Origin: a bacterium
GTDB taxonomy: Bacteria > CLD3 > SB21
NCBI GenBank assembly: GCA_013360215.1
Contig: JABWCP010000010.1
Location: forward strand, 1 to 64,000
Length of the DNA stretch: 64,000 nucleotides
Reading direction: 5' to 3'
The notes below the pieces were generated by a model. The model did not search any database. It saw only the letters and a list, made by a program, of their open reading frames with translations, and was not told where the DNA came from. The stretch's first letter is position 1, and each line of letters opens with the position of its first letter. Position numbers and translations under genes: made by a program. Shown piece by piece: positions 1 through 64,000 of this stretch.

Positions 1-314
1 CCAAGTCGTGCCTGTAAAAGACATGCGGTCGCCGGAAAAAACATATCCGGCGTAACGGTTCCTACAATGATCAAATCAATTTCGGCAGGATCTGTATTCG
101 TTTGTTCCAAAAGACGTTTACAAGCTTCATAGGCAAGATCGGATGTGGCTTTACCTTTTTCTAAAATATGTCGTTCTTTGATACCGGTCCGCGTGGTTAT
201 CCATTCATCGGTGGTATCTACCATTTTCTCAAGCTCTTTATTGCTGAGAATTTGCTCGGGCACCCAGTGGGCAACACCCGAGATTTTTGCACGATACTTA
301 TTGCCTAACGCCAT
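1..314 (-). CDS. fabH: beta-ketoacyl-ACP synthase III (KAS III), N-terminal part
   Basis: The gene runs off the left edge, leaving about 104 N-terminal residues. They carry the start of the FabH thiolase fold: GVAHWVPEQ, the TTDEWITTRTGIKERH segment that shapes the acyl-CoA pocket, and DLIIVGTVTPD. The catalytic Cys-His-Asn residues lie outside the window. KAS III condenses acetyl-CoA (or another short acyl-CoA) with malonyl-ACP to begin fatty-acid synthesis in the cytoplasm. The start is the ATG at 312-314, 45 nt after plsX on the same strand, the usual plsX-fabH order. Family call is secure; substrate preference cannot be judged. Confidence 0.93.
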   Translation of the reverse strand, partial: MALGNKYRAKISGVAHWVPEQILSNKELEKMVDTTDEWITTRTGIKERHILEKGKATSDLAYEACKRLLEQTNTDPAEIDLIIVGTVTPDMFFPATACLLQARL

Positions 315-359
315 AATTCTTTTCTACTGCGGCATGCAGCACAGCGCGCAGTGTGTTAG

Positions 360-1376
360 TTATGATAATCGAATACGTTCTTTAATGACTTCGTTTATTT
401 TTTTATCCACCATTTTTTGCGCAACCATGATCGCGTTGTACATGGCTTTGGGCGAAGAACTGCCGTGACCGATGATCACCACACCGTTTACACCCAACAA
501 AGGAACGCCGCCATATTCTTCATAATTCATATCTTTAAAAACACCTTTGATGCCGGTCTTTGCCAACAGTAATTGGAGTTTCGTCATAAAACTCGACTCA
601 GCGGCCTGTTTGAAACGGGCTTTGAGAAAACCGGGAACACTTTCTCCAAATTTTAATACGATATTTCCTACAAAACCGTCGCACACGATAACATCCGTCG
701 TTCCCTTGAGAATGTCCCGACCTTCCACATTACCCGCAAAATTGAATAATTTTTTTTCTCGAAAAAGGGCGTTGGTTTCTTTGGTTACTTCATTTCCTTT
801 GGAGTCTTCTTCACCGATACTCAAAAGCCCTACAGTGGGATTTTTTACACCCCACATCGCCTCCATATAAATACTACCCATGAGGCCAAACTGCAAAAGA
901 TGTTGCGGTTTACAATCCGAGACGGCACCCACATCAAGCACCAGAGAGCGCCCGCGGGCTGTCGGGAAAAAAGCACCTATTGTAGGACGTTGAACACCTT
1001 CGATCCGCCCAACGCCGAGTAACCCGGCTGTCATCATCGCTCCGGTATTGCCCATCCCGATAAACGCATCCGCTTGGCCGGATTTGACTAATTCCGCACC
1101 GCGATGAATCGAGGAACCGGACTTATTTCGCCAAGCGTCCGCCGGTGACTCATGCATATCGATGACAGATGTCGTATGTTCTAAGCGTAAAATATTGCCG
1201 CATAAATCACGACCTCCGCAGCGCTCGATCTCTTTCATTACTACATCTTTATCGCCGGTCAGAATGATTTCGTGATTTACGCCGGTAGATACCCATGCCC
1301 GAGCCGCCAAAATGACGCCGTCAATTATATGTTTGGGCGCTTCATCACCGCCCATCGCATCCACAACGATCTTCAT
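360..1376 (-). CDS. plsX: phosphate acyltransferase PlsX
   Basis: 338 residues, the normal PlsX length. The N-terminal MKIVVDAMGGDEAPKHIIDG motif and the internal GAVSDCKP and VCDGFVGNIVLK motifs identify the family. PlsX converts acyl-ACP and phosphate to acyl-phosphate, the donor used by PlsY for glycerol-3-phosphate acylation, as a peripheral membrane enzyme. It sits between rpmF upstream and fabH downstream, linking phospholipid and fatty-acid synthesis. A terminator-like hairpin lies between rpmF and plsX, so plsX may depend on read-through or on its own promoter in 1377-1467. Confidence 0.97.
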   Translation of the reverse strand: MKIVVDAMGGDEAPKHIIDGVILAARAWVSTGVNHEIILTGDKDVVMKEIERCGGRDLCGNILRLEHTTSVIDMHESPADAWRNKSGSSIHRGAELVKSGQADAFIGMGNTGAMMTAGLLGVGRIEGVQRPTIGAFFPTARGRSLVLDVGAVSDCKPQHLLQFGLMGSIYMEAMWGVKNPTVGLLSIGEEDSKGNEVTKETNALFREKKLFNFAGNVEGRDILKGTTDVIVCDGFVGNIVLKFGESVPGFLKARFKQAAESSFMTKLQLLLAKTGIKGVFKDMNYEEYGGVPLLGVNGVVIIGHGSSSPKAMYNAIMVAQKMVDKKINEVIKERIRLS

Positions 1377-1467
1377 TACCTTCTCCGACTTATATGCCTG
1401 TTCGTTTCATATTACGAAAAGACCGCGCCAATATACCGTTATCAACCCACATTATCAAACCGCAATT

Positions 1468-1508
1468 AAAAAAAAACCTGTCGTTGCCGTGGGAACAAGG
1501 ACAGGTTT
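1468..1508 (-). terminator. intrinsic terminator between rpmF and plsX
   Basis: Nine-bp stem AAACCTGTC (1474-1482) with GACAGGTTT (1500-1508), loop of 17 nt. Read on the minus strand the stem runs straight into a T tract (1468-1476). It lies 27 nt after the rpmF stop codon and 91 nt before the plsX start, so it would end or attenuate the DUF177-rpmF transcript. Confidence 0.75.
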
Positions 1509-1535
1509 ACTTAGACGATTTGAGCGCACTCCAAA

Positions 1536-1718
1536 TCAGGCTTCGCGCGCGATCACGATCTGACGGCCATCGTAGTGCCCGCAGTTGGGGCACACACGGT
1601 GATGCATTTTGGGTTGACCACAGTTGGCACATTTGCCGACGGCGGCATTATCCAGTTTCCAGTGCGTACGACGTTTATCACGGCGCTGCTTTGAATGTCT
1701 GCGTTTGGGATTAGGCAT
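1536..1718 (-). CDS. rpmF: 50S ribosomal protein L32
   Basis: 60 residues, typical for bL32. The basic N-terminus MPNPKRRHSKQRRDKRRTHW is diagnostic. Two Cys pairs (CANC and CPNC) form the zinc-binding version of the protein, so this is a C+ paralogue. It is a structural component of the large ribosomal subunit. It follows the DUF177 gene by 28 nt in the conserved yceD-rpmF-plsX-fabH arrangement and is followed by an intrinsic terminator. Confidence 0.97.
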   Translation of the reverse strand: MPNPKRRHSKQRRDKRRTHWKLDNAAVGKCANCGQPKMHHRVCPNCGHYDGRQIVIAREA

Positions 1719-1746
1719 GATATTCTCCTAAAATAATGTAAAATCG

Positions 1747-2262
1747 TTATTCGTTCACGGTCTGCGCATGCTCACATGCACGTTCATTGAGATTCGCTCC
1801 GCACTGTACACACAAACCTTTACAATCTTCATCGCAAAGAACTTTATGCGGCATCGCAAGCTCAATCGTATCTACAATATCTTTATCTAAAACGATTTGG
1901 TTTTCCTTGCGGACATCCAATAACCGTATTTCCGTTTCACCGCTCTGCGCGTTCCGCTCGCTCCGATGATCGGTGTAGATGACCTGAAAATCATCGGCCA
2001 CATCTACACTTACATCCTCCAAACAACGGTCGCATACTAATCTCGCCTCCCCAATCACTTTCATCTTTATATAATAGACGTGATTGGTTTTGGTCAACAC
2101 CGCGTCCGCCGAAATCGGTTTTTCGAAGTGATTCCGGCCTTCAAAATCAATACTGTTCAAGCCGATATCTTCGGCCTTAACATCAAAATGGAAACGGTGT
2201 TCACCGTCTCCTAAGCTTAAAATTTTGTCAATTTTCGCAACCAAGCGAACACCTAACTTCAA
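1747..2262 (-). CDS. YceD/DUF177 family protein (23S rRNA accumulation factor type)
   Basis: 171 residues, matching the YceD/DUF177 length and its invariant position upstream of rpmF. Visible features are LVCDRCLEDV near the middle and a C-terminal Cys cluster, LCDEDCKGLCVQCGANLN, which is the family's metal-binding-like signature. E. coli YceD is implicated in 23S rRNA accumulation; plant homologues act in plastid 23S processing. The role here is inferred from family and position. It is the first gene of the unit; its promoter must lie in 2263-2649. Confidence 0.88.
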   Translation of the reverse strand: MKLGVRLVAKIDKILSLGDGEHRFHFDVKAEDIGLNSIDFEGRNHFEKPISADAVLTKTNHVYYIKMKVIGEARLVCDRCLEDVSVDVADDFQVIYTDHRSERNAQSGETEIRLLDVRKENQIVLDKDIVDTIELAMPHKVLCDEDCKGLCVQCGANLNERACEHAQTVNE

Positions 2263-2649
2263 TTTGATAAAACACTTATCAAATTTTGGGGCACGAAGAT
2301 AGTTTTTTTTGTTTGGATTGTCAAGGGAAAAGAGGAGCTTTCAAGCTCTATATACATAGCTGCCCCATTAACGTCTATATCGCATCCTACCGCAAATCAA
2401 TTTATTCAGCCAACTTCAATAGTCGGTCTTTCATCGGCTGAAAAAAAATTTGTTTTTGGCGCAAAATAAGATGTTCAACCTTTTTAATTTCAGACGGTTA
2501 ATTAATATGTTCAGGCACTCAATCATGCACAAACATAAAATTCTAAAACAAATCCACAAAACATACATTGATATTTTTCACACAAACTAACCCACGCAAA
2601 AACAGCTACATCTTGATGTAGGTTGATGTTTTTGTAAGAAAGGTGGATT
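2263..2649. other. AT-rich divergent intergenic region
   Basis: 387 nt between the divergent DUF177 and histidine-kinase genes. It is AT-rich and must hold both promoters; I could not single out -35/-10 pairs with confidence. A clear ribosome-binding site AAAGGTGG (2639-2646) precedes the kinase start. I see no small ORF with its own ribosome-binding site and no RNA gene. Confidence 0.5.
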
Positions 2650-4059
2650 TTGCTCCATTCAATTTATACCTTCGCAACATCATTACATACAATGCACACA
2701 TTCATCCAAAAATTCGTTTGGTTACCTCACGATCCCGGCCTCCCTCCGCTTGAATTCTGGAGAAAACGCATCACTATCGCCGTAGTAGCTGCCAACTGCA
2801 TTATGGGAACCGCCGCATTGATCCCTACAATTCCATTTTTCATGCAAAGCGAAACGCCATGGATAGGCCTTATTTTCGTTGTGATGATGATCGGCATGTA
2901 TTTCGCGTGGTTTTCTCAAAAACTATCACAATTAAAAAAGTCTATTTTAGTTACAGTCAGCTTTTTGATTGCCGGGACATTGTGTTTTAAACCCTTTGGT
3001 GCCGCGGGAGCAATATGCACTCTATTCGTCGCACATATCTTATCGTCATTACTTTTTCGTCCACGCCTTTTTCTTATAAGCCTTTCTTACATTTTTATCG
3101 TTTTTATCGTGGCCGGGTTTTACATGGATACCGGAAATACCATAGGTGATGACCAGTTTGAATCGCGTTATACATGGAACACCTGGTTCATCGTTATTTC
3201 TAATGTAATTGCAGCGCTCTTGACTATCGGCTGGGCAATTCACATAGTCATCAATAGTTTGGAACATTCACTGATCATGGAGAATTCTTCTCGATTAGCA
3301 CTTCAAGAGGAAATAAATCAGCATAAAAGAACGCAAACCGAACGTATAAAACTAGAAGAAGAAGTATTCCATATGCAGAGAGCTCAGGCTATGCATCAGA
3401 TGGCTGGCGGTGTTGCACACGACTTCAGCAATATATTAACCAGTACGCTCGGTTATCTTGCGCTTTTACAAGAACGGGTTCAGCATGACCCTAAAGCGAT
3501 TGAAATGATAAGTTCGATGAATGCCGGAGCCCGGCGTGGGCGTCAACTTATTCGCCAATTGCTTATGTATAGCCGGCAAACCGAAGTGCATCAAGAAGCT
3601 TTTCAGCTTTCTCCTTTGATTGACGAATGTTATGATATGGTTAAACCCGCCTTAAAGCATATACGATATCAATTCATATCCGAAGTCAAAAATGACACTA
3701 TATTTGGCGATCCGACACAAATGCATCAGGTGCTATTTAATCTGATGACAAATGCTATACAGGCCATGGATGGAAAAGGTCATTTGAGTGTCAAAGTAAT
3801 CCCGGGACCGCACCAATATCTTCGAATTTTAGTTTCCGATACCGGCCCCGGCATAGCAACCGAAAATATTGATAAAATTTTTGAACCCTACTTCAGCACC
3901 AAGCCCCAAGGGCTCGGCACGGGATTGGGCCTTGCGGTGGTACAAAGCATTATACGAAATCACCATGGGGCTATTCGTGTTCGCTCCACACCCGGGCAAG
4001 GCGCCACATTTGAAATTGATTTGCCTTTGCAAAAACTTAATACGGATCAACCTTCATGA
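2650..4059 (+). CDS. membrane sensor histidine kinase (NtrB-like HisKA/HATPase), orphan
   Basis: 469 residues from a TTG start 3-4 nt after AAAGGTGG; an in-frame ATG at 2692 lacks such a site and is the alternative. The N-terminal 220 residues contain about six hydrophobic segments with little periplasmic sequence, followed by a short coiled linker. The H-box GGVAHDFSNILTS places the phosphorylated His at about residue 257. The ATP-binding part has an N-box (FNLMTNAIQAM), G1 (DTGPGIATENIDKIF) and G2 (GLGTGLGLAVVQSII). The HDFSN form is typical of NtrB-like and hybrid kinases. No response regulator is adjacent, so it is an orphan whose partner and signal are unknown. Its 3' end overlaps the convergent permease gene by 13 nt. 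Confidence 0.9.
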   Translation: MLHSIYTFATSLHTMHTFIQKFVWLPHDPGLPPLEFWRKRITIAVVAANCIMGTAALIPTIPFFMQSETPWIGLIFVVMMIGMYFAWFSQKLSQLKKSILVTVSFLIAGTLCFKPFGAAGAICTLFVAHILSSLLFRPRLFLISLSYIFIVFIVAGFYMDTGNTIGDDQFESRYTWNTWFIVISNVIAALLTIGWAIHIVINSLEHSLIMENSSRLALQEEINQHKRTQTERIKLEEEVFHMQRAQAMHQMAGGVAHDFSNILTSTLGYLALLQERVQHDPKAIEMISSMNAGARRGRQLIRQLLMYSRQTEVHQEAFQLSPLIDECYDMVKPALKHIRYQFISEVKNDTIFGDPTQMHQVLFNLMTNAIQAMDGKGHLSVKVIPGPHQYLRILVSDTGPGIATENIDKIFEPYFSTKPQGLGTGLGLAVVQSIIRNHHGAIRVRSTPGQGATFEIDLPLQKLNTDQPS

Positions 4060-5285
4060 CGGATGGCCTCCGCCGGATTTAGCTTGGATGCTAAAGCGGC
4101 GGGATATGTACCAAAAATAATTCCCACCATCACAGCTATACCTGAGACGGTCAGCAATGTGCCCCACGTAACGGAGGCTTGAAACGGTGTTGTAGCCATG
4201 TGGCTGATGATCACAGCCAAAAGCATGGCGCCGAGATACCCTAAAATCATCCCCAAAACGCTCCCCAAAAACGATACCACTACCGATTCCGATAAAAACT
4301 GAACCAATATATCGCGGCGCTTGGCACCGGCCGCTTTGCGAACACCGATTTCCATCGTACGCTGCGTGACTGAGATTAACAGTACATTCATCACACCGAT
4401 ACCGCCGACAAGCACTGAAATGCCGACGATAAACCCCATCACAATCCGAAATACAAGAAACCCTTTGGCCATCTGATCAACCCGTGATTTATTACTGGCT
4501 ACGATCAATGTATCTCCCGCACTGACAGGGTGCGTATGGAGATAATTTTGTATATGCTCTTGCAGCGGTATCACGTTTTCTATCTGTGGTGTTTCAAACA
4601 ATCCGATCGGCGGGTACTCGGTAAGCTTCGCTGAATCCATAAGCGAAATAGGCAGTATTGCTTCGGCGGTAGTTTCACGCGCCGCCGTAATCCCGATAAT
4701 GGTATAAGTTTGCGCGCCGATATGTATCGATTTGCCAATTAACGCAGGAATCAAAGACGAATCTTTCGCAGATTGAAAAGCAAGAAACCGATTGATGACC
4801 GCAAATTTCCTTTTACCGTAGATATCCTCTTCCGATAAAACCCGGCCGTCCAATAAAGAATCTGCCCTTAAAACCATGGCCGAACTAAAATTGATCTGAG
4901 CGCCTACCCATTTGGATGAATCTACTTTTACCTCTGCACCATAAGTGGAAACTAATTGCGCGGTATGGGACATACGCAGTGAACTTTTCAGCGAATCAAA
5001 TACGACCGGAGACAGTATGGCCAGGTCCGTTTTACGCATACGAACGCCGTCTGATTTTTTAAACGGCTCGCTGCTCACGATGACCATGTTCATGGACGTA
5101 GTTTGCAGTATCTGTTTACGAACGGATGCCTCCATACCTTCGATGAGGGCCAGCACCATCACCAAGGACGCCACACCGATCACGATTCCCAAAACTGAAA
5201 GAAAGGTATGAAAAAAACGCGCCTTCACATTATGCATTGTAAACGAAACGGCGCTACGGAAATTTTCAAAAAATGTCATTCGCAT
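4047..5285 (-). CDS. MacB/FtsX-type ABC transporter permease
   Basis: 412 residues. One N-terminal membrane helix (FLSVLGIVIGVASLVMVLAL) precedes a large periplasmic MacB_PCD domain, then three C-terminal helices of an FtsX domain with the conserved QRTMEIGVRKAAGAKRRDI loop and ESVVVSFLGSVLGMILGY. Such permeases form mechanotransmission pumps with an ATPase and a MacA adaptor. No ATPase lies next to it; the closest in the window is at 11284-11955. Function beyond the family is unknown. Confidence 0.9.
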   Translation of the reverse strand: MRMTFFENFRSAVSFTMHNVKARFFHTFLSVLGIVIGVASLVMVLALIEGMEASVRKQILQTTSMNMVIVSSEPFKKSDGVRMRKTDLAILSPVVFDSLKSSLRMSHTAQLVSTYGAEVKVDSSKWVGAQINFSSAMVLRADSLLDGRVLSEEDIYGKRKFAVINRFLAFQSAKDSSLIPALIGKSIHIGAQTYTIIGITAARETTAEAILPISLMDSAKLTEYPPIGLFETPQIENVIPLQEHIQNYLHTHPVSAGDTLIVASNKSRVDQMAKGFLVFRIVMGFIVGISVLVGGIGVMNVLLISVTQRTMEIGVRKAAGAKRRDILVQFLSESVVVSFLGSVLGMILGYLGAMLLAVIISHMATTPFQASVTWGTLLTVSGIAVMVGIIFGTYPAALASKLNPAEAIRHEG

Positions 5286-5437
5286 AACAACCCGGTTTTT
5301 AAATCTGTTTTATGTGCATGGTATACGTTTTCAATTCAAAAAGTTTCCTTTCAAATTTTATGGCCATTCATCAGTTGTAGTTTCAAATTGCAAATCATCG
5401 TGAATGTCAATATAATCCGTCGTTAAAATTAATTATG

Positions 5438-5460
5438 TCCGCACACATCCTATGTGCGGA
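5438..5460. promoter_or_regulatory. perfect hairpin in the glyS leader
   Basis: Eight-bp perfect inverted repeat TCCGCACA (5438-5445) / TGTGCGGA (5453-5460) with a 7-nt loop, ending 23 nt before the glyS ATG. It has no T tract, so it is not a terminator. I see no T-box or glycine-riboswitch core. It may be an operator or a 5'-UTR stem. Confidence 0.45.
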
Positions 5461-5483
5461 TTCACGTTGGTCAACGGAGCAGT

Positions 5484-6848
5484 ATGAGCACGCAGAAGCC
5501 TCTTTCGGGAACAGAACTCATGGACAAAATCGTATCGCTATGCAAGCGGCGCGGATTTATTTTTCAATCGTCGGAAATTTACGGCGGCCTCAACGGATGC
5601 TGGGATTACGGCCCACTCGGCGTCGAACTTCTGAAGAATTATAAAGATGCTTGGTGGAAGGCCATGACCTTTCGGGACGATATCGAAGGTTTGGATGCCG
5701 CTATACTTATGCATCCGCGCGTATGGGAAGCCTCCGGTCACGTGGAAAATTTTACCGATCCGATGGTGGATTGCAAAGAATGTAAAGCGCGTTTTCGTGA
5801 AGACCAGATCGAGGATTCGATGTGCGGCAATAAAGCCTATCAAGGCCGGAAAGCACATAAATGTATGGCCGAAGGAAAGTTTACCGAAGCGCGACAATTT
5901 AATCTGATGTTCAAAACCTACATCGGACCGCTCGAAGACTCCAGCGCGGTAGTTTACCTTCGCCCGGAAACGGCGCAAGGCATCTATGTCAATTTTCACA
6001 ATGTCAAAGATTCTTCCCGCCAAAAAGTACCGTTTGGTATCGCACAGATCGGCAAAGCCTTCCGCAATGAGATCAACACCAAAAACTTTTTATTCCGTAC
6101 GCGGGAATTCGAACAAATGGAAATGCAGTTTTTTGTGAAGCCCGGTACGGATATGGAATGGTTTAATACGTGGAAAGAAAACCGTAAACAATGGTACCTT
6201 TCGCTCGGCTTTACGGAAGACAAACTAAAATTTCACGCGCATGAAAAACTGGCGCATTATGCGGCGGCGGCTTTTGATATCGAATTTCTTTTCCCCTTCG
6301 GATGGGGCGAAATTGAAGGTATACACAACCGTACGGATTTTGATCTCAAGCGCCATCAGGAATATTGCGGTAAGAATCTGGATTATTTTGACGATACGAC
6401 CAAAGAAAAATACTTGCCGTATGTGATAGAAACATCGGCCGGCGCTTCGCGCGGTGTCATGGCTTCGCTGGTCAATGCGTATGCCGAAGAAGAAGCACCT
6501 ACCGGCGACGGTAAAACGGAAACCCGCGTCGTGATGAAGTTTCATCCCACACTCGCACCGGTCAAAGCCGCTATTTTGCCTTTGGTCAAAAAAGACGGTA
6601 TGCCGGAAGTGTCTATGACTTTATATAATGAACTCAAGAAGCATTATAAGATATTTTACGATGAATCCGCCACCGTCGGAAAACGCTACCGCCGGCAAGA
6701 TGAAATCGGTACGCCGTATTGTTTTACGATCGATAGCGAGACACTGCAAAATCAAACCGTCACCGTCCGTCACCGCGACAGCATGACGCAGGAACGTATT
6801 GCAATGGATCAGGTTCTGCGGTTTCTCCGAGATAACTTGAACACTTAA
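5484..6848 (+). CDS. glyS: glycine--tRNA ligase, dimeric alpha2 type
   Basis: Charges tRNA-Gly in the cytoplasm. This is the eukaryote/archaeal-like homodimeric class II enzyme, not the GlyQ/GlyS tetramer. Visible are the N-terminal KRRGFIFQSSEIYGGLNGCWDYGP segment split by the family's Cys-containing insert (CKECKARF...CMAEGKF), motif 2 IGKAFRNEINTKNFLFRTRE with EFEQMEMQFF, motif 3 ETSAGASRGVMASL, and a C-terminal anticodon-binding domain from about residue 360. I chose the ATG at 5484 (454 residues) because GGAG lies 4 nt upstream; a GTG at 5454 would add ten residues but overlaps the leader hairpin. A terminator-like hairpin follows at 6878. Confidence 0.95.
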   Translation: MSTQKPLSGTELMDKIVSLCKRRGFIFQSSEIYGGLNGCWDYGPLGVELLKNYKDAWWKAMTFRDDIEGLDAAILMHPRVWEASGHVENFTDPMVDCKECKARFREDQIEDSMCGNKAYQGRKAHKCMAEGKFTEARQFNLMFKTYIGPLEDSSAVVYLRPETAQGIYVNFHNVKDSSRQKVPFGIAQIGKAFRNEINTKNFLFRTREFEQMEMQFFVKPGTDMEWFNTWKENRKQWYLSLGFTEDKLKFHAHEKLAHYAAAAFDIEFLFPFGWGEIEGIHNRTDFDLKRHQEYCGKNLDYFDDTTKEKYLPYVIETSAGASRGVMASLVNAYAEEEAPTGDGKTETRVVMKFHPTLAPVKAAILPLVKKDGMPEVSMTLYNELKKHYKIFYDESATVGKRYRRQDEIGTPYCFTIDSETLQNQTVTVRHRDSMTQERIAMDQVLRFLRDNLNT

Positions 6849-6877
6849 AAGCATTGTGTGAAATAATACCGCTGCAT

Positions 6878-6934
6878 GAGGGCGCATATTTGTCTTTCTA
6901 AAAAACAAAGACATTCATTTATATGCGCTCTTTT
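6878..6934 (+). terminator. two-tier hairpin terminator after glyS
   Basis: Outer arms GAG-CGCATAT (6878-6889, GG bulge) and ATATGCGCTC (6921-6930) enclose an inner TGTCTTT/AAAGACA stem (6891-6897/6907-6913). The outer arm ends in TTTT. It begins 29 nt after the glyS stop codon. Confidence 0.6.
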
Positions 6935-7055
6935 GCAACATATACTTGATCGCGTCGCCGTTCACCGACTTCCCGCCACCATTCACCGAAATGCGTGCAA
7001 CAAAATTTATTTTCCTATGTATGTTTATGGCGTAAACAAAAACAAGGAAAAAGCC

Positions 7056-7439
7056 ATGTTCACGCATCACTCTCATGACATAAAAAGACACCTGATCTGG
7101 GGCGTTGCCCTGATCGCAATCGGTTTCGTCGTGTTATTAGACCGATTGCACGTGTATGACATCGGCCCGTTGTGGAAATTCTGGCCTGTATTTTTGATCG
7201 TAGGCGGTATCAGCGATTTACTCAGTTACAACAAGGCGCGTCGCATCGCCGATGGCGTGTTTTGGATATTAACCGGCGGTTGGTTGCTCGCGGTACAGTT
7301 TTATGCATGGGGATTGACCTATCGCAACAGTTGGCCGTTTTTATTGATCGCCTGGGGCGTCAGTAAAATCACGAGAAGTTTATTAAACAAATATTATTTC
7401 ACACCACAAACTACGACACATTATGAAAACGGACTCTAA
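7056..7439 (+). CDS. small LiaI/LiaF-like membrane protein (DUF5668-type)
   Basis: 127 residues from the ATG at 7056, which has AAGGAAA just upstream; longer in-frame starts lack a site. Four hydrophobic segments, with WGVALIAIGFVVLLDRL and the repeated (L/R)WPVFLI pattern of the LiaI/LiaF-like transmembrane region. The gene overlaps the next, larger LiaF-like gene by 17 nt and begins a plus-strand run leading into a LytS/LytTR system. By analogy with LiaF it may modulate that sensor; this is inference. Confidence 0.75.
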   Translation: MFTHHSHDIKRHLIWGVALIAIGFVVLLDRLHVYDIGPLWKFWPVFLIVGGISDLLSYNKARRIADGVFWILTGGWLLAVQFYAWGLTYRNSWPFLLIAWGVSKITRSLLNKYYFTPQTTTHYENGL

Positions 7440-8118
7440 AATCCCCGGGCAGGTTATCCTCGGAGTTATCGCCATCGTTCTCGGCGTTTTATTTCTCCTG
7501 GACAACCTCCGAATTATAGAAGACTTCAGGCTTTCGCGTTTATGGCCGGTTATCTTTATTATTTTCGGCGTCCTCAAAATTCGCCAATCGCGTACCGTAC
7601 CGAGTTATTTTGTCGGCAGCGTATTGATATTCGTGGGTACGATCATGATTCTCCACAGACTTGGGATCATCTATTTCAGTTGGCACACATGGTGGCCGGT
7701 TTTTATGATCCTCGCCGGCGGTGCTTTTATACTCAAAGGTTTTTATCGCCATCGTGGACAGGACGAAACGAACATACCGAAAGCCGATAATGAACACGTC
7801 GTACAAGCAACAGCGATTTTCGGTGGCAACTCACGTATCATTGCCAGTCAGGATTTTAAAGGCGGCGAAGTAACGGCCGTCATGGGCGGATGTGAGATAG
7901 ATTTGCGTCATGCTTCCGTCGCCGATGAGGCGACGATCCACGTGTTTGCATTATTCGGCGGTATTGATATCAAAGTGCCGACGGACTGGGCGGTATTTCT
8001 CAACGGCACACCGATTCTCGGCGGCTTTGATGACAAAACACTGCATCCCGCCGCTCAAACCAAACGCTTGCACATCCAAGGATATGCCATCATGGGCGGC
8101 GTTGAGGTTCGAAACTAA
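7423..8118 (+). CDS. LiaF-like cell-envelope stress membrane protein
   Basis: 231 residues. The N-terminal ~110 residues have four hydrophobic helices with LDNLRII and the RLWPVIFIIFG / WWPVFMILAGG repeats. The C-terminal half is a soluble LiaF/DUF2154-like beta domain with three repeated motifs (TAIFGGNSR, TAVMGGCEIDLR, HVFALFGGIDIKVP). In Firmicutes LiaF restrains the LiaRS system under cell-wall stress. Here the gene abuts a LytS-type kinase (stop and start overlap by 1 nt) and a LytTR regulator, so a similar sensing role is likely though unproven. Confidence 0.85.
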   Translation: MKTDSKIPGQVILGVIAIVLGVLFLLDNLRIIEDFRLSRLWPVIFIIFGVLKIRQSRTVPSYFVGSVLIFVGTIMILHRLGIIYFSWHTWWPVFMILAGGAFILKGFYRHRGQDETNIPKADNEHVVQATAIFGGNSRIIASQDFKGGEVTAVMGGCEIDLRHASVADEATIHVFALFGGIDIKVPTDWAVFLNGTPILGGFDDKTLHPAAQTKRLHIQGYAIMGGVEVRN

Positions 8119-9179
8119 TGCATCCTGTACTCGGCAACATTCGCAGTCTTGCATGGTACGCTCTGGTGTGGCTTTTTGCGGGTGTCCTGATCGCAAAGCT
8201 GATTTATTTTACCGGACGCGGTGATTGGGCGCAAGCTTTTGCATTTGCGATACCGCTCACATTGGTTTACGGATTCATCAATCTTTCGGCGTATTATGTC
8301 AGCCGTTCCTCGCCGCTCGCATCGGATCGCCGGCTTCGTGTGGTGCTCACAGCGTTATTCAACGCCATGCTCACCGCTTGTTTTTGGCTGGCACTGGCGA
8401 TGGGATGGAATGTTATCCTGCATGAATGGCAGACGGCCATTGTCATGGATACCGGCACGACCATGATCATGATCGTCGTCGGCACGGTCTTGTACCTACT
8501 CTCCATAGCAATTTATTATGTGATGATGATGGCGCGGCAGGCCGAACAAGCCAAACAAAATGAATTGCAAAGTGCTGTGCTTTCAAGGGATGCCGAGTTG
8601 CGGATGCTTCGTGCGCAAATTGATCCGCATTTTTTATTCAACAGTCTCAACTCCATCAGCGCTCTGACGCATAGCGATCCTGACGGCGCGCGACGCATGA
8701 CGGTGGAACTGGCCGCCTTTTTTCGTCAGACCCTGGCCCTTGCACAAAAGCCGCTGATCACTTTGCGTGAGGAATGGAATCTGTGTGAACATTTTTTGTC
8801 TGTTGAAAAAGTTCGATTCGGCAATCGTTTGACCGTAGAAATGATGTTACCCGAGCAATTGTACGATATACTTTTACCGCCCATGCTGATACAACCTTTA
8901 GCGGAAAACGCCGTCAAACACGGCATCGCACAGTGTGTTGAGGGTGGTACGATTCGTATTCATGCATTAACCGATGGACCGTATGCCCATATCGTTATCG
9001 AAAATCCAATGGAGGATGAATCATCCTATTCCGAAGGAACACATATCGGTTTGGATAATATCCGTAAACGTATTCAAAACCAATATGGTCGCGACGCCCG
9101 GCTCACCACCGAAAAACAAAACCGCCTATTTGTCGCTAAATTATCAATACCTGTTTCGCCCGGAGAAGTGTCAGCATGA
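8118..9179 (+). CDS. LytS-type sensor histidine kinase (His_kinase family)
   Basis: 353 residues. Four N-terminal transmembrane segments, a short coiled linker (MMMARQAEQAKQNELQ), then the His_kinase domain with QIDPHFLFNSLN, placing the phosphorylated His at about residue 171. The ATPase part shows PPMLIQPLAENAVKHGI (N-box) and GLDNIRKRI. Such kinases pair with LytTR regulators. The next gene, overlapping by 4 nt, is exactly that. The upstream LiaF-like genes suggest an envelope signal. Confidence 0.93.
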   Translation: MHPVLGNIRSLAWYALVWLFAGVLIAKLIYFTGRGDWAQAFAFAIPLTLVYGFINLSAYYVSRSSPLASDRRLRVVLTALFNAMLTACFWLALAMGWNVILHEWQTAIVMDTGTTMIMIVVGTVLYLLSIAIYYVMMMARQAEQAKQNELQSAVLSRDAELRMLRAQIDPHFLFNSLNSISALTHSDPDGARRMTVELAAFFRQTLALAQKPLITLREEWNLCEHFLSVEKVRFGNRLTVEMMLPEQLYDILLPPMLIQPLAENAVKHGIAQCVEGGTIRIHALTDGPYAHIVIENPMEDESSYSEGTHIGLDNIRKRIQNQYGRDARLTTEKQNRLFVAKLSIPVSPGEVSA

Positions 9180-9910
9180 ATACACCACAACTTCGCGTTA
9201 TCATCGTGGATGATGAAGCACTGGCTCGTCAGTTGATACGCGAATACCTCGCTTCGCATACAGATATCTCCGTCATCGAAGAATGCGCCAATGGGTTTGA
9301 AGCCGTCAAAGCAATCACGGAGATTCATCCCGATTTGGTTTTTCTTGACATCCAGATGCCTAAACTCTCTGGATTTGAAGTGTTAGAGTTAACCCAACGA
9401 AAGCACGGTGTGATTTTTACGACGGCGTATGATCAATATGCATTGAAGGCTTTTGAAGTGCATGCATTGGATTATTTACTCAAGCCGTTTAGCCGTGAAC
9501 GTTTTGATGCGGCACTTGCGCATGCACGGCAACATATACAAGACGCAATCACATGGGAAGTTCCGTCGTCATTGACGTCGGATAAAAAAACAGAGCGTAT
9601 TCTCATTCGCGATGGCGTACAGGTGCATGTGATACCCGTAACACAAATAGATTATATTGAAGCGCAGGACGACTACATTGCAATTTACACTGCCGGCAAG
9701 TGTTATCTTAAAACACAAACGTTGGCCGATATAGAGAAACAACTTGATCCGTCACGTTTTGTACGCATTCACCGTTCGTACATCGTCCATGTCGAACGTA
9801 TTGCCCGAATAGAACTCTACGCCAAAGACAGCCGAACGGCAATTTTACGCGATGGCAAACAAATACCGATCAGTCGCTCCGGATATGATCATATCAAGCA
9901 GCTATTATGA
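9176..9910 (+). CDS. LytTR-family response regulator
   Basis: 244 residues. Receiver domain (1-120) with the DDEALARQ acidic pair, phospho-acceptor Asp about residue 58 in LVFLDIQMPKLSG, FTTAYDQYALKAFEVHALDYLLKPF and the conserved Lys. LytTR DNA-binding domain (about 140-244) with DYIEAQDDYIAIYT and FVRIHRSYIVH. Overlaps the kinase by 4 nt, so the two are a cognate pair. The export genes 89 nt downstream are plausible targets; autoregulation cannot be judged. Confidence 0.95.
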   Translation: MNTPQLRVIIVDDEALARQLIREYLASHTDISVIEECANGFEAVKAITEIHPDLVFLDIQMPKLSGFEVLELTQRKHGVIFTTAYDQYALKAFEVHALDYLLKPFSRERFDAALAHARQHIQDAITWEVPSSLTSDKKTERILIRDGVQVHVIPVTQIDYIEAQDDYIAIYTAGKCYLKTQTLADIEKQLDPSRFVRIHRSYIVHVERIARIELYAKDSRTAILRDGKQIPISRSGYDHIKQLL

Positions 9911-9998
9911 TTTGCATCGAATTATTGCAATTTTAAGTAATTTTACTGACTTTGGTTTCGTTTGAATAAAACATCACCGTCTATACAAAAACATAATT

Positions 9999-11249
9999 AT
10001 GGCATCTGAAGCAGAAAAAGTAGATTTATCTTCGCTCCGTATTCAACGCGAGCCTATGAAATTTGATCCAGAAGACAAACGCTCCTCCGGTAGTTTAGTC
10101 AAATGGGCGCTGATCGTCATTGGCGTCGTAGCCATCGGGTTTATCGGCTATGTATCGCGCAATATGTTCAAATCAACACCGGTCGTGCAATTGACCACCG
10201 TAGCATTTGTAGCACAGGGCAGCGGTGGCGGCGTTCTGACGGCAAGCGGCTATATCGTGCCGCAGCGCAAAGCGTCCGTCGCTTCCAAGGGCACCGGTCG
10301 TTTAGTGTTTCTTGGCGTCGAAGAAGGCGACCGCGTCCAATCGGGTCAGGTCATTGCACGTTTGGAAAACAATGATATCCAAGCCGGACTCGAACAAGCC
10401 CGCGCCAATTTGCTCGTCGGTCAAGCGCAGGTCGAACAAACTGAAGCCGATCTGGAACGCGTGAAACGCAACTATGAACGAAATGAAACATTACTCAAAA
10501 GCAATGTCATTACCGATGCAGATTTTGAAATCGTTCGCGCCGAGTACCGTTCCGCACAGGCACGCGTGAATTCGGCCAAAGCCGGCGTAGCCGCGCTTCA
10601 AGCCGGGATCCATGCGACGGAAGTGGAATTGGAAAATACGATTATTCGTGCCCCGTTTGATGCAACGGTGCTTACCAAAAATGCCGACGTCGGTGAAATC
10701 GTAGCGCCGTTTGCGGCCGGAGCCAATTCCCGCGGCAATGTTGTGACACTGGCTGATATGAGTTCGTTGATGCTCGAAGCCGATGTTTCTGAATCCAACA
10801 TCGAGCGCGTAAAAATCAAACAGCCTTGCGAAATCACGCTGGACGCGCTTCCGGAAAAGCGTTACCGCGGTGAAGTTTGGAAAGTCGTTCCGACGGCCGA
10901 TCGTTCCAAAGCTACGATTTTGACCAAAATACGATTTATTGATATTGACAATCGTGTTTTACCTGAGATGAGTGCTAAAGTCAATTTTCTCACCGAAGCG
11001 ATCAGCGACAGCGCGATGCAAGCCAAACCCAAACTGATGGTCAACACCTCCGCCGTCGTCGAACGAAACGGGCGTAAAGTCGCATTGAGTGTGGTCAGCG
11101 GAAAAATCCGCGCGATCCCCGTAATGACCGGTGAGCGTAACGGAAATAAAACCGAAATCGTAAACGGTCTCACGGCCGGCGATAAAGTCATTGACAATCC
11201 CACCGCCGATCTGAACGACGGCGACACCGTAACAACAGAACAAAAATAA
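9999..11249 (+). CDS. MacA/HlyD-type periplasmic adaptor protein
   Basis: 416 residues. A cytoplasmic N-terminus of ~30 residues precedes one membrane anchor (WALIVIGVVAIGFIGYVS). Then come the first lipoyl half (VASKGTGRLVFLGVEEGDRV), a long coiled-coil hairpin with heptads (QARANLLVGQAQVEQTEADL), the second lipoyl half (NTIIRAPFDATVLTKNADVG) and a beta-barrel. The layout is that of adaptors linking an inner-membrane ABC pump to an outer-membrane channel. No TolC-like gene is in the window. It leads the four-gene ABC export set. Confidence 0.92.
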   Translation: MASEAEKVDLSSLRIQREPMKFDPEDKRSSGSLVKWALIVIGVVAIGFIGYVSRNMFKSTPVVQLTTVAFVAQGSGGGVLTASGYIVPQRKASVASKGTGRLVFLGVEEGDRVQSGQVIARLENNDIQAGLEQARANLLVGQAQVEQTEADLERVKRNYERNETLLKSNVITDADFEIVRAEYRSAQARVNSAKAGVAALQAGIHATEVELENTIIRAPFDATVLTKNADVGEIVAPFAAGANSRGNVVTLADMSSLMLEADVSESNIERVKIKQPCEITLDALPEKRYRGEVWKVVPTADRSKATILTKIRFIDIDNRVLPEMSAKVNFLTEAISDSAMQAKPKLMVNTSAVVERNGRKVALSVVSGKIRAIPVMTGERNGNKTEIVNGLTAGDKVIDNPTADLNDGDTVTTEQK

Positions 11250-11283
11250 AACATACATTATTCACTAAACCCGAGAACCAATT

Positions 11284-11955
11284 ATGCCCGGATTAGTAGA
11301 AATTCAAAACGTAAGCAAAGCGTACCAACGCGGCAGCATGAGTATTCCTGTGCTGCAAAACATCAATCTTTCCATTGCCGACGGCGATTTCATGGCGCTG
11401 ATGGGACCTTCCGGTTCCGGTAAATCCACGCTGCTCAATCTGATCGCCGGTATTGATAAACCGACGCAAGGATCTATCATCGTCGGCGGTACGGACGTCG
11501 CTTCGCTCAGCGAATCGGCTTTAGCTAAGTGGCGTTCCTATCACGTGGGATTCATTTTTCAGTTTTACAATCTTATGCCTGTCCTCACGGCCTATGAAAA
11601 TGTGGAACTGCCGTTGCATCTGACCAATCTTTCTAAAAAAGAACGGGATGAACGTATTCAAAAAGTGCTCACCATCGTCGGTTTAGGCGATCGCATGAAA
11701 CACTATCCCAATCAGCTTTCCGGCGGTCAGCAACAGCGTGTGGCCATTGCCCGCGCGATCGTCACCGATCCTACGCTGATCGTAGCCGACGAACCGACCG
11801 GCGATCTGGACCGCACTTCGGCCGAAGAAATCATGACGCTCATGACGCGCCTCAATCAGGAACTGGGTAAAACGATCGTCATGGTGACGCACGATCCGCA
11901 CGCTGCCGAAAAAGCCAAAACCCAGCGCCACCTCGATAAAGGTACGTTGAGTTAA
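11284..11955 (+). CDS. ABC transporter ATPase, MacB/LolD type
   Basis: 223 residues, a single nucleotide-binding domain. Walker [11 protein letters not shown]-loop [12 protein letters not shown], signature [14 protein letters not shown], Walker [13 protein letters not shown] and H-loop VMVTHD are all intact. The [24 protein letters not shown] stretch is typical of the MacB/LolD subgroup. It energises the two permeases that follow (gaps of 39 and 37 nt) together with the adaptor upstream. Confidence 0.96.
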
Positions 11956-11994
11956 ATCACTTAAACCTTCGACATCCAAAACGGACATAAATAT

Positions 11995-13152
11995 ATGCTC
12001 TTCAAAATGATGTTACGAAATGCGTTGCGCCACAAGCTGCGTACGATACTGACGATACTCGGTATCGCTATCGCCGTAGGCGCGTTTGGCCTTTTGCGAA
12101 CGGTCATTACCTCATGGTATGCCGCCGTCGAAGCCGCCGCCGTGGATCGCCTTATCACACGGCAAGCCGTATCGTTTATTTTTCCTTTGCCTTACGCGTA
12201 TCGTGATCAGATACTCAAAGTACCCGGCGTGGAAAAAGTCGGATATTTCAATTGGTTCCAAGGCGTATACAAAGATAAATCGGAATTTTTCCCGCGCATG
12301 GCCTGTGATCCGGAAACGATATTTGATGTATATCCCGAGTTCCTCGTCACACCGGAGGAAAAAGCCGCATTTCAAAAAGAACGCAACGCGTGCGTCGTCG
12401 GCGCGGACATTGCCAAAAAGCATAATCTGAAAATTGGCGATGTAATGAGTATCGAGGGCGATATTTATCCGGGGCGATGGGAATTTGTAATACGAGCGAT
12501 TTATCAACCTAAAACGCCCGCGATTGACGCCACGCAAATGTTTTTTCATTGGACGTATCTCGACGAACGCATGAAACAAGATATGCCCGGGCGCGAAGGC
12601 AACGTCGGGTGGTACGCCGTCAAAATCAAAGACCCTAGCGAATCGGCCGCGGTATCCGAGGCGATTGATGCGATTTTCAAAAATTCCAACGCGGAAACCA
12701 AAACCGAAACCGAACGTGCTTTCAATCAAGGTTTTATCGGTGCGTACGGCGCCATCATCAACGGCATCAATATTATGGCGTTCATGATCATAGGGATCAT
12801 CCTTTTGGTGTTAGCCAATACGATGATCATGTCGGCACGCGAACGTAACCGCGAATACGCCGTAATGAAAACACTCGGATTCACGGGCAAACACATTTTC
12901 GGCGTCGTGACCGGCGAATCAATTATTATCGGCATTCTCGGCGGTATAGCCGGTTATGCGGTCACGTTGTTCTTTGTCGGCGCCTTTTCCGTTGCGGTTC
13001 CAAAAAACTTCTTCCCTGTTTTTATTTTAGCGGATATTACGGTGATTCAGGAATTCTCGTTTGCAGTGATCGTAGGTATCCTCGCGGGTATTATCCCCGT
13101 TGTTCAGGCGATTAAAACGGATATCGTGGACGGTTTACGCTACGTCGGATAA
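11995..13152 (+). CDS. MacB-type ABC transporter permease 1
   Basis: 385 residues. N-terminal helix (RTILTILGIAIAVGAFGLL), a periplasmic MacB_PCD-like domain, and a C-terminal FtsX domain with ANTMIMSARERNREYAVMKTLGF and the three closing helices. It does not carry its own ATPase; the half-size ATPase is encoded just upstream. With the next gene it probably forms a heteromeric pump. The substrate is unknown; the link to LiaF-like genes suggests lipids, peptides or antibiotics. Confidence 0.92.
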   Translation: MLFKMMLRNALRHKLRTILTILGIAIAVGAFGLLRTVITSWYAAVEAAAVDRLITRQAVSFIFPLPYAYRDQILKVPGVEKVGYFNWFQGVYKDKSEFFPRMACDPETIFDVYPEFLVTPEEKAAFQKERNACVVGADIAKKHNLKIGDVMSIEGDIYPGRWEFVIRAIYQPKTPAIDATQMFFHWTYLDERMKQDMPGREGNVGWYAVKIKDPSESAAVSEAIDAIFKNSNAETKTETERAFNQGFIGAYGAIINGINIMAFMIIGIILLVLANTMIMSARERNREYAVMKTLGFTGKHIFGVVTGESIIIGILGGIAGYAVTLFFVGAFSVAVPKNFFPVFILADITVIQEFSFAVIVGILAGIIPVVQAIKTDIVDGLRYVG

Positions 13153-13189
13153 CAATAGCAATTGTGGATTGAATATAAAGGAAACTATC

Positions 13190-14356
13190 ATGGTACCTAT
13201 CAAATATATCGCCGGCGGTTTTAAACGCAGAGCTTTGACAACCTTCATCACGATTGCCGGTATCGCACTCGTCGTATTTGTTTATACGGCTGTTCTTATG
13301 ATGTCATATGGTGTTGAAAAAACACTCGCTTCCGGCGGTTCCGAACGAAACGCCGTCATCGCACGCAAATCCTCGCAAGGCGAAATCTCAAGTATTCTCG
13401 ATGGCGAAACGATCAATGTCATCATGACGCTGCCCCAAATCGCCAAAGGCGCCGACGGTAAACCGTTGGCTTCGGCCGAACCGGTCGTCGTGATCAATCT
13501 TGATCGCGTTGGCGGCGGTATCAGCAATATAACCGTTCGCGGAGTCGAACCGACAGCCATAACTTTGCGACCCAATATCCGCATCACGGAAGGCCGTATG
13601 TTTAATACAGGTTCGCGTGAAGTGATCGTGGGTACCTCCGTAACGGAGCGTTTTATCGGTGCACGTATGGGTGATAAGATCAAGTTTGCCAATGACTACT
13701 GGACTATTGTCGGTATAATGGATGCAAAAGGCAGCGCCTTCGAATCGGAAGTTTGGGGCGATGCCCGACAATTGCAAGCCGCATTCAATCGCGGCAATTC
13801 GGCTTCTACGATGAATGTTCGTATGGCGGACGGAGTAACAATCGAAGAATTTAAACAGGCTTTTGAAAACGATAAACGCCTGTCGCAGTTTGAACCTAAG
13901 ACCGAAGTAAAATTTTACAAAGAACAATCCGAAGCGTTGGCCACATTTATCGTCGTGCTCGGAACTGCCATCACAATCATTTTTAGTTTCGGCGCCGTGA
14001 TCGGAGCGATTATTACAATGTACACGGCCGTGGCTAACCGCATCACGGAAATCGGTACGTTACGTGCGCTCGGATTTCGCCGTCGCAGTGTTCTGGGAAG
14101 CTTTTTACTTGAAACGATTTTTATCTCTTTGTCCGGCGGCGTGATCGGTGTGATCATCGCCTCCTTTTTGCAGTTTTTCAAGATTTCAACGATGAATTTT
14201 AATTCATTTTCTGAGTTAGCTTTTTCGTTTTCGTTATCGCCGGGCATTATCATCAATGCATTGATTTTTTCGACGATCATGGGTTTGATCGGTGGTTTTT
14301 TCCCGTCCATCCGCGCGGCACGTCTCAAAATCGTGGATGCATTGCGTAACGCATAA
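13190..14356 (+). CDS. MacB-type ABC transporter permease 2
   Basis: 388 residues from the ATG at 13190, which has AAAGGA 6 nt upstream; an earlier in-frame ATG at 13100 lies inside the preceding gene and is rejected. Same plan as permease 1: N-terminal helix (TTFITIAGIALVVFVYTAV), periplasmic domain, and an FtsX domain with YTAVANRITEIGTLRALGFRRRSVLGSF. It closes the adaptor-ATPase-permease-permease set. Confidence 0.92.
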   Translation: MVPIKYIAGGFKRRALTTFITIAGIALVVFVYTAVLMMSYGVEKTLASGGSERNAVIARKSSQGEISSILDGETINVIMTLPQIAKGADGKPLASAEPVVVINLDRVGGGISNITVRGVEPTAITLRPNIRITEGRMFNTGSREVIVGTSVTERFIGARMGDKIKFANDYWTIVGIMDAKGSAFESEVWGDARQLQAAFNRGNSASTMNVRMADGVTIEEFKQAFENDKRLSQFEPKTEVKFYKEQSEALATFIVVLGTAITIIFSFGAVIGAIITMYTAVANRITEIGTLRALGFRRRSVLGSFLLETIFISLSGGVIGVIIASFLQFFKISTMNFNSFSELAFSFSLSPGIIINALIFSTIMGLIGGFFPSIRAARLKIVDALRNA

Positions 14357-14445
14357 TTTTTTGAAAATATTTTGTAAGAGTTATCTTGTTTTGTGAACAA
14401 TGAAGATACAACAACAGTATACTAACAACTAGAAAGGAGTTTGTT

Positions 14446-15702
14446 ATGTATCTTCATCGTATCTTTTTTGTGGCGGCTTTTTTACTTTTTGCAGTTTTTG
14501 GCTGCTATCGTGATCCTGGGGACGGGTCATCGCAACTTCCTCCATCGGGACCGCGATGGATCGAAGCAAACCTTTGGCGCATGGTGCTTCAACCGGACGG
14601 CCGGTGGGGTTATGATGTCACGGATGATGATCACGACGGTAATAGTAGTGGCGCCGAATTTCCAAAAAACTCAGGAAACTACGGTCTCTATGCGGGCGGA
14701 TTGATGGTCGGCGCATACAAAGACGGAGCACCGGTGGTTTTGGATATGAATTGGACAACCGAATTTACCGCTGGCAGAATTACCAATACTACGCCAACGT
14801 CGGTAGATCAACTGGAATATTCATCCGAAGACAATGCCCGTACTTATTTCATTACTTCCACCTCTCACCATGATTCTCCTGATCTACAAAACTGGCCTTC
14901 GGATTATGGCGGTCCTTGGGACAGTATATTATCAAAACCGACGTTAGTCTCCGATTTAGACACATGGGCTTCGGGTCACGATCTCCTTGCCGACTCTCTG
15001 AGCAATGAGGCGGGACAATCTTCCTTAGGTATTGAAGTACGTCGCATGACTTATTCCAAAACAGGTGCTTCCTGGGAAAACGCAACATTGATTCGTTTCC
15101 AAGTAGTTAATAAATCCGATCAAAATTACACCAATGCTTACCTTTCCTGGTGGGTTGACCATAATCTGGGTTCAACGGTAACCAATGATGCCGTTGGTAC
15201 AGATACAGTGCGCAATTTAGTTTATACATACAATCTCTCACCCGATGTCACATCCACCGGTAAACAGTATGCCGTCGGACACACGCTTTTGTACTTTAGT
15301 TCGAGCGGAATAAATTCAAAATGGAATTCCACATACGCCTACTATAACGGAAATGACCCCGTCGGACAAACCGAAAAATACCGAATACAACAAGGCGGGA
15401 TCAACCATAACAGCGGATTTTCTTTGGACAGTACAGTAACCGGAAGCGTAGGGGGAAGGTACGTTTATCCCGGCGATCCTGTTACGGGCACCGGCACTTT
15501 GTGCACACAGGGACGCAATGGGCGCCTTATAGGTAACGTCGGACCTTTTACACTTGAGTCGGGCAAGGTTTATGATATCGTCGTTGCCGTGATCGGCGGC
15601 GAAGGTACCGATCGTCTCAATGCCATTTCAGATTTAAAAACCAAATCCGATTTTATCCGAAGTGCATTTACGACTATATCTCCCAATATGAAATTGAAGT
15701 GA
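14446..15702 (+). CDS. predicted secreted lipoprotein of unknown function
   Basis: 418 residues behind AGAAAGGAG (14434-14442). A hydrophobic N-terminus ending in AVFGC reads as a lipobox with Cys about residue 21. The rest is rich in Asp, Ser, Thr and aromatic residues and looks all-beta, with no family I recognise. It contains an extended middle region (SYSKTGASWENATLIRFQVV-like) that may be a carbohydrate-binding-type fold, but that is only an impression. It lies 89 nt after the ABC export genes, and its own ribosome-binding site suggests a separate unit ending in the hairpin at 15749. Confidence 0.7.
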   Translation: MYLHRIFFVAAFLLFAVFGCYRDPGDGSSQLPPSGPRWIEANLWRMVLQPDGRWGYDVTDDDHDGNSSGAEFPKNSGNYGLYAGGLMVGAYKDGAPVVLDMNWTTEFTAGRITNTTPTSVDQLEYSSEDNARTYFITSTSHHDSPDLQNWPSDYGGPWDSILSKPTLVSDLDTWASGHDLLADSLSNEAGQSSLGIEVRRMTYSKTGASWENATLIRFQVVNKSDQNYTNAYLSWWVDHNLGSTVTNDAVGTDTVRNLVYTYNLSPDVTSTGKQYAVGHTLLYFSSSGINSKWNSTYAYYNGNDPVGQTEKYRIQQGGINHNSGFSLDSTVTGSVGGRYVYPGDPVTGTGTLCTQGRNGRLIGNVGPFTLESGKVYDIVVAVIGGEGTDRLNAISDLKTKSDFIRSAFTTISPNMKLK

Positions 15703-15748
15703 TGTTGATTTAGTCATAAAATTTTCGACAAAAACCTTTGTAGCAACT

Positions 15749-15819
15749 AATATCCTTGATTATCGCCGAACAAATAGTGATGTTTGTTCCATCAAAGCGA
15801 TAATCAGGGATATTTTTTT
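15749..15819 (+). promoter_or_regulatory. long hairpin with T tract that buries the next gene's ribosome-binding site
   Basis: An 18-bp stem (15749-15766 with 15797-15814, one G-U pair) topped by a 7-bp inner stem GAACAAA/TTTGTTC (15768-15774/15783-15789). The right arm contains CAGGGA, the only plausible Shine-Dalgarno for the ATG at 15820, and runs into a T tract (15813-15819) that ends at that ATG. It can serve as the terminator of the lipoprotein gene, as an attenuator, or as a translation-blocking leader for the following gene. Confidence 0.7.
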
Positions 15820-16173
15820 ATGCAACTGGATGGTACATGGCAGATGGTTTCTGCGGAATTAGCCGGCGGTGCTTTTGAAGACGAAGATGTCAAGGATATG
15901 CGACTTATCATCAAAGGTAATACCTACGAATCGCACGTCGGAAAAGATTGCGATAAAGGCGTATTGCGTATTTTTCATTATGACCGACCGATGGGACTGG
16001 ATGTCATCGGCACCGACGGACCCAACGCCGGGCGCACCATTTTCGCTATATTCGAAGTATCAAAGGAATCTCTCACGATATGTTACCAACTTGAGGGCAG
16101 TGCACGCCCTTTGCATTTTGAGACCAAACCCGGCACCATGTTGTTTTTAGTGCGCTACAAACGAACCGCCTGA
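15820..16173 (+). CDS. TIGR03067-like domain protein
   Basis: 117 residues from the ATG at 15820, directly after the hairpin's T tract; the in-frame ATG at 15784 lies in the hairpin loop and is unlikely. The pattern LDGTWQMVSAELAG, MRLIIKGNTY, KGVLRI, DGPNAGRTIFAIFEV and ETKPGTMLFLVRYKR matches the TIGR03067 lipocalin-like domain first described in planctomycetes. No signal peptide is seen. Biochemical function is unknown. Expression may be gated by the hairpin. Confidence 0.75.
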   Translation: MQLDGTWQMVSAELAGGAFEDEDVKDMRLIIKGNTYESHVGKDCDKGVLRIFHYDRPMGLDVIGTDGPNAGRTIFAIFEVSKESLTICYQLEGSARPLHFETKPGTMLFLVRYKRTA

Positions 16174-16186
16174 AACGCATCCCCTA

Positions 16187-17371
16187 ATGAACGAGCACAC
16201 CCAGACACACACTTACATTGCTAAAACTTTTTTCGGCCTTGAACCTGTTTTATCGGACGAATTAAAAAACATCGGCGCCACACAAATCAAAACTTTAAAC
16301 CGCGCCGTATCTTTTAGCGCCAGCGAAGAAATAATGTACAAAGCCAATCTATGGCTGCGCACCGCGCTTCGTATCATCAAACCGATTCATGAGTTTAAAG
16401 CGATCAACGAAGAACAACTTTACCGCCATACGCAAAAAATGGATTGGTCGCAGTTCCTCGAACCCAAAGACACGTTCGTTATTGATAGTACGGCCCATTC
16501 CAAATTTTTGACGCATTCGCATTATGCCGCTTTGAAAGTCAAAGACGCCATCGTAGATCAGTTGCGCGATCAATTCGGCGAACGCCCGTCTATTAACGCG
16601 GAGAACCCCACACTGCGCATCAATCTCCACATCGCTCACGATGATGTTACTATCGGGTTAGATGCTTCGGGAAATTCACTTCACAAGCGCGGTTACCGCA
16701 CCGGTACTAATGAAGCTCCTCTCAATGAAATTCTGGCCGCAGGAATGATACTTTTATCCGGATGGGATCGCCGAGCGCCGCTGCTTGACCCAATGTGCGG
16801 ATCAGGTACGATCCCAATCGAAGCCGCTATGATTGCGCTCAATGTGCCGCCGGGTCATCTGCGTACTTCATTTGGTTTTTTTACATGGAAAGATTTTGAT
16901 CCGACATTATGGAAAAAAGTTCGAACCGATGCCGAAGCGCAGCGAGTCAGAAATTCCGATGTACGTATTTTCGGCTCAGATATTGATCGCGGTATTTTGG
17001 ATAAAACAAGACAGAATATCGTCAATGCGAAAATGGATGCGCACATTTCCATAGCGCCCAAATCCTTTTCGGATGTAACACCGCCCGCCACACCGGGTAT
17101 GATCATAACCAATCCCCCTTACGGGGAACGCCTTAAGCCTGCCGATTTGCAAACGCTTTATAAAATGATCGGCGACGTACTGAAAAAGAATTTTGCCGGT
17201 TGGGATGCCTGGGTCATCAGCGGCAATAAGGATGCGCTTAAACAACTCGGATTGCATCCATCTAAAAAACTTACCTTATACAATGGCGCTTTAGAATGCC
17301 GCTTTCAGAAATTTGCTATGTACCGCGGCAGCATTAAACAAAAACATCAGACACCAAACGACGAAAATTAA
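16187..17371 (+). CDS. THUMP-domain RNA N2-guanine methyltransferase (RlmL/Trm14-like)
   Basis: 394 residues. An N-terminal ferredoxin-like/THUMP region (about 10-165, FGLEPVLSDELKNIGA and VKDAIVDQLRDQFG) binds RNA. The C-terminal Rossmann methyltransferase has the SAM motif LLDPMCGSGTIPIEAAMIA, SDIDRGIL, and the catalytic NPPYGERL. GLDASGNSLHKRGYR is typical of the UPF0020 group. It probably makes m2G in 23S rRNA (like the RlmL N-terminal part) or in tRNA. It begins 13 nt after the preceding gene, with no obvious ribosome-binding site. Confidence 0.92.
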   Translation: MNEHTQTHTYIAKTFFGLEPVLSDELKNIGATQIKTLNRAVSFSASEEIMYKANLWLRTALRIIKPIHEFKAINEEQLYRHTQKMDWSQFLEPKDTFVIDSTAHSKFLTHSHYAALKVKDAIVDQLRDQFGERPSINAENPTLRINLHIAHDDVTIGLDASGNSLHKRGYRTGTNEAPLNEILAAGMILLSGWDRRAPLLDPMCGSGTIPIEAAMIALNVPPGHLRTSFGFFTWKDFDPTLWKKVRTDAEAQRVRNSDVRIFGSDIDRGILDKTRQNIVNAKMDAHISIAPKSFSDVTPPATPGMIITNPPYGERLKPADLQTLYKMIGDVLKKNFAGWDAWVISGNKDALKQLGLHPSKKLTLYNGALECRFQKFAMYRGSIKQKHQTPNDEN

Positions 17372-17466
17372 CCTTGTTTAACACACCGGGTTTGATATAA
17401 ATTTCCGCACCGTTCAATCATTCGCGTTTCAACGTTTAACAATTTTTCAATCATGGGAGCCTTATC

Positions 17467-18456
17467 ATGAAAAAGATCGGCATTCTTTTCGGTATGGAAA
17501 ACACGTTTCCGCAGGCCTTTGTGGGCCGCGTTAATTCCAAAAAAGAAAAAGGCATCACGGCCGAACTTGTTTCGATTGATAAAGTCATTCAGGGCGAACC
17601 GTGCGGATATGACGTAATCATCGATCGTATATCGCAAGATATTCCTTTTTATCGCGGTTACTTAAAAAACGCCGCGCTCAGCGGGACGGCCGTGATCAAT
17701 AACCCTTTTTGGTGGAGCGCAGATGAGAAGTTTTTCAATAATGCGCTTTCGATCAAAGTCGGCGTACCGGTGCCTAAAACTGTGCTTTTACCATCCAATC
17801 AGCATCCACCCGATACGACGGCACAATCCATGCGCAATTTGGCCTATCCTCTGGATTGGGAAGGTATTTTCAAATATGTCGGATTCCCGGCCTATTTCAA
17901 ACCCTTTGCCGGCGGCGGTTGGAAAAATGTGTACAAACTCAATAATCCTGAGGAATTTTTCAAAGCTTACAATGAGACCGGTACGCTTGTGATGATGCTT
18001 CAGGAGGAAATTATTTTTACGGAATATTTCCGTTGTTACTGTTTGGACGGAAAGGATGTGCATGTCATGCAATACGATCCGCGGCAACCGCATCACGCAC
18101 GATATGTCAAAGGTCCGAAAACTGATGCCGTAAAAAAACTCGAAGCTACCGTCGTAGATTATGTATTGCGACTCAATCAGGCTTTGGGATATGATTTTAA
18201 TACTGTGGAATTGGCTGTACGCGACGGGATTCCCTATGCGATTGATTTTTGCAACCCCGCGCCGGATGCTGATCTCAAGTCGGTAGGCGAAGATAATTTC
18301 GAATGGATTGTCGAACATGCGGCACAGATGGCGATTGAGCGGGCAAAAAATCACAAACCGGATCAAAACAATCTCACTTGGGGTACTTTTGTGAAATCTT
18401 TTGCAGCCGATAAACCGTTGATTTCTAGATCGCAACCGAAATCAAAGAAAAAATGA
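17467..18456 (+). CDS. ATP-grasp/RimK-like protein of unknown substrate
   Basis: 329 residues with a clear ribosome-binding site (TGGGAG). The fold reads as a pre-ATP-grasp domain (1-100, with DVIIDRISQDIPFYRGYL), then the ATP-grasp part: FPAYFKPFAGGGWKNVYKL (nucleotide-binding Lys and Gly loop), VMMLQEEI, and GYDFNTVELAVRDGIPYAIDFCNPAPDADL, where the metal-binding acidic and Asn residues normally lie. The C-terminal tail is basic (QPKSKKK). ATP-grasp ligases join a carboxylate to an amine or thiol. The substrate is unknown and the neighbours give no hint. Confidence 0.72.
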   Translation: MKKIGILFGMENTFPQAFVGRVNSKKEKGITAELVSIDKVIQGEPCGYDVIIDRISQDIPFYRGYLKNAALSGTAVINNPFWWSADEKFFNNALSIKVGVPVPKTVLLPSNQHPPDTTAQSMRNLAYPLDWEGIFKYVGFPAYFKPFAGGGWKNVYKLNNPEEFFKAYNETGTLVMMLQEEIIFTEYFRCYCLDGKDVHVMQYDPRQPHHARYVKGPKTDAVKKLEATVVDYVLRLNQALGYDFNTVELAVRDGIPYAIDFCNPAPDADLKSVGEDNFEWIVEHAAQMAIERAKNHKPDQNNLTWGTFVKSFAADKPLISRSQPKSKKK

Positions 18457-18488
18457 TCCTTAGTTCATCATCAAAAGGAGATTCAGCC

Positions 18489-18950
18489 ATGAAAGGCAAA
18501 GGTCGTATTTTATACTTCATTTTATTTTTTTGTGTGACAACTCTGTCTGCACAACAATCTGGAAGATTTGGTCTTGGTGTTATGGCGGGTGATCCGACCG
18601 GCTTGAGCGGTAAATACTGGACATCGTCATCCACAGCGTTTCAAGGAGCGGCTGCTTGGAGTGTTGTTGGAAACGACAAGAATCATATGATCGCTCAGAT
18701 TGATTTTACAAAACATAATTTTTCGATTTTTAATGTCTCAAAAGGCCGGTTACCTTTTTATTTTGGACTTGGTGGATACGTTGTTTTTGCAGATAAATTA
18801 GGCATTGGTGCTCGTGTACCGATTGGTATAGACTATATTTTTGCAGATCAAAAGCTTGACATATTTCTTGAAATCGCACCGACACTTAACTTGATACCAT
18901 CCACCTCGTTTACCGCCAATGGCGGGGTTGGGATACGTTATTGGTTTTAA
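18489..18950 (+). CDS. small outer-membrane beta-barrel-like protein
   Basis: 153 residues from the ATG at 18489, preceded by AAAAGGAG; an upstream ATG at 18453 has no site and overlaps the previous gene. A signal peptide (ILYFILFFCVTTLSAQQ) leads into about eight alternating beta-strand-like segments ending in GGVGIRYWF, with the aromatic C-terminus expected of a BamA substrate. GLGVMAGDPTGLSGKYW resembles short Bacteroidota barrel proteins. Function is unknown. It overlaps no neighbour and may be co-transcribed with the ATP-grasp gene. Confidence 0.72.
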   Translation: MKGKGRILYFILFFCVTTLSAQQSGRFGLGVMAGDPTGLSGKYWTSSSTAFQGAAAWSVVGNDKNHMIAQIDFTKHNFSIFNVSKGRLPFYFGLGGYVVFADKLGIGARVPIGIDYIFADQKLDIFLEIAPTLNLIPSTSFTANGGVGIRYWF

Positions 18951-19015
18951 AAGACACCTAAGTCATAAGACTAAAATTCTCCGTCTTCTGTAAAAAGGCA
19001 AATTTTTATTTTTTA

Positions 19016-19054
19016 GAAAAAAGAAACCCCGCGCATCTTGGAATGCCGGGGTTT
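19016..19054 (-). terminator. intrinsic terminator of the minus-strand small-protein operon
   Basis: Stem AAACCCCG (19024-19031) / CGGGGTTT (19047-19054). Read on the minus strand, the stem continues into CTTTTTTCTAAAAAAT, a U-rich tail; on the plus strand no T run follows. It therefore ends something transcribed leftward from 19055-19440, supporting the small ORFs there. Confidence 0.7.
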
Positions 19055-19125
19055 ATATCTGAGGCCTTGGCAATTTGATGGACTGTCCCATAGATCCACC
19101 TATCGCCTGTGGGTAATGAGGAGCG

Positions 19126-19209
19126 TTATTGATTGGGCCGCTGAGGTCCTTCATTGGAGATAGGGCGCTTTTGCGGTTTTGGCGTTAACTTTGAATTTGT
19201 CGGTTTCAT
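19126..19209 (-). CDS. 27-residue basic Pro/Lys-rich small protein
   Basis: ATG at 19207-19209, stop TAA at 19126-19128. A very strong Shine-Dalgarno AGAAAGGAG lies 7-8 nt upstream. The peptide begins MKPTNSKLTPKPQKRP and ends GPQRPNQ; it is basic and Pro-rich with no hydrophobic segment. Its ATG overlaps the TGA of the upstream small ORF (ATGA), and a terminator follows at 19016-19054. These signals support a real gene although I recognise no family. Possible roles such as RNA or nucleic-acid binding are guesses. Confidence 0.6.
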   Translation of the reverse strand: MKPTNSKLTPKPQKRPISNEGPQRPNQ

Positions 19210-19395
19210 AGCCCTACTCCTTTCTCTGTTGATTTTACTTTCTCTTTACGCGGAATCTCGCGCATTGTTTCGCCGACGGGTGTATTGATCGGCATACTTT
19301 GCAAGTCAACGCGCTTCTCCCAACAATCTACATGGTAATACGATAATTGGATGTGTCCGGTATCACGTCGGTTTAATTTTTTTTTTCTTTTTCAT
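19206..19395 (-). CDS. 62-residue small protein behind a frameshifting A10 tract
   Basis: ATG at 19393-19395 with AAAGGTG 8 nt upstream. As written, the frame stops after ten codons (MKKKKKIKPT). The run of ten A residues (19377-19386 on this strand) follows the fifth codon. If it is read as nine, the frame opens into 62 residues that continue RRDTGHIQLSYYHVDCWEKR and end KSTEKGVGL, with its TGA overlapping the ATG of the next small gene by 4 nt. This needs transcriptional slippage, ribosomal frameshifting or an assembly error of one base. No family recognised. Confidence 0.5.
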
Positions 19396-19429
19396 ATCCG
19401 TATCACCTTTGCTATTTGCTTTATGTATT

Positions 19430-19445
19430 AGCATAGAGTGTGCCA
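19430..19445 (-). promoter_or_regulatory. sigma-54-type promoter for the small-protein operon
   Basis: Minus-strand TGGCACACTCTATGCT matches the RpoN consensus TGGCAC-N5-TTGCW with one mismatch in the -12 element and the exact GG-N10-GC spacing. Transcription would begin near 19419, leaving a 24-nt leader that contains the AAAGGTG ribosome-binding site of the first small ORF. rpoN and an enhancer-binding protein are not in this window. Confidence 0.5.
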
Positions 19446-19630
19446 GGTATATGAAAAATTATAACAACATGTTTTTTATGAAATGCGATATGCGCTCTGC
19501 AGCAAAAAAACTGTTATAAGTCGAATATTTAATATTGCAGTGTAGTTTTTTCACTACACTTCAAAATCAGAAACCTGAAAATTCAATCCGTATTCCGATA
19601 CGTTATATGTGCGCTCCGTCACATCATAGA

Positions 19631-20104
19631 TCAAATACGAATGGCTCTTTCTAAACTCGGTTCTAACGAAATAAAAGTCTCAGTACGCTCAACGCCTTCG
19701 ATAGTCTGAATTTTATCGTTTAGTACATCTCTGAGATGACGCGTGTCCCGGCAATAGAGTTTGGCCAAAATATTATAATTACCTGTCGTGTAGTGGAGTT
19801 CGGTTATTTCCGGAATAGCCTCAAGCTGCTTCACCACTTTTTTATACAACGAGCCTTTTTCAAGAAAAATTCCGAGAAACGCGCACAGATCATAGCCCAA
19901 CATGGACGGGTCAACACGCAGCTTAGACCCTATCACAACACCGGCTGCTTCCAATTTTCGCATTCGAACGTGTACTGTCCCGGAAGAAGTGTGAACTTTT
20001 TCAGCAATTTCTGTGTAGGGCATCTGGGCATTTTCCATCAAAAGATTTAATATCTTTCGATCCAGTTCATCAAAATCGGTAATTTTAGTGGTCTTTTCGT
20101 GCAT
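19631..20104 (-). CDS. Lrp/AsnC-family transcriptional regulator
   Basis: 157 residues, normal for the family. N-terminal winged helix-turn-helix (DELDRKILNLLMENAQMPYTEIAEKV and TSSGTVHVRMRKLEAAGVV), then the RAM ligand-binding domain (GYDLCAFLGIFLE, ITELHYTTGNYNILAKLYC). Such proteins form octamers and respond to amino acids. It is divergent from the tRNA-like RNA gene across 152 bp of strongly AT-rich DNA suited to Lrp binding. No metabolic gene is adjacent, so the effector is unknown. Confidence 0.93.
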   Translation of the reverse strand: MHEKTTKITDFDELDRKILNLLMENAQMPYTEIAEKVHTSSGTVHVRMRKLEAAGVVIGSKLRVDPSMLGYDLCAFLGIFLEKGSLYKKVVKQLEAIPEITELHYTTGNYNILAKLYCRDTRHLRDVLNDKIQTIEGVERTETFISLEPSLERAIRI

Positions 20105-20256
20105 AATTTTACAAAAAATTAAACAAAATAATTAATTTTATACAATATATGTAATAATATTCAAATTTCAATATATTATTTGTAATAATAAATAACTTGT
20201 ATTATATTATTTACGATAATAATAGATTATTTTTGTACTTTTTATAATTCAACTAT
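20105..20256. promoter_or_regulatory. AT-rich divergent promoter/operator region (Lrp/AsnC gene and tRNA-like RNA)
   Basis: About 150 bp made almost wholly of A and T, with repeated TAATAATA/TATTATT words and imperfect inverted repeats (for example around 20150-20190). Lrp/AsnC proteins often bind degenerate AT-rich arrays and repress themselves. A perfect -10 TATAAT at 20243-20248 lies 9 nt before the first base of the tRNA-like RNA. I find no good -35, so an AT-rich UP-type element or an activator may be needed. Confidence 0.5.
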
Positions 20257-20371
20257 TGTAGGGTGATGAAACAGGCAGCCATACCGTCCGGTCTCGACGG
20301 TGGAGAATTTGGGATAAATTCCGATTACCGGGACTAACTACTCCGTGGAGGTTCGACTCCTTCCCCTACAG
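20257..20371 (+). ncRNA. class-II tRNA-like RNA with long variable region and non-canonical anticodon loop
   Basis: Folds by eye as a tRNA: acceptor TGTAGGG (20257-20263) with CCCTACA (20364-20370) and G at the discriminator position, TG linker, a D-arm (20266-20282, ATGAAACAGGCAGCCAT, G18-G19 present) that resembles bacterial tRNA-Leu, a 5-bp anticodon stem CCGTC/GACGG (20284-20288/20296-20300), and a 5-bp T-arm GGAGG/CCTTC with loop TTCGACT. The anticodon loop CGGTCTC lacks U33 and a purine at 37, so it is unlikely to decode. The variable region is 46 nt (20301-20346; GGAG/CTCC closing, AATTT/AAATT hairpin inside). No CCA is encoded. A TATAAT box and a strong terminator flank it. It is too short for tmRNA and does not fit tRNA-Sec. 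It may be a regulatory tRNA mimic, or a decayed or extended tRNA-Leu. Confidence 0.6.
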
Positions 20372-20389
20372 CTCGTACACCACCATAAT

Positions 20390-20424
20390 AAAAAACTGTT
20401 CCGCCGGTCACGGAACAGTTTTTT
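20390..20424. terminator. strong bidirectional intrinsic terminator
   Basis: Perfect 14-bp stem AAAAAACTGTTCCG (20390-20403) / CGGAACAGTTTTTT (20411-20424) with a 7-nt loop. It ends the tRNA-like RNA on the plus strand and the convergent amber-interrupted gene (stop at 20452) on the minus strand. Confidence 0.9.
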
Positions 20425-20451
20425 ATTATTAACTTTTGGGGTTAATTAGAA

Positions 20452-21060
20452 TTAAAAAACAAGTTGTGCATGAAGAGCCAGAGTGCGTGATTTAGGGTCA
20501 TACGAGGGACTCGCTGATAATTCAAATTTTTTGTTATAATCATGGACAGATTGTGGTAAAGTAAAAATGCTATACAAAGCTCCGATCGTATAAATAATGA
20601 ACCCGCCTGTTATTTTTGCGCCGCCGTCACCTCGACTGTCATTACCTTCGTCATCAAACCAATCATCTTGAAGCGCATCCGCAACACCACTATAAAACAA
20701 AGCAGTACCAGCGGTGCGAATACCAACACCTAGAAGACCGCGCCCAAAATCTTGTGCATAAAAATTACCCATCGAAGGTCCAATTAAAAAACCGTAGCCC
20801 ACTGCAAAGCTTCCGGCCGTCTCATACGTGTCTAATTTGTTAAGTATGTATCCTCCGGCAACAACAGGTAATACGGTATGTCCGGCGCTCTATAAAAAAG
20901 CTTCTGTAGCATTTTTTTTGGAATGAAGCGATGTTTTTCTATTCATTTGTGGATACGAAGCATTCAATCCGCGTTTAATAATCACACTACGTGATGAATC
21001 TGCTGGCATAGCCCAAAGATTTAAGCCGAAAAAATAGCTGATAAAAACGATGATTTTCAT
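20452..21060 (-). pseudogene. secreted/membrane protein gene interrupted by one in-frame TAG
   Basis: An ATG at 21058-21060, with CGGAGA upstream, opens a frame beginning with a signal peptide (MKIIVFISYFFGLNLWAMPA). It meets TAG at codon 57 (20890-20892) and then stays open without any frameshift to TAA at 20452, giving 202 codons in all. The part after the stop (SAGHTVLPVVAGGYIL ... GALYSIFTLPQSVHDYNKKF) has two hydrophobic stretches and ends LALHAQLVF, a barrel-like tail. A GTG-initiated 116-residue fragment from 20802 is possible but has no strong site. A CAG-to-TAG change would explain it. It is a recent pseudogene, a sequencing error or a recoded amber. Confidence 0.7.
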
Positions 21061-21222
21061 GTTAATAATTCTCCGATAAAGAGTTTAAATGCGTCTGATT
21101 TGTGTAAGACAAACCCTATGCCGAAAAATCGATTAAATAAAACAAGGAGGGAGATGGAAAATAATTTTACAATCGAGTAAAACTGTATCTAGTATTCACA
21201 GACGCAATAAAAAGATGGCACG

Positions 21223-22215
21223 TTAGCCGATACGATAAACAGTAACACTTCTTTCGTCGGCGTCGGTAATGGTCAGGAGTTTATTATCTTTGGAGAGTTC
21301 AAGCGACCGTACCATATGAAAGCGTGTTGCCAAATCAAGTCGGACTTCACCCGTTGCAAGCTCGATCATTTTAACGTTACCATTTCCTGCTATAAGCACA
21401 TAATTAGAATCTGCGCTGAATATCCCCGCGGGCTCTCCGAATATAATTCTTTGCCCATAATATTTTTCTTCATTGCTCCAGCGATCGTAAACGCGAACCG
21501 CTCCGTTATAAATTTGCGCTAGATAACGTCCATTGGGGCTGAGTTTTATTTTATCAGGACGCTTTGCAAGCAACGTATCTACGATCCGACCGGTTTTAAT
21601 TTCCGTTATGGTAATTTTCTTTTGATCATGATGATACATCGCGATGAGATGCGGCGTAATATCCATAGTCCACAAAGGACGTTCTTCCGGCGCATTGAGT
21701 TTTGCAAACTGTTGTCTGTACGGCCAGGATTGGACAATCAGCGCCCAATCGTCACCTTCCGTTTGCGTTTTTGCCTTTGCAAAACCTTGCGATGAAGGAA
21801 GTACTATAGAAAGCGAATCCGCATTTTCTTCTTTGTACAAAACTTCCCAGGTCTTAGTATCCCAGATTTCACGCCCCGCTGATGTTTCCAATGCGATATG
21901 ATGACCATCGGCAGCATAACATACACGACGCAATCCGCTATCCATATTCATTTTGGTTTCGATACGCCACGAAATCGTATTGTACACCACCAGCGACGAA
22001 TCGTCATACACAAGGACATAGTCTCCGTCCGGGCTGATCACCGAACGTACCGGCAGATCGGATAATGTTATCGTCTGCGCGGGTATAGCATTTAACAATG
22101 GAGTCTCTGGCCAAAACGATTCCATCAAATATCCGTATAGCGGGGCTAGAAAAAATAAAAATAAAAAAACACCACCTACCGTGAGCCCAAGCATTCTGCG
22201 CATCGAATGAGTCAT
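21223..22215 (-). CDS. membrane-anchored WD40-like beta-propeller protein
   Basis: 330 residues. One N-terminal membrane helix (MLGLTVGGVFLFLFFLAPLYGYL) anchors a domain of repeated blades: VRSVISPDGDYVLVYDDSSL, RRVCYAADGHHIALETSAG, DKIKLSPNGRYLAQIYNGAV, AGIFSADSNYVLIAGNGN and VRSLELSKDNKLLTITDAD. The S(P/A)DG-Y-L pattern is that of WD40/PD40-type propellers. These usually hold other proteins or ligands. Two in-frame ATGs lie close together at the start; the second (MRRMLGL) is equally possible. Function is unknown. Confidence 0.75.
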   Translation of the reverse strand: MTHSMRRMLGLTVGGVFLFLFFLAPLYGYLMESFWPETPLLNAIPAQTITLSDLPVRSVISPDGDYVLVYDDSSLVVYNTISWRIETKMNMDSGLRRVCYAADGHHIALETSAGREIWDTKTWEVLYKEENADSLSIVLPSSQGFAKAKTQTEGDDWALIVQSWPYRQQFAKLNAPEERPLWTMDITPHLIAMYHHDQKKITITEIKTGRIVDTLLAKRPDKIKLSPNGRYLAQIYNGAVRVYDRWSNEEKYYGQRIIFGEPAGIFSADSNYVLIAGNGNVKMIELATGEVRLDLATRFHMVRSLELSKDNKLLTITDADERSVTVYRIG

Positions 22216-22275
22216 AAGAATAACATTATATGAAGTTTTTTTGTACGGCGTGCCGCATGTGCGGACGTTGCGTTT

Positions 22276-23190
22276 TTAATACACTTTTATTTTCATACAA
22301 AATACCGAACCGCCGGATTTTATAAATTCCGAAGTATCTACACCGATAACTCTTTTGCCCAGCTTTTCCAATGCATGTATCGTTTCCACACACGTGCCCT
22401 GAATAAATACAATTTCTCCGTCCGGTGAAAATGCATTGCATGCAAAATTAGGCGCATATGCTTCTTCTTTACTCACGTCAATAATAGTTTTAAAGAATAG
22501 CCGCAGGATGGCCATGCCATGATCACCGACACCGGGCGGATAAACGAGGCATACATCTTTATCTATGATCGCCAATGTTGTATTGAGATGATAAAAATCC
22601 GGATGTTTCAACTCGATCCCAACCACCGGCCCATCGGTAATACGCGCCACTTGCTCCAACGCCAGCAAATCGGTGCGGTGATGCGTTGTACTTCCAAAGC
22701 CTGAAATGATCAGATGTTTTTCGGGAAACCACAACGCGTCACCGTTGGACTCGAAACAGCCGCCTTTCAATTCGTGAATCATGTAGCCTTGTTTGCGATA
22801 CCATGATTGGAAGTACGGCACTTCCCCTTTGCGCTTATCTTTACGCATATTACTCATGATCACCGCGGGTTTTTCCTGATGGCGATCCCAAAAAGGAAAA
22901 CTTTGATTGGCCGAAAAAACCATATCCTCAAGCCCTACTTCACCGCGTATTGTATGTACACGATACCCAAGAGCTTCGTATAAAAAACGAATATTGGTCC
23001 ACTGCTGAAACGCGAGCGGGCGATCCACCTGATTCATTTGACCGGCGGTATCGGTCATAAAATTATTAATCGCTTCGGTCACATTAAAATGGTCAGGGGA
23101 GCACATCAAAAGTTTTTCAGGTTCCGGACGTTCCGGAATATCGGCAAGACGGAAATCAATAGACTCCGCGTTGGTATATACTTTGTTCAT
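22276..23190 (-). CDS. amidinotransferase/DDAH-fold hydrolase
   Basis: 304 residues with the guanidino-modifying enzyme pattern: FNVTEAINNFM near the start, FESNGDALW (Glu147, Asp151) as the substrate-holding acidic pair, HPDFYHLNTTLAIID giving the catalytic His at about 201, and GGSVFCMKI giving the nucleophilic Cys at about 298. Relatives act on dimethylarginine, arginine or ornithine-type substrates through a covalent Cys adduct. The short C-terminus and the NFMTD motif resemble the dimethylargininase/amidinotransferase family, but the exact substrate cannot be read from sequence. Confidence 0.82.
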   Translation of the reverse strand: MNKVYTNAESIDFRLADIPERPEPEKLLMCSPDHFNVTEAINNFMTDTAGQMNQVDRPLAFQQWTNIRFLYEALGYRVHTIRGEVGLEDMVFSANQSFPFWDRHQEKPAVIMSNMRKDKRKGEVPYFQSWYRKQGYMIHELKGGCFESNGDALWFPEKHLIISGFGSTTHHRTDLLALEQVARITDGPVVGIELKHPDFYHLNTTLAIIDKDVCLVYPPGVGDHGMAILRLFFKTIIDVSKEEAYAPNFACNAFSPDGEIVFIQGTCVETIHALEKLGKRVIGVDTSEFIKSGGSVFCMKIKVY

Positions 23191-23246
23191 ATCATCAAAA
23201 CTAGTTTAGTTGTAGATAAGATCATAGATCATCCGTAAGTCCCACG

Positions 23247-23588
23247 TTATTCGATATTTTCACTTTTCATCATTGCCAACCCGAGCTCACGTAGTGCTTC
23301 GATAATTGGAACAACCGTGCGGCCTTTATTCGTAAGGCTGTATTCGACGCGTGGCGGCACCTCGGGAAACACTTCGCGACAAATTAAACCATCAGCTTCC
23401 ATTTCATCCAGTTGTTCACTCAGCATTTTGTGGGTTATTTTTTTTAAATCACGTTTTAACTCGCCGTAGCGCCATACGCGGTCTTTGAGACGCCAAAGAA
23501 TCGGAATCTTCCATTTTCCGCCGATTTTCCCAAGCGCAAATTCTACCGGATTATTATACCGTTTCCCGTTGGCTGTAAATTCGGGCAT
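23247..23588 (-). CDS. HxlR-family transcriptional regulator
   Basis: 113 residues from the ATG at 23586-23588; a GTG 45 nt upstream gives 15 more residues but no better ribosome-binding site. The sequence NNPVEFALGKIGGKWKIPILWRL, RYGELKRDLKKITHKMLSEQL and VPPRVEYSLTNKGRTVVPII is the HxlR winged helix. These regulators often respond to aldehydes or redox stress. It is divergent from the DJ-1/PfpI gene 157 bp away, a frequent HxlR-controlled neighbour, so it probably regulates it. Confidence 0.9.
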   Translation of the reverse strand: MPEFTANGKRYNNPVEFALGKIGGKWKIPILWRLKDRVWRYGELKRDLKKITHKMLSEQLDEMEADGLICREVFPEVPPRVEYSLTNKGRTVVPIIEALRELGLAMMKSENIE

Positions 23589-23745
23589 GATTTTTTTTGG
23601 ATACGTAAGTAAAACAATAACACCAATACTCACTCAAAAGTGCGTATCACACCCAAAGGTGCGTTCTTGACGAACGAAAGTTAGCTATTATATTTATCGA
23701 GTACAAAACATTTTTATAGTCAACAAAATGCACGAGGAGTCTATA

Positions 23746-24534
23746 ATGAGAGTATTTTGGATCGCCGTATTGATCAATACCGTTTGTGTTTTCGGTCAGC
23801 ATGATCCCAACACATCGTCACCTAAAAAACGCATACTAATGGTCGCGGCAAATTCTTCGGTATCGGCACAAACCGGATGGCCGATCGGCGTGTGGGCGGC
23901 CGAGATCACGCATCCGTACTTAGCTTTCATCGAAGCCGGTTACGAAGTTGAAATCGTCAGCCCTAACGGCGGTAAAATTGAATTTGACAATTACAGTGAT
24001 CCGCGCGATCCGAGCGGCTATTCGGCGCACGATATGATCAGCATGGGTTTTATTCATACGCCATCGCGCATGGTCCTGTTAGAAAAAACCCGTCGTTTGG
24101 ATGAAATAAATGAAAAAAACTACGATGCGATCTTCGTATGCGGCGGCCAATCACCCATGTATACATTTATAGACAACACTAAACTGCATACTCTGTTTGC
24201 CAAATTTTACGAATCCGGTAAACCGTCGGCGGCAATATGCCACGGTACGTGCATCTTACTTAAGGCTAAATTAAGCAACGGTCAATATCTGGTCGAAGAA
24301 AAAACATGGACCGGGTTTGCAAACAGCGAAGAAGATTTTGCCGACAAAGCGGTGGGTAAAAAAATTCAACCATTTCGTATTGAAAGCGAGGCCGGAAAAA
24401 TGAATAACACCAATTTTATCACTCACAATGCGTTCCTCCCTTTTGCCATTCGCGACGGGCATCTTATCACCGGCCAGCAACAAAACAGCGGCACGGAAGC
24501 TGCAAAATTAGTCATCGAAATGCTTGGCCACTAA
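23746..24534 (+). CDS. secreted DJ-1/PfpI-family protein
   Basis: 262 residues from the ATG at 23746, with GAGGAG 6 nt upstream. A signal peptide (VFWIAVLINTVCVFGQ) precedes a DJ-1/PfpI domain: GVWAAEITHPYLAFIEAGYEV with the acidic residue at about 53, FVCGGQSPMYTF and SAAICHGTCILL with nucleophilic Cys at about 165. Such proteins act as glyoxalase III, deglycase-like enzymes or chaperones. A periplasmic version is less common. The divergent HxlR gene suggests aldehyde- or redox-linked control. It overlaps no neighbour, and the TMEM175-like gene follows by 16 nt. Confidence 0.85.
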   Translation: MRVFWIAVLINTVCVFGQHDPNTSSPKKRILMVAANSSVSAQTGWPIGVWAAEITHPYLAFIEAGYEVEIVSPNGGKIEFDNYSDPRDPSGYSAHDMISMGFIHTPSRMVLLEKTRRLDEINEKNYDAIFVCGGQSPMYTFIDNTKLHTLFAKFYESGKPSAAICHGTCILLKAKLSNGQYLVEEKTWTGFANSEEDFADKAVGKKIQPFRIESEAGKMNNTNFITHNAFLPFAIRDGHLITGQQQNSGTEAAKLVIEMLGH

Positions 24535-24550
24535 TACCTGTGAGTACATT

Positions 24551-25150
24551 ATGTTATTTTCCAAAACACGAACCGAAGCCCTCAGTGACGGCGTTTTTGC
24601 TATCGTCATTACATTGCTCGTACTTGAAATCAAAGTGCCGGATATGCATGCATCCGGTCAATCGCTAACCCATGCGTTAGTCGGCCTGCTACCCAAAATT
24701 ATCAGTTGGGTTATTAGTTTTGCCGTGGTGATGATTTTCTGGATCAATCATCACCGGTTATTTCACAGTCTTACATCGGTCGATGCACGTTGCATGGGTC
24801 TTAACGGAATTTTTCTGATGGGATTATCTTTTATTCCATTTCCGACCGCGCTGATGGGCGAATACATTCATGAGGCATTAGCCGTCAGTCTTTTTGGATG
24901 GATCATGGCGCTTACAGCCGGAGTATTGCCTATTCTTCGAAGTTATGCATCCAAAGCAGACCTGTTTGATCCAATGCACGATAAACAAACCATTAAGACA
25001 TATAACCGGCGTTCATATATACTTGGCAGCGGAGCTTATGCCGTCGCGGCCTTGCTTGCCTGGATAGAACCTATTATCGCGATTGTTTTATACGCCGTGA
25101 TTGCGATGTATTTTATTCGCCCCAAACATCGCCATTTAAAACAAGTATGA
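24551..25150 (+). CDS. TMEM175/DUF1211-like potassium channel family protein
   Basis: 199 residues. The ATG at 24551 is chosen because the RTEALSDGVFAIVITLLVLEI motif lies near the N-terminus, as in the family (R-x3-FSD-GVFAI, here LSD). Six hydrophobic helices follow the DUF1211/TMEM175 pattern, for example ISWVISFAVVMIFWINHHRL. Bacterial TMEM175 proteins form tetrameric potassium channels. It is 16 nt after the DJ-1 gene and probably co-transcribed. No strong ribosome-binding site is seen. Confidence 0.85.
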   Translation: MLFSKTRTEALSDGVFAIVITLLVLEIKVPDMHASGQSLTHALVGLLPKIISWVISFAVVMIFWINHHRLFHSLTSVDARCMGLNGIFLMGLSFIPFPTALMGEYIHEALAVSLFGWIMALTAGVLPILRSYASKADLFDPMHDKQTIKTYNRRSYILGSGAYAVAALLAWIEPIIAIVLYAVIAMYFIRPKHRHLKQV

Positions 25151-25219
25151 TTTGCGTTGCACGTAATAGGCGACGATCCGTATACTATGCCAACTTAGAT
25201 CAAACAAGGAGAAATAGTT

Positions 25220-25639
25220 ATGCCGTTGATTAAACGTTCAGCACAAGCCCATTGGGCAGGCACAGGCAAAGAAGGTAAAGGCGATCTGTCCACGCAAAGC
25301 ACCGTACTGAATAAAACACAATATTCGTTTGGGACGCGCTTTGAAAACGGCGTTGGCACCAATCCGGAAGAATTGATCGGCGCGGCGCATGCGGGTTGTT
25401 TTACGATGAAGCTAAGTTTTGTATTAAACGCTATGGGATTAACTGCCGAAGCCCTCGACACTAAAGCTACCGTTTCTTTTGAGGACGGTGTGGTAACGCA
25501 GGTACATCTTGATCTTACCGGTAAAGTGCCCGGCTGCACAGCGGAAAAGTTTCAAGAAGCCGCCAATGATGCAAAAGCCAACTGCCCGATATCCAAATTA
25601 CTGAATACCAAAATCACTTTGGATGCAAAATTGGTTTAA
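25220..25639 (+). CDS. OsmC-type peroxiredoxin
   Basis: 139 residues behind AAGGAGA. The two redox Cys are in HAGCFTM (Cys60) and NCPISK (Cys122), with NPEELIGAAHAGC and the RxxxG-type AHW start of the OsmC subfamily. OsmC reduces organic hydroperoxides using dihydrolipoamide-type donors, protecting against oxidative and osmotic stress. It is the third plus-strand gene of a small stress-related run (DJ-1, TMEM175-like, OsmC) and is followed by a strong terminator. Confidence 0.95.
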   Translation: MPLIKRSAQAHWAGTGKEGKGDLSTQSTVLNKTQYSFGTRFENGVGTNPEELIGAAHAGCFTMKLSFVLNAMGLTAEALDTKATVSFEDGVVTQVHLDLTGKVPGCTAEKFQEAANDAKANCPISKLLNTKITLDAKLV

Positions 25640-25660
25640 CTCGAAACAATATGAATGTAT

Positions 25661-25688
25661 AAAACCACGCTTCGGCGTGGTTTTTTTA
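25661..25688. terminator. bidirectional terminator between osmC and a LytTR regulator gene
   Basis: Perfect 10-bp stem AAAACCACGC (25661-25670) / GCGTGGTTTT (25675-25684) with a TTCG tetraloop, then more T's. On the minus strand the A run gives the matching U tail for the convergent regulator gene, whose stop codon (25686-25688) overlaps the T tract. Confidence 0.9.
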
Positions 25689-26438
25689 TTTGCCCATCCA
25701 GTTTTTAAAATCGGCCGCGTTTTCCTGGCTCACGATAATATCCTCCGATGTACCAGGCTGCAATTCAACTTTGATTTTTCCTTTTTCGTACGGCTTAAAC
25801 CGAACTATCGCCGAAATACGTGCAATATACTTTCGATTGAGTCTGAAAAAGGTTTGTTTATCCAAAGCCGCTTCCAAGTCTGCCAACGGTTTATCAACGA
25901 TAAATTTTTTACCACGAACGTCAACCAAAAAAACCATTTTATGTGCGGTGAAAAAATAAGCTACATCATTTATAGGTACCGCGATAAAATCCGTTCCTTT
26001 CTGAACGACGATGCGTTGCAAGGAAGGCTCGGAAGAGCGACTCATCTGTGCCAGTAGATCGGAGAGACTGCCGGTGAAATGTTGCCGAAGCCGCACGTAT
26101 TTATCAAGCGCGTGAAACAGTTTCGGTTTTTGTATCGGTTTGAGAAGATAATCTATAGAGTTAAATTCGAATGCTTTGATCAAATATTCATCAAATGCCG
26201 TTGTAAAAATGATCGGCGCATGGATCGCCGTATCCTTGAAAATTTCCAGCGATAATCCGTCATTGAGCTGAATATCCGCCAATATCACGTCGGGTGCGTT
26301 ATGTTTTGCAAACCAACCCCGTGCTTCTTTTACACTGTAGAGTGTCGCTACGATACGAATCGCCGGATCGTAATCATGCACCATCGCTACCAACCGTTCA
26401 CCCGCAGGTTTTTCGTCTTCGATAATCAGTACATTCAT
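25686..26438 (-). CDS. LytTR-family response regulator
   Basis: 250 residues. Receiver with EDEKPAGERL acidic pair, phospho-acceptor Asp55 in PDVILADIQLNDG, FTTAFDEYLIKAFEFNSIDYLLKP; LytTR domain with DFIAVPINDVAYFFTAHKMV and FFRLNRKYIARISAI. It lies 14 nt downstream of its cognate His_kinase gene. This is the second LytS/LytTR system in the window; target genes are not evident. Confidence 0.95.
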   Translation of the reverse strand: MNVLIIEDEKPAGERLVAMVHDYDPAIRIVATLYSVKEARGWFAKHNAPDVILADIQLNDGLSLEIFKDTAIHAPIIFTTAFDEYLIKAFEFNSIDYLLKPIQKPKLFHALDKYVRLRQHFTGSLSDLLAQMSRSSEPSLQRIVVQKGTDFIAVPINDVAYFFTAHKMVFLVDVRGKKFIVDKPLADLEAALDKQTFFRLNRKYIARISAIVRFKPYEKGKIKVELQPGTSEDIIVSQENAADFKNWMGK

Positions 26439-26452
26439 ATAACATGGATCGT

Positions 26453-27523
26453 TTAGTACGGCACTGCATGTGCACCGGTCATCAGTACAGGCAGGTGAAC
26501 CGTGAAATTTTCGATGCTTTCTTCAATATAGATCGTTTGTCCGATGATCAATTTGTAACGTTCATTAAGATTTTCAAGCCCGGTGCGCGACGAATTTTTG
26601 ACCTGAACTTTTTTTCTTATCGGATTGTTCACTACGACCGCTTGGTCGGATACCCGAATCGTGATAGCCATCGGGTGCTGATCGGAAAACGTGTTATGTT
26701 TGATCGCATTCTCCAATAGAATTTGAAGTGATATCGGCGGAATCAGCACATTATCCGGAGAAACACTATCCTCCGCAATATACAAACCGATACTTTCACC
26801 AAAACGAATCTTCAGTAGCGAAAAATATTTTTCAGCAAAAGAGAGCTCCTCACTGAGTAAGACCAAATTACGATTGCGGTTATATAAAATATAACGAAAA
26901 ACCTCCGCAAGGTTGTCGTTAAACATACGCGCTTTGGGCGGATCCTGTTCGATCAGGTGCGAAAGCGTATTAAGCGAATTGAACATGAAATGCGGATCAA
27001 TCTGATTTTTCAATGCTTCTAATTCCGCCTGTGCTTTGGCCTTTTCAAGCGCCTCACTTTTGGTTTTATCAGTTTCCCATGATTTGATAAGAAAGACGGT
27101 TTCATATGTATGCGTTATAAATACCACACACACCACGCATAGCGCTGTCGCTTTGAAAATCACGTCCCAATCCGCACTGCGGTGCTGCGCAAAAACATAC
27201 CAAGCCGTCATCAGTCCGACTGCAATCGGTACGGTATAAAACATATTGGAAACCATCAATGCGAGCACTTTATACATCGGCTGACTGAGCCATGAAAACC
27301 GAATGCGTAAACGAAATAACAAATACCGATTACCATGCCAAATCGCAAACGCGATAAACATAAAATAGAGATAGTGCAAAACGAGTTGATTAACGGTAAA
27401 GACGCTATTATCTATCATGCCTGTGATATTGGGAATCACTATGCCGAAAAAAGGAATCATAATCACACGTATTGTGCGATCATTCAATTCCTGATCAATA
27501 TTTTCCTCGTTTAGCGGCTCCAT
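26453..27523 (-). CDS. LytS-type sensor histidine kinase (His_kinase family)
   Basis: 356 residues. Four hydrophobic segments (from about 18 to 148), a coiled linker (KTKSEALEKAKAQAELEALK), then QIDPHFMFNSLNTL with His about residue 178, and the ATPase motifs IPPISLQILLENAIKHN and GLENLNERYKL. The gene pairs with the LytTR regulator directly downstream. The sensed signal is unknown; the membrane part has no recognisable periplasmic domain. Confidence 0.93.
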   Translation of the reverse strand: MEPLNEENIDQELNDRTIRVIMIPFFGIVIPNITGMIDNSVFTVNQLVLHYLYFMFIAFAIWHGNRYLLFRLRIRFSWLSQPMYKVLALMVSNMFYTVPIAVGLMTAWYVFAQHRSADWDVIFKATALCVVCVVFITHTYETVFLIKSWETDKTKSEALEKAKAQAELEALKNQIDPHFMFNSLNTLSHLIEQDPPKARMFNDNLAEVFRYILYNRNRNLVLLSEELSFAEKYFSLLKIRFGESIGLYIAEDSVSPDNVLIPPISLQILLENAIKHNTFSDQHPMAITIRVSDQAVVVNNPIRKKVQVKNSSRTGLENLNERYKLIIGQTIYIEESIENFTVHLPVLMTGAHAVPY

Positions 27524-27716
27524 GATTTGCTAATCTACATACTATTCATGCTTTGTGCAAAAATTTCACTCCGATTCAGCATCGTATTTTCCGGTTTCAG
27601 TTCGCGTTTTTTCGGTTTGAGTAGAATAACCTTTGCAGTGCTTCCATATTGCGTTTAACTTGCGATCGTATTTAAAAAAGTACCCGCATTTTTTTATTCA
27701 AACGGAGGAATGATGT

Positions 27717-28133
27717 ATGGACATGGCAAGTGCATTTAATTCACTGAATTGGCTGGCCATTATCGTAGCCAGTATTTCGGCCTTTGTGCTCGGCGGTATT
27801 TGGTATTCGCCATTGATGTTCGGCAATGCCTGGATGAAAGTAGCCGGTATGACCGAAGAATCCGTCAAACAAGGCAATCCCGGTAAAATTTACGGCGGTG
27901 CTTTTTTACTGACATTGATCGCGGCGATCAATTTAGGAATGTTCCTCGGCCCCCAAAGCGATATGGCGTTTGGTATCGCGGCCGGTGCAGCGACGGGTAT
28001 CGGCTGGGTTGCTCCCGCGTTTGGTGTGGTCTATCTTTTTGAGCAGCGCCCGACACTTCAGTGGTTTATCAATGGTGCCTATTGGGTTGTCACATTTATC
28101 GTGATGGGTGCGATCATCGGTGCATGGCACTAA
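27717..28133 (+). CDS. DUF1761-family small membrane protein
   Basis: 138 residues after GGAGG (27704-27708). Four hydrophobic segments (WLAIIVASISAFVLGGIWYSPLMFG, YGGAFLLTLIAAINLGMFLG, IAAGAATGIGWVAPAFGVVYLFEQ, WVVTFIVMGAIIGAW) with WYSPLMFGNAWMK typical of DUF1761. Function unknown. It stands alone with its own terminator, which it shares with the convergent metalloprotease. Confidence 0.8.
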   Translation: MDMASAFNSLNWLAIIVASISAFVLGGIWYSPLMFGNAWMKVAGMTEESVKQGNPGKIYGGAFLLTLIAAINLGMFLGPQSDMAFGIAAGAATGIGWVAPAFGVVYLFEQRPTLQWFINGAYWVVTFIVMGAIIGAWH

Positions 28134-28150
28134 CAAAGTTTATAGATATA

Positions 28151-28182
28151 AAAAAACCACGGCAACTAACCGTGGTTTTTTT
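28151..28182. terminator. bidirectional intrinsic terminator
   Basis: Stem AAAAAACCACGG (28151-28162) / CCGTGG plus T tract (28170-28182) with a 7-nt loop. It serves the DUF1761 gene on the plus strand and the metalloprotease gene (stop at 28186) on the minus strand. Confidence 0.9.
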
Positions 28183-28185
28183 ATG

Positions 28186-30603
28186 CTATTCAAAATCACA
28201 CGAACCGATCGGCGCGCCCGGTGGTGCTGGTTTAGGCTTGTAAGGCAGTACAAAACTTTTTGGTTCATCATTAAATTCTCGAATCAATCGAGCTACCTCT
28301 TCATAGTGGATTTTCCATGCACCGGTAGTTTTTTGGTTGGCAACCCATTGCCCCAGAGCATTGATCTTACTCCGTGTTATCGCCTGGATTTGCGGCTGGG
28401 CTTCGCCGGAATTAGCCAAATAAAATAACTGATACAAAGCTACATAATTGATCGTACGCTGTACCTCCGCTTCGGCAGTATTAGTAACTTGTTTTTTAAT
28501 GGTGCGGTTGATAAGGCTATCCAACACGGCAGCGGCATCAATCTTAGAAACTTCCCGGCGTTTTTGTTCCAGTAAGCGGTTCATACGTTGCGGATGCAAA
28601 AGTCCGCTGATCGTATGTTCGGCGGCTGTCTCTGCGATCGTCAAAGGATCAAGCATAATACCGGTTCGACGCGGGAATAATTCGCGATGCATATCGTATC
28701 CATCCGCACGCGGAGGGATAATCTTAATGATATGTTCGGGTAAAGTTAAAGCCGAAGTTTCGATGGTACTGAGAACTGCCGATAATGCACGTTCTTGCTC
28801 TTGATCGGTTGCCGGATACGCGGGTACACTTCCGTCACCACGCAGCGTATATTCATAATGCAAGCCGCCTATGATTTTAGCTGCCGCATCGGTTTGATAA
28901 CGATGCAATAAATAGATCGGTACCAATACTTCTTCGATCGTACTGTTGGGTTCGCCAACGCGAATAACGCGATCTGAAAAATTACCAAGGGCTTTCGCAC
29001 GAATCTTCATAATACGTAGGAGTTCGTCCGCGGCATTGGTACCATTATCCCAAAGATGCGCCGTGGGATGCGCTGTGCCGCGCGGCCGTGCATCCGTATC
29101 CGTGATGTACGTGAGACCTTGCTTGCGGCTTTGATCTATGATCGCACGTAATCCTTCTTTTTCCGAAGCGGCGTCTTTAAACGTTGCGTAAGCAAACCGT
29201 ACCGTAGCTTTATCCCATGCGCCTATGCCCGTAGCGTACGCATTATCTAAACTGATTTTCCCTTCCGGCGTGAACGAGATCAGCGGATGGGGATAATCCA
29301 TCACCGAAGCACGTTCGGAAACGCTGGCGGCAAAGTTATGCTGAAATCCGAGTGTATGTCCGACTTCGTGTGCGGACAGTTGTTGCAATCGCGCCAGTGC
29401 CATAGCTTCCATTGCTTTCGGGGCAGGTTTACCTTCTTCAAACGGCGCAAGCAATCCTGTGGCTATCAGATAATCCTGTCGCACACGGAGTGATCCGAGC
29501 GAAACGTGACCTTTGATAATTTCTCCCGTGCGCGGATCCGTAATCGGATTACCGTACGACCAGCCGCGCGTCGAACGGTGAACCCACTGAATGACATTAT
29601 AACGTACATCCATCGGATCAGCCGTGTCCGGTAATACTTTGACCTGAAAGGCGTTGATAAAACCGGCGGATTCAAAAGCTTCGTTCCACCATGATGCGCC
29701 CTCCAGAAGAGCGGAACGAATCGGTTCCGGTGTGCCACCATCCACATAATATACGATCGGCTTTACCGCTTCGGATTTTTCAGCAGCCGGATTTTTTTTC
29801 TCTAAACGGTGGCGCGTGATCCAGCGTTTTTTGATCGGTTCCGCGATCGGTGTCGCATAGTCGTGAAATTCGACCCAAATCATACCGGCGCGCGGATCAT
29901 GCCAACGCGGTTGATAACCCGGATCCGGTAACTGCACAAACGAATGATGCTGATGAACAGTCACCGCATCGGGCGAAGGTGTCACGGAGCGCAACCATTC
30001 GCCGGCCGGGCCGCCGGTAAACGTCAATACGGCATCAAACTCCGAATTGCGAGGAAAGTTTTTGGTTCGCTCCATATACATCGCACTGCGCGAAGCATCC
30101 ACCTGATAATTTCCCTGCTGCGTACTTTTGAGCGAACCGGCCACATCGTGCGCATCCCGCATAAAAAAAGACGTGGCATCCACCAGCACGCGGCGTCCTT
30201 CTTCGGCGTCGACCGTAAATCCCCACAAAATTGATTCGGCAAATGATTCGCGTACGGCTTGCCGTTCACGCGGGTCGTCGGAATTGGCGCGATAATACGT
30301 ATTGGATTCGATCAAAAGCACTTTGGGGCCGACACGGGTAAAACGAACCAAACGACTACCGCCGATCTGCCCGCGATCCAAACCGATATCATTGGAACCA
30401 ACGCCGTGCGAAAGCCCTACGATGTAAATGAAGTCATTGTCCCATCGTTCGACTTCTAAAAAAATTTTTCCGGATTTTTCATCCCAATAATACGGAATGT
30501 ATCCGTCGTATTTTTTCATCGTCGCGGTTTTATTCGCGAGAGAGGACGTTTGTCCCCACAGTGAAAGGCCGGCAAAGATGAACAGAAAAAAAGTACGCAC
30601 CAT
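28186..30603 (-). CDS. large secreted zinc-dependent metalloprotease (DUF5117/DUF5118 type)
   Basis: 805 residues with a signal peptide (FFLFIFAGLSLWGQ). The N-terminal half has the DUF5118/5117 pattern DGYIPYYWDEKSGKIFLEVER. The catalytic motif HEVGHTLGFQHN places the zinc ligands at about His412, His416 and His422 with Glu413 as the base, and a Met-turn-like SVMDYPHP follows. This is the metzincin-like M10A-related family common in Bacteroidota, exported to the periplasm or surface. No T9SS sorting domain is seen, and the C-terminus ends short in GSCDFE. Role in protein degradation is inferred. Confidence 0.9.
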   Translation of the reverse strand: MVRTFFLFIFAGLSLWGQTSSLANKTATMKKYDGYIPYYWDEKSGKIFLEVERWDNDFIYIVGLSHGVGSNDIGLDRGQIGGSRLVRFTRVGPKVLLIESNTYYRANSDDPRERQAVRESFAESILWGFTVDAEEGRRVLVDATSFFMRDAHDVAGSLKSTQQGNYQVDASRSAMYMERTKNFPRNSEFDAVLTFTGGPAGEWLRSVTPSPDAVTVHQHHSFVQLPDPGYQPRWHDPRAGMIWVEFHDYATPIAEPIKKRWITRHRLEKKNPAAEKSEAVKPIVYYVDGGTPEPIRSALLEGASWWNEAFESAGFINAFQVKVLPDTADPMDVRYNVIQWVHRSTRGWSYGNPITDPRTGEIIKGHVSLGSLRVRQDYLIATGLLAPFEEGKPAPKAMEAMALARLQQLSAHEVGHTLGFQHNFAASVSERASVMDYPHPLISFTPEGKISLDNAYATGIGAWDKATVRFAYATFKDAASEKEGLRAIIDQSRKQGLTYITDTDARPRGTAHPTAHLWDNGTNAADELLRIMKIRAKALGNFSDRVIRVGEPNSTIEEVLVPIYLLHRYQTDAAAKIIGGLHYEYTLRGDGSVPAYPATDQEQERALSAVLSTIETSALTLPEHIIKIIPPRADGYDMHRELFPRRTGIMLDPLTIAETAAEHTISGLLHPQRMNRLLEQKRREVSKIDAAAVLDSLINRTIKKQVTNTAEAEVQRTINYVALYQLFYLANSGEAQPQIQAITRSKINALGQWVANQKTTGAWKIHYEEVARLIREFNDEPKSFVLPYKPKPAPPGAPIGSCDFE

Positions 30604-30737
30604 TTGGGTCTCCGGTATTTTTTTGGGATCCGAATATGAAGTAAATATATATATGACGGGCTTGAACGGATTAGACGATTACCATTCGCTTACGAAGTCC
30701 GTGCCGAAAAAGTTGCACCGAAAAGCGAGGTCTCTTT

Positions 30738-32030
30738 TCATTCCAAAGTTTTGAAGAAGATGGCTGCTAAAAAGCCAAATAGTGTGGACAACCCGGTCAC
30801 AGAACCGCCTTTGTGAAACGCCTCCGGTAACATGGTTTCTGCAATCATGGTGAGCATCGCACCGGCGGCCAATCCTTCGACAAGCGCAAAGAGAAACAGC
30901 GGTGCTTCGGCAAAAAACAAATTACCGAAGTACGCGCCAATCCCGGTCGCAATCATAAGCGACATCCACATCCAAAAGATTTTTTGCCCGCTGTACTTTT
31001 GTTGACGCATACCGACGGAACTGGACAATGCTTCCGGGAAATTGGATAAGAACAATCCGGCCAGAAGCGAAAAACTGATCGAAGCATGGAGCATACTGGA
31101 ACCGATGACAAGCGATTCCGGAATGCCGTCCAAAAAGATACCGAGCCATATCGCGAGCGGTGCGCCTCCATGCGATTCCGAAACTTGTTTGACTTCTTGT
31201 GCCGTCGGAGGTTGCATATGCGCCTCCAAATGATGCGTGGCATCATCATACCACGCTTCGGCATGTTCATCACTGACCGGACCGTGTTCTTTCAGATCGG
31301 CTAAACGCGTTTCTACCAAACTGTGCATCGCCGCAGCGAGCACAGGTGACTGGCGTATTAAAAAATCAAAATCTTTTTTGTGAATCTCCCACGCCAACAC
31401 ATCCGTCTGGGCCGTTGCGGAAGCCGTCCGCGGTTCACCGGTGATTAACGCCATTTCACCAAACACATCCGACGCACGCAATGTCGCAATGGTGCGATTA
31501 TTTTGCTTAGGATCGGTGATGAGCACGTCGCCTGATTGAATGACAAACATGCTTTCGCCGGGATCACCCTGGCGAAGAATACATTCGTCTTTTTTGAAAC
31601 GATGTGTTTTGACGGTACGTACCAACGCGGTGAGTTCTTCGGGCGGAAGAATCTGAAACAGCGGAACCTTGCTCAAACGGCGATAAAACGATTGATAACT
31701 CCGAAGTTTAAGTTTATTCAAATGCTGCATCGTCGTCGCCGCTTTACGAAGAAAACCACCGTTGTCATTGACGATTTTATTAAGCAGAACAAAAAGTAGC
31801 CCGCCACCGATACAACCGGCGGCCAAAGGATAAAATTCACCTTTGCGTAAGGACTCGGCTACTAAATCAATGGTCAGTGCAGCTAATAACGCGCCTCCGC
31901 CAAATGCCATCATCGCTGCGACCACGCGATCTTTGGGTGTCCAATACATGGCGATAATCGCTCCCAGAGGCAACGATGCAGCGCTCAAAAGTCCCATCAG
32001 AAATGATTGAACAGCCAAATCTTGTAGCAT
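30738..32030 (-). CDS. ZIP-like membrane protein with inserted cyclic-nucleotide-binding domain
   Basis: 430 residues. Three hydrophobic helices (1-90) precede a soluble cNMP-binding (CAP_ED) domain of about residues 118-245, with RQGDPGESMFVIQSGDV and the phosphate-binding cassette FGEMALITGEPRTASATA including Glu192 and Arg201. A His/Asp/Glu-rich linker (HAEAWYDDATHHLEAHM) leads to the second membrane half with ZIP-like motifs FLDGIPESLVIGSSM and LSNFPEALSSSVG. The histidines usual in the ZIP TM4/TM5 metal site (HNxPEG) are here Asp301 and Ser329, so metal transport is uncertain. The layout suggests transport gated by cAMP or a related nucleotide; that is inference. Confidence 0.8.
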   Translation of the reverse strand: MLQDLAVQSFLMGLLSAASLPLGAIIAMYWTPKDRVVAAMMAFGGGALLAALTIDLVAESLRKGEFYPLAAGCIGGGLLFVLLNKIVNDNGGFLRKAATTMQHLNKLKLRSYQSFYRRLSKVPLFQILPPEELTALVRTVKTHRFKKDECILRQGDPGESMFVIQSGDVLITDPKQNNRTIATLRASDVFGEMALITGEPRTASATAQTDVLAWEIHKKDFDFLIRQSPVLAAAMHSLVETRLADLKEHGPVSDEHAEAWYDDATHHLEAHMQPPTAQEVKQVSESHGGAPLAIWLGIFLDGIPESLVIGSSMLHASISFSLLAGLFLSNFPEALSSSVGMRQQKYSGQKIFWMWMSLMIATGIGAYFGNLFFAEAPLFLFALVEGLAAGAMLTMIAETMLPEAFHKGGSVTGLSTLFGFLAAIFFKTLE

Positions 32031-32133
32031 GATTTTTTATCCTCGGTTAAATAGATCAACGAGAGGTGTCAAAGCGAAGTGCGATGGATTTATTGTACTA
32101 ACAAACGATGAAAAGTGCAATCGCTGCATTCGT

Positions 32134-33489
32134 TTACAAACGCACAAGTTTCCAAGAGCCGCGATTGAATTTTATAAAACTAAGTACACCAAACAATGTG
32201 ATGTAAACACCCCACGCTATCCACGGCCCGTAGTTTCGCAGATTCAGAGTAAATGTAAGCAAATAAGTCAGCGGCAAAAAAACACCCCAGTTAACCAAAA
32301 TTTCCATCATCATCACCCATCGCGTTTGCCCTGCGCCCTCAAGCGCCGTTGATAAAACCATCCCGGCTGCATCTACGATTTGCACTATTCCGACAAGCCG
32401 CAGCGGGCCAATCGCATACTTCATCACTTCTTCGTCATCCGTAAATACACGCACGACCCATTCCGGTGCGACGAGAAATAAAATGCCCACGCTTCCCATA
32501 AATATAATACCGAGTTTCATCGCTTCGTAACCTGCACGTTCGGCGCGTTCAGTGTTACCGGCGCCAAGACTGTGACCGATCATCGTCGCGGCGGCAATTC
32601 CGAAACCATATCCCGGCATAAATGAAACCGATTGAATATTGATCACCAGATTAACTACAGCGGCTTGCGCGACACCGACCCGATCCACCATAGCATAAAA
32701 CACCAACAATCCGCCGATGACCATCACGCCACGAAACATATTGGGCCAAGCCAGCCGGGCAATCTCTCCGACCAATTCCCAGCGCCACTTTGCACCGGAA
32801 AATAATTCATAATCGGCTAATGTTTTTTTACGATGCCAAAACGTGTATAAAATAAGAAAAGAAAATCCGCATATCATGGAAAGCGCCGAGCCGACGGCTG
32901 CACCGGATACGCCCATTGCAGGCGCACCCCAATGGCCATAGATAAACATATAATTGCCGCACAAATTGGCCGTGAATAATATGCCCGCCGACATAAGAAA
33001 TACCCGTGTGCGACCGATACCGCTGAAAAAACCGCGCAATGCAAAGAACATCCCCGACAACCAAAGCGTCGCAAATAAAACACGGATGTATCCCGTCGCC
33101 AAAGAGGCTACTTCTTCATTAGCTGATATCCATCGTGTCAACCGGGGCGCCATGCTATACAAAACGATCATTGAGAAAAAACTCAACGTTAGTGAAAACA
33201 CCAGCGCATGATGCAGTACTTCGCCACAAGCCGGGAGTTGCCCTTCACCAAATCGGCGCGCACTGATCGCTTGCGTTGCCAATTCGACGGAGCGGAGAAC
33301 CCAATTGACGGTCCAAAACACCATAACGGCTTGACCGGTTGCAGCCAACGCCGTTGCGCCGAGTCGGCCCACCATGATCGTATCCGTCAGACCTATCGCC
33401 GTAATGGATGCAAGCCCTGCAACCACCGGAAGCGCCAGATGCAGTACCTCTGTAGAAAGTTTACGATCTAATGTGAACCACTTTTTCAT
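32134..33489 (-). CDS. MATE-family multidrug/toxin exporter
   Basis: 451 residues with twelve hydrophobic segments and the two-fold MATE repeat. Visible motifs include the N-terminal LALPVVAGLASITAIGLTDTIMVGRLG and its second-half counterpart GFGIAAATMIGHSLGAGN. MATE proteins export cationic drugs or metabolites using Na+ or H+ gradients. It lies downstream of ftsZ but after the ftsZ terminator, so it is not part of the dcw operon. Substrate unknown. Confidence 0.93.
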   Translation of the reverse strand: MKKWFTLDRKLSTEVLHLALPVVAGLASITAIGLTDTIMVGRLGATALAATGQAVMVFWTVNWVLRSVELATQAISARRFGEGQLPACGEVLHHALVFSLTLSFFSMIVLYSMAPRLTRWISANEEVASLATGYIRVLFATLWLSGMFFALRGFFSGIGRTRVFLMSAGILFTANLCGNYMFIYGHWGAPAMGVSGAAVGSALSMICGFSFLILYTFWHRKKTLADYELFSGAKWRWELVGEIARLAWPNMFRGVMVIGGLLVFYAMVDRVGVAQAAVVNLVINIQSVSFMPGYGFGIAAATMIGHSLGAGNTERAERAGYEAMKLGIIFMGSVGILFLVAPEWVVRVFTDDEEVMKYAIGPLRLVGIVQIVDAAGMVLSTALEGAGQTRWVMMMEILVNWGVFLPLTYLLTFTLNLRNYGPWIAWGVYITLFGVLSFIKFNRGSWKLVRL

Positions 33490-33726
33490 ACCGTGTATAA
33501 TCCGTATTAATCAGACAACAAAATCGTATCAAGATTTCATCACTATACGATGAAAATCTCTTTTGTTCAATCTCGCACATGCAATCTTGATCACTAAGTT
33601 TATCTAAGTGATCGTATAAAAAGTGATCCATCCTTCGTTTCTAATATTAAAAAATCAGAACCCGCCCTCTGACATTAGATTCAATGAACTTCATATACAA
33701 TCCTTGCGTGATAAAATTAAACAAAT
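33490..33726 (-). promoter_or_regulatory. MATE promoter region with two dyad repeats
   Basis: About 240 bp between the MATE start and the ftsZ terminator. It contains an imperfect hairpin (AGATTTCATC / GATGAAAATCT, about 33533-33560) and a palindrome GATCACT-N11-AGTGATC (33589-33613), with a third AAGTGATCC copy at 33621-33629. The repeated GTGATC half-sites look like an operator. No gene or RNA seen. Confidence 0.45.
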
Positions 33727-33762
33727 AAAAAAGCCGCTAATGGAACATTCCAATAACGGCTT
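33727..33762 (-). terminator. intrinsic terminator of the dcw operon (after ftsZ)
   Basis: On the minus strand AAGCCG-TTA-TTGGAA-TG-TTCCA-TTAG-CGGCTT is followed by TTTT (33727-33762), 38 nt beyond the ftsZ stop codon. A second weak hairpin GTCTTTT/AAAAGAC lies at 33769-33786. Confidence 0.85.
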
Positions 33763-33799
33763 AACCCTGTCTTTTTGAGAGAAAAGACGTTTATATTTT

Positions 33800-35044
33800 T
33801 TACATCTTTCGTTGACGAGCGGCATTACGCAAAAAAGCCGGTATGGCGCTGTCATCCTGTGCATCCGTTCCGGTCTTGGACAGAAAATCGTCTTCTTCCG
33901 CAACGGGTTCGCTCTCTTTCATACGCTCGTATGCCGGCTGATCCAGTTTACCGTATTTCTGCTCTTTGAGTTCTTTCAAATGCTCATAATAATCATGCGG
34001 ATTTTTCTTCGTCCGCAAGGTCATCGGTTGCTGCGCTTGTTCAGAAGCCGAAGTCGGCATCTCCGGGGCAACGGATTTGGTATAACGATGTTTATTGAGA
34101 CCGGCGGCGATAACCGTGACGTGCACTTCGTTTTTGAGATTTTCGTCCACCGAATAACCCCAGATCACATCCGCTTCTTCGCCGGCGACACCGGTGATCA
34201 TATTGGAAATCTGATCTACTTCTTCCGTTGTAAAATCCGGAGGGCAGGTCAGATTGAGCAATACGCCGGTTGCACCTTCGATACTCGTTTCTTCCAGGAG
34301 AGGGCTATTGATGGCTTGTTTGACCGCCATTTCACCACGACCCTCGCCGGAACCGACACCCATGCCCATGATCGCATCGCCAGCGCCGCTCATGACGCGC
34401 TTGACATCGGCAAAATCCACATTGACATAACCGGTATTGGAAATCAAATCGGCGATACCTTTGGTCGCACGATACAGTACGTCGTCAGCGGTACGAAATG
34501 CCTGAATGAACGGTGTATTTTTGGGCATGACCATCAGAATTTTTTCGTTGGGAATCACGATCAGCGTATCCACGTTTTTGCGGAGCTCTTCGACGCCGCG
34601 CAACGCCTGACGCATACGTTTCTCTTTTTCAAAGTTAAACGGTTTTGTCACGATACCGATCGTCAGTGCGCCCATACTTTTAGCGACTGAAGCCACGATC
34701 GGTGCGGCGCCGGTACCCGTACCGCCACCCATGCCGCATGTAATAAATACGAGGTCCGTGCCGTCTAAAATCGCTTTGATCTGATCCATGTCTTCTTCGG
34801 CGGCCCGTTTGCCGAGCTCCGGATCTGCACCGGCACCAAGACCGCGTGTCAGATTTTTTCCGATCTGGATTTTGTGGTGCGCTTGATTGCGCTCTAAGGC
34901 CTGCACATCGGTATTGATCGCGACAAATTCGACGCCGGACAGCGTGGACGCGATCATCGTATTGACGGCATTACATCCGCCGCCACCGATGCCGACGATG
35001 CGCATTTTGGCACCGTATTCGCGGGCTTCTTCATAAGTAATCAT
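33800..35044 (-). CDS. ftsZ: cell division protein FtsZ
   Basis: 414 residues. Tubulin-like GTPase with GIGGGGCNAVNTM, the T4 GGGTGTGAAP signature, T7-type NLDFADV-like segment NVDFADVKRVM, and a C-terminal conserved peptide IPAFLRNAARQRKM that binds FtsA. A charged linker of about 80 residues separates core and tail. FtsZ polymerises into the division ring at mid-cell. It is the last gene of the dcw cluster, 48 nt after ftsA, and is followed by the operon's terminator. Confidence 0.98.
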   Translation of the reverse strand: MITYEEAREYGAKMRIVGIGGGGCNAVNTMIASTLSGVEFVAINTDVQALERNQAHHKIQIGKNLTRGLGAGADPELGKRAAEEDMDQIKAILDGTDLVFITCGMGGGTGTGAAPIVASVAKSMGALTIGIVTKPFNFEKEKRMRQALRGVEELRKNVDTLIVIPNEKILMVMPKNTPFIQAFRTADDVLYRATKGIADLISNTGYVNVDFADVKRVMSGAGDAIMGMGVGSGEGRGEMAVKQAINSPLLEETSIEGATGVLLNLTCPPDFTTEEVDQISNMITGVAGEEADVIWGYSVDENLKNEVHVTVIAAGLNKHRYTKSVAPEMPTSASEQAQQPMTLRTKKNPHDYYEHLKELKEQKYGKLDQPAYERMKESEPVAEEDDFLSKTGTDAQDDSAIPAFLRNAARQRKM

Positions 35045-35092
35045 AATAATCCTCCATGGGAGAGGTTGGTGAAATGAGTATTATATTAATTT

Positions 35093-36418
35093 TTAAAAAA
35101 ATTCTTCCGTCCAGCGTTTCATCTTTTTGGAAATTTTCTGATACAAGGGCGCCTGGTATTCACCGGTTTGGCTTTGCATTTCCAAAGCGTCCGTATGCGT
35201 TTCCCCCGGATCGCCCTCCGTCGGACCTTCCGGAGGTGTTTCGTCACCTTCGTCTTCCATATCGTCATCGCCCGATTTTTCTTTTTGGATACCGTAGTGA
35301 ATCAATCCGATACCTGTTGCATAGATCGGGCTATTGGCGGCATCCATGAGTCCGCCGAAACCGCGCGGTGAACCGATACGTACCGGCAACTGGAAAATTT
35401 CCGTTGCCAATTCCGCCGACCCTTCCAGCAGCGAACCGCCGCCCGTGAGTACAACACCGGCATTCATCATACTGCGCAACTTACTTTTTTCGATAACGGA
35501 GCGCACCAGATTAAAAATTTCCATCATGCGCGCTTCGATGACTTTCGAGAGAAACTGGCGATTTTCACGCCGCGCATCGCGCCCACCGACTCCCGGTATC
35601 AGAATACTTTCCGTTTCATCCACGAGCGAAGCCATTGCGCACCCGTGTTTCTTCTTTATTTCTTCCGCTTTGTCATAGGGTATTTTTAAACAAATTGACA
35701 CATCATTGGTCACGGCTTGTCCGGCAATACCGAGCATATCCGTATTACGAATGCTGCCGTCAAAAAACATCGCGATATCCGTCGTACCGCCGCCGATATC
35801 AATCAGTACGACTCCCAACTCTTGCTCATCCGTTTCGAGTACGGCGTAACTTGACGCCAGCGGTTCTAACACTAAATCTTTGACTTTATATCCCGCGCGT
35901 TCGACACAACGATAAATATTTTGTGCCGAAGCGACGGCGCCCGTCACGACATGCGCTTCCACTTCAAGGCGCGTACCGGTAAGACCGATCGGATTTTGAA
36001 TACCTTCTTGTTTATCAACGATAAATTCTTGCGGGATGACGTGAATGATTTCACGATCCATCGGCATATTGATGGCTTTGGCGGCATCAATCACGCGACG
36101 CACATCGTCTTCGGTGATCTCGCGATCGTCGCGACCGACCGCTACGACAGCGTGGCTATTGATTCCGCGAACGTGATCTCCGGCTATGCCGACGTACACC
36201 GATTCCGCCTGAATGCCGGCCATGAGTTCGGCCTGCTGCATGGCTTTTTTGATGGATTCGACAGTATGTTCGATATTGACCACCATACCGCGCCGGAGTC
36301 CGACCGACGGGCATGTACCGACACCTTTGATTTTAATTTCTTTTCCGCCGACCTCGGCGATCAGCGCCGCGATTTTGGTGGTACCGATATCGAGACCAAC
36401 CACAATGCGATTTTTCAT
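35093..36418 (-). CDS. ftsA: cell division protein FtsA
   Basis: 441 residues. Actin-like ATPase with GLDIGTTKIAALIAEVGG, IDIGGGTTDIAMFFDGSI and VLTGGGSLLEG. The C-terminal helix LYQKISKKMKRWTEEFF is amphipathic, as needed to hold FtsZ at the membrane. A 45-residue very acidic insert (DDDMEDEGDETPPEGPTEGD region) precedes that helix, longer than in E. coli. It bridges FtsZ to the membrane and to downstream divisome proteins. Confidence 0.97.
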   Translation of the reverse strand: MKNRIVVGLDIGTTKIAALIAEVGGKEIKIKGVGTCPSVGLRRGMVVNIEHTVESIKKAMQQAELMAGIQAESVYVGIAGDHVRGINSHAVVAVGRDDREITEDDVRRVIDAAKAINMPMDREIIHVIPQEFIVDKQEGIQNPIGLTGTRLEVEAHVVTGAVASAQNIYRCVERAGYKVKDLVLEPLASSYAVLETDEQELGVVLIDIGGGTTDIAMFFDGSIRNTDMLGIAGQAVTNDVSICLKIPYDKAEEIKKKHGCAMASLVDETESILIPGVGGRDARRENRQFLSKVIEARMMEIFNLVRSVIEKSKLRSMMNAGVVLTGGGSLLEGSAELATEIFQLPVRIGSPRGFGGLMDAANSPIYATGIGLIHYGIQKEKSGDDDMEDEGDETPPEGPTEGDPGETHTDALEMQSQTGEYQAPLYQKISKKMKRWTEEFF

Positions 36419-36442
36419 AATATCACCTATGTTTTATCTATG

Positions 36443-37822
36443 CTAATTCCTAAGAAAAATTTGCCCGTTGTATCGCAGATCCACTTCGCGCGTACCCTTG
36501 ACCGCGTCATCTTCTTGTTTGAAGTGCTGCGCCGCCGCTGAAAGATAAACAGCCGCACGCATAAGTTCTTCGTCCTCTATGCGAAAAGCGACATGCAGTG
36601 AATTCAAAAATACCGTCATGTCTTTTTTATTGACGACCACTTCCGATATATCGTAAAACAAAGATTCATCGGCCTCTTTAGCCTTTGCAAGAAATTGTAA
36701 CGCCAGCGGCAAACGGTCATTTTTAAATTTTTTGCCCGGTTGCGCCACGCCGGTCATACCGGAAATCACCGGAAGATTGTAAATCATCCGCGCTTTCAAT
36801 TTGGGCAACACAAATCCGTTCGCATCTACAGGATACAATTCGTCCATCGGCAAAAAAGCAAACGGCTCGCGTTCTTTGACCGTAATCACGACGCTGGACG
36901 GATAGTTACGGCTTACCGCCACATGCTCAAAAAGCGGATTCATTTTGATGCGATCTGCGGTTTTGGTCAGATCGATTTCCGCCAAACGCCGTCCCATATC
37001 CAGATCCGCCGCCTTGATAATATCTTCTTTACTGCCGATCAGATTGCCTTGCACGTACACATTGCGTAACGAGAAAAGTGACGAATTAACCACCCATTCC
37101 TGCCAGTTAAAAAGCACCATAACAAAAAACAGCAGTAACAACACCGAAACCGTTTTGACGGCAAGTTTATTGATTCGACGCGCGCGCCGCTCTTGTTTTC
37201 GGGCACGTTTGGCTTCCTCGGCTTTGATGCGCGCTTCTTCCGTCAGATAAAAACCTTCCGAAAAATCACGATTGATGATCTTCGGTTTGGCCTCTTTGGG
37301 AATAATTCCGGGTTTGGTGTGAACTTCAACCGCTTCTTGGGATTCATCCTCAGAATTTTCCGACAGCGTGACCGCCTGCGGTTGAGGTTCTTCAGCCGCA
37401 ATAGCTATAATCTCATCGTACGGTCCGGAATTTTCTTTCACCTCTTCCGCTGCCGCCGGGATGGCATCGGCTTCCGCTTGTTCGGTCCGACCAAACACTT
37501 TATCCAGGCTGATCTCTTCCGTCGGTTGGCTAACCGATGCACGAATGGATATCTCTTCCGCTGTCACTTCATCGCGTTTGTGAATTTCGCGCACCGCGTT
37601 TTCAGTGGACTCGTCTTTTTTATGTTCGGCGGTTCCGTTAAATTCGCCCATCAGAATCGGATTTTTAAACGTCCGCTCAATTTGAATCTTCTTGATCACG
37701 GTTTCTTTGTTTTCGGTGTGTCCTGTTTCGGCCGATTTAGACAAAAACGAAGGTTCCTCCGGAAGGATATTTTCCTTCACAAACAAATCGACCTGTGCCA
37801 CTTCGCGTTTTTTTCGTATCAT
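36443..37822 (-). CDS. ftsQ: cell division protein FtsQ/DivIB with long cytoplasmic extension
   Basis: 459 residues, far longer than the usual 250-290. The core is normal: one membrane helix at about 219-240 (LAVKTVSVLLLLFFVMVLFNW), a POTRA domain (SLRNVYVQGNLIGSKEDII) and the FtsQ beta domain to the end (EVDLRYNGQIFLRN). The N-terminal ~218 residues are cytoplasmic, acidic and low-complexity, rich in Glu/Ala/Val, with a basic stretch before the helix (KRARKQERRARRINK). FtsQ links early and late divisome proteins. The extension has no recognised domain. Confidence 0.93.
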   Translation of the reverse strand: MIRKKREVAQVDLFVKENILPEEPSFLSKSAETGHTENKETVIKKIQIERTFKNPILMGEFNGTAEHKKDESTENAVREIHKRDEVTAEEISIRASVSQPTEEISLDKVFGRTEQAEADAIPAAAEEVKENSGPYDEIIAIAAEEPQPQAVTLSENSEDESQEAVEVHTKPGIIPKEAKPKIINRDFSEGFYLTEEARIKAEEAKRARKQERRARRINKLAVKTVSVLLLLFFVMVLFNWQEWVVNSSLFSLRNVYVQGNLIGSKEDIIKAADLDMGRRLAEIDLTKTADRIKMNPLFEHVAVSRNYPSSVVITVKEREPFAFLPMDELYPVDANGFVLPKLKARMIYNLPVISGMTGVAQPGKKFKNDRLPLALQFLAKAKEADESLFYDISEVVVNKKDMTVFLNSLHVAFRIEDEELMRAAVYLSAAAQHFKQEDDAVKGTREVDLRYNGQIFLRN

Positions 37823-37853
37823 AGTTTAGGTACGTTTGCGCATCGCTGCGCCG

Positions 37854-38783
37854 TTAATCCGTAATCCCGTCTAATTCTTCGTGATTAAATCCGACAAACT
37901 TAACTTCCGTTTCCAGACGAATACCATTGCGCTGTGCAATCGTTTGTCGAATGTGTTTAATAATTTCGAGAACATCGGCAGCTTTCGCTTTGCCTTCATT
38001 GACTATAAAATTGGCATGTTTTTCCGATACACTTGCCCCGCCGATTCGAAACCCTTTGAGCCCGGCTTCTTCGATCAATCGCGCCGCATGATGACCCGCC
38101 GGGTTTTTAAAAACACTGCCGCTGCTGGGCAAATTGATCGGCTGCGTCAGGCGCCTTTTCTCCATATATGCTTTTCGTTTTTCAGCCAACGCTTCTTTAT
38201 CACCATACTCCAGAACCATCTTACCTGATACGATCACCGTGTCCGGCTTTTCCAATGTCTCGACATGACGGTACGCGTATCGAACATCCGATTTGCTGCG
38301 CGTGACTAAAACATTGTCTTCGAGAGTAGTTACCTCTGTCAGCACGTCAAACATTTCTTTGCCGTGGCAACCCGCATTCATCCGTATCGCGCCACCGACA
38401 GTTCCGGGAATCCCCGCAAACATTTCGATTCCTGCGAGTCCCTGACGTTCACACTCAAGCACCAGCTTGGGCATATATACACCTGCGCCGACGGTTACCT
38501 GTGTTTTTTCAAATTGTGTAAAAGAACATGCTTTTTCGAGATCTATCACGATCCCTGAAATACCGCGATCACTGACTAACAGATTACTGCCTTTGCCGTG
38601 CACAAAAAAACCGATGTTATTTTTTTTGCACATGCGCAGCAAATATTTGAGATCTTCTATATCATCCGGTTCGCACCATGCTATACATGGTCCACCGATT
38701 TTGTACCAAGTTTTATCCGAGAGTAAAACGTTTTCCGTCCAGCGTCCGCGAAATCCGGAACGCATATCCTCTGTCGTTTTCAT
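37854..38783 (-). CDS. murB: UDP-N-acetylenolpyruvoylglucosamine reductase
   Basis: 309 residues. Reduces UDP-GlcNAc-enolpyruvate to UDP-MurNAc using FAD and NADPH. FAD-binding motifs HGKGSNLLVSDRGISG and GIPGTVGGAIRMNAGCHG are present, as is the catalytic Ser loop LPSSGSVFKNPAGHHAA with Arg/Glu in the C-terminal part (FRIGGASVSEKHANFIVN). The length and the RxLTQP segment fit the shorter type IIa-like MurB. It overlaps murC by 4 nt. Confidence 0.97.
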   Translation of the reverse strand: MKTTEDMRSGFRGRWTENVLLSDKTWYKIGGPCIAWCEPDDIEDLKYLLRMCKKNNIGFFVHGKGSNLLVSDRGISGIVIDLEKACSFTQFEKTQVTVGAGVYMPKLVLECERQGLAGIEMFAGIPGTVGGAIRMNAGCHGKEMFDVLTEVTTLEDNVLVTRSKSDVRYAYRHVETLEKPDTVIVSGKMVLEYGDKEALAEKRKAYMEKRRLTQPINLPSSGSVFKNPAGHHAARLIEEAGLKGFRIGGASVSEKHANFIVNEGKAKAADVLEIIKHIRQTIAQRNGIRLETEVKFVGFNHEELDGITD

Positions 38784-40141
38784 ACGCCGCGCACCATCTG
38801 ACGCCCAATGTGCGTAATGTCCCCCGCACCCATCGTGATCACGATATCACCCGGTTTTGCCGCTTTACGAATGGCCTCTGATAGTTTGGCTTTATCGCCG
38901 ACGAACGTGACATGCGCATGATTTTTTTTCGTTGTTTCGTACAATTTCTCTCCGGTGATGCCCGGTATCGGCATTTCACGCGCCGGATAAATTTCCGTCA
39001 GTATCACTTCGTTGGCTGCCGTAAATGCCGACGCAAAATCTTCAAAATAATCCCGTGTGCGCGAAAAAAGATGCGGTTGAAACACAGCGATGATTTTTCG
39101 TCCGCCGGCGCCGTCCCGCGCACCTTCAAGCGTTGCGCGTATTTCCGTCGGATGATGCGCATAATCATCAATAAAAAGAACTCCGTCTTTTTCCCCGAGC
39201 CGCTCAAATCGCCGTCCAGTCCCGCCAAACTTGGCCAGACTTTCAGCGATACGCGCTACAGGCACTTCGCACATCAAACCGGCTGCGATACACGCCAGTG
39301 CATTCTTAATATTGTGCGTGCCGCTCATCGGCAACATCATGCGTTCGATCTTTTTTGATTGTAAAAGAACATCAAAATGTAATTCGCAAAATTTTGTTTC
39401 GATATTTGCCGCGCGAAGATCAGCCGCTTCCGATAAACCGAAAGTCATCGTACGTTTACCGCACTGCCTTAGCACTTCCACGACGACCGGATCATCCGCA
39501 TTGCCGATCACCGCACCCAAAAACGAAGTCTGTTTAGCAAACTGCGTAAACGCGCCCGTGATATCGTCCAGATCGCGGTAGATGTCAAGGTGATCCGATT
39601 CGATATTATTGATCACCGCGATATGCGAATGCAATTCTAAAAACGAGCGATCATATTCATCCGCTTCAACCACCACCCAAGCCGAGTCGGAAAGTTTAGC
39701 ATTGGTGCCCAGCTGCCGGACTACACCGCCAATGAACATGGTCGGGTCCAATCCTGCATACTCCAGCATCATGCCGATCATGGCACTGGTCGTCGTTTTA
39801 CCGTGCGTTCCGGCTACCGCGACTCCTTTTTTTCCGCGAAGAAATTCACCCAACAGCGCCGACCTTTTGATCATCGGAATATGCTTTCGCCTGGCTTCGA
39901 TGATCTCGGGATTATCTTCATGCACGGCCGCGGTGTATACTACAAGATCGGCGTGCACTTGTTCCGCACGATGCCCTTCATAACACGTAACGCCTAATTT
40001 CTGAAGGTGCGCCGTTTGTTCATTGAAGGCCTTATCCGATCCGCTCACTTTATAACCCTGACGGAATACCACTTCGGCAAGTCCGCTCATGCCGATGCCG
40101 CCGATGCCGATGAAGTGAATATGTTGTATCGGTCGAATCAC
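38780..40141 (-). CDS. murC: UDP-N-acetylmuramate--L-alanine ligase
   Basis: 453 residues. Adds L-Ala to UDP-MurNAc, the first stem-peptide step. Motifs: N-terminal GIGGIGMSGLAEV Rossmann loop, ATP loop AVAGTHGKTTTSAMIG, EADEYDRSFLELHS, NNIESDHLDIYRD, and DDYAHHPTEIRATL. Standard Mur-ligase three-domain layout. Overlaps murG upstream and murB downstream by 4 nt each. Confidence 0.97.
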   Translation of the reverse strand: MIRPIQHIHFIGIGGIGMSGLAEVVFRQGYKVSGSDKAFNEQTAHLQKLGVTCYEGHRAEQVHADLVVYTAAVHEDNPEIIEARRKHIPMIKRSALLGEFLRGKKGVAVAGTHGKTTTSAMIGMMLEYAGLDPTMFIGGVVRQLGTNAKLSDSAWVVVEADEYDRSFLELHSHIAVINNIESDHLDIYRDLDDITGAFTQFAKQTSFLGAVIGNADDPVVVEVLRQCGKRTMTFGLSEAADLRAANIETKFCELHFDVLLQSKKIERMMLPMSGTHNIKNALACIAAGLMCEVPVARIAESLAKFGGTGRRFERLGEKDGVLFIDDYAHHPTEIRATLEGARDGAGGRKIIAVFQPHLFSRTRDYFEDFASAFTAANEVILTEIYPAREMPIPGITGEKLYETTKKNHAHVTFVGDKAKLSEAIRKAAKPGDIVITMGAGDITHIGRQMVRGV

Positions 40142-41250
40142 GCACGAACTCCTTCTAGACTAAACATGTGCCGTACAATGTTTTGTGCCGCATCCGGTTG
40201 GCGCAGTGCATAACTGGCTTCAGCCATCGCACGGCGATATGCTTGATCTTGCATCATCTTTCGCAACGCCGGTAAAAGTTGTTCATTCAGATCGGTTTGC
40301 AATAGCGTCATCGCCGCGCCGCGATCCGATAAGGAGCGGGCATTATATTCCTGATGATTGTCCGCCGCAAAAGGATACGGCACAAGTACGGCCGGCAAAC
40401 CCATCATAGTGATCTCTGATAACGTCATGGCACCCGCCCGGCATAAAACTGTATCCGCCGCCGAATACGCGCCGATCATATTGTCAATGAAAGCATGTAC
40501 CTGCACTTGCGAATAGGGTTTCATCGTATCCCGTACATTTTCATAATCCGGTTTTCCCGTTTGCCAAAGAACCTGTATGTTATCGTCTTGCAATAACGTA
40601 TCCATGATTTTAAGTAATGCCGCATTTACCGCACGGGCGCCGAGGCTTCCGCCCAGTACAAGCAATGTGTTTCTTCCGCTGTCCAATCCCAACGCCGCAC
40701 GGGCGGCCGCCATATCCTGACGGGCAAATCCTTTGCGCAAAGGGTTACCGCTCATCATAAGTTTGCGTTTGGGATCAAAAAACCGTTGCGCATCTTCGTA
40801 CGTGAGATGAATCGCGTCAGCCCAACGCGCAAGACTCAGTGTCGTTCGGCCGGGACGGCTGTTTTGTTCCTGCAAAATTATTTTTTTACGAAACAGCGCC
40901 GCCAAAAGCACTATCGGCCCGGTCACGTAACCGCCGCATCCGATCACGACATGCGGGCGAAACGTCCACATCACGGTTATTGATTGAAGCAGCCCGAATA
41001 ACACTTTGAACGGCATCACCAGATTTCTAAGAACATCGCGCGGATGCAAACTGCGTTGCACGCCGCTCATCACTATCGTTTTCAATCTAAATCCCGCAGC
41101 CGGAATGACGCGCTCTTCCAAACCGCGATTCGTACCGATAAACAAAATTTCCGTCTCCGGTTTTTGCGCCCGGATTTCTTCACCGATGGCCAGCGCTGGA
41201 AATACGTGTCCGCCGGTGCCACCGGCCGCTATGATCACACGCGACGCCAT
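40138..41250 (-). CDS. murG: UDP-GlcNAc:lipid I N-acetylglucosaminyltransferase MurG
   Basis: 370 residues. GT28 glycosyltransferase making lipid II on the inner membrane face. Motifs: AAGGTGGHVFPALAIGEEI, the VIGCGGYVTGP loop, LVLGGSLGARAVN, and the donor-binding CRAGAMTLSEITMMGLPAVLVPYP with Glu/Gln typical of UDP-GlcNAc binding. It overlaps murC by 4 nt and ftsW by 1 nt, typical of the tightly packed cluster. Confidence 0.97.
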   Translation of the reverse strand: MASRVIIAAGGTGGHVFPALAIGEEIRAQKPETEILFIGTNRGLEERVIPAAGFRLKTIVMSGVQRSLHPRDVLRNLVMPFKVLFGLLQSITVMWTFRPHVVIGCGGYVTGPIVLLAALFRKKIILQEQNSRPGRTTLSLARWADAIHLTYEDAQRFFDPKRKLMMSGNPLRKGFARQDMAAARAALGLDSGRNTLLVLGGSLGARAVNAALLKIMDTLLQDDNIQVLWQTGKPDYENVRDTMKPYSQVQVHAFIDNMIGAYSAADTVLCRAGAMTLSEITMMGLPAVLVPYPFAADNHQEYNARSLSDRGAAMTLLQTDLNEQLLPALRKMMQDQAYRRAMAEASYALRQPDAAQNIVRHMFSLEGVRA

Positions 41251-42539
41251 CAGGACATGTCCATACCGACGATATTGGTGCGAACGGCTTTTTTCGCCGG
41301 TGCTTTTTTTGTCGGTACCGGTGTCGTATCGGTCGAATATTCTTCCTCTTCGCCGATTTCACCGCCGACATTAAAATTTTCCGTGAATCGGCTTCGCATC
41401 GCATATTCCGGCGCCGTTGCTTTCATCGCTTCATCTTTGCTCACCGTTTGCGAAGAAATATTTAACAATACACCCACGAGAAAACAGGTGAAGAGCAACG
41501 AAGTACCGCCGTAGCTGATAAAGGGCATCGGTAAGCCCGTGGTCGGAAATACACCTACCGCCACACCCGCATTGACCAGTGCATACACGACAATGCTGAT
41601 GATAATACCTGTCGCTAAATAAAAGCCGTACATATCGGGCGCTGTGCGTGCAGTTTTGATCGCACGGAAAAGAAAAACAATAAACAATCCGAGCACCAGT
41701 ACAGCGCCGATGAACCCCATTTCTTCGCCGATGATCGAATAAATAAAATCCGTAAACGGTTCCGGCAAAAATAACAACTTCTGCTGACCTTGCCCTACGC
41801 CGACCCCCGTGAGCCCGCCATTGGCAAAACTGATGAGCGACTGTTTGATCTGATAACCGCTGCCTTGCATGTCAGCCGTCGGATCAAGGAAAGCCATCAA
41901 TCGTGCGCGGCGATACGGACTGAGTATGACCGTCAGTAGCGCAACCGGAATCGCCACGGCCGCCATCATTCCCAAGTGTTTGATGTCCATGCCCCCGATA
42001 AAGAGCATCAGGATAACCATACCCATGACGACGGCAGCCGTACTGAAATTGGGCTGCAGAATAATCGCAACAGCAAATACGCCGGCCATGATGAGCGGCG
42101 GTAAAAGACCGTTTTGGAAATCACGAATGCGGTCGCCTTTGCTATCCATATAACCCGCGACATAAAACACGAGTGCGATTTTGGCTATTTCCGAAGGCTG
42201 AATACCGAACCCGCCGACTTGCAACCATCGGGCGGCTCCTTTGAGCTGACCGAGCGTGAGCACCACGGCACAAAGCACTCCCGCGATGAGAAGCATCATC
42301 ATCGTGTGCCGTTTATAATTATGATAATCGTATTTGGCGGCAAACATCAGGATCACGATTCCCATCATCGCACGCAAAAACTGATTGACCAGAAAATGCG
42401 TACTGCTGCCAAATTTTTGTTCGGCAATCACATTGCTCGCACTGTACACCATCACGATGCCAAACAGCATCAGCGTCAGCACGATCAGAAAAAGCCCTTT
42501 ATCAATGGTTTTGCGGGGCGTCAATGTTTCTGTAGTCAT
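41250..42539 (-). CDS. ftsW: lipid II polymerase FtsW (SEDS family)
   Basis: 429 residues, about ten membrane segments. SEDS glycosyltransferase that polymerises lipid II at the septum with FtsI. Motifs: FGIVMVYSAS near the start, RWLQVGGFGIQPSEIAKIALV, a catalytic-Asp region in the large periplasmic loop (DPTADMQGSGYQIKQS), and FPTTGLPMPFISYGGTSLL. A cytoplasmic C-terminal tail of ~60 residues rich in Glu, Thr, Pro, Lys and Ala is longer than usual. Confidence 0.97.
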   Translation of the reverse strand: MTTETLTPRKTIDKGLFLIVLTLMLFGIVMVYSASNVIAEQKFGSSTHFLVNQFLRAMMGIVILMFAAKYDYHNYKRHTMMMLLIAGVLCAVVLTLGQLKGAARWLQVGGFGIQPSEIAKIALVFYVAGYMDSKGDRIRDFQNGLLPPLIMAGVFAVAIILQPNFSTAAVVMGMVILMLFIGGMDIKHLGMMAAVAIPVALLTVILSPYRRARLMAFLDPTADMQGSGYQIKQSLISFANGGLTGVGVGQGQQKLLFLPEPFTDFIYSIIGEEMGFIGAVLVLGLFIVFLFRAIKTARTAPDMYGFYLATGIIISIVVYALVNAGVAVGVFPTTGLPMPFISYGGTSLLFTCFLVGVLLNISSQTVSKDEAMKATAPEYAMRSRFTENFNVGGEIGEEEEYSTDTTPVPTKKAPAKKAVRTNIVGMDMS

Positions 42540-42542
42540 AAT

Positions 42543-43895
42543 TTATTTCAAACCTTCCACGGCTACTTTAAACTGGCGGCCGCGATCTTCATAATTTTTG
42601 AACATATCATAACTGGCACAGGCCGGCGAAAGTAAAACAACATCACCGGGCGTGGCCGTCTGTTTAGAAATTTCCACCGCTTCTTGCATGGATGCGGCGC
42701 GCTGCACACGGGTCACGGCACCGAGATCACCGGCGATAATGTCCGCCGCTTGCCCGATCAGTACGAGGCTCTTCACCCGCGCTTCCACGAGCGCTTTCAA
42801 AGGTGTGTAAGGCGAACCTTTATGTTTTCCCCCGGCAATCAAAATTACTTTTTCTTTCTTAAAACTATCCAATGCGACATAGGTCGAATCCACGTTCGTA
42901 GCCTTGGAATCATTGTAATAGCGCACACCTGATTTTTCCGCGACAAATTCCAAACGATGTTCTACACCGCGAAATGATCGCAGTGTTTCGGCCATCACCG
43001 ATGTCTTTACATCAAGTGCTTTTGCAGCCAAAACGGCTGCCATGGCATTGTACAGATTATGCCGGCCGATAATACCGATATCACCGGTGGCTATTACCGG
43101 TTCAGGTTTTCCATTTATTTTCATCATTAACATATCATTTTCTACGTACGCGCCGTTTTCCGGAATACTTTGTAACGAAAACGTCCATCGCTGCGCCTTC
43201 GAATCGTCGATCAGTTGCATGAGCGTCGCATCATCCTGATTAACCACCAGTACATCCGACGCTGTTTGATTTTTGATTATATTTTTTTTGGCTGCATAAT
43301 AAGCCTCTACACCGCTGTACCGATCCAAATGATCGGGCGACAAATTGAGCATGATGCCGACTTGCGGATGAAATGATTCAAACCCTTCGGCTTGGAAGCT
43401 GCTCACTTCCACGACGGCTACACCGTCTTTGGGCAACGTCTCCGTGCAATCCGAAAGCGGCGTGCCGATATTACCTGCGACAAGTGTCGTACGACCGGCG
43501 TGTTTAAAAATCTCACCGATCAATGTTGTCGTCGTCGTTTTGCCATTACTGCCTGTGATCGCGACGATCGGCGCCGGGATCCACCACGATGCGATTTCCA
43601 CTTCGCTATACACCGGGATATTCCGCGCATACAGTGTTTGCAGAACGGGAATGTCGGATGGCACGCCCGGACTCACGACAGCCCAATCGCAATCCGTCGC
43701 TCGTTCGGTGTGACCGCCAAACTCAGAGGCGATATGTTCGTTTTGTAAAAGAACTTTGGCTTCGTTTTTCTTTTCTTCCGAAGCGAATTCGCTGACAAAA
43801 ACCGATGCACCTTTGTGCTTAAGCAAGCGGGCGGCGGCGATACCGCTGGACGCCGCGCCGATGACCGTTATTTTTTTTCCTTTCACATCCCGCAT
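42543..43895 (-). CDS. murD: UDP-N-acetylmuramoylalanine--D-glutamate ligase
   Basis: 450 residues. Adds D-Glu to UDP-MurNAc-L-Ala. Motifs: VIGAASSGIAAARLL Rossmann loop, ATP loop VAITGSNGKTTTTTLIG, LNLSPDHLDRYSGVEAY, and YNDSKATNVDSTYVAL with the carbamoyl-Lys region. Length and domain order are normal. It lies 3 nt upstream of ftsW and 4 nt after mraY. Confidence 0.97.
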   Translation of the reverse strand: MRDVKGKKITVIGAASSGIAAARLLKHKGASVFVSEFASEEKKNEAKVLLQNEHIASEFGGHTERATDCDWAVVSPGVPSDIPVLQTLYARNIPVYSEVEIASWWIPAPIVAITGSNGKTTTTTLIGEIFKHAGRTTLVAGNIGTPLSDCTETLPKDGVAVVEVSSFQAEGFESFHPQVGIMLNLSPDHLDRYSGVEAYYAAKKNIIKNQTASDVLVVNQDDATLMQLIDDSKAQRWTFSLQSIPENGAYVENDMLMMKINGKPEPVIATGDIGIIGRHNLYNAMAAVLAAKALDVKTSVMAETLRSFRGVEHRLEFVAEKSGVRYYNDSKATNVDSTYVALDSFKKEKVILIAGGKHKGSPYTPLKALVEARVKSLVLIGQAADIIAGDLGAVTRVQRAASMQEAVEISKQTATPGDVVLLSPACASYDMFKNYEDRGRQFKVAVEGLK

Positions 43896-43899
43896 ACGC

Positions 43900-45006
43900 T
43901 CAACGCACTTTAAATGTAGTCAACGTGAGCAGGGCACATAAAATAGCCATGATCCAAAACCGCGTCACCACTTTGGTTTCATGCCAACCTTTGAGTTCAA
44001 AATGATGGTGTAATGGTGCCATTAAAAAAATCCGGCGCCCTTCGCCGTATTTTTTCTTCGTGTATTTGAAGTACATCACCTGCGCAATGACGGAAATATT
44101 TTCTGCGACCAACACCGCGCCGATGATCGGCAAAAGCAATTCTTTTTTGATCAAAACAGCCAACGTACCGAGCGCACTGCCGATGGCCAAAGCGCCGGTA
44201 TCGCCCATAAATACCTGAGCGGGATATGCGTTGTACCAAAGGAAACCCAAACCCGCGCCCACCATGGCCGTACAGAAAATCGTAAGTTCGCTCGCTTGCG
44301 GAATGTACAAGATATTAAGATAGTCGCTGAAGTTGACATTGCCCGTCACATAGCACATTACCGCAAAGGCCGTCATCGCGATCGAAACGACGCCGATCGA
44401 AAGGCCGTCCAACCCGTCCGTAAGATTGGTGGCGTTGGATGTCGCCGTAATTACAAATATCACCATCGGTATATAAAAATATCCAAAATCAAAATTGAGA
44501 TCTTTGACAAAAGGTATCGTTGTCACCGTTGCAAAACGCTCAAACTCCGGTGTCATGATCATTACCAAACCGACGATCAATCCGAGAGAAATCTGGCCCG
44601 CCGTTTTATAGCGCGCAACGAGGCCTTTTTTCATTTTTTTAATCGCTTTGAGGTAATCATCAATAAAGCCTACCACACCCATCCACGCCGTTGCCAGCAA
44701 TACGAGCAATACATACGTATTGGACAAATCCGCCCAAAGCATCGTCGGTATCAATGTGGATGCTAAAATGATCAGACCACCCATCGTCGGCGTGCCGGCC
44801 TTGGATAAATGCGACTGCGGTCCGTCGAGACGAATTTCCTCGCCGATCTGCATTTCGCGCAGTTTGCGAATGATAAACGGTCCGACAAAAAGACTGATGG
44901 CCAACGCCGTTACCGCCGCCATCGCCGAACGAAACGTGATGTAGCGGAAAAGATTGGAACCGGTAATCCCGGAATCCGCAAATATTTGATATAAAAAATA
45001 AAACAT
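43900..45006 (-). CDS. mraY: phospho-MurNAc-pentapeptide translocase MraY
   Basis: 368 residues with ten membrane segments. Transfers phospho-MurNAc-pentapeptide to undecaprenyl phosphate, giving lipid I. Signature motifs: GTPTMGGLIILAST, GFIDDYLKAIKK with the paired Asp, ATNLTDGLDGLSIG, FMGDTGALAIGSALG, and LMAPLHHHFELKGWHETKVV. Located between murF and murD in the conventional order. Confidence 0.98.
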   Translation of the reverse strand: MFYFLYQIFADSGITGSNLFRYITFRSAMAAVTALAISLFVGPFIIRKLREMQIGEEIRLDGPQSHLSKAGTPTMGGLIILASTLIPTMLWADLSNTYVLLVLLATAWMGVVGFIDDYLKAIKKMKKGLVARYKTAGQISLGLIVGLVMIMTPEFERFATVTTIPFVKDLNFDFGYFYIPMVIFVITATSNATNLTDGLDGLSIGVVSIAMTAFAVMCYVTGNVNFSDYLNILYIPQASELTIFCTAMVGAGLGFLWYNAYPAQVFMGDTGALAIGSALGTLAVLIKKELLLPIIGAVLVAENISVIAQVMYFKYTKKKYGEGRRIFLMAPLHHHFELKGWHETKVVTRFWIMAILCALLTLTTFKVR

Positions 45007-45017
45007 AAAATTTTTCG

Positions 45018-46385
45018 CTATGCTAAAATTGCCTGTACAATATCTTCCATTTTCATACCGCGCGAACCTTTTACTAAAACCACATCGCCGGGTTTCACGG
45101 CTTCTTTCAACATCTCTATCAATCGGGCTTTATCTTCAAAATAAAACTTGTTCTTCATACCTTGTGCACCGTTCATTGCATGGGCGGCCAACGGACCCGT
45201 GAGATACAACGCATCCACCTTTTTTTCTGCGGCATATGCGCCCATGTCGGTGTGTTCGCTATCCGCCATCGCCCCAAGTTCCAACATGTCCGCCAATACC
45301 GCGATTTTGCGCCCGGATGTTTTTATGCTCATCAGTGTGTCCATTGCCGCGCGCATGGAATTGGGATTTGCATTATAGGTATCATCCATCACGGTAATCC
45401 CGTTTTTCTCTTTAAAACTTACACGATTCGACGGTTGACGATACGCTTCTAAAGCTTGTACTATCGCTTCATCCGGCATCGGCATGTGTTTGGCCACCGC
45501 TACCGCTGCAAGAACGTTATATGCATGATGCAAACCCGGTACACCCAGCCGAATATGCATCACCGGTGATTTGTCTTCTTCGATACCCAGTGTGATGCAT
45601 CCTTTGTCGCTGACCTCATGTATCGTTCCACGAAACTGCGCAGATTGCTTCATGCCGTACGTAACAAGATCGCCAGCCAATTCAGTTTGATCGCGTAAAA
45701 AAGGGTCGTCCGTATTTACAAACCGTACGCCATGATCAATCAAATGCCGGTACAATGCCGTTTTTGTTTCCGCTACGGCTTCGACGCTGCCAAAGCGTTC
45801 GATGTGCGCTTTACCGATATTGGTGACAATACCAAAATCGGGCCTTACGATACGACACAGCGTTTCGATATCACCCGGGCGATCCGCACCCATCTCAATA
45901 ACCGCAACCTGCGTATCCGCTTCCAATTTCAAAAGTGTCAAAGGAACGCCGATTTCATTATTCAGGTTACCTTCGGTTGCTTGCGTGATAAATGTTTTGC
46001 TCATCACGGCTTTGAGCATTTCTTTGGTCGTTGTTTTTCCGTTGGAACCTGTAACGCCGATTACTTTGGCGCGGGATTTTTGGCGATGGTTCTCGGCCAG
46101 TCGTTGCAATGCATTCAGCGTATCTTGAACGATCACTAACGGCAACTTTTCCCAAGCCGACGCATAACGCGCAAAAGCCTCCGCCGTCACGACGCATACG
46201 ATACCCCGCAACGCGACATCGCGGACAAATGCGTGCGCATCAAAGCGGGCACCTTGTAATGCAAAGAACATTTGGGATGTTTGTACATCCCGGCTATCCG
46301 TCGAAACGCCCGATGCCGACCACGTGTCTAAAATATTTCGGCATTCGCCGATGGCTTTCAGATCCGCCGGTGTGAATACGGGCAT
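45018..46385 (-). CDS. murF: UDP-MurNAc-tripeptide--D-Ala-D-Ala ligase
   Basis: 455 residues. Adds D-Ala-D-Ala to the UDP-MurNAc tripeptide. N-terminal substrate-binding domain with GVSTDSRDVQTSQMFFALQG, ATP loop IGVTGSNGKTTTKEMLKAV, NLNNEIGVPLTLL, DDTYNANPNSMRAAM. MurF normally follows murE, but here the preceding gene on the strand is a 62-residue ORF. Confidence 0.97.
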   Translation of the reverse strand: MPVFTPADLKAIGECRNILDTWSASGVSTDSRDVQTSQMFFALQGARFDAHAFVRDVALRGIVCVVTAEAFARYASAWEKLPLVIVQDTLNALQRLAENHRQKSRAKVIGVTGSNGKTTTKEMLKAVMSKTFITQATEGNLNNEIGVPLTLLKLEADTQVAVIEMGADRPGDIETLCRIVRPDFGIVTNIGKAHIERFGSVEAVAETKTALYRHLIDHGVRFVNTDDPFLRDQTELAGDLVTYGMKQSAQFRGTIHEVSDKGCITLGIEEDKSPVMHIRLGVPGLHHAYNVLAAVAVAKHMPMPDEAIVQALEAYRQPSNRVSFKEKNGITVMDDTYNANPNSMRAAMDTLMSIKTSGRKIAVLADMLELGAMADSEHTDMGAYAAEKKVDALYLTGPLAAHAMNGAQGMKNKFYFEDKARLIEMLKEAVKPGDVVLVKGSRGMKMEDIVQAILA

Positions 46386-46391
46386 AACGAA

Positions 46392-46580
46392 TTACTGATC
46401 CTTTTTGGGAAACAGTTTATAATTGGTTTCGTCAAAATATTCTTTGGAATGCACATCCAGTTTGTCGGGATTATTGCGAATATCCGACAACAACTCATTG
46501 TGTGAAAAAACACCGGGCTCAAACGTCTTAGGATCGAAATGGCGAAATCCCAATTCTTCTTTTTTCTTTTCAAAATCCAT
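46392..46580 (-). CDS. 62-residue small acidic protein in the murE position
   Basis: Begins MDFEKKKEELGFRHFDP behind GGGAGAGG, ends KLFPKKDQ. No hydrophobic segment, signal or domain known to me; it is charged, with a DIRNNPDKLDVHSKEYF segment. It lies 16 nt after ftsI and 6 nt before murF, so it is co-transcribed with wall synthesis genes. Its strong ribosome-binding site and placement make it likely real. Function is unknown; a divisome or Mur-enzyme accessory role is a guess. Confidence 0.7.
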   Translation of the reverse strand: MDFEKKKEELGFRHFDPKTFEPGVFSHNELLSDIRNNPDKLDVHSKEYFDETNYKLFPKKDQ

Positions 46581-46596
46581 ACGCCTCTCCCTTCAC

Positions 46597-48789
46597 TTAG
46601 AGGTTGGGTTTGCACTGAATGATGACCGATTCACCGTTTTTGGCGACGGCGCCGGCACGCGGGTATTGAGCGATCACGTAACCGTTGCCTTTTATTTTAA
46701 CATCAATTCCCGACTCATATAACTTATTCATCGCCATACGCATACTCAGGCCGCGCACGTCGGGGATTCGTTTCTTGCGAAAGTCCAACGTATCGGATTC
46801 ACTGACCGTAACGGCATTTCCGGTCGTCAGCAAAAGAATGTTCTGTTTCAATTTCGGGTCGTATGTCCATTCTTGTGCCGTCACCATATCACCGGTTCCC
46901 GCGATACGAAATTCGAGATTCATACGATCCAACACATTTTTGGCTGCAGCGATATTGAGATATTTCACATCCGGTGCAGTCATCGCGGCGTCACCGGCTG
47001 TCGTATCCTGATCAAGATCCGCCAAAACACGATTGACGTGTTTGGCAAAATCATCCGACGAATTGATAATTTTTTCGAGAATCTGCCTGGTCGCATTCGC
47101 TGCGGAGGCTTCGCCCCAAATGCTTCGGCGCGGATTGTCCACCGTTACGATAAATGCAACCTGCGGATTTTGTACGGGAAAAAATCCCGCAAACGAAGCC
47201 ACATAGGAATTCGGCGCATAACGTCCGGTATTCACATCAATTTTTTGGGCCGTTCCGGTTTTTCCGGCTACTTCGATACCTTTGATCGCCGCCCGATGAC
47301 CAGTTCCGCCTTCGACGACTTCTTTGAGCATACGGCTGACACGCTGCATGGTCTCTTGCGAAGCCACCGTACGGATCAACTGCGTTTCATGTTCAGTTTG
47401 TGTTCGCTCCAGCGGATCGTACACACCTTTGATGATATAAGGTTTGTACAGCGTACCGCCGTTGGCTATCGCGCTGTACGCCGTCACCATCTGCAGCGGC
47501 GTCACCCCGATTTCCTGACCGATGGAAATCATCGGACGCGAAAGGCCCGACCATGTGCTGGGATGGCTCAGCAATCCGCGCGTTTCGCCTTCGAGATCTA
47601 CGCCGGTTTCGTTGCCAAATCCGAACGCACGCACATATTGATAAAGTTTTTCCGAACCGATCAGATCGGTCGTTTTGATAATGCCGATATTGCTGGATTT
47701 CTGAACAACCTCGGTAAATGAAATCGTGCCATGCTTTTTAGTGTCGTGTATGACATGTCCGTACAATGTCATTTTTCCCCATTCGCAATTTATCCGGTCT
47801 TCCGGATTGCGCACTTTTTCTTCCAACGCCGCTACTGCAGAAAAGGCTTTGAATGCCGACCCGGGTTCATACAAATCCGTAATGGCGCGATTGCGCAGCA
47901 GCTCGGCATCAAACGTTTCCGGAGCATTGGGATCCAATCCGGGATAATTGACCATTGCAAGAATTTCGCCTGTTTGCGGAGACAACAGGACGGCTGTCGC
48001 GTTATCGGCGTTGTAGTCTTTGACGGTTTTTTCGAGTACCTGATAGGCGGCCATTTGATAATTCATATCCACCGTCAGCACCACATCTTTACCGTTGACG
48101 GGATCTTCGTGCGGGTAATCGGGATTGGGATACAAACGTCCGAGAGCATCGGCTTGTAAGATCGCCCAACCGTCTTTCCCGCCGAGCGTGGCCTGCTGAT
48201 CCAGCTCAATACCGGCCGAACCTTCGTTATCAATATTCGTCATGCCGAGAAGCGCAGCGCCCGCTTTACCAAACGGATAGTGGCGCCGCAGAGATTGCAA
48301 TTTGATCAATCCTTTGACCGAATCATTGACTTTTTCAGCTACCTGATCGTTGACGCGCCGCTCCAGCCAAACAAACGCACCGGGTTTGTTGAGTCGTTTT
48401 AAATATTCGTTCTTCGGTTTACCGAAAACGCGGGAAAAATTTTCCGCAACGCGCGCTTTGTCCTGTTCATTCATAAAACTCGGATCGGCGGCGAAGGAAT
48501 AGTTGATCAGGTTGACGGCGATTTTCTGCATGTTGCGGTCATAGATTACACCGCGTTCGGCTTCCAACACCGCCCGGCGCTCATACTGCCGCTTGGCCAT
48601 CGCCTCGTAGTCGCCGATATTGGCCACTTGTACAAAAAATAAGCGCCCCACGATGATCAGCGCAAACGCCACTAAGCCAAACGCCAAAATACGCAGACGC
48701 TCTACGCGCGTTTTTACAAAAGTCGCGTGATCTGTTTTAGGCTGGATTTTAGGTTCGGGTTTAGGGGTCATATTTTTTTGCTTCGGCAT
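46597..48789 (-). CDS. ftsI: septal penicillin-binding protein FtsI (PBP2/3-like) with two PASTA domains
   Basis: 730 residues. Cytoplasmic basic start, membrane helix about 33-53, dimerisation region, transpeptidase domain with catalytic SAFK (Ser311), SSN (about 365-367) and KTGT (Lys510). Two C-terminal PASTA domains follow (about 605-665 and 670-730: RIPDVRGLSMRMAMNKLYESG). Monofunctional class B enzyme crosslinking septal peptidoglycan with FtsW. The start overlaps ftsL by 29 nt; an internal ATG at 48771 is an alternative. No clear ribosome-binding site, so translation may be coupled to ftsL. Confidence 0.95.
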   Translation of the reverse strand: MPKQKNMTPKPEPKIQPKTDHATFVKTRVERLRILAFGLVAFALIIVGRLFFVQVANIGDYEAMAKRQYERRAVLEAERGVIYDRNMQKIAVNLINYSFAADPSFMNEQDKARVAENFSRVFGKPKNEYLKRLNKPGAFVWLERRVNDQVAEKVNDSVKGLIKLQSLRRHYPFGKAGAALLGMTNIDNEGSAGIELDQQATLGGKDGWAILQADALGRLYPNPDYPHEDPVNGKDVVLTVDMNYQMAAYQVLEKTVKDYNADNATAVLLSPQTGEILAMVNYPGLDPNAPETFDAELLRNRAITDLYEPGSAFKAFSAVAALEEKVRNPEDRINCEWGKMTLYGHVIHDTKKHGTISFTEVVQKSSNIGIIKTTDLIGSEKLYQYVRAFGFGNETGVDLEGETRGLLSHPSTWSGLSRPMISIGQEIGVTPLQMVTAYSAIANGGTLYKPYIIKGVYDPLERTQTEHETQLIRTVASQETMQRVSRMLKEVVEGGTGHRAAIKGIEVAGKTGTAQKIDVNTGRYAPNSYVASFAGFFPVQNPQVAFIVTVDNPRRSIWGEASAANATRQILEKIINSSDDFAKHVNRVLADLDQDTTAGDAAMTAPDVKYLNIAAAKNVLDRMNLEFRIAGTGDMVTAQEWTYDPKLKQNILLLTTGNAVTVSESDTLDFRKKRIPDVRGLSMRMAMNKLYESGIDVKIKGNGYVIAQYPRAGAVAKNGESVIIQCKPNL

Positions 48790-49312
48790 CCTGAAGCATT
48801 TTTTGTTTTTCTGTATCTAAAAAAATCACACCTGGTTTTTCTGTTGCCGGTTTCATTTTCAATTGCTCTTTGGCGATTTTGGCAATGCGTTCATAATTGG
48901 ACAACCGCGTGATTTCGGCTTGTAAACTCTCATTAGCCTTTTGCGCCTCAAGCTGTTTGTCTTTGAGTTGTTCCAACATGAGCATTTCCTGACGTACCGT
49001 CACGGACATCCATACCCACACCAACATGAGTATAGCCACTACGACGAAAGCGAGAAACATCCGAAGCGGTGTGATACCTTTTTTGTTGGATGCCTCGACC
49101 GCCGCCGACGCTACTGTTTCTTGTACGGCCGGCTTGGTTTCAACGCGCACGGTTTCGGTTTCACGCGCAGATGATTTTACCGGCGCTTTGGAATACCGCG
49201 CGTAACGGTCTTCCGTTTTTGTGCGCTCCGTCGGCGAAACCGGTGTTTCCGTCGTTTTTTTCTTTCGGCCGGAAAAATCCACGCCGACAATATTTCCACT
49301 GTATGTTGACAT
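48761..49312 (-). CDS. ftsL: cell division protein FtsL with long N-terminal extension
   Basis: 183 residues; typical FtsL is about 100-120. One membrane helix at about 85-104 (MFLAFVVVAILMLVWVWMSV) is followed by a coiled coil (QEMLMLEQLKDKQLEAQKAN) and a short YERIAKIAKEQLKMKPA segment, the FtsL pattern. About 80 cytoplasmic residues rich in Thr, Glu, Lys and Arg precede the helix. Identified by position between rsmH and ftsI and by topology; sequence similarity is always weak in this family. It forms the FtsQLB complex. Confidence 0.85.
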   Translation of the reverse strand: MSTYSGNIVGVDFSGRKKKTTETPVSPTERTKTEDRYARYSKAPVKSSARETETVRVETKPAVQETVASAAVEASNKKGITPLRMFLAFVVVAILMLVWVWMSVTVRQEMLMLEQLKDKQLEAQKANESLQAEITRLSNYERIAKIAKEQLKMKPATEKPGVIFLDTEKQKMLQDAEAKKYDP

Positions 49313-49339
49313 GATATTTTATTTCAAAAAATATTTTTT

Positions 49340-50263
49340 CTATATCCGCTCCGCCACACGCAGTTTGACACTGCGCGCACGCGGATTTTGTTGTATTTCT
49401 TCGTCCGTCGCTTCATAAGGTTTTTTTGTAATGACTTTCAGTCGCGGCGTTTTGGGTTCGGACAGTTCGGGGTAGTGCGTATTGAGTATTTTATCCATCG
49501 CTTCATCTCTGAAGAAATCTTTGACGATACGATCTTCTAATGAATGGTAACTCATCACCACGATACGCCCGCCAGTCGCAAGTATCGCCGTCGCATCGGC
49601 TAATGCCTGACGCAGATTATTCAGTTCGTCATTGACCTCGATACGGATTGCCTGAAAAATGCGTGACAGCGTTTTATTGGCGTGACGCTCCGGTATGATG
49701 CGCCGTATCAAGTCTGCCAAATCTTTGGTCGTCTGAAGCGGGGCCGTCGTTCGCTGTTGTACGATCGTACGCGCGATACGCCGGGATTGCTGCTCTTCGC
49801 CGTAATGAAAAAAAATACGGGCGAGCTCTTGTTCAGAATATCCGTTGACTACGTCACGTGCCGTGAATGCGGCGTCATCGGCCATAGCCATCGTGAGCGG
49901 CGCTTCGAACCGATAGCTGAATCCTTTGTCGGACCAATCCAGCTGATGCGAAGAAACGCCAAGGTCAAGTAGGATGCCATTGATCTGTGTGATACCCCGA
50001 GCCGCTAACGCCGAACGCACATGACGAAAATTATCATTGATGAGCGTCGCGCGATCACCGTATTCCGCAAGGCGAATACCCGCCGCTTTTATGGCATCGC
50101 GATCCATGTCAAATGCGAACAAACGACAGGAATCGTTTTGCTGAAGAATAAAAGCGCTGTGCCCTCCGCCGCCCAGTGTACCGTCAACGTAGAACCCGTC
50201 GGGACGAATCTGAAGAAAATCAATACAGGATTGTAAAAGAACAGGTATGTGATAATCCGGCAT
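49340..50263 (-). CDS. rsmH: 16S rRNA (cytosine1402-N4)-methyltransferase
   Basis: 307 residues. Motifs: HIPVLLQSCIDFL, DGTLGGGGHSAFIL (SAM loop), FAFDMDRDAI, ILLDLGVSSHQLDWSDKGFSYR, and VMSYHSLEDRIVKDFF, all diagnostic of RsmH/MraW. It methylates C1402 in the ribosomal P site. It follows mraZ by 3 nt, the conserved start of the dcw cluster. Confidence 0.98.
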   Translation of the reverse strand: MPDYHIPVLLQSCIDFLQIRPDGFYVDGTLGGGGHSAFILQQNDSCRLFAFDMDRDAIKAAGIRLAEYGDRATLINDNFRHVRSALAARGITQINGILLDLGVSSHQLDWSDKGFSYRFEAPLTMAMADDAAFTARDVVNGYSEQELARIFFHYGEEQQSRRIARTIVQQRTTAPLQTTKDLADLIRRIIPERHANKTLSRIFQAIRIEVNDELNNLRQALADATAILATGGRIVVMSYHSLEDRIVKDFFRDEAMDKILNTHYPELSEPKTPRLKVITKKPYEATDEEIQQNPRARSVKLRVAERI

Positions 50264-50266
50264 GGA

Positions 50267-50704
50267 TTAAAACTTTACAAATTTCGCGGCGGTCGTTTCG
50301 AGGTCAAACCCGTTGTGCGCCGTATCATACTGTTTGGGATTCCACGCTTCCATACGTTCGAGCGCGCCGATGATGACGATTTCCTTTTCGATCCCTGCAA
50401 ATGAAAGTAGCGGTTGGGGAATGATCACACGGCCTTGTTTATCAAGTTCGCACTCTTGTGCAAAACCCATCAGCAAACGAACGAGTTTTCGCGCGTCGGA
50501 ATCCATATTGGATAATTGACGCAACTCATCCTCACGGCGCAACCATTCCGAATATGGATACATGTAAATGCACTGTTCAAACCCGCGTGTAAGGATCACC
50601 GTATCTTTATCCTCGGGAACAAACGCGCTGCGCATCTTCGCCGGAATGTTGAAGCGGTTTTTGGAATCCAATATGTGGTTGTACGTGCCTTTAAACGAAG
50701 GCAT
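50267..50704 (-). CDS. mraZ: transcriptional regulator MraZ
   Basis: 145 residues, two AbrB-like swapped-hairpin units: KNRFNIPAKMRSAFVP and DKQGRVIIPQPLLSFAG. MraZ forms a ring-shaped oligomer that binds 10-bp TGGG repeats and represses or modulates its own operon. It is the first gene of the cluster; three such repeats overlap the promoter just upstream. Confidence 0.97.
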   Translation of the reverse strand: MPSFKGTYNHILDSKNRFNIPAKMRSAFVPEDKDTVILTRGFEQCIYMYPYSEWLRREDELRQLSNMDSDARKLVRLLMGFAQECELDKQGRVIIPQPLLSFAGIEKEIVIIGALERMEAWNPKQYDTAHNGFDLETTAAKFVKF

Positions 50705-50731
50705 ACACTTTAAACCCTGTTATTCCTTAAT

Positions 50732-50761
50732 AAACCTTTTTAACCCACTATAACCCACTTT
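50732..50761 (-). promoter_or_regulatory. three tandem MraZ boxes
   Basis: On the minus strand three contiguous 10-bp direct repeats read AAAGTGGGTT, ATAGTGGGTT and AAAAAGGTTT (50752-50761, 50742-50751, 50732-50741). The first two match the TGGG-at-10-bp spacing of known MraZ sites; the third is degenerate. They cover the -10 box, so MraZ binding would block the dcw promoter. Confidence 0.75.
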
Positions 50762-50775
50762 CCTACTAAATTCAA
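50747..50775 (-). promoter_or_regulatory. dcw operon promoter (sigma-70-type)
   Basis: Minus-strand -35 TTGAAT (50770-50775) and -10 TATAGT (50747-50752) separated by exactly 17 nt. The transcript would start near 50740, about 35 nt before the mraZ ATG. The -10 box is embedded in the MraZ boxes. Confidence 0.7.
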
Positions 50776-51102
50776 CTAAAACAAGCTCAATGTCAAGCGA
50801 ATTTTTGTTATTTCTTACGCTCCGGATATTGACGCTTCGCAAAAAAATGTGACCTGCAATACAGACATTAAGAGTGGAATTTCTTTCTTTTCAAGGTTCC
50901 ATGGCTAGACCTGTTAAGGGCATACTTCAGAGAAATCGAATCATGTATAATTTTTGATAAAGCTCCGATGACGAAATAACACGCGCTGCGTGTTTAAAAA
51001 GCAAAAAAGTGCATAGAGACATTCAAATTTTTTACAAACTATTTCCAGTTATTACACTCTTAAATAGAGATCCGCATACATCAAAATTAGATATATGATT
51101 TG
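50776..51102. other. AT-rich divergent intergenic region
   Basis: About 330 nt between the dcw promoter and the promoter of the giant secreted-protein gene. I see a short palindromic stretch (ACACGCGCTGCGTGT, about 50980-50994) and A/T-rich blocks but no ORF with a ribosome-binding site and no RNA gene. Confidence 0.4.
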
Positions 51103-51131
51103 TTGACATGCTAGCTCTGTTGAAGTATATT
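51103..51131 (+). promoter_or_regulatory. near-consensus sigma-70-type promoter of the giant gene
   Basis: TTGACA (51103-51108), 17-nt spacer, TATATT (51126-51131). Transcription would begin near 51138, giving a leader of about 65 nt that contains the 18-codon upstream ORF. Bacteroidota sensu stricto use a different consensus (TTTG at -33 and TAnnTTTG at -7), so this promoter form argues for a lineage outside Bacteroidia. Confidence 0.65.
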
Positions 51132-51149
51132 TTAAGGTAATTTCTCCTC

Positions 51150-51206
51150 ATGAAAATTCGTAATAAATTCATTCTTACTTATAAACAAACCGGAGTCACA
51201 CGATGA
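51150..51206 (+). CDS. 18-codon upstream ORF overlapping the giant gene start
   Basis: MKIRNKFILTYKQTGVTR, from ATG 51150 to TGA 51204-51206. Its stop overlaps the ATG of the giant gene (ATGA). The only site upstream is a weak TAAGGT 12 nt away. The peptide is basic with no known function. It may couple or pace translation of the giant gene, or be chance. Confidence 0.35.
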   Translation: MKIRNKFILTYKQTGVTR

Positions 51207-54200
51207 AACGGTTCATGTACGATTTTCTCAAGAAAAACGCGGTGATGTTATGCGTTTTATTGTGCTGTAGCGCGAGTCTTTTCGCTCAGAACAATGCTTT
51301 GACACTCAACGGTACGTCGCAGTATGCTTACTATGGCGGTTCGTTATCTACTTACGAAGACGTTACCATGGAAGGTTGGTTCAAGTGGGATGGAAGCACC
51401 GGAAGCAACCAGTTGCTGATGTACGACGGGCACACTTCGCTCAGCGGTTTTGGGCTTATGCTTGATGCATCCGCAAGCAACAATCTGATCATTCTTGCCG
51501 GTGGTTATCAGGTCACTTCCGTGAGTCGCGGATTAGACATAGGCGAATGGTCACACATTGCCCTCGTTAAGAAAGGGAACTTTTTTAGTCTTTATATCAA
51601 TGGGGATCCGGAGATCGCTAAGGCTATGACTTACGCCTATCCTTCGGGCTCCTATATGGTCGGCGGCAACTCGCTCAATAATTCAGAATTCTTTAAAGGC
51701 GCCATTGACGAAGTGCGTCTGTGGAATAGAGCATTATCTTACAATGAAATTTTTACAGCAGCCGCCACGCCCATGACCGGCGCGGAGACAAACTTAGTAG
51801 CGTCCTATCGTTTAGACAATAGCGCCGATGGCTTAACGGGCGATCAAACAGTTAACGGTTATAATCTGACTTTAGTTGGCACTCCCACATTTACCGCTTC
51901 GTCTTCGGACAGCGTGATGATTCGCCAACAGACGAAATCGTTATATACCGGCGGCACATCGGTATCCGTGGGTTGGCATGCCGATCCACATAGCTTTGTC
52001 ACCGGCTACATTGTTTACGCAGATACATCCGATGCCGTAAGGACGCAGGTCGGCACTACCTCGGCCCGCACCGATACGACGTTTACTGTCACGGGACTTC
52101 TTCCCAATACGGTGTATTATCTCACGGCGCGCGCTGTTACCGCCACGGACACCAGCGATTATTATCGGTTGGCCGTGGTTTCCACATTCGAAAGCGGCGG
52201 ACGTGCGGCTATGTTTTCGGATAACAACTACTATGCCGCGCCATTTAATGAAAACATCCCCATCGGAAGCAGCGCCTATACTATCGAAGCCTGGATCAAA
52301 CCAAACTCGATGGGCGTACACGGTATTGTGGGTTGGGGACAATATGGTTACAGTTATCAAACGAATGCATTGCGACTTACCGACGACGGTATTATTAACT
52401 ATTGGTGGAACAATGATATCTCTATCTCCACGGGTAATATCGCCGGAAGCTGGCACCACGTAGCAGCGACCTATGACGGTACGACGCGTAAAATGTATTT
52501 CGACGGTAAACTCATGGCGTCGGAAAATGTTGTGTACAACCCTGAGATTCCCTTTTCTCACAACTTCACCATCGGCGTTACCAACTATACTGAATATTTC
52601 AACGGAGAAATTGACGAAGTACGCATCTGGAATGTTGCGCGTTCGGAATCTGAAATCGTTTCATTAATGTTTTCACCGGCGACAGGTTCGGAAAACGGGC
52701 TCGCATCGGTATATCATTTTGACGAAATCGGCGGCAATTATGCCGGCGATTATGTCGGCGCCAACCACGCCGAAGCAACCGGCGGAACCCCGCAAAGAAC
52801 ATTATCGGATGCCATGTTGCCGTTCATGCCGGCTCGTTTGCAAGCCATAGCCGGTGACGGCCAGGTCGAATTGCGTTGGGAAAAATCCATTCATCCCGAT
52901 TTTGCGAGCTACACATTGATGGCTGCAACCGATATCGAATTTACCGATATCGTAGCAACGCATTCCTCTGGCGTCGGCAATCCATCTGACACATCCCACA
53001 CCGTAGCCGGACTGACTAACGGAACGCTGTATTATTTCGCAGTCAAGATGACAACAAACTCCGGCGCAACCACACCGTTTCGTATGAATGCGGCCGTTCC
53101 TAACACCGGCGGTCCCGGCAATGCGCTTATATTTGATGGTGTGGATGATCAGATCATACTGGAAGACAATATCGTGCGATCACGGTCCGAAATGACCATC
53201 GAAACATGGTTTAAAACCACAACTTCCGGCGGCATTTTTGGCTATAATGACGCCTCGAATGCAGAGCATGTACCTGTAATCTATGTTGGCATGGATGGAT
53301 ATCTTCAATCTCAATTGTGGATCGGCGATTATAATTCTGTCATGCGATCACTTCGACCTGTGTCAGATGGTTATTGGCATCACGTCGCGCTTACTGCCGG
53401 TAATGACAATCAATACCTATATATCGACGGCCAGCTGTGTGACTCAATTATCGGTCGACCGCTCAATCATCTAAGCATGATCAAAAACCAAATCGGTAGG
53501 GCTACTACTTCAGGTTGGCCAAATGGCGGGAATGAATACTTTAGCGGCGAGTTGGACGAATTCCGTTTTTGGGATCGCGCCCTCTCACACAAAGAAGTTT
53601 ATTCTTACGCCAATCAATCTCTGCGCGGAGATGAAAGCGGTGTTGCCCTATTGCATCATTTTAATGAGCCTTCCGGTTTGATATATACGTATGACGCCGG
53701 GCCTAACGGTTGGACGGGCGGATTAGAGAGTTTCTCCGCATCAACAACAGTGGCATCCGGAGCAATGCGGCCATTCTCACCGTATAATTTACAATCTACC
53801 AATACATTGTCTTCCATCACCTTAAAATGGAATCCCAGCAACGCCTCTGCAGTACGTGCATATTATATTTATACTTTTGACGGCGAATCCACGATGTTGT
53901 GGGATTCTACGACAGGCGGATTGACCGACACGACGATAACATTCGGTGAATTACCGTCATTCACAAATTTCACTTATTACATATCGACCGTTGATGCATC
54001 GGGCTCCGAGTCGGAAAAATCTAACCCCATTTTCGTGACGACGACTTCCTTTAAAGAAGTTACCGGAACGAATTTTTCACAAGTCGTTGACGGAAAATTC
54101 CAATGGGCGGATTATGATAACGATGGCGATTATGACGTATTAGTCGCCGGTTCGGAAAATAACGACTACTATCCTCCCTATCAAAACGGAACGATCAAAC

Positions 54201-57200
54201 TGTATCGCCACGATAACGGCGGAACATTTACTTTAGTTGACGTGGGCCTAGCTCAGGAAATTCATCGCGGTACGGCGGCTTGGTGCGACTATAACAATGA
54301 CGGACTTCCGGACATCTCCTATATGGGAAGCGGCGGCAGCGGAACGCGCCCGTTTAAATTATATAAAAATGACGGCGATGGTACTTTTACAGAAATCCTA
54401 AATAATATCCAAGGCGCCATTTTCGGTGCAATGGCTTGGGGTGACTATGACAACGACGGTGATCAGGATGTGTTTGTCATGGGTTCGATAGGAAGCGAAG
54501 GCGGGGATAACTATTCCATGCTTTTCAGAAATGACAGAAATGATCTGTTTACTCAAATAGACATCGGTCTCATCGGATACTCCGGAGGTTCAGCGGCTTG
54601 GGGCGATTATGATCGAGACAACGATCTTGATCTTTTGATTTTAGGTTCAACCAACGGTAGTTATAGCGGCGGTAATCTCCATGTTTATCGCAATGACGGT
54701 AATGATGTGTTTACCGAGCCCGGGGAAGGCGGCTATCGAAGCGGGCTTCATCGCGGTACTGCGATATGGGCGGATTATAACAACGACGGTTATTTAGATA
54801 TCGTATACAGCGGCGCTATCGGCGGCGGTTCCCGTGATGCGGGCGTTCTTAAAAATCTAAGCGGAACCGGTTTTACCGGATTTGAATCCAATCCTTTTAT
54901 CGGTCTTTCTGAAGCTTCCGTCTCTGCGGGTGATTTTGATAACGACGGCGATCTTGACTTTTTCTTCGCCGGTAATCATGCCGGTGGTGAAGGTTCCGCC
55001 GATATACGCTCCATCCTTATGCGTAATGACGGCGAAGATACTTTTACCGAATTACAAACCGGTATTAATCCTATTGCAGGAAGCTCATACGCCCAAGCCG
55101 CATCGGCAATGGTTGATTACGACCGCGACGGTGATTTGGATATCATGATCGAAGGTATTTACGACGACGGTTTTGGCAATACATCCTTTGTCACGAAACT
55201 CTATAACAACGATTGGGCAACAGCCAATACACCACCATCCGATCCTAACGGACTGAGCGCTGTGACCGTCATGGATACAGTCACGATGAATTGGAATAAA
55301 TCAACGGATGCCGAAACACCTCAGGATGGTTTGACTTACAATATCCGCGTAGGTAAAACCTCCGCCGGTGTGGACGTAATGTCTCCATTGGCCAAAGTCG
55401 TAGGTAGTGGCAACGCCGGAGGATTCCGCTATGTACAGGAATCCGGCAACACAAGTCATAATAATTCATGGCGCTTATCCGGTCTATCCGATGGCACCTA
55501 CTACTGGAGTGTCGAAGCGATTGATCAAGTTTATCGCAATTCCAAATTTCAATCGGCGGCTCAATTCACGATTGACGGCGCTCCTTCTGCACCGGACAGT
55601 CTTAGCGTTACTTCCGGCGTCAATTCCGTTACTTTGATGTGGGGTTCAACAAACAAGTCGGATGTAAGCAAATACTTCATTTATGTCAGCGCGGATAACG
55701 AAGGCTATACACTTGTTGACTCTACCACGACCGGAATTTTTGGTACGACCAAAACGGTGACCAAAGGTCCTTCGGGCGGCATACTTCAAAACGGTTCCAT
55801 CTATTATTTCCGCGTCGAAGCCATGGATCACAATGGTTATGTAGGCCCGTATTCAAACTATGTAACAGCAATACCATCCGCCACACCCGGTAAGTGGTTT
55901 GTTGTAAATACAGATGACTCCGGTCCCGGATCATTACGTTCAGCTATTGATTCGACCAATCTTTCAACACAGAAAGATACCGTTGTGTTCCTCATACCCA
56001 TCGGTTCCAGTATTACATTAAATTCAGAACTTCCCGCGATCTCGACAGACTATACCGTGATTGATGCGGACAGCAACGATGACGGCAAACCGGATATCTC
56101 GATCTCACCGGAGGGCGAAGGCGGCGGATATTTTACGGGGTTGTCAATCCAATCATCCAACAACGTCATTCGCGGGCTCGTGATCGGTGGTTTCGGCGAT
56201 TATTATTCGGGCGGAGGATCCCTCTTTATCAACGGAGACAATAACCGGATTCTTGGTAACTATATCGGCGTTTCAGCCGACGGTATGTCAACTCATGGTA
56301 ACGCCCATGGCATTTTGATCAATGGCGGCTCCAGCGGTAACTGGATCGGCGACGGCACAGGAACCGGTAGAAATATCATTGGCGGAAATCAACAATACGG
56401 AATTTATCTCAACGGCGCTTCCACGTCCGTGAATAACACGAAGATTCTCGGCAATTATATCGGTATCGCTACAGACGGTTTAACGGCACTTCCCAATTCG
56501 GGTCCCGGTATATCCATCTATAACAGAGCGCTTAACACAATAATCGGCGACGGCACGGCCGAAGGCCGCAATATTATTTCAGGAAATAGCAGCGACGGTA
56601 TATCGTTGACCGACAACAACGGACACATTGAAGGAACTTCGATACTGGGCAACTATATCGGTACGGATGTTACCGGCAATGTCGGCGTGGGCAACAATAA
56701 TCACGGTATCTTTTTTAACACTCTAACCGGCGAAGGCGCCTCCATCGTAAATAACACCATCGGTGATGGTACGGCCGGCGGACGCAATGTTATCTCCGGA
56801 AACGCCGGTAGCGGTATTAATTTTTACTACTACCAAGTACATGACAATACTATCAAAGGAAACTATATTGGAATAACAGCCGACGGTTCCACGGCTCTCG
56901 GCAATGGTATGTACGGAGTGAATATTGAACACAGCAATAATAATATCATTTCCTCCAATACAATATCAGGAAACGCCTATGACGGTATCATGATTAATGG
57001 CTCGTATGGTGAAGCTAACAACAATGTGGTAACCGGTAATTACGTAGGAACCAACCCTACAGGATCATTTGCCATAGCTAACGGTCAACGCGGTATCTAT
57101 CTTCAAAACGGCGCTTCTTATAACCAAATCGGTGGTACGGCAGCCGGCGAAGGTAATATCATTTCCGGTAACCTCAACGGAGGTATCGGTTTTGGTTATG

Positions 57201-60200
57201 CTTATACACCCACCGTATCTAATCAGATTCTTGGCAACAAGATAGGAACCGATGCATCCGGTATGTTTGGTATTCCCAACAAAGAATCCGGTATTTACAT
57301 CAACGGCTCGAATCACAATTATAACTATATCGGCGATGGTACTACCGGTGGTCGTAATATTATTTCCGGAAACGACGGCGATGGTATCTATATCAACGGC
57401 GATGCCTCTGATAATTTTATTTTAGGCAACTATATCGGCGTTGATGCAACCGGTAATACCGGATTAGCCAATGATTCCAACGGTATCGCGATTTACAACT
57501 CCGGTCACATTCTGATCGGCGATGAAACGGCCGGCGGTCGTAATATTATCTCCGGTAACGGTAAAGAAGGTATTGCTGTTTATGCGCAAAGCTCGGAGAT
57601 AATTATCGGCGACGGTCAAGGCGGCGGCGGTGAAGCATTAATCATTGAAGGCCGCGGCGGCGACAAGGCGGAGCGTCCCGGCGCAAATGACATTGACATT
57701 CGTGGTAATTATATCGGGGTCGGCGCGAATGGAACAACCGCCATAGGCAATAGCGGTGCCGGTATTGAAATCGAAGCTGTTTTCGAAGGATTTTTTTCTG
57801 AATACGATTCGATCACGGCCAATATTATTGCGTACAATACCGACGGTGTCGAATTGGTTGGCAACGGTGTTTTCTCGACCTACCTTCATAACAATACGAT
57901 ATACGGAAACACTTCCGAAGGTATCGTGATCGAAGAAGGTGCTCAAAACGGGATCACGGCTCCGTCTATTACATCTGTTTCCAATTTCGTCATCAGCGGT
58001 ACGGCTTCGGTTGGCGCCATGGTATATGTTTACCAGGACACCGGAAATCAGGGACGCTACTACCTCGGTTCTTCCGCGGCTGACGGCGAAGGTTCATGGT
58101 CATACAACGGACTTTACTTGCCCGGTTATAATGTAACAGCAACGCAATTTTTAGATAAACAATCTTCGGCGTTCTCTGCACCATTCGCTACACCATCCGG
58201 CACTGTACATGCTACGACCACATCGCTTTCTTACGGCAATGTCTTAGCCGGTGATAGTGCCACACTAACCACGCGCATTTATGCCATAGGTAATCCTGTG
58301 GTAATGAATAGCGGTTCGTTAGTATTGGGAACGAATGCACAGATGTTAGCTACGTTAGGAACCGACACCCTCTTTATGACGGATACGATCACGGTACAGG
58401 TTCGTTTCAAACCGGTTAACTTTGGATTTCTTACCGATACACTCCGTATTTATTACGGTGAAGGTAATGTGTTTGATATTCGTATCGGTGGAACCGGAAC
58501 GTCCGGTACAATAGCAGCCAGCAGCATCGGATTTGCGATGGAGACACTCAATGGCGACAGCACAAGCGTTCCTATCCAGATGTACACGACAAGCGGTTGG
58601 GTAGAAATCACATCAGCTATATTCGGTCAGAACAATTATTTCACTTATTCGATCGACAAAACGTTACCTTACATATTGAAGCCCGGCGATACAGCCGATG
58701 TGACGGTTACATTTAAACCGACAACATTTACCAGTTCCGCCGACACGCTATACTTTGCAAACAATTCATCCGATGGCATGCTGGAATTGATGTTTAGCGG
58801 TTTGCCGCTCCCGGGTACGGTAGCGACGAATCTTGCATCCCAAGATTTTGGTAATGTTCTATTGGGCGATAGCTTGGAATTGACGACAAAGATTTACGCT
58901 CCGTCAGGCCGGGTCGAAATCACATCCGTCACACTTTCCCAAGGTGATGTACTTTCGATGACGGTAACGCCGGCATTACCTTTTACGTTGAATGCAGGGG
59001 ACACCATCCTCGTGAAAACGAAATTTATTCCGTCTGATTTTAACTCGTTTAACGACACCATTACGGTTTTAAGTAACGCCTCCAACGGAACCGTTACTGT
59101 GTCGTTGTCCGGACAATCTTTGCCCGGAATCATTTCGTCTGCCGCTTCGGCGTTCGATTTTGGTAATGTGTTAGTAGGTGACAGCGCTCAAACCTCAACC
59201 CGTTACTACGCCACAGGCGGTCCCGTTCAAATAACCGGTTCTTCACTGGTAACAAGCGGTGAAACAAGTGTCAGCTTTACACCGTCATTGCCCTATTTAC
59301 TGCACGTAGGAGACTCTGTTGTCGTTACCGCCAAATATAAGCCGTTAACATTTGCGGCGATGAGCGCTGACACGATCCACCTGATCAGTAACGCATCAAA
59401 CAGCGGCAAACTGAGCATCCCGATGAGCGGTTTCGGTCAAACCGGTACGTTGGCCTTTAATACTACACCGGCTAATTTCGGTTCGATTCGCGTTGCCGAT
59501 AGCAGCACGGCCCAAATCGTCAAGGTATACAGCAGCGTAGGTCAAATCCCTCTTACAGGATATACCATCGGCGCTCATTTCAAAGCGACGACTTCGACCG
59601 TATTCCCTATCACCATCAAATCCGGTGATACGGTTACGTTAGCTGTTAAATTTAAACCGCAGACCACCGGCGCTCTTTTAGACACCATCAAAATCGGAAA
59701 CGTACGTATTCCGCTTGCGGGCACCGGTTTAGAAAACGTGGCGCCTACGCTTACGCTCGGCGTGACAAGCGTCATTGCACTCAAGCAGTACCTTGGTATT
59801 TACATGTATAGCAGCGAGGCGTTGAGCGCTAGATCTGCCGCATTTAAATTTAATGATGTCAGTGTCACCGCTCCGACATTTGATGCCGTATCCGGCGTTA
59901 ATAACCTGTACTATGCGCAGTACAAATTATCCGCAGCCGGTTCCCTCAAGATCGACGCTACCGGTACGGACATTGCCGGAAACATCGGTACGCGTTCCAA
60001 AACGTACACGATCGGTTCATTGACCAAAGATCAAACTTTGGCTGTCGAAGCGGAAGGTCTGCGTATCAACGGCACTAAAGGCGCTATCAGTGAAAGCGGT
60101 TTTATGATTATTACCAAATCGCAAACCTATGACGGCGACCCTGTCGGTTTATCGAAAGGTACGTCCAAGTCGGCGACCGATTTTGCGAATGCCAATATCC

Positions 60201-60733
60201 AATCATGGGACATCATCAGCACCGTAGCGCTTGAGAAATCCGTGACGCTGACGGCCGTTTATGATGAAACATGGATCAACACATTACAAACGCAATACGC
60301 CAACTTCGACGAACGTAAAATCGGTTTCTACCGCGAAGAAAACGGTTCATTGGTTTATCTGGGCGGGGAAGGTCGCAACGGTAGCGTTGCACTTCAAACC
60401 AAATCGCTTGGTAAAATCGTGATTCAGTACAATGACGAACATCGTTACTTGCCTTCAGAAATTACGTTGGCGCAGAACTATCCCAATCCGTTCAACCCCA
60501 CGACGACGATCGAATTCGGTCTTCCCGAAGCCTCGCACGTCAAACTGGTCGTCTATAATATCCTCGGGCAACGCGTCGCTGAGCTTTTCAACGGTCAGCG
60601 CAACGAAGGATATCATAAATTCGTATGGAACGGACGCAATGCACAAGGTGCCACGGTGGCCAGCGGCGTGTATCTGTATCGCCTCGAAACCAATAAAGGC
60701 AACGTGACTAAGAAAATGATGTTTATCAAATAA
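51203..60733 (+). CDS. giant modular T9SS-exported surface/secreted protein (3176 aa)
   Basis: Signal peptide (residues 1-28, LCVLLCCSASLFAQ). LamG/concanavalin-like domains at about 30-225, 331-530 and 636-850 (DVTMEGWFKWDG, YTIEAWIKP, MTIETWFKT), interleaved with FN3 domains at about 232, 539 and 854. Asp-rich VCBS/FG-GAP repeats at about 950-1337 (WADYDNDGDYDVLVAGSE) are calcium-binding-like. Two more FN3 domains (1339-1560) precede a right-handed parallel beta-helix at about 1564-2249 with repeated GNYIG and GRNIISGN turns. An Ig-like domain, five ASH/choice-of-anchor-D-type repeats (2333-2844, FGNVLxGDS), a beta-sandwich region and a C-terminal T9SS sorting domain (3082-3176, NYPNPFNPTTTIEF, VYNILGQRVAEL, SGVYLYRLE) complete it. 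Likely an adhesin or polysaccharide-binding protein; no catalytic motif recognised. Start ATG has CGGAG 8-9 nt upstream. Confidence 0.92.
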   Translation: MKRFMYDFLKKNAVMLCVLLCCSASLFAQNNALTLNGTSQYAYYGGSLSTYEDVTMEGWFKWDGSTGSNQLLMYDGHTSLSGFGLMLDASASNNLIILAGGYQVTSVSRGLDIGEWSHIALVKKGNFFSLYINGDPEIAKAMTYAYPSGSYMVGGNSLNNSEFFKGAIDEVRLWNRALSYNEIFTAAATPMTGAETNLVASYRLDNSADGLTGDQTVNGYNLTLVGTPTFTASSSDSVMIRQQTKSLYTGGTSVSVGWHADPHSFVTGYIVYADTSDAVRTQVGTTSARTDTTFTVTGLLPNTVYYLTARAVTATDTSDYYRLAVVSTFESGGRAAMFSDNNYYAAPFNENIPIGSSAYTIEAWIKPNSMGVHGIVGWGQYGYSYQTNALRLTDDGIINYWWNNDISISTGNIAGSWHHVAATYDGTTRKMYFDGKLMASENVVYNPEIPFSHNFTIGVTNYTEYFNGEIDEVRIWNVARSESEIVSLMFSPATGSENGLASVYHFDEIGGNYAGDYVGANHAEATGGTPQRTLSDAMLPFMPARLQAIAGDGQVELRWEKSIHPDFASYTLMAATDIEFTDIVATHSSGVGNPSDTSHTVAGLTNGTLYYFAVKMTTNSGATTPFRMNAAVPNTGGPGNALIFDGVDDQIILEDNIVRSRSEMTIETWFKTTTSGGIFGYNDASNAEHVPVIYVGMDGYLQSQLWIGDYNSVMRSLRPVSDGYWHHVALTAGNDNQYLYIDGQLCDSIIGRPLNHLSMIKNQIGRATTSGWPNGGNEYFSGELDEFRFWDRALSHKEVYSYANQSLRGDESGVALLHHFNEPSGLIYTYDAGPNGWTGGLESFSASTTVASGAMRPFSPYNLQSTNTLSSITLKWNPSNASAVRAYYIYTFDGESTMLWDSTTGGLTDTTITFGELPSFTNFTYYISTVDASGSESEKSNPIFVTTTSFKEVTGTNFSQVVDGKFQWADYDNDGDYDVLVAGSENNDYYPPYQNGTIKLYRHDNGGTFTLVDVGLAQEIHRGTAAWCDYNNDGLPDISYMGSGGSGTRPFKLYKNDGDGTFTEILNNIQGAIFGAMAWGDYDNDGDQDVFVMGSIGSEGGDNYSMLFRNDRNDLFTQIDIGLIGYSGGSAAWGDYDRDNDLDLLILGSTNGSYSGGNLHVYRNDGNDVFTEPGEGGYRSGLHRGTAIWADYNNDGYLDIVYSGAIGGGSRDAGVLKNLSGTGFTGFESNPFIGLSEASVSAGDFDNDGDLDFFFAGNHAGGEGSADIRSILMRNDGEDTFTELQTGINPIAGSSYAQAASAMVDYDRDGDLDIMIEGIYDDGFGNTSFVTKLYNNDWATANTPPSDPNGLSAVTVMDTVTMNWNKSTDAETPQDGLTYNIRVGKTSAGVDVMSPLAKVVGSGNAGGFRYVQESGNTSHNNSWRLSGLSDGTYYWSVEAIDQVYRNSKFQSAAQFTIDGAPSAPDSLSVTSGVNSVTLMWGSTNKSDVSKYFIYVSADNEGYTLVDSTTTGIFGTTKTVTKGPSGGILQNGSIYYFRVEAMDHNGYVGPYSNYVTAIPSATPGKWFVVNTDDSGPGSLRSAIDSTNLSTQKDTVVFLIPIGSSITLNSELPAISTDYTVIDADSNDDGKPDISISPEGEGGGYFTGLSIQSSNNVIRGLVIGGFGDYYSGGGSLFINGDNNRILGNYIGVSADGMSTHGNAHGILINGGSSGNWIGDGTGTGRNIIGGNQQYGIYLNGASTSVNNTKILGNYIGIATDGLTALPNSGPGISIYNRALNTIIGDGTAEGRNIISGNSSDGISLTDNNGHIEGTSILGNYIGTDVTGNVGVGNNNHGIFFNTLTGEGASIVNNTIGDGTAGGRNVISGNAGSGINFYYYQVHDNTIKGNYIGITADGSTALGNGMYGVNIEHSNNNIISSNTISGNAYDGIMINGSYGEANNNVVTGNYVGTNPTGSFAIANGQRGIYLQNGASYNQIGGTAAGEGNIISGNLNGGIGFGYAYTPTVSNQILGNKIGTDASGMFGIPNKESGIYINGSNHNYNYIGDGTTGGRNIISGNDGDGIYINGDASDNFILGNYIGVDATGNTGLANDSNGIAIYNSGHILIGDETAGGRNIISGNGKEGIAVYAQSSEIIIGDGQGGGGEALIIEGRGGDKAERPGANDIDIRGNYIGVGANGTTAIGNSGAGIEIEAVFEGFFSEYDSITANIIAYNTDGVELVGNGVFSTYLHNNTIYGNTSEGIVIEEGAQNGITAPSITSVSNFVISGTASVGAMVYVYQDTGNQGRYYLGSSAADGEGSWSYNGLYLPGYNVTATQFLDKQSSAFSAPFATPSGTVHATTTSLSYGNVLAGDSATLTTRIYAIGNPVVMNSGSLVLGTNAQMLATLGTDTLFMTDTITVQVRFKPVNFGFLTDTLRIYYGEGNVFDIRIGGTGTSGTIAASSIGFAMETLNGDSTSVPIQMYTTSGWVEITSAIFGQNNYFTYSIDKTLPYILKPGDTADVTVTFKPTTFTSSADTLYFANNSSDGMLELMFSGLPLPGTVATNLASQDFGNVLLGDSLELTTKIYAPSGRVEITSVTLSQGDVLSMTVTPALPFTLNAGDTILVKTKFIPSDFNSFNDTITVLSNASNGTVTVSLSGQSLPGIISSAASAFDFGNVLVGDSAQTSTRYYATGGPVQITGSSLVTSGETSVSFTPSLPYLLHVGDSVVVTAKYKPLTFAAMSADTIHLISNASNSGKLSIPMSGFGQTGTLAFNTTPANFGSIRVADSSTAQIVKVYSSVGQIPLTGYTIGAHFKATTSTVFPITIKSGDTVTLAVKFKPQTTGALLDTIKIGNVRIPLAGTGLENVAPTLTLGVTSVIALKQYLGIYMYSSEALSARSAAFKFNDVSVTAPTFDAVSGVNNLYYAQYKLSAAGSLKIDATGTDIAGNIGTRSKTYTIGSLTKDQTLAVEAEGLRINGTKGAISESGFMIITKSQTYDGDPVGLSKGTSKSATDFANANIQSWDIISTVALEKSVTLTAVYDETWINTLQTQYANFDERKIGFYREENGSLVYLGGEGRNGSVALQTKSLGKIVIQYNDEHRYLPSEITLAQNYPNPFNPTTTIEFGLPEASHVKLVVYNILGQRVAELFNGQRNEGYHKFVWNGRNAQGATVASGVYLYRLETNKGNVTKKMMFIK
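56230..57720 (+). repeat. degenerate DNA repeats encoding beta-helix turns
   Basis: Within the giant gene, units of roughly 130-200 nt recur. Each has a core such as CGCAATATTATTTC (for example near 56568, with CGTAATATTATTTCC near 57353 and related copies near 56372, 56780 and 57539) followed by GGCAACTATATCGG-like blocks. They encode the GRNIISGN and GNYIG turns of the beta-helix. Copies differ at synonymous sites, which suggests old protein-level repeats more than recent DNA duplication. Confidence 0.6.
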
Positions 60734-60774
60734 CGTACGGTATATAAAAAATTATATAACAAAGGATCATGATT

Positions 60775-61335
60775 ATGAAACACTTCAAAGTATGGCTGGC
60801 CGGCGCACTGATGATCGCGCTCAGCACAGGATGCAGCGAGGATCCGGCGACCGACCCTCTCGGGGATGCATGGCAGCTTTTTATAAACGGTCAATACACT
60901 GAAGCACAAACCAGTTTTGAGGCCCTTATCGAAACGCAACCCGGTCAAGCTTACGCCGGACTCGGGTGGACGGCCATGAAACTGGACAATATCCCGGCAT
61001 CGGTGGATTATTTCGAACTGGCCGCGGGTGATTCACTTGTGCATGGTTACGCAGGCTGGGCTATTGCGTCATGGGCTAATAAAGATTTTACGCATATCGT
61101 CGAACGTGCAGGTTTTGTAATACGCAAAGAACCGACATTCGAATTTGAATTCTACAAAGATATTACCATCAGCACCATGCGTCTTATGCAAGCCTACGGT
61201 TATTATCATACAGGCAATATGTCAGCCTGTCTTGCCCGCATTCAAGAGTTGGATGGTGGTTTTGCCAGTACAACTGACCCGGCATTATTGCTGGCAAAAC
61301 TTGACGCTTTAAGCGCAACCGCTTCCGGATTATAA
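60775..61335 (+). CDS. TPR-like lipoprotein
   Basis: 186 residues from the ATG at 60775, 8 nt after AAAGGA; the ATG at 60769 is only 2 nt from the site. Signal peptide with lipobox LSTGC (Cys about residue 20). After it come helical repeats that read like TPR units: GDAWQLFINGQYTEAQTSFEALIETQPGQAYAGLGWTAMK and DNIPASVDYFELAAGDSLVHGYAGWAIASW. It begins 41 nt after the giant gene and shares its terminator, so it may help its export or anchoring; this is inference. Confidence 0.8.
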   Translation: MKHFKVWLAGALMIALSTGCSEDPATDPLGDAWQLFINGQYTEAQTSFEALIETQPGQAYAGLGWTAMKLDNIPASVDYFELAAGDSLVHGYAGWAIASWANKDFTHIVERAGFVIRKEPTFEFEFYKDITISTMRLMQAYGYYHTGNMSACLARIQELDGGFASTTDPALLLAKLDALSATASGL

Positions 61336-61352
61336 AGCGAACTTTTTATAAC

Positions 61353-61385
61353 AAAAAACCGCAGCCTAAAAACTGCGGTTTTTTT
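61353..61385. terminator. bidirectional intrinsic terminator
   Basis: Stem AAAAAACCGCAG (61353-61364) / CTGCGGTTTTTT (61373-61384), 8-nt loop. It ends the giant-gene/lipoprotein unit on the plus strand and, through its A run, the convergent BamA-like gene on the minus strand (stop at 61419). Confidence 0.9.
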
Positions 61386-61418
61386 ATGTGTAATTTTTGC
61401 AGAAGCATCTTTTTTTCA

Positions 61419-63245
61419 TCAAAACGTACCTATAAAACCAAAGTGGATTTTCCCCTCCGACGGACGATCGTTTTGACCGAGACCATAGTCCAGAGCAAAC
61501 TGCCCAAGCCGCGTTCCAAATCGCATACCAAAACCATAACCCCATGGGAAACCGTCTTGTTTATTAATTTTCGTACGTTCTAAATCAGCATATACTCTGC
61601 GGTAATAATAACCTTGATCGTAAAATACAAACAATCGTGAAGCGCGCCCTGTAACATAACGCAACTCCAAATTGTTCCAACCTACGCGCGTTCCGCTAAA
61701 AAAGCCTTCGGTATAACCGCGCAGGGTTTTTAGCCCGCCAAATAAAAACTGTTCACTCAGCGGCGCCACATCACGACCGGGCCTGAACACTGAAAAATGT
61801 AACCCGTTTGCAATAACCCAGCGACGGACCGGTTCACGGTAAATTTCCAAATCCATTCGCCATGTTTGTGTGCGGATGGATTGGGAAAACGAACGTATGA
61901 TTTTTTGCTCGCCGCCATAGGTGATCGTATCCGTACCGTCGGATGACAGAGTCCAATTTTTTTCCCGTGTACGTCCATACGAAAAAACCGTATGATAATA
62001 TAAACCATTGCGGGGATTGATTTGTTCGTCACGCATATCCCCGGTCAAGCCGCCATTCCATGCGTAACCATCGCTCTGCGGTGTATTAAATATAAATGCT
62101 GTTTTCGGATCGGCGGGTTCCACCGTCTGTAAACGCACCCCCGCTAAAACTGACCAATCGTGGGTAATTTCAGTTTGCAATTCCATCTCCCAGGCGCTGC
62201 GCGAATACAACGAATCTTCGATTTGCTGTTGCACGGCTATGCGTCCGTTGACAGGCCATCCGACCAACCACGGTTCGGTGTACTGCAGCATCAAATCCTG
62301 TGAAAGGCGATTTTTCTTTTGCCAGCGCATACTCAACTGCCGCGCCGTTCCAAAAAGATTATAAAACGATACATGAATCAACCCGGTGAAGTATCCTTTT
62401 TCATCACGCGCCGCATCACGCGGGACATAACCGATAATCCCGTCCATTGTATTGGCACGATCTTCCTCGACATCCAGCCATACCGTCAACAGGGAATCCG
62501 GTCTCATTGTAACCGACGTAAGCTCCGCATTGCGAATAAAAGGAAATCGTCGGATACGCGTAAGACCGTCTTGAATGGCGCGGTGATCATAACCGCGGGG
62601 TAATCTCATGCGCATTTCACGCGTCAAAGTCAGCGGTTTGGTGCTTTCGTTTCCCCGAACGATAAATTCACCGACCGGTTTGACGATACGTCTTTTGATA
62701 TGCAACAGGACATCAATTATAAAATCAGACTCCGCATCACGCCGCATCCAGACCGAATCAAGCGCTATATGTACAAACGGCGCACCGTTGTTTTCAAACC
62801 AGTCCAGCATGCGATTTACCGATGCCGTCCACTGATCCGGTGAGAACATATCACCTGTTTTCCATCGCATAACTTCCGTAATCTGCGAAGCTGAAATATC
62901 CGATTCGCCGCTTATGCGCACAGAACCAAGCTTAGCTTGTTTTTCTTCGGATAGAAAAAAAATCAATTGTATGCCGCCTGCGCCTTCGGTTGGTTTTTGT
63001 TGAATGGAATCAATGGACGACGCCAAATAACCCTGATCGCGATAGTATTCTAAAATACGCATCGCATCATTGCGAGATTGTTCCTGATCAAAAACGGAAC
63101 CGGGTTTGTGATAGAGCAGAGATAAGATTGTTTTGTCATTCACGATACGATTACCGTGAATGGAAACAGAAACAATACGCTCTGTTGCGGTTTGTGCACA
63201 AAGCGTAGTAGTAAATAAAAATATAAACCAGCGCATAAATTTCAC
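61419..63245 (-). CDS. BamA/TamA-like outer-membrane protein (Omp85 superfamily)
   Basis: 608 residues with a signal peptide (FIFLFTTTLCAQ). Three POTRA-like domains (about 22-95, 97-180 and 190-265; for example ERIVSVSIHGNRIVNDKTIL and GEFIVRGNESTKPLTLTREM) precede a 16-strand-type barrel with the Omp85 pattern: FLFGGLKTLRGYTEGFFSGT (the VRGY/F-like loop) and a closing Phe (KIHFGFIGTF). Shorter than BamA (five POTRAs), nearer to TamA or a specialised Omp85. Its start overlaps yigZ by 4 nt, so they are co-transcribed. Confidence 0.88.
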   Translation of the reverse strand: MKFMRWFIFLFTTTLCAQTATERIVSVSIHGNRIVNDKTILSLLYHKPGSVFDQEQSRNDAMRILEYYRDQGYLASSIDSIQQKPTEGAGGIQLIFFLSEEKQAKLGSVRISGESDISASQITEVMRWKTGDMFSPDQWTASVNRMLDWFENNGAPFVHIALDSVWMRRDAESDFIIDVLLHIKRRIVKPVGEFIVRGNESTKPLTLTREMRMRLPRGYDHRAIQDGLTRIRRFPFIRNAELTSVTMRPDSLLTVWLDVEEDRANTMDGIIGYVPRDAARDEKGYFTGLIHVSFYNLFGTARQLSMRWQKKNRLSQDLMLQYTEPWLVGWPVNGRIAVQQQIEDSLYSRSAWEMELQTEITHDWSVLAGVRLQTVEPADPKTAFIFNTPQSDGYAWNGGLTGDMRDEQINPRNGLYYHTVFSYGRTREKNWTLSSDGTDTITYGGEQKIIRSFSQSIRTQTWRMDLEIYREPVRRWVIANGLHFSVFRPGRDVAPLSEQFLFGGLKTLRGYTEGFFSGTRVGWNNLELRYVTGRASRLFVFYDQGYYYRRVYADLERTKINKQDGFPWGYGFGMRFGTRLGQFALDYGLGQNDRPSEGKIHFGFIGTF

Positions 63246-63874
63246 ACTGAGATCACCGTAGCACGGCCACGGGTCTGATGAATTATCGCATCGCAGAAGT
63301 GCAAAACTTCATTTTTGCGAATCGCAACATCCATCGTGGCTTGCTCTGCATATACAGTGTCCCCTGCTTTCCCGCCGGCATGATGTACACAGCGCATGAT
63401 CGTATTGATTTCATCGTATGGAAACTGTATCCGAAGGTTTTCATAGATCAGCCGCTGTTCTGCACGGCATCGCGAAAGAACTTCCGCGGCCGAATCACCG
63501 TACGCACGTACAAGTCCGCCCGTGCCAAGCTTGGTGCCTCCGAAATATCGAACGACGATGACGATAATATCCGTCCAGTTTTTAGCCGTTATGGCCTGCA
63601 GAATCGGTTTACCCGCCGTACCGGAAGGTTCGCCGTCATCGCTGAGGCGAACCAAAACATGAGGTATTAAACCCACTTGGTAAGCGAAGCAGTGATGCGT
63701 GGCATCAAAATAATTTTTACGAATAGATTGCAAAAACTGTTCGGCGCCGTCTTTATCTTGAACCGGCGCGGCATACCCGATAAATTTCGAACCTTTAACT
63801 TTGATTTCGGAAGTACATGATTCGGCGATCGTGTAGTATTCATCCGGTGTCATGCGTTTTTCCGAGGAAATCAC
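63242..63874 (-). CDS. YigZ/IMPACT-family protein
   Basis: 210 residues from a GTG whose GTGA overlaps the stop of the upstream dihydroorotase gene; the ATG at 63853 gives 203 residues and is the alternative. Motifs KGSKFIGYAAPV, DATHHCFAYQVG, DDGEPSGTAGKPIL and VVRYFGGTKLGTGGLVRAYG are diagnostic of UPF0029/IMPACT. The C-terminal domain (GKAGDTVYAEQ) is ferredoxin-like. Function in bacteria is poorly defined; structure suggests RNA or protein binding. Confidence 0.93.
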   Translation of the reverse strand: MISSEKRMTPDEYYTIAESCTSEIKVKGSKFIGYAAPVQDKDGAEQFLQSIRKNYFDATHHCFAYQVGLIPHVLVRLSDDGEPSGTAGKPILQAITAKNWTDIIVIVVRYFGGTKLGTGGLVRAYGDSAAEVLSRCRAEQRLIYENLRIQFPYDEINTIMRCVHHAGGKAGDTVYAEQATMDVAIRKNEVLHFCDAIIHQTRGRATVISV

Positions 63875-64000
63875 GATGCGTAGAAAATTTTTCCGTTATG
63901 TATAACGCCGACGGCTTTGCCTTTCATCGCATAATCGTGATACGGTGTGTTGATTGATTTCGAACACGTCTGATGCACGTCGTATTTCCAGCGCATTTCC
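63871..64000 (-). CDS. pyrC: dihydroorotase, C-terminal fragment
   Basis: The final 43 codons of a gene running off the right edge: KYDVHQTCSKSINTPYHDYA then MKGKAVGVIHNGKIFYAS and TGA. The SxSxNTP-(8)-G-x-V-x2-(T/I)-x2-G pattern is the C-terminus of class I dihydroorotases and relatives (the closing beta-sandwich). Its stop overlaps the GTG of yigZ by 4 nt. The catalytic metal-binding core is outside the window, so an inactive or allantoinase-like paralogue cannot be excluded. Confidence 0.75.
   Translation of the reverse strand, partial: EMRWKYDVHQTCSKSINTPYHDYAMKGKAVGVIHNGKIFYAS

Follow-up and report, generated by a model that had tools for sequence, protein, structure and literature searches.

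The stretch of bacterial DNA analysed here (64,000 nucleotides; hereafter the window) carries a gene for a tRNA-like RNA, transcribed divergently from a gene for an AsnC-type regulator (Table 1). The parts list of the initial annotation (acceptor stem, TG linker, D arm with G18-G19, anticodon stem and loop, T arm, no CCA) is present in full in the sequence: the acceptor stem has 7 bp and is followed on its 5' side by TG, the D stem has 3 bp and the anticodon is GUC. The loop CGGTCTC does lack U33 and a purine at 37, as claimed, and the G33 and U37 found in their place appear unfit for decoding. The variable region also measures the 46 nt first given, with position 44 included, and comprises a GGAG/CTCC base stem, TGG/CTA, an internal loop GATAAA/CTAA, the hairpin TTCCG-ATTAC-CGGGA and a GT spacer. 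The proposed terminator is a real hairpin. The RNA had further been credited with its own TATAAT box: the motif exists upstream (20243-20248), but it is not part of any promoter predicted by a sigma-70 scan, and the TAnnTTTG box is the likelier promoter because the same type of box precedes the asnC-linked homologues. The term 'stand-alone', similarly, suits the transcription unit but not the neighbourhood, given the divergent asnC homologue alongside. No phage genes were recognised in the neighbours examined, and a prophage or other mobile origin of the window copy was discarded.

Table 1. Features of the tRNA-like RNA gene and its surroundings in the window.
Feature	Position	Strand	Basis or remarks
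AsnC-type regulator gene, divergent, 157 aa	19631..20104	-	AsnC model score, PDB match, A2 profile
Divergent intergenic region, AT-rich, 152 bp	20105..20256	.	Likely AsnC operator and both promoters
TAnnTTTG Bacteroidota-type promoter box (TATTTTTG), putative	20228..20235	+	Box type upstream of asnC-linked homologues
tRNA-like RNA, positions 1 to C74	20257..20372	+	R1 covariance model match, 121.8 bits; aligned homologues A1, A3
Acceptor stem, 5' strand TGTAGGG	20257..20263	+	Pairs with CCCTACA 20364-20370
Leu-type D arm, 3-bp stem ATG/CAT, loop AAACAGGCAGC	20266..20282	+	G18-G19; U20a absent
Anticodon arm CCGTC-CGGTCTC-GACGG	20284..20300	+	G34, U35, C36 and C38 retained
Enlarged variable arm, minimal form	20302..20346	+	A1 and A3 alignments, window sequence
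T arm GGAGG-TTCGACT-CCTTC	20347..20363	+	Alignments
G73 and encoded C74	20371..20372	+	129/129 homologues; CA absent from DNA
Intrinsic terminator hairpin	20385..20429	+	Hairpin confirmed

The standard tools do not recognise the RNA. ARAGORN made no tRNA call in the window, an Rfam scan of the window returned nothing at gathering scores, and the Rfam tRNA, tmRNA and SelC models gave no match to 20150-20450 even at E=10; none of the standard models therefore scores it as a decoding tRNA. Its exclusion from two known classes holds. There is neither a tmRNA match (ARAGORN, Rfam) nor a tag reading frame, and the anticodon arm is complete; and in place of the 8-bp acceptor stem, long D stem and TCA anticodon of tRNA-Sec and selC-like RNAs are the short stems and GUC described above. 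An intron-split tRNA was ruled out, since the variable arm stays a paired structure in homologues, as was an 8-bp acceptor stem formed through position -1, which varies. The folding energy of the single window sequence is unremarkable (z -0.6; the MFE z-scores are uninformative), so the case for the RNA rests on its homologues.

Such homologues are plentiful. Two Saprospiraceae metagenome-assembled genomes (MAGs) contain an exact match to a 25-mer of the D arm; their RNAs share the ends and the loop core GTCTC of the window RNA and have a variable region of roughly double the length. Allowing up to two mismatches, a 21-mer matched 55 of 199 Saprospiraceae genomes, often in tandem arrays of 2-6 copies, and the reversed 21-mer gave no match in the same set. 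In an alignment of forty family sequences (A1) the acceptor, D, anticodon, variable-base and T helices are 100% paired and double changes occur in 24 of 35 pairs; none of 500 shuffles reached any of the measures. With a covariance model built in this analysis (R1), 40 of the 396 Bacteroidota genomes searched proved to be carriers (E<=1e-21). The same model recovered about 76 full-length copies from viral contigs, crAss-like phages among them; since these contigs were gathered with degenerate patterns, the viral figure is not a frequency. The covariation search proposed in the initial annotation, extended to 131 matches at E<=1e-22 fitted to the R1 model (A3; 129 distinct sequences), yielded abundant compensatory changes: standard pairs fill 96.7% of paired cells, against 47.6-57.2% when partners are slid by 1-3 columns, and double changes occur in 29 of 35 pairs. 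Full-length members score 74-162 bits with R1, the next best being tRNA-Leu-sized genes (82-85 nt) at 55-65 bits. On the strength of these alignments the RNA almost certainly represents a genuine, large and conserved structured family. It appears to be undescribed: it is absent from Rfam, and no description was found in the literature searched, a search that most subscription journals lay outside. The D loop is occasionally interrupted, by an insertion of about 250 nt in the first of two tandem copies at L040 7476-7864, and, in several of the phage copies in L130, L134, L141, L153 and L164, by an additional hairpin or a long insert.

The body of the RNA is Leu-like, with a 3-bp D stem, a D loop of the form (A/G)AA...GGCAG, a long variable arm, and T44 and a 2-nt GT spacer in most members. 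The variable arm opens with 4-bp and 3-bp stems flanking a conserved internal loop, mostly RATAAA/CTAA. Beyond this, some members, like that of the window, have a simple hairpin and others a large domain, in many cases with a GGGTTGACCAC-type motif (72/129). The distal hairpins are highly variable and total length ranges from 109 to 219 nt. A pseudoknot with the anticodon loop, GUCUC-GGGAC, is possible in L004; it fails in L005 and in the minimal forms, and was rejected. The suggestion of a derived tRNA-Leu gains from the Leu-like D arm, the two nucleotides separating variable arm and T stem, and the rank of tRNA-Leu-sized genes as next-best R1 matches, and evolution from a class-II, Leu-type tRNA body is supported by these sequence comparisons. 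Leu identity itself requires A73 (PMC9976931), and all 129 sequences have G73 instead.

Conservation is concentrated elsewhere. U1-A72, G2-C71, U35, C36, C38, G73 and C74 are invariant in 129 of 129 sequences, acceptor positions 3-7 covary, and G34 is present in 126 (two others have C, one U). In L232, L233 and L252 CUC or UUC replaces GUC at 34-36, as in tRNA-Glu. U33 is retained in 111 sequences and lost in 18, while a purine at 37 is found in only five, pyrimidine occupying this position in the remaining 124. The early verdict that the window RNA probably cannot decode is therefore matched across the family by loss of U33 and by pyrimidine 37, and we consider the RNA probably non-decoding as judged from these positions.

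The identity elements of another tRNA are largely in place. Bacterial Asp identity is carried by G73, G10, G34, U35, C36 and C38 (PMC9976931), and the family has G73, G34, U35, C36 and C38 in 129, 126, 129, 129 and 129 of 129 sequences, respectively. Counting against aspartate charging, G10 is mostly absent, with A10 in 91 of 129, the G1-C72 of bacterial tRNA-Asp is absent throughout, and the three CUC or UUC sequences depart from GUC. An Asp-tRNA with U1-A72 is a substrate of the amidotransferase GatCAB, whereas G1-C72 and U20a prevent amidation (PMC9976931); the family has the first of these and neither of the other two. In a Saprospiraceae carrier genome (G161) tRNA-Asp has G1-C72 and U20a and tRNA-Asn also has G1-C72; there, therefore, tRNA-Asn is not a substrate of the GatCAB type and the family RNA would be one. 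U1-A72 is present in the tRNA-Asn of the window genome.

The regulator gene provides a second line of evidence. The window protein scores 167.5 bits with the AsnC model, the best of all models (Lrp, 63.3 bits), a value below the NCBIfam AsnC equivalog cut-off of 227 that makes it an AsnC-like homologue, and its best PDB match is E. coli AsnC (2cg4). In 29 of 40 Bacteroidota carriers, all within L218-L254, the upstream divergent gene belongs to one orthologous group, and the window shares this arrangement. At these same loci, TAnnTTTG-type boxes lie upstream of the RNA copies and a boxA-like GTTCTTT often directly precedes the RNA start. Close AsnC orthologues, defined as exceeding 225 bits with profile A2, are present in 41 of 41 genomes with the RNA, including those where the two genes lie apart, versus one of 39 without it (Fisher p 4e-22). 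The single exception is G366, where the 7 kb surrounding asnC contain no R1 match; another unit beside this orthologue (L268 3850-4150) has a box resembling a promoter, ends that pair (GGCAGA...TCTGCC) and a hairpin resembling a terminator. Shared ancestry within Bacteroidota may account for part of this co-occurrence. We nevertheless regard a functional link between RNA and AsnC as very probable.

The RNA is missing from relatives of the window organism, whose regulator homologues are at best 31% identical to that of the window, compared with up to 73% for Bacteroidota orthologues; the pair was therefore gained or lost together. The closest AsnC proteins (L243, L244 and L250; 69-73% identity) accompany RNAs whose anticodon stems, CCGTC/GACGG or CCGCC/GGCGG, are nearest to the CCGTC/GACGG of the window. 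We read this pattern of sequence similarity as joint horizontal transfer of asnC and the RNA, joint loss in the relatives being possible. Neither in the Saprospiraceae arrays nor in phages is asnC adjacent. A transporter, which we take to be DUF819-like, adjoins the Saprospiraceae copies at nine loci; this was dismissed as local synteny, there being no link elsewhere.

E. coli asnA, which encodes an asparagine synthetase, is switched on by AsnC, and this activation is lost in the presence of asparagine (PMC4482635). Asparagine is a putative ligand of the present homologues. The adjacency to an AsnC-type gene suggests an undescribed RNA device handling aspartate or asparagine, and the linkage makes a role of the RNA in Asp/Asn metabolism likely; the regulatory role first proposed may be of this kind. 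GatCAB, judged from its GatB subunit, is encoded in 41 of 41 carriers and 34 of 39 non-carriers. AsnA is rare in both (3/41 and 2/39), and AsnB-like proteins over the cut-off are commoner in carriers (35/41 versus 22/39), so that a role of the RNA as replacement for asparagine synthetases is unsupported and an RNA-dependent asparagine supply is probably not essential in these organisms.

Some viral carriers are large, reaching 326 kb, and have tRNA arrays; others are smaller contigs in which the RNA is the sole tRNA-like gene found. One group has a crAss-like terminase, 39% identical to that of Cellulophaga phage phi14:2. Ten phage loci also encode a standard tRNA-Asp(GUC). A partner gene shared by the phage copies was looked for beside them and none was found, and BLASTn against named phage and plasmid records gave no match to the RNA. 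Phages also harbour a second family of tRNA-like genes, with near-identical ends AGTCAGGTGGCGGAATTGGTAGACGC...ACAGGTTCGAATCCTGTCCTGACTA, a hypervariable middle and no clear anticodon arm (L135 4831-8251, L137, L138, L158, L161, L160, L097, L123 and L125). It comprises 21 distinct copies, up to seven of them in one 10-kb locus; it has A73 and a D arm of the Leu type, which would be consistent with leucine acceptance.

Neither the wide spread of the family nor its AsnC linkage, phage copies and Asp-type identity with U1-A72 figured in the initial annotation. Taking the fold, the conserved positions, the family and its AsnC linkage as the observed basis, we find the best overall explanation to be a non-decoding, tRNA-like aspartate/asparagine carrier or charging sensor under AsnC control, to which we assign a probability of roughly 40%. 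CCA would be completed on G73-C74, after which AspRS would recognise G73, G34-U35-C36 and C38 and attach aspartate; on the identity elements the chances of aspartylation are about even, and AspRS could be impeded by the length of the variable arm. Exclusion from the decoding site would follow from pyrimidine 37, the loss of U33 in some members and the size of the variable arm. The invariant U1-A72, a known GatCAB determinant, may mark the Asp-RNA for amidation to Asn, a step that we hold to be rather doubtful. The RNA would serve as a dedicated carrier of aspartate or asparagine or as a sensor of charging, the divergent AsnC homologue would control its transcription when asparagine is scarce, and phage copies, which come without asnC, would steer the same step in the host. 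The complete chain, a non-translational carrier loaded with Asp by AspRS and converted to Asn by GatCAB, its level set by AsnC and phages carrying copies of their own, is a good deal less probable than its first step and, taken whole, unlikely. Since the enzyme is present but the RNA is no substitute for missing synthetases, the carrier or sensor explanation is held tentatively. If true, the carrier version would amount to RNA-templated amino-acid metabolism outside translation. The retention of identity elements, the abandonment of decoding elements and the co-occurrence with AsnC together make a testable case for tRNA-like RNAs in amino-acid metabolism, and the presence in crAss-like and in large tRNA-rich phages suggests phage manipulation of the Asp/Asn step.

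Best placed among the alternatives, though itself unlikely, is a decoy or sponge: an RNA bound without turnover that would titrate AspRS, GatCAB, a nuclease acting on tRNA or some other tRNA-binding protein, its level tuned by AsnC and its phage versions used for counter-defence. In its favour are the retention of an Asp-type loop and of acceptor determinants while decoding features are dropped, the tandem arrays in Saprospiraceae and the many small phage contigs with no other tRNA-like gene found, but the invariant G73-C74 speaks for completion of CCA and charging more than for simple binding and, besides asnC, no common partner gene was found near phage or chromosomal copies. Improbable, in our estimate, is an AsnC-controlled base-pairing small RNA whose tRNA-like ends would provide processing or stability while the arm or loop pairs with mRNAs: the very variable distal hairpins in molecules of such different lengths and the adjacent regulator gene agree with it, but the distal part is unconserved in sequence and missing from minimal forms, conservation lies instead at tRNA identity positions, and the loop pseudoknot does not hold from L004 to L005. 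A genuine decoding tRNA, for Asp or, in the UUC/CUC variants, for Glu, that would serve the codon supply of phages and hosts despite its odd loop and arm, has the prevalent GUC anticodon and its place in the tRNA arrays of large phages to commend it but is very improbable, given the pyrimidine 37 and non-U33 counts, the ten phage loci already holding a standard tRNA-Asp(GUC), the Asn misincorporation that U1-A72 would invite and the AsnC linkage left unexplained.

The preferred carrier or sensor explanation may finally be set beside known systems. The family resembles tRNA-Leu in its 3-bp D stem, D loop with G18-G19 and A20a, class-II variable arm, GU before the T stem and next-best scores with R1; it differs in G73 (not A73), the Asp-type loop, non-decoding positions 33 and 37, U1-A72 and a rebuilt variable arm of up to about 140 nt. 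With tRNA-Asp, and with the action of AspRS and GatCAB on tRNA-Asn, it shares G34-U35-C36, C38 and G73, and with GatCAB substrates also U1-A72 (PMC9976931, PMC4206432), but unlike the RNAs of tRNA-dependent Asn synthesis it is apparently non-translational, has a class-II body and is linked to AsnC. As in E. coli asnC-asnA, an AsnC-type regulator adjoins a gene proposed for the step from Asp to Asn, although here an RNA gene occupies the target position and asnA is mostly absent from carriers. Viral tRNA-like structures and tmRNA likewise have tRNA-like ends bearing a non-tRNA domain, whereas the family RNA is a separate gene with a complete cloverleaf, neither an mRNA end nor provided with a tag frame. 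Finally, allo-tRNA, selC-like tRNA-Cys and tRNA-Sec are also non-canonical tRNAs with a long variable arm, from which the family is set apart by its 7-bp acceptor stem, 5-bp T stem, lack of a Sec anticodon and inner variable-arm motifs.
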